A DNA stretch of 10,191 nucleotides. Origin: Deferribacteraceae bacterium. GTDB taxonomy: Bacteria; Chrysiogenota; Deferribacteres; Deferribacterales; JAISNW01. The position numbers and the translations under genes were made by a program. Where the stretch lies: positions 1 through 10,191 of the forward strand of contig JAISNW010000152.1 of assembly GCA_031276055.1 (NCBI GenBank). The letters run 5' to 3'. Shown here piece by piece: positions 1 to 10,191 of this stretch. Within the stretch, counting starts at the first letter, position 1. Each line of letters begins with the position of its first letter. The notes beneath the pieces were generated by a model, which made no database searches, was not told where the DNA came from, and saw nothing but the letters and a program-made list of their open reading frames with translations.

Positions 1-3000
1 AGATATTTATCACCTCCGGTAGATATGAATACCATAACAAAGGCGTTGACATCCTCCTTGATGTGCTAGGTTCTATAAAATCTGCTCTAAGCCAATCAAA
101 CACCACCATCCTTATGTTATTAACTGTAATGGGCGGGCATAACGGCGTAAACCATGACGCCATTTCGGGGGATCCTAATAAAAGATCAGATCAGGGCGAA
201 AACTGGATTTCAAGCCACTATATCTATAACCAACCGCAAGACGCCATCTTAAACGCATGCCGTAAACTCGGTTTAAATAACGCTGAAGATACAAAGGTTA
301 AGGTGATCTTTCTCCCCGCTCTTTTAGACGGCAATGACGGCTTTCTCAATATGACGTATTACGAGATTCTCACCGCCTGCGACCTTGGGGTGTTCCCATC
401 TTGGTATGAACCTTGGGGGTATACCCCGCAGGAAGCGATCGCACACGCCGTTCCCACCATTACCACAGATCTATCGGGCTTTGGAATATGGGTTCGCGAA
501 GTTGATGCAAAAAAGAGCGGGGTATCTATCCTATCAAGGCGGAATACACAATATGAGAAGACAAAGGAAGAGTTAAAGAATATCTTGCTCGAATATGCAA
601 ATATCTCTCCTGAAGAGCTTGAAGATAGACGGCGGGTTGTGCGCGCTTTAGCGAGCGAATGTTCTTGGGAGCACTTCTTCCCATATTATTTGCAAGCTTA
701 TGTTCTTGCTGCCTCGAAAGCTGAAGAGCGCGTCGCCTTTGAAGCTGAATCTACCTCCGATAGCGGAGCGATCCGTCTAACAGGCGCTGTAAATACAGAC
801 ACCCCAACCCTTAGGCTTTTCACAGCGGTTGCTCCACTCCCATCTGCAATATCAAGGATTAGGGAGCTTGCCTATAACTTCTGGTGGGCATGGAATCCCC
901 TCTGCACAGAACTTTTTTCAGACCTAAACCCGCAAGTTTGGGAATCTAGCGAGCACAACCCCGTTGCTGCTATGAAATCCGCAAGCACGCAAAGGCTTCG
1001 CTCCTTAGAAGAAGATGTAGTATTCTTGCGCCTATATAACAGCGTCCTTGACGGGTTTGATAAATATATGAAGACGCCGCTTAAAACCTTCGGCAAGATC
1101 ACGCCTGAACGCCCTATTGCTTACTTCTCCACTGAATATGGGTTGAATGAGTGCTTACAGATATACTCCGGCGGTCTAGGGGTGCTTTCAGGGGATCACC
1201 TGAAATCTGCCAGCGACCTATGTGTTCCCCTTGTCGGCGTAGGATTGCTATATAAAAACGGTTATTTTCATCAACAGATCGATAAAGATGGGCGGCAGGT
1301 TGCAGTATACCCTGAGAATGATTTTGACAACCTCCCCGTTACTATAATTAAAGACGACGAGGGCGAGCCGCTGCGTGTGGATGTGAAACTACCGGGGAGA
1401 ACTCTATTTGCTCAGATATGGCTAGTAAATGTGGGGCGGATCTCCCTCTACCTTATGGATACAGATATTCCTGAGAATACCCCTGACGACCGCCGCATAA
1501 CAGCGCGTCTATATGAAGCTGATAGAGATATGCGCATCCGTCAAGAGATTCTCTTAGGGATCGGAGGGGTGCGTATGCTGAACATATTGAAGATCACCCC
1601 TGCCTGCTACCATATGAACGAGGGGCACTCCGCATTCCTCATTATTGAGCGGATACGCCATTTAGTGCAAGAGAAAGGGTTGACATTTCAAGAGGCGGGC
1701 GAGGTTGTTAAAGGTTCAAACCTCTTTACGACGCATACCCCTATAGATGCAGGCAATGAAGTTTTCAGCGTTGAGCGGATGCACGATTACTTCACCCCCT
1801 ATGCCCACAATATGGGGATATCTTGGGGTGATTTTGTAAGTATGGGGCAGTTTGCGGGCACAGAGCGGAGCAATATCTTTGAGATGACGGTCCTTGCCCT
1901 AAAATACTCGTATAAAGCAAATGGTGTGAGCGAGCTTCACGGTTATGTAGCTAGGAATATGTGGAAGAATGGGTGGAAAAAGATTCCCACAGTTGAAGTG
2001 CCTATAGGCTTTGTCACCAATGGGGTTCATATGCCATCGTATGTGGGCTATTCTATGCAGATGCTGCTGCAGAGGGAGCTTAGCGAAAGCTGGATATATG
2101 AAGGTCCTGAGTCTCCTATATGGGAGCGGATCGACCATATTCCCGACAGCCAGATTTGGAGCTCAAAGCAGCTGCAGAAGTCGGCGTTGATCTCTCGGAT
2201 ACGCGAGAGCCTCCCTGCACTCTTCAAGAAACTTTCAGTCCCCTATGATCTGCAAAAGCAGGCTTTGGCGCACCTTAACCCCAACTCCCTTATTATAGGC
2301 TTTGCAAGACGTTTTGCTCCATATAAGAGGGCAAACCTTTTATTTGCAGATATAGAGCGTTTCAGCAATATTGTAAACGATGAAAACCACCCCGTTATCT
2401 TTGTTTTTGCAGGAAAAGCGCACCCAGCGGATACTCAAGGGGCGGATATTATGCAGAGCGTAATCAACTATATGAGAGATCCTCGTTTTATTGGGAAGGT
2501 TTTCTTCATAGAAGATTATGATCTTGAAGTGTCGCGCTGCCTTGTGCAAGGGTGCGATGTTTGGCTTAACACCCCGCGTAGACCCTATGAAGCCTCCGGA
2601 ACGAGCGGACAGAAAGTGCCGGTAAACGGAGGGTTGAATCTGAGCATCTCTGACGGGTGGTGGTGCGAAGGGTATAACGGAAAGAACGGGTGGACTATAG
2701 GACCTGTGGCGAGAAATGAGATACTCCTTGATCAGAACGATTACAACGATGCATCTTCGCTCTACACGCTCTTAGAAGATTCTGTCATCCCCGCTTTTTA
2801 TGGGCGCTCCTCTGACAACCTCCCGCATAACTGGATTGAACTGATGAAGAACTCCATGAAAACTCTTGTCGGCATGTATGGCTCTAACCGCATGGTGAAT
2901 GATTATGTTCACGACTACTATATGCCTGCAGCAAGACGTTATCTTGATCTTGCGGCTGAAGACAACTCCCTTGCTAAACACATTTCGGCATGGAAAGCCT

Positions 3001-3356
3001 CTGCAGCAGGGAGATTCAGCACTGTAAAGATCAACGAGATCACGATAGACGGGCTTGAAAACAACCAGATGAAGATTAACGAGCCTATCAGCATTAAGGT
3101 GTATCTAACCGCAGGAGAGATGATGCCTGAGGAGCTGCTTGTGCAGTTTGTGGTAGGTTCAGGTTCTGGCAGCGAATACACATCAAAGCCTGATATAGTT
3201 GAGATGAAACGGGCGGGAGTAAACCGCAACACCCTTATATATAAAGCCAAATATATGGTATCTAGGGAAGGCAAACAGCTTTACGGCGTGCGGGTATTTC
3301 CGGTGATGAAAGGGCTTGCTTCCCCGCTAGACACGCAGCTTGTGCTCTGGGGTTAG
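1..3356 (+). CDS. Fused glycogen synthase (GT3) / alpha-glucan phosphorylase (GT35), 5' partial
   Basis: The reading frame is open from base 3, so the start lies upstream; the ATG at 63 is internal. The first codons read SGRYEYHNKGVD, a typical GT3 (eukaryotic-type glycogen synthase) motif. Counting residues from base 63, the GT3 C-terminal half runs to about 225 and carries PSWYEPWGYTPQEA (112-125) and SGFG (138-141). After a linker, a short-type alpha-glucan phosphorylase begins near 260 with the DUF3417-like stretch RELAYNFWWAWNP. It continues with HMNEGHSAF (517-525), FARRFAPYKRA (747-757) and EASGTSGQKVPVNGG, whose lysine (851, codon 2613-2615) is the expected PLP-binding residue. A beta-rich tail of about 110 residues ends the protein, as in short-form phosphorylases. 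Known chemistry: GT3 extends alpha-1,4-glucan from a nucleotide sugar, and GT35 releases glucose-1-phosphate. Both halves keep their signature motifs, so a cytoplasmic bifunctional glycogen enzyme is inferred. No frameshift separates the two domains. Confidence 0.93.
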   Translation, partial: IFITSGRYEYHNKGVDILLDVLGSIKSALSQSNTTILMLLTVMGGHNGVNHDAISGDPNKRSDQGENWISSHYIYNQPQDAILNACRKLGLNNAEDTKVKVIFLPALLDGNDGFLNMTYYEILTACDLGVFPSWYEPWGYTPQEAIAHAVPTITTDLSGFGIWVREVDAKKSGVSILSRRNTQYEKTKEELKNILLEYANISPEELEDRRRVVRALASECSWEHFFPYYLQAYVLAASKAEERVAFEAESTSDSGAIRLTGAVNTDTPTLRLFTAVAPLPSAISRIRELAYNFWWAWNPLCTELFSDLNPQVWESSEHNPVAAMKSASTQRLRSLEEDVVFLRLYNSVLDGFDKYMKTPLKTFGKITPERPIAYFSTEYGLNECLQIYSGGLGVLSGDHLKSASDLCVPLVGVGLLYKNGYFHQQIDKDGRQVAVYPENDFDNLPVTIIKDDEGEPLRVDVKLPGRTLFAQIWLVNVGRISLYLMDTDIPENTPDDRRITARLYEADRDMRIRQEILLGIGGVRMLNILKITPACYHMNEGHSAFLIIERIRHLVQEKGLTFQEAGEVVKGSNLFTTHTPIDAGNEVFSVERMHDYFTPYAHNMGISWGDFVSMGQFAGTERSNIFEMTVLALKYSYKANGVSELHGYVARNMWKNGWKKIPTVEVPIGFVTNGVHMPSYVGYSMQMLLQRELSESWIYEGPESPIWERIDHIPDSQIWSSKQLQKSALISRIRESLPALFKKLSVPYDLQKQALAHLNPNSLIIGFARRFAPYKRANLLFADIERFSNIVNDENHPVIFVFAGKAHPADTQGADIMQSVINYMRDPRFIGKVFFIEDYDLEVSRCLVQGCDVWLNTPRRPYEASGTSGQKVPVNGGLNLSISDGWWCEGYNGKNGWTIGPVARNEILLDQNDYNDASSLYTLLEDSVIPAFYGRSSDNLPHNWIELMKNSMKTLVGMYGSNRMVNDYVHDYYMPAARRYLDLAAEDNSLAKHISAWKASAAGRFSTVKINEITIDGLENNQMKINEPISIKVYLTAGEMMPEELLVQFVVGSGSGSEYTSKPDIVEMKRAGVNRNTLIYKAKYMVSREGKQLYGVRVFPVMKGLASPLDTQLVLWG

Positions 3357-3373
3357 ACAAGAGTTAGACAAGG
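3352..3373. repeat. 11-bp tandem duplication across the stop codon
   Basis: GTTAGACAAGA (3352-3362) is followed directly by GTTAGACAAGG (3363-3373), differing only in the last base. The first copy contains the TAG stop of the glycogen enzyme gene and the second copy repeats that TAG in another phase. It looks like a small slippage duplication; no function is evident. Confidence 0.6.
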
Positions 3374-3377
3374 GGTA

Positions 3378-3398
3378 GAGGCGGCGGCAAGCCGCCTC
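3378..3398. terminator. GC-rich hairpin between convergent genes, possible terminator
   Basis: GAGGCGGC (3378-3385) pairs perfectly with GCCGCCTC (3391-3398) around the 5-base loop GGCAA. It lies 21 bases after the glycogen enzyme stop and 27 bases beyond the stop of the opposing sensor gene, where a shared bidirectional terminator would be expected. No U-run follows on either strand, so it is not a canonical intrinsic terminator; it could cause pausing or block 3' exonucleases. Confidence 0.4.
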
Positions 3399-3425
3399 CC
3401 TCTGAAAGCAGCGGGATAAGATATT

Positions 3426-5588
3426 TTATACGGCAAATGAGAGGATTATGCTGAATTCACCCTTTTCTTCTCTAGTTTGCCACATCTCACCTAAAATCTC
3501 TCTGATAAAGAGGCGGGAGTATAGAAATACCGCATCGTTTTCAAATACATCATCACTAAAAAGTTGTCCGTCTTGCTTAAAGTTTGGCTTAAAGGTGAAT
3601 AGAATCTGGTAATCTAAACTGTCTGCTGTAATAGTAAGGCGAAATTCTCCCCAGAGCTCGGCTATCCGCCGCATAAGTTTTGTAAATAAAGCCTCGATCT
3701 CTTCTACATAAGCCGTCAACTGAACTAGCTTTGAAAGCTCATCTTCACAGATTATGGCGGGAAACTTTTCCCGTTCGATAATGCTGGAGAGCATCTTGCT
3801 GGGAGAAAATAACTTTGAGCCTTCATTAAAGCTAAAGAGCCGTTCAAAACTATATAAATTTGCAATCTGGCTAAGCGCTTTTAGAACTATAGCAGAGCTA
3901 TTGCTGTCTATATTAGAACTTTGTATATAAGAAGTTATTAGCTTGCAGCGCATATCTATATAACTGCATAAATAGTTATAAATACTCCCTATCCCGCTTG
4001 TTCGTAGGGAGCGGAAACGCTCACCCTTTTTGCGTTCTATCGCAGAGCGGCGGAAAAACGGATAATTCTTCCCATCTATTGAACTTTCCGACCTCCCTGC
4101 CTGCTTAACTTTTTCTAGTTTATTCAGCATCTCGTCGTATTTCGCCTCTTTTTCAGCGACAAGCTCATATATCCCTAAAACTCCGATGATCTCCCCGTTT
4201 ATATTAAGGTTGGGTATCTTACTAATCCTATACATCTTTTCCACCTGGCCGCCTATGTTGAAACGGCTCACTCCCGTATAATACTTCATCTTCCCTGTCA
4301 AAATGTCCATATCTTGTCTTTGCATCTCTTCGGCTGTCTGGGGTGGAAATAGGGCGGAATAGCCGCGTCCTAATATCTGTCTAGAAGTTAAGCCAAGCAT
4401 TATCTGTGCGGATATATTCGCCCTCAATACCGCCCCCTCTCTATCTGTCAAGAGAAAAGCCGAAGGGAAACTGTTTAAGATAAAAGATGTTTCGGTTATC
4501 TCTTTCAGATTGGCAAAATATTCAACCGCATAGCGGTTTACATCAGAAAAAGAGGCAAGGGCGGCTTGAGAAGAGATGCTCTTAATAAAGAGGATTACCC
4601 AGATTCTGCTCTCTGAAATCTTTAAGATTACCTGCTGGGAGTGGACGCAATCAGAGCTATTAAGCTCTTTAACAACAGATTCTCGGTATTCTTCTGCGAT
4701 AAATTCAAAAAAAGAGTTTTTCCCGCCCGCTTTCCAGTTGGTTAAGCCGAGCAATAACTCGCCGCGCGGGTTTATATAGGTAATATCGCCGTCGGTTGGA
4801 TTAATGAGCGCAAGCCCTGAATATGCGTTATTAAAGATAAGTTTATATACATCTCTGCTATAGAGGAGATATTGAAGTTTTCTTAGCGCTATATATAAAA
4901 ATAGCGAAACCAGCAGCGCTAATAACAGCTTGCTTATTATAGTTATTTTAAGGGGTGTAAATTCTTGTTCTTCTAATTTGGAATATATATCAAGAGAGCC
5001 GCCTTCAAAGTTTATGGTTAAAATATTCCTAGGCTTGTTCAATGCCTTAGGAGAACCGCCGAGGATATAGCCATTTTCAGCATCTCTTACAGCAATAGCG
5101 GCTTTCCCTTGAAAATAGGTGAAATAGGCGTCTTTGGAGAGAAAGTCAGGTTCAAGCAGGAGTTGAAGGCGGCGGGCATCGCTAAGCGTAAGCTCATATA
5201 TGTAGGAGCGTCCAGTTTTACCTGTGCTTGCAGGGTTAAGATAAAAGTTAAATCTGCCTATATCCTCAGGCAGGGCAACTGCATCCTCTAAGTTAAGAGC
5301 AGATATATCCTCATTACCGAGGGCGGCAATGGTTAAAAGGTTATGAATCTCTTCCGCCTGCATATTGCGGCTTTCTATCTGCCCGCCTATATCCCTTAGA
5401 CAGAGGGCGAAACTGTAAAAGAGTCGGTTTATTCTATCTTTGAGAAGCTCAACTCTATGCTCATTTTCTATTACAGCACGGTTTTGCCCTTCTCTAAATG
5501 CCGCAGTTTCTCGAATAAGGACGGCATATGCTGTAAGTAGAGCAAATGTAATAGCTATCCCTGCAGCAAAGAGTCTAGAAAAGCTCAT
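3426..5588 (-). CDS. Membrane sensor with two PAS domains and a degenerate histidine-kinase-like C-terminus
   Basis: The start is taken as the ATG at 5588; a GTG one codon upstream (5591) abuts the pepA stop and is also possible. The product is 720 aa. Residues counted from the GTG: TM1 about 7-27; extracytoplasmic sensory region 28-214 with an N-terminal helix as in Cache-type sensors (exact family not recognised); TM2 about 215-236; PAS-like region 245-340; a clearer PAS domain 368-478 (LTDREGAVLRANISAQIMLGLT); short coiled coil 478-498. The last 190 residues resemble a kinase core in outline. A helical pair lies at 530-590, and the end FLYSRLFIREILGEMW...EKGEFSIILSF aligns with the usual final part of a HATPase_c domain. 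However, no H-box histidine, N-box asparagine, or G1/G2 glycine motif is visible. It is therefore probably a pseudokinase or partner-binding signalling protein, not an active kinase. No response regulator is adjacent. It is probably co-transcribed with pepA. Confidence 0.8.
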   Translation of the reverse strand: MSFSRLFAAGIAITFALLTAYAVLIRETAAFREGQNRAVIENEHRVELLKDRINRLFYSFALCLRDIGGQIESRNMQAEEIHNLLTIAALGNEDISALNLEDAVALPEDIGRFNFYLNPASTGKTGRSYIYELTLSDARRLQLLLEPDFLSKDAYFTYFQGKAAIAVRDAENGYILGGSPKALNKPRNILTINFEGGSLDIYSKLEEQEFTPLKITIISKLLLALLVSLFLYIALRKLQYLLYSRDVYKLIFNNAYSGLALINPTDGDITYINPRGELLLGLTNWKAGGKNSFFEFIAEEYRESVVKELNSSDCVHSQQVILKISESRIWVILFIKSISSQAALASFSDVNRYAVEYFANLKEITETSFILNSFPSAFLLTDREGAVLRANISAQIMLGLTSRQILGRGYSALFPPQTAEEMQRQDMDILTGKMKYYTGVSRFNIGGQVEKMYRISKIPNLNINGEIIGVLGIYELVAEKEAKYDEMLNKLEKVKQAGRSESSIDGKNYPFFRRSAIERKKGERFRSLRTSGIGSIYNYLCSYIDMRCKLITSYIQSSNIDSNSSAIVLKALSQIANLYSFERLFSFNEGSKLFSPSKMLSSIIEREKFPAIICEDELSKLVQLTAYVEEIEALFTKLMRRIAELWGEFRLTITADSLDYQILFTFKPNFKQDGQLFSDDVFENDAVFLYSRLFIREILGEMWQTREEKGEFSIILSFAV

Positions 5589-5591
5589 CAC

Positions 5592-7079
5592 TTAAAAAGA
5601 ATAGTATTCCTTAATAAAGCGGTAGATAAGGCGCACGCCGAAACCGGAGGCGTCTCTGCCGAAAACTGGATGCTCATATTCCAAAAAAGCGGGGCCTGCA
5701 ATATCTATATGAATCCAAGGATAGTTGTCTACAAACTCTTTTAGGAAGAGAGCAGCAACTATAGCCCCTCCGTATTTTGGTCCGCCGGCCATATTTTGCA
5801 GATCGGCGCTCTTGCTTGCCAACCTCTCGGAATATCTCTCATATAGAGGCAGTTCCCAAACATCTTCCCCCACTTGCAAGGAAACATCCGAGAGGTGCTT
5901 GCTTAAAAATTTGCGGTTTGTGAAAACTCCCGCTATATTATCGCCCAACGCGACGGCGCATGCCCCCGTAAGGGTTGCAGCATCTATTATTAAGAGGGGT
6001 TCAGTTTTTGTGGCGAGGTATAGAGCATCCGCTAAGATAAGCCGCCCCTCTGCATCAGTATTTAACACCTCTACCTTCTTTCCTGACAGCGATAGATATA
6101 TATCGCCCGGCCTCATAGCGCCGCCTCCTATAATATTTTCCGCAAGAGGGATATACGCATGGACATTTACCTTGAGTTCAGAGGCTGCTATAAGGTTCAC
6201 CACAGCAAACACCGTTGCTGCGCCCCCCATATCCGCCTTCATGCACTCCATCCCTTGAGATGTTTTTAGATTGCTGCCTCCGGAATCAAAGGTTATCCCC
6301 TTGCCTACTAGAGCGATGTTCTCAGTTTTATCAGGCGCACCTTTATATACTAGCTTTATAAAACGAGGCGGGTTGCTGCTCCCCTTTCCAACGGCGTCTA
6401 TAAGCAATAGACCGTTGCTCTTAATAGCTGTTTCATCTAACACCTCAACCTTTACGCTTTTATATAGATGTTCAGCTGCATACTGCTCAAAGCCGATAGG
6501 CGTCATTACATTTGGTGGGAAGTTTATTAAATCTCTAGCGAGATTCACATATGTAAAGGTTAAGCTCCATTCAGATGCACTCTGATCAACATAGCGTTTC
6601 AAACGGGTTGAGGCGGTTATAATCTCCGCTTCAGCCAGCTCTAAAGGAGGTTCGCTCTTAAACTCCTTAAAAGAGTAATTGGCGAATAACACCCCTTCAA
6701 TAAAAGCTGTTGTATAGGAAAAATCTTTCCCTTCATTATACACATCCTCAAAGGCTATAATGGAGAAGGAGTATAGTTTATTATTTAGAAGAGTCTTTGC
6801 AACTTTTGCCCCTAACGCTCTATATATAAATTGGTCTTTCGGCTCTTTTGGAACTGACAGCAAAAAAACCTTTTTAAGTTTCAGCTCTAATGGGACATAA
6901 AATGAGTTTATCTGTCCATCTTCAAAATCAAAATAATCGGACTGGATAATAGTTTGCAGCTCATCGTCTATGGTTTTGCCGGTAATATCTCTTAAGACCG
7001 GCATATTCTTATACACAGGGATGATTATCGCCTCTTTGCGCGAATTGACCGCCATCTTGTTACGGCAGGAAATTTTCAT
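5592..7079 (-). CDS. pepA: Leucyl aminopeptidase (cytosol aminopeptidase, peptidase family M17)
   Basis: This enzyme removes N-terminal residues from peptides using two metal ions; M17 enzymes usually form cytoplasmic hexamers. With the ATG at 7079 as residue 1 the product is 495 aa, normal for the family. The M17 signature NTDAEGRL is present. The expected metal ligands are K260, D265, D283, D342 and E344, and the catalytic residues K272 and R346. Each sits exactly 10 positions before its E. coli PepA counterpart, so the core is complete. The N-terminal macro-like domain is about residues 1-200, more diverged. Start choice: a GTG at 7199 keeps the frame open for 40 more residues, but it has no ribosome site and would add a hydrophobic segment foreign to the family, whereas the ATG at 7079 has GGAGG five bases upstream. 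The stop is immediately followed by the sensor gene, suggesting translational coupling. Some PepA proteins also bind DNA; nothing here tests that. Confidence 0.95.
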   Translation of the reverse strand: MKISCRNKMAVNSRKEAIIIPVYKNMPVLRDITGKTIDDELQTIIQSDYFDFEDGQINSFYVPLELKLKKVFLLSVPKEPKDQFIYRALGAKVAKTLLNNKLYSFSIIAFEDVYNEGKDFSYTTAFIEGVLFANYSFKEFKSEPPLELAEAEIITASTRLKRYVDQSASEWSLTFTYVNLARDLINFPPNVMTPIGFEQYAAEHLYKSVKVEVLDETAIKSNGLLLIDAVGKGSSNPPRFIKLVYKGAPDKTENIALVGKGITFDSGGSNLKTSQGMECMKADMGGAATVFAVVNLIAASELKVNVHAYIPLAENIIGGGAMRPGDIYLSLSGKKVEVLNTDAEGRLILADALYLATKTEPLLIIDAATLTGACAVALGDNIAGVFTNRKFLSKHLSDVSLQVGEDVWELPLYERYSERLASKSADLQNMAGGPKYGGAIVAALFLKEFVDNYPWIHIDIAGPAFLEYEHPVFGRDASGFGVRLIYRFIKEYYSF

Positions 7080-7084
7080 AAACG

Positions 7085-7089
7085 CCTCC
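7085..7089 (-). promoter_or_regulatory. Ribosome binding site deciding the pepA start
   Basis: On the minus strand GGAGG is followed by CGTTT and then ATG at 7079. This strong, well-spaced Shine-Dalgarno sequence favours the ATG at 7079 over the in-frame GTG at 7199, which is preceded only by AACTTTTT. Confidence 0.8.
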
Positions 7090-7097
7090 ACCCCCAG

Positions 7098-7106
7098 ATA
7101 GTAGCA
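7098..7106 (-). promoter_or_regulatory. Possible extended -10 promoter for pepA
   Basis: Minus-strand TGCTACTAT matches an extended -10 element (TGn followed by TACTAT). The best hexamer 17 bases upstream, TTTCAT, is a poor -35. Initiation here would give a short leader of about 10-12 bases that still contains the GGAGG. The sequence match alone is modest evidence. Confidence 0.35.
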
Positions 7107-7220
7107 CAGAAAGGGAAAAAATGAAAGCAGCAAGGAGAGTTGTAAAATAGCTGATATATAAGCGGCAGCCTTCCGTAAATTCCACCTTTGCCTTTGCACA
7201 AAAAGTTAGGGGCTGCTCAA

Positions 7221-7374
7221 AAAAAACCACCGTTTAAAATAGACAGGCATTTTTGTTGCACTTAGTGGAATTAAAATTGACAAAAATTGAGAAGCTAGTA
7301 TTTATAGGATTCTATTGCTTACTGTTTTTGATTAATTAAATTAAATGCCTGTCTATTTTAAACGGTGGTTTTTT
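7221..7374. repeat. 154-bp element with perfect 32-bp inverted repeats: candidate invertible promoter or MITE
   Basis: The left arm (7221-7252) starts AAAAAACCACCG and ends AGACAGGCATTT. The right arm (7343-7374) is its exact reverse complement over all 32 bases, and the match stops at both boundaries. The 90 bp between (7253-7342) is AT-rich and has no coding capacity. The element sits between divergent pepA and the porin gene and contains a rightward promoter-like -35. Two readings fit: a recombinase-invertible promoter segment, as in known phase-variable surface loci, or a miniature inverted-repeat transposable element. No clear target-site duplication is visible, which weakens the MITE reading. 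No recombinase gene is in the window, so inversion is unproven. Confidence 0.85.
7277..7306 (+). promoter_or_regulatory. Candidate sigma-70-type promoter inside the inverted repeat, facing the porin gene
   Basis: TTGACA at 7277-7282 matches the -35 consensus exactly. The -10 is weak: TATTTA (7299-7304, spacer 16) or TTTATA (7301-7306, spacer 18). Transcription would start near 7312, giving a leader of about 90 bases that contains the right repeat arm. I found no comparably good promoter in the opposite direction within the loop. Confidence 0.45.
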
Positions 7375-7384
7375 ATAGACAGGT

Positions 7385-7391
7385 AGAAGGA
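7385..7391 (+). promoter_or_regulatory. Ribosome binding site for the porin gene
   Basis: AGAAGGA lies 12 bases before the GTG at 7404. The spacing is slightly long, but this is the only purine-rich site upstream. The earlier in-frame GTG at 7365 lies inside the right inverted-repeat arm and has no such site. Confidence 0.5.
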
Positions 7392-7403
7392 ATTGGCTTA
7401 ATT

Positions 7404-8720
7404 GTGAGAGTGTTTGCCGCCATATTTATTATCCTCTTAATTCAAACAGCATATTCTTCGGAATTTTACTTTTTGGGTGAAGTTGACTGGACGTTAGGGG
7501 TGGATAATGATCTAGATTTCAATAAAAATACATCAGAATCGCCATTTTTTAATGCTTTTTTGCTTAAACTTAGGGAAGACGCCTATCTCCCTTATAATTT
7601 TGGTTTAACTGCCGAAGTTCACTTAAAGTATAATGATGGGGATGATGGCAATCCCTACAGCTCCTATAATGCGGATAATGATGAATTCAAAGTGCGCAAT
7701 GCCAGCATAAAATGGGATTGCACTGGCATTAACAGTAGAATCAGAGCGGGGATTCAGCCGATAGAACTGCCTAGCGCCACCTTTGGCAACCCCCTCTTCA
7801 GCGGTTATATAAACGCGCTGAATATCAGCACAATAAAACCAGAAAAGGTGTATTGGCAGCTCTTTATAGCGTCCCCCATCCAGAACAACGACCGTATGCC
7901 AAAGGCAAACTCTGCCGTTATAGGCGGCGGCATCCTAGATTTTATCGGTGAAAACTTTGAATTTGCGCCTTATTTTATTGCAGCATATCTAAAACATCAG
8001 GAGGATTCAACCTTTGATTGGGCAAGCGCTCCAAACAATGCACACAGCTACCTATTAGGAGGCGGCGCCGCTGCTAAATACAACTTTAATAAGAATATCT
8101 CTGCAGCGCTTGATCTCGTAATAGCGGACACCAACAATTCAGGTCCTCACCACTATGAGAACAAAGGGTATTTTTCCGCCGCCCTCCTTGAGTATGATAT
8201 TCATTCAGGATTGTTAGGCTTGTTTGGCTGGTATTCCTCTGGAAATTCCTCAAAACTTCAAAACCATAATGACTATGGGCTTTTACCAACCATGGCGGGA
8301 GAGAGCAGCTTTCACCCTACAAGGCTTGCCTTCAAAGGTGATATCTCTGAAGGGAGGGATGCTGCTGTTTCAGAGAATTCCGCAGGCACAGCAGGTATTG
8401 GAGTCCACCTAAAACAGCTGCGTTTCTTGAGCAATTTAGAGCATATATTCCGTCTGGCTTATATAACAGGGACGTCTACAGATCAAGGAGCGGGAGCGCC
8501 TGCTGCAGTAATAGTTGAAAGTTATGCAAAAAAGAGAGGCGAACCTGCTGTAATGACCGATAAGGACTATGCTCTGGAGATCGATTTTGATTCAGTGCTT
8601 GATATAACCGATTGTATAAGAGCCGCTCTTGAGATCGCATATATCTTCAGCGGCTATGCAGATAAAAGATACGACACAGATATATACAACGTTGAACTCT
8701 CCATAAGGTATATATTCTGA
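7404..8720 (+). CDS. Probable outer-membrane porin (beta-barrel protein)
   Basis: The GTG at 7404 is preferred because it gives a clean signal peptide: Arg2, hydrophobic core AAIFIILLI, and likely cleavage after A-Y-S at residue 18. The frame is open further upstream to a GTG at 7365. The 438-aa product is rich in alternating aromatic/polar strand-like segments and Asn/Asp/Gly turns. It ends ELSIRYIF, with the C-terminal Phe of the beta-barrel assembly signal recognised by the BAM complex. The segment RAGIQPIELPSATFGNPLF resembles, from memory, a conserved stretch in the outer-membrane homotrimeric porins of Desulfovibrio-type bacteria. The predicted role is passive diffusion of small solutes across the outer membrane; substrate unknown. 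It is transcribed away from pepA, and its only visible promoter candidate lies inside the 32-bp inverted repeat, suggesting possible on/off control. It converges with the ankyrin gene 14 bases downstream. Confidence 0.72.
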   Translation: MRVFAAIFIILLIQTAYSSEFYFLGEVDWTLGVDNDLDFNKNTSESPFFNAFLLKLREDAYLPYNFGLTAEVHLKYNDGDDGNPYSSYNADNDEFKVRNASIKWDCTGINSRIRAGIQPIELPSATFGNPLFSGYINALNISTIKPEKVYWQLFIASPIQNNDRMPKANSAVIGGGILDFIGENFEFAPYFIAAYLKHQEDSTFDWASAPNNAHSYLLGGGAAAKYNFNKNISAALDLVIADTNNSGPHHYENKGYFSAALLEYDIHSGLLGLFGWYSSGNSSKLQNHNDYGLLPTMAGESSFHPTRLAFKGDISEGRDAAVSENSAGTAGIGVHLKQLRFLSNLEHIFRLAYITGTSTDQGAGAPAAVIVESYAKKRGEPAVMTDKDYALEIDFDSVLDITDCIRAALEIAYIFSGYADKRYDTDIYNVELSIRYIF

Positions 8721-8734
8721 TATGGCGCTATTGT

Positions 8735-9565
8735 TTACGGCGCTCCTATAGAGTTAAGATACGCCGCCAACATATAATGGTTTGCTCTGACTGCTATCTC
8801 TAGTGCGGTTTGTCCTAAATTATTGCGGAGGGTGAAATCAGCCCCCGCTTTCACAAGCTCTTCAGCAGAGGATGCAGAGCCGAACCTAGCAGCGTGCATA
8901 AGCGGGGTCTCGCCCATTATATCTGCATCATTTACCAGAGCGCCGCGGCTTATAAGCTCTCTAATGGTAGATATATCTCCCCCTTGAGCTGCGCTCATAA
9001 GGGGCGTCAACCCTTGCTGGTTCTTGAGGTTGACCAGCGCTGAGCGGCTTATCAGGTTTGAAGCGATCTCAGGATAACCGCGCACCGCGGCGATAGATAG
9101 TGCAGTATCGCCGTTTTTAGCTATTATATTAGGGTCTGCTCCTCTACTAAGGAGGTAGTCGGCTGTAGGTCTGCTTCGGAAAGAAACACTATGCATAAGT
9201 GCGGTATAACCGCGTACATCCTGCGTATTAAGCTCTGCTCCTTTTTCAATAAGCGCCATGACGGAATTAGTATTGCCGCCGCGGGAAGCGTGCATAAGCA
9301 GCGTCATCCCAGCTGAATCTGCAACATTTACAGACAATCTGCTTGATTCTATATTGGCAAGGAGGTTTGCAGCGTTTGCAGAACGAGCGGCGGAGAACAG
9401 GTAAGAAGGCGGCGGAGAGGCGGATGGCTCAACCGTTGAATAGCCCAGCGACTCCACCGCTTTTGCGTAAAGCTGCGTCTGCTGCAGCCTCTCCCTAAAG
9501 ATAAAAGAGAGGCTGGCCGCGGAAAATAGGAGTAAAAAGAGAAAGAGGCGGATTTTGCTCCCCAT
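8735..9565 (-). CDS. Exported or membrane-anchored ankyrin-repeat protein
   Basis: The 276-aa product begins MGSKIRLFLFLLLFSAASLSF: two positive charges and a hydrophobic stretch (6-23), either a signal peptide or a single membrane anchor. No lipobox cysteine is seen. Residues 24-53 form a Pro/Ser-containing linker. From about 54 to the end there are ankyrin repeats of about 33 residues: a divergent first one (54-84), then near 85-117, 118-150, 151-183, 184-216 and 217-249, and a C-terminal cap (250-276). Hallmarks such as GMTLLMHASRGG, GETPLMHAARFG and KGAELN/RGADPN recur. Ankyrin repeats bind proteins; the partner is unknown. The repeats would lie in the periplasm. The gene starts 17 bases after the prepilin-like gene with an AGAGG partly overlapping that gene's stop, so an operon is likely and the partner could belong to a pilus or secretion apparatus. 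Confidence 0.85.
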   Translation of the reverse strand: MGSKIRLFLFLLLFSAASLSFIFRERLQQTQLYAKAVESLGYSTVEPSASPPPSYLFSAARSANAANLLANIESSRLSVNVADSAGMTLLMHASRGGNTNSVMALIEKGAELNTQDVRGYTALMHSVSFRSRPTADYLLSRGADPNIIAKNGDTALSIAAVRGYPEIASNLISRSALVNLKNQQGLTPLMSAAQGGDISTIRELISRGALVNDADIMGETPLMHAARFGSASSAEELVKAGADFTLRNNLGQTALEIAVRANHYMLAAYLNSIGAP

Positions 9566-9582
9566 AAGCTATAATTTACCTC

Positions 9583-10191
9583 TTACGGCCAGACCTTTAT
9601 ATCATACTCTGTGCCTGTAACGTTATCACCCCTAGTGAGATAGTCACGGAAAACCTCTCTTTTGACCGTTTGTTCGTAGTTTCTGAGCTGACCGATCCCC
9701 GCTCTAGTGTCGCCGTCGTCAAAATACAACTCATATCCGCCTACGATGCTGTAAGGGGTGAAACCGGTTCTTAGGGTGGTGACAGGATTATCATTGATAG
9801 TGCCTTTGTAAACCGACAAGCACAAAAGGTTGCCCCCATCTTTATATCCGTTCTGACCGACATTAGTATTAGTGCCGCAAGGAAAGAGCGCCCAACGGGC
9901 ATTCTTGATGTCAAAGTTGCTGATAAAGTCACTATCTGAAATTAAACCTGAATCCACAAGGTCCGTAATAGCCTCTTTATACTGCGTCAAACCGCCTTCA
10001 CAGATATTACCAGGGCAGAGGGATGTCTGGCGCTCAAAAACCGAGAGCGCAGAGCGGATCTTCTCTATCTTCCAGAGCTCCTTTCTAAGTTCTGCTGTGC
10101 GTATCATGGAGCTGCCTTTGACAAGCATTCCCATAATAATTCCTATAATTACAAGAACTATTGCCATCTCATACATTGTAAAAGCTTTCCT
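9583..10191 (-). CDS. Type IV prepilin-like / pseudopilin protein, 5' partial
   Basis: The frame stays open to the right edge, so the true start is outside; an ATG at 10176 is internal to the signal. The residues at the edge read RKA-FTMYEMAIVLVIIGIIMG: a class III prepilin signal with a basic residue, processing before Phe(+1), Glu at +5, and a hydrophobic helix. Alanine instead of the usual glycine precedes the cleavage site, which prepilin peptidases often tolerate. The amphipathic helix continues (ELRKELWKIEKIRSALSVFERQ) and is followed by a globular domain with four cysteines (SLCPGNIC, FPCGTN, LLCLSV) that could form two disulfides, and Gly/Asp-rich loops (YFDDGDTRAGIG). It may be a major pilin, minor pilin or type II secretion pseudopilin; the visible sequence does not decide. 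About 200 residues fits minor pilins or pseudopilins. The ankyrin gene follows in the same direction. Confidence 0.85.
   Translation of the reverse strand, partial: RKAFTMYEMAIVLVIIGIIMGMLVKGSSMIRTAELRKELWKIEKIRSALSVFERQTSLCPGNICEGGLTQYKEAITDLVDSGLISDSDFISNFDIKNARWALFPCGTNTNVGQNGYKDGGNLLCLSVYKGTINDNPVTTLRTGFTPYSIVGGYELYFDDGDTRAGIGQLRNYEQTVKREVFRDYLTRGDNVTGTEYDIKVWP

Follow-up and report, generated by a model that had tools for sequence, protein, structure and literature searches.

A 154-bp unit in the DNA analysed here, a window of 10,191 nucleotides from a Deferribacteraceae bacterium, is very probably an Mpi-type invertible promoter (inverton) flipped by a serine invertase; with this one included, the genome has at least 11 such elements. 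In its own draft genome (G000; 1.56 Mb, 262 contigs, about 78 % complete) the window is contig C82, and we compared that genome with a second species of the same genus (G001) and another genus of the family (G002). A first-pass annotation had proposed recombinase-driven inversion of a promoter serving a surface protein, and comparative evidence strongly supports that proposal: 11 loci with paired sites, a 2-bp signature, an invertase of the Mpi family and loci assembled in opposite orientations.

The mechanism we propose is the following. The Mpi-family serine invertase from contig C182 of the same genome would act in trans, binding two inverted 34-bp sites. It would cut at the central dinucleotide that the sites share, rotate and rejoin the ends, so that a segment of about 136 bp flips. 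In the assembled state the promoter would read across the right arm into the leader of the porin gene (ON); in the flipped state it would face away and leave the porin without its promoter (OFF). An active promoter in the window and inversion in living cells are both predictions from the DNA sequence.

Architecture of the element in the window

The element lies between two divergent genes, with the following features:

3426 to 5591, minus strand: PAS-domain protein gene, immediately 3′ of pepA
5592 to 7079, minus strand: pepA, leucyl-aminopeptidase-type (M17), the divergent neighbour; most likely start ATG 7079
7213 to 7246: left recombination site, a 34-bp imperfect palindrome, CTGCTCAAAAAAAAC-CACC-GTTTAAAATAGACAG; predicted crossover dinucleotide 7229-7230 (AC)
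7221 to 7252: left perfect arm, 32 bp, from the repeat search and shuffles
7231 to 7364: putative invertible segment, placed from the sites as lying between the inferred crossover dinucleotides
7277 to 7304, plus strand: putative promoter TTGACA-16-TATTTA, toward the porin, ON as assembled; resembles the C234 promoter
7332 to 7344: palindrome TTAATTAAATTAA, within the segment, with 27.5 bp between its centre and that of the right crossover; candidate accessory site
7343 to 7374: right perfect arm, 32 bp, from the repeat search and shuffles
7349 to 7382: right recombination site, CTGTCTATTTTAAAC-GGTG-GTTTTTTATAGACAG; predicted crossover dinucleotide 7365-7366 (GT, that is AC inverted)
7385 to 7390, plus strand: RBS-like AGAAGG, recognised by its sequence, preceding GTG 7404 and beyond the segment
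7404 to 8720, plus strand: outer-membrane beta-barrel, the target gene; most likely start GTG 7404

The arms are 32 nt long, 100 % complementary and 90 nt apart. No longer perfect inverted repeat exists anywhere in the window when the arms may be up to 300 bp apart, and 100 dinucleotide-preserving shuffles reached at most 13 bp. The two exact arms reported in the first-pass annotation are confirmed. Each arm belongs to one of two larger 34-bp imperfect palindromic sites (7213-7246 and 7349-7382), a pair identical across the whole inner half and spacer. Inversion of the segment in silico restores both arms exactly. A terminator scan of positions 7000-7500 returned 0 terminator-like sites.

The porin-directed TTGACA noted earlier is indeed present on the plus strand (7277-7282), followed 16 nt later by TATTTA, a poor −10 box, but a sigma-70 consensus scan of the window does not call the pair as a promoter. 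A crude promoter scorer ranked a different hexamer pair first, above TTGACA/TATTTA; by the same scorer many of the related segments have good −35/−10 pairs. Given these two outcomes, the promoter call rests on conservation: the related segment on contig C234 of the same genome retains TTGACT-17-TATTTATAG. The listed start of the outer-membrane protein reading frame, 7365, falls within the right arm. The porin itself is predicted by structural modelling to be an 18-strand barrel of AlgE/OprD-like fold.

A two-way switch, in which the flipped promoter would serve pepA and the sensor gene behind it, had also been envisaged. Inverted in silico, the promoter sits on the minus strand, where 239 nt separate its −35 box from the pepA ATG further downstream. 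In G001, the 500 bases upstream of the pepA start (contig C112) hold no element and C112 has no listed site match; we therefore dropped the link between element and pepA, and pepA as a possible second target is unsupported. A tblastn search for the porin on G001 contig C117, which begins in an element, found no porin.

The closest named relative in a pepA protein search is Deferribacteraceae bacterium UBA1873 (53 % identity), and the lineage most likely belongs to Deferribacterota. In UBA1873 (L018), pepA is the only match among the window's long reading frames, together with an overlapping frame on the opposite strand. Elsewhere in the window (3-3356), a single reading frame truncated by the contig start joins a glycogen-synthase-like domain, DUF3417 and a carbohydrate phosphorylase.

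Paired sites, crossover signature and orientation

Searching the draft genome with the arm yielded a second copy on contig C234 and weaker copies elsewhere; C82 and C234 are 80 % identical across 169 bp. These are the further arm copies that the first-pass annotation had proposed to look for. We defined the site by a scan that used the half-sites only and left the centre unconstrained. It consists of two 15-bp half-sites flanking 4 bp, together a 34-bp imperfect palindrome, and an alignment of 29 sites has seven invariant columns: an initial TG, the AA and TT to either side of the centre, and a C close to the end.

A site model built from sequence only recovered at least 11 whole pairs in G000 and at least 12 in G001, with the two sites of a pair 136-154 bp apart; these are lower bounds, as 150 of 1014 first-look candidates were scored in G000 and 150 of 1309 in G001. 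Site matches numbered 47 in G000 and 69 in G001, counts in which a palindromic site can appear on both strands, and the analysis used only the pairs with both sites whole (11 + 12). Matches lacking a partner lie on G000 contigs C97, C178 and C171 (E 0.27-0.34); those lacking a whole partner in G001 lie on C62, C6, C75, C2, C47, C99 (at 3980), C119, C76, C230, C117, C48 and C31. Several unpaired matches are at contig ends. Among 17 hand-listed elements in G001, five are within 150 bp of a contig end, where 3.8 % would be expected, compared with none of the 11 in G000; such assembly breaks can arise from inversion mixtures or from plain repeats.

When 47 genomes of the class were scanned with the site model, matches at E ≤ 0.001 occurred in G000 and G001 only. 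Absence elsewhere in the class is weak evidence: G000 and G001 themselves supplied the model, scoring covered 143 of up to 3970 candidates per genome and the filters were stricter. Plasmid records gave a single weak 37-bp match, which we disregarded.

In each of the 23 pairs from G000 and G001, the central dinucleotide of one site recurs, inverted, in the other; the pairs are not fully independent, some loci being paralogous, so that the effective number is below 23. Site positions for this test were set by half-site score alone; model R1, the source of some partners, includes the centre. The dinucleotide is AC in four pairs, TC in one, TT or AA in 13 and TA in five. Across 100,000 shuffles of partners, agreement averaged 8.1 pairs and never exceeded 17, against the 23 observed. 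Identity falls off as the comparison widens, to 19 of 23 pairs over 4 bp and 12 of 23 over both 6 bp and 8 bp. The matching centre is not just a product of arm copying, because the inner half-sites of seven pairs match at no more than 4-8 of their 15 positions. Serine recombinases need a 2-bp overlap, tyrosine recombinases an identical stretch of 6-8 bp. The shared centre thus agrees with a 2-bp crossover by a serine recombinase and not with a tyrosine recombinase.

Self-complementary TA centres are found at L130 (C117) and L128 (C44), and in G001 at L136, L138 and L139 (C129a, C165 and C195). A centre of this kind does not fix the direction of recombination under serine-recombinase rules, and deletion as well as inversion would be possible at these loci.

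Nine of the 11 G000 loci adjoin envelope genes by our assignment (porin, lipoproteins, glycosyltransferases). Five of the 12 pairs in G001 lie beside clear envelope genes and three more beside exported (Tat) proteins, the remaining loci including a sigma factor and a GntR-domain protein. Orientation can be compared directly at G001 contigs C47 and C176, which have the same gene start: the gene-side flank is 94.8 % identical over 155 bp and ends in the site, and beyond it the two segments align on opposite strands (86 %, 180 bp), the switch falling inside the site. The far site of C47 is truncated by the contig end. A third locus with a similar gene start, on C173, has the orientation of C47 relative to the gene (90 %, 247 bp). 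At six other G000 loci (C123, C114, C118, C250, C54 and C124) the assembled promoter points away from the nearest envelope gene, as expected if loci are in different states.

Two further G001 loci deserve mention. On C165 (L138), two epimerase genes diverge from one element, whose sites lie 65 and 27 bp from their listed starts, and this locus is a better candidate than the window for a true two-way switch. On C113 (L150), the gene beside the element has its lipoprotein-like start and its body in different reading frames, through an assembly error or a broken gene.

The invertase and alternative explanations

PF00239 has one match in G000 (C182) and two in G001 (C97 and C227). The C182 and C97 proteins (P0001 and P0002) are 78-79 % identical, and both pass the cut-off of 272 for NF009949, the "master DNA invertase Mpi family serine-type recombinase", at 306.2 and 308 bits, respectively; C227 scores 202 bits, under the cut-off. 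R7, S9 and SRLGR are conserved in seven of seven aligned proteins, and the best PDB sequence matches, 4m6f and 3uj3, are both DNA-invertase entries. Seven of the 47 class genomes have some match to the invertase. The NF009949 cut-off is passed by two of them, the same two that bear the sites; the other five have Mpi-like or remoter serine-recombinase matches below it (best 223, 216 and 211 bits) and no sites of this model. G002 carries four sub-cut-off matches to the Mpi family model, on C76, C122, C26 and C107, three near full length and one a fragment. It has no sites matching model R1, and its Mpi-like proteins may use different sites. Neither invertase contig, C182 or C97 of G001, has a listed site match; the target loci are dispersed, away from the invertase. 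No viral contigs encoding the invertase were found.

The B. fragilis Mpi repeat is given as ARACGTTCGTN in the accessible part of PMC8375218. At the site centres described here it is matched at 7 or more of 10 positions in 45 of 46 sites, against a background of 1.1 %; the match lies partly in positions rewarded by the site scorer, whose weights come from these sites and not from Bacteroides. The right site of the window, AAACGGTGGT, matches it at 8 of 10 by reading. A related form of the consensus, ARACGTWCGT, returned nothing in a literature search. We infer that the C182 invertase is the enzyme acting on the sites.

Recombinase genes had been named in the first-pass annotation as something to search for, and besides the Mpi-family serine recombinase at C182 the draft genome has seven PF00589 matches, five above the cut-off, a count to be read with its 78 % completeness, at which a further recombinase may be missing. 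One of these tyrosine recombinases, of Xer or integrase type, could instead flip the same inverton, as in fimS. The sites, 34 bp long with two half-sites about a spacer, also fit a loxP-like layout. We nevertheless consider this improbable: identity over 6 bp is found in only 12 of 23 pairs versus 23 of 23 for the central 2 bp, the sites resemble Mpi sites, and the five tyrosine recombinases scanned scored best against Xer or general integrase models, none exceeding a tyrosine-invertase cut-off. The 6-bp comparison speaks for the site family and not for the window alone, whose own pair is identical over the inner half and spacer.

The alternative offered at first pass was a dispersed, non-inverting repeat of MITE type in which a promoter is present by chance, with dispersed copies as its test. 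Eleven dispersed related copies are indeed found in one genome, C82 and C234 showing the likeness given above, but the MITE reading is disfavoured and we regard it as very improbable. The two ends of a copy match at the central dinucleotide whereas copies differ in it; those ends are internally palindromic sites resembling Mpi sites; segment size varies within a narrow range; paralogous loci occur in inverted orientations, with the switch within the site; and no direct repeats around C82 and C234 were seen by eye. A fixed regulatory RNA or operator, acting as a long hairpin in the porin leader or as a binding place for a dimeric regulator, has an equally slight chance: the right site, a palindrome in its own right, does fall in what is presumably the 5′ leader, but this would leave unexplained the locus-specific agreement in the central 2 bp between sites separated by 136-154 bp, the loop is too long for a terminator, with none found in 7000-7500, and an Rfam scan of seven related loci outside the window gave two chance-level matches far under gathering scores.

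Accessory features and known systems

Beyond the invertible promoter itself, two features recur across the loci. The first is a palindrome, TTAATNNNATTAA, whose centre lies 27.5 bp away from that of the crossover; it is matched at 7 or more of 10 positions in 17 of 46 outer flanks against a background of 0.8 %, for a consensus picked after viewing the flanks. It is present in 11 of 19 flanks on the gene-distal side, 3 of 19 on the gene-proximal side and 3 of 8 unassigned ones, gene side being assigned by hand for 19 of the 23 loci. The window and C234 match it at 10 of 10 positions, but there it lies inward of the right site. Its fixed phase suggests a candidate site for an accessory protein.

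The second is an intrinsic terminator 3′ of the promoter on the same strand, found in 7 of 23 segments; on the opposite strand it occurs in 0 of 23, and in a background set of windows in 13 of 2388. For this test we assigned promoter direction manually, leaving C117 and G001 C195 without one and overriding the promoter scorer at G001 C14. The segments concerned are L131, L132, L133, L135 and L129 in G000 (C118, C250, C123, C114 and C54) and L145 and L150 in G001 (C32 and C113), loci with similar leader starts, for example GTGTTTCGGCGG. C206 and C124 showed terminator-like hairpins in a first scan that fail a stricter rule. Because promoter and terminator move together, orientation alone would be insufficient for full expression at these loci. 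The internal terminators fit awkwardly with a plain ON/OFF switch there and suggest that attenuation or read-through adds a layer of control to orientation. We considered antitermination of the UpxY/RfaH kind by an additional NusG-like protein and rejected it, as each genome has only one NusG match.

A broader scheme, which we offer tentatively and with some doubt, is a phase-variation network spanning the genome in Deferribacterota, under the control of a single Mpi-type invertase. Recombination would be confined within a locus or class by the central dinucleotide (AC, TC, TT, TA) as an address, the palindrome at 27.5 bp would take part in synapsis or its control, and the terminators inside some segments would make expression depend on both orientation and read-through.

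The Hin, Gin and Cin invertases (Din family) invert a single segment or a few linked ones and depend on a Fis enhancer. The system described here likewise has a serine recombinase, a dyad site and a 2-bp crossover; it differs in that the enzyme is on another contig, the loci are many and no enhancer was identified. The RecV protein of C. difficile is a tyrosine recombinase. In the flagellar switch of that species, the OFF leader undergoes Rho termination, according to the accessible part of PMC7446863. That switch resembles ours, on the same partial source, in joining phase variation with termination of leader transcription, and differs from it, with RecV and Rho in place of intrinsic terminators inside the segments of some loci, the window's excepted.

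Mpi regulons are described for Bacteroides in the accessible parts of PMC4747536 and PMC8375218. The B. fragilis regulon comprises 13 inverted regions, seven of them polysaccharide promoters (PMC4747536, accessible part). As far as those texts go, our system shares with it a serine invertase of the same NCBI family, many loci, short invertible promoters, surface targets and a similar repeat core; unlike it, ours belongs to Deferribacterota, and its targets include a porin, lipoproteins, and glycosyltransferase-like and sulfatase-domain proteins. Capsule promoters of Bacteroides intestinalis have segments of 183-186 bp and the repeat GTTCGTTTAA (PMC8375218, accessible part). In register, 41 of the 46 sites here agree with this repeat at 7-9 of 10 positions, and both systems have small invertible promoters. 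In that same portion of the source, the loci are capsule loci, the segments are longer and both orientations appear in reads, whereas ours are known from assembled sequence alone. Several central dinucleotides per genome, a fixed-phase palindrome at many sites and terminators in 7 of 23 segments are features that may set the present system apart from Bacteroides; the palindrome and internal terminators may be variant features of the Mpi system.

A literature search for invertons or DNA inversion in Deferribacter, Mucispirillum and Deferribacterota listed no such system among its matches, which is weak evidence of absence as most subscription journals lie outside its coverage. The Mpi-type invertible promoter reported here is of a kind already known, in a phylum for which we found no description of one. 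If our reading is true, Deferribacterota have a full Mpi regulon of an invertase and at least 11 switches, and global surface phase variation under one invertase would not be specific to Bacteroides. Because different central dinucleotides coexist within one genome, these loci would also provide an unusually clean natural data set on how serine invertases discriminate between sites.
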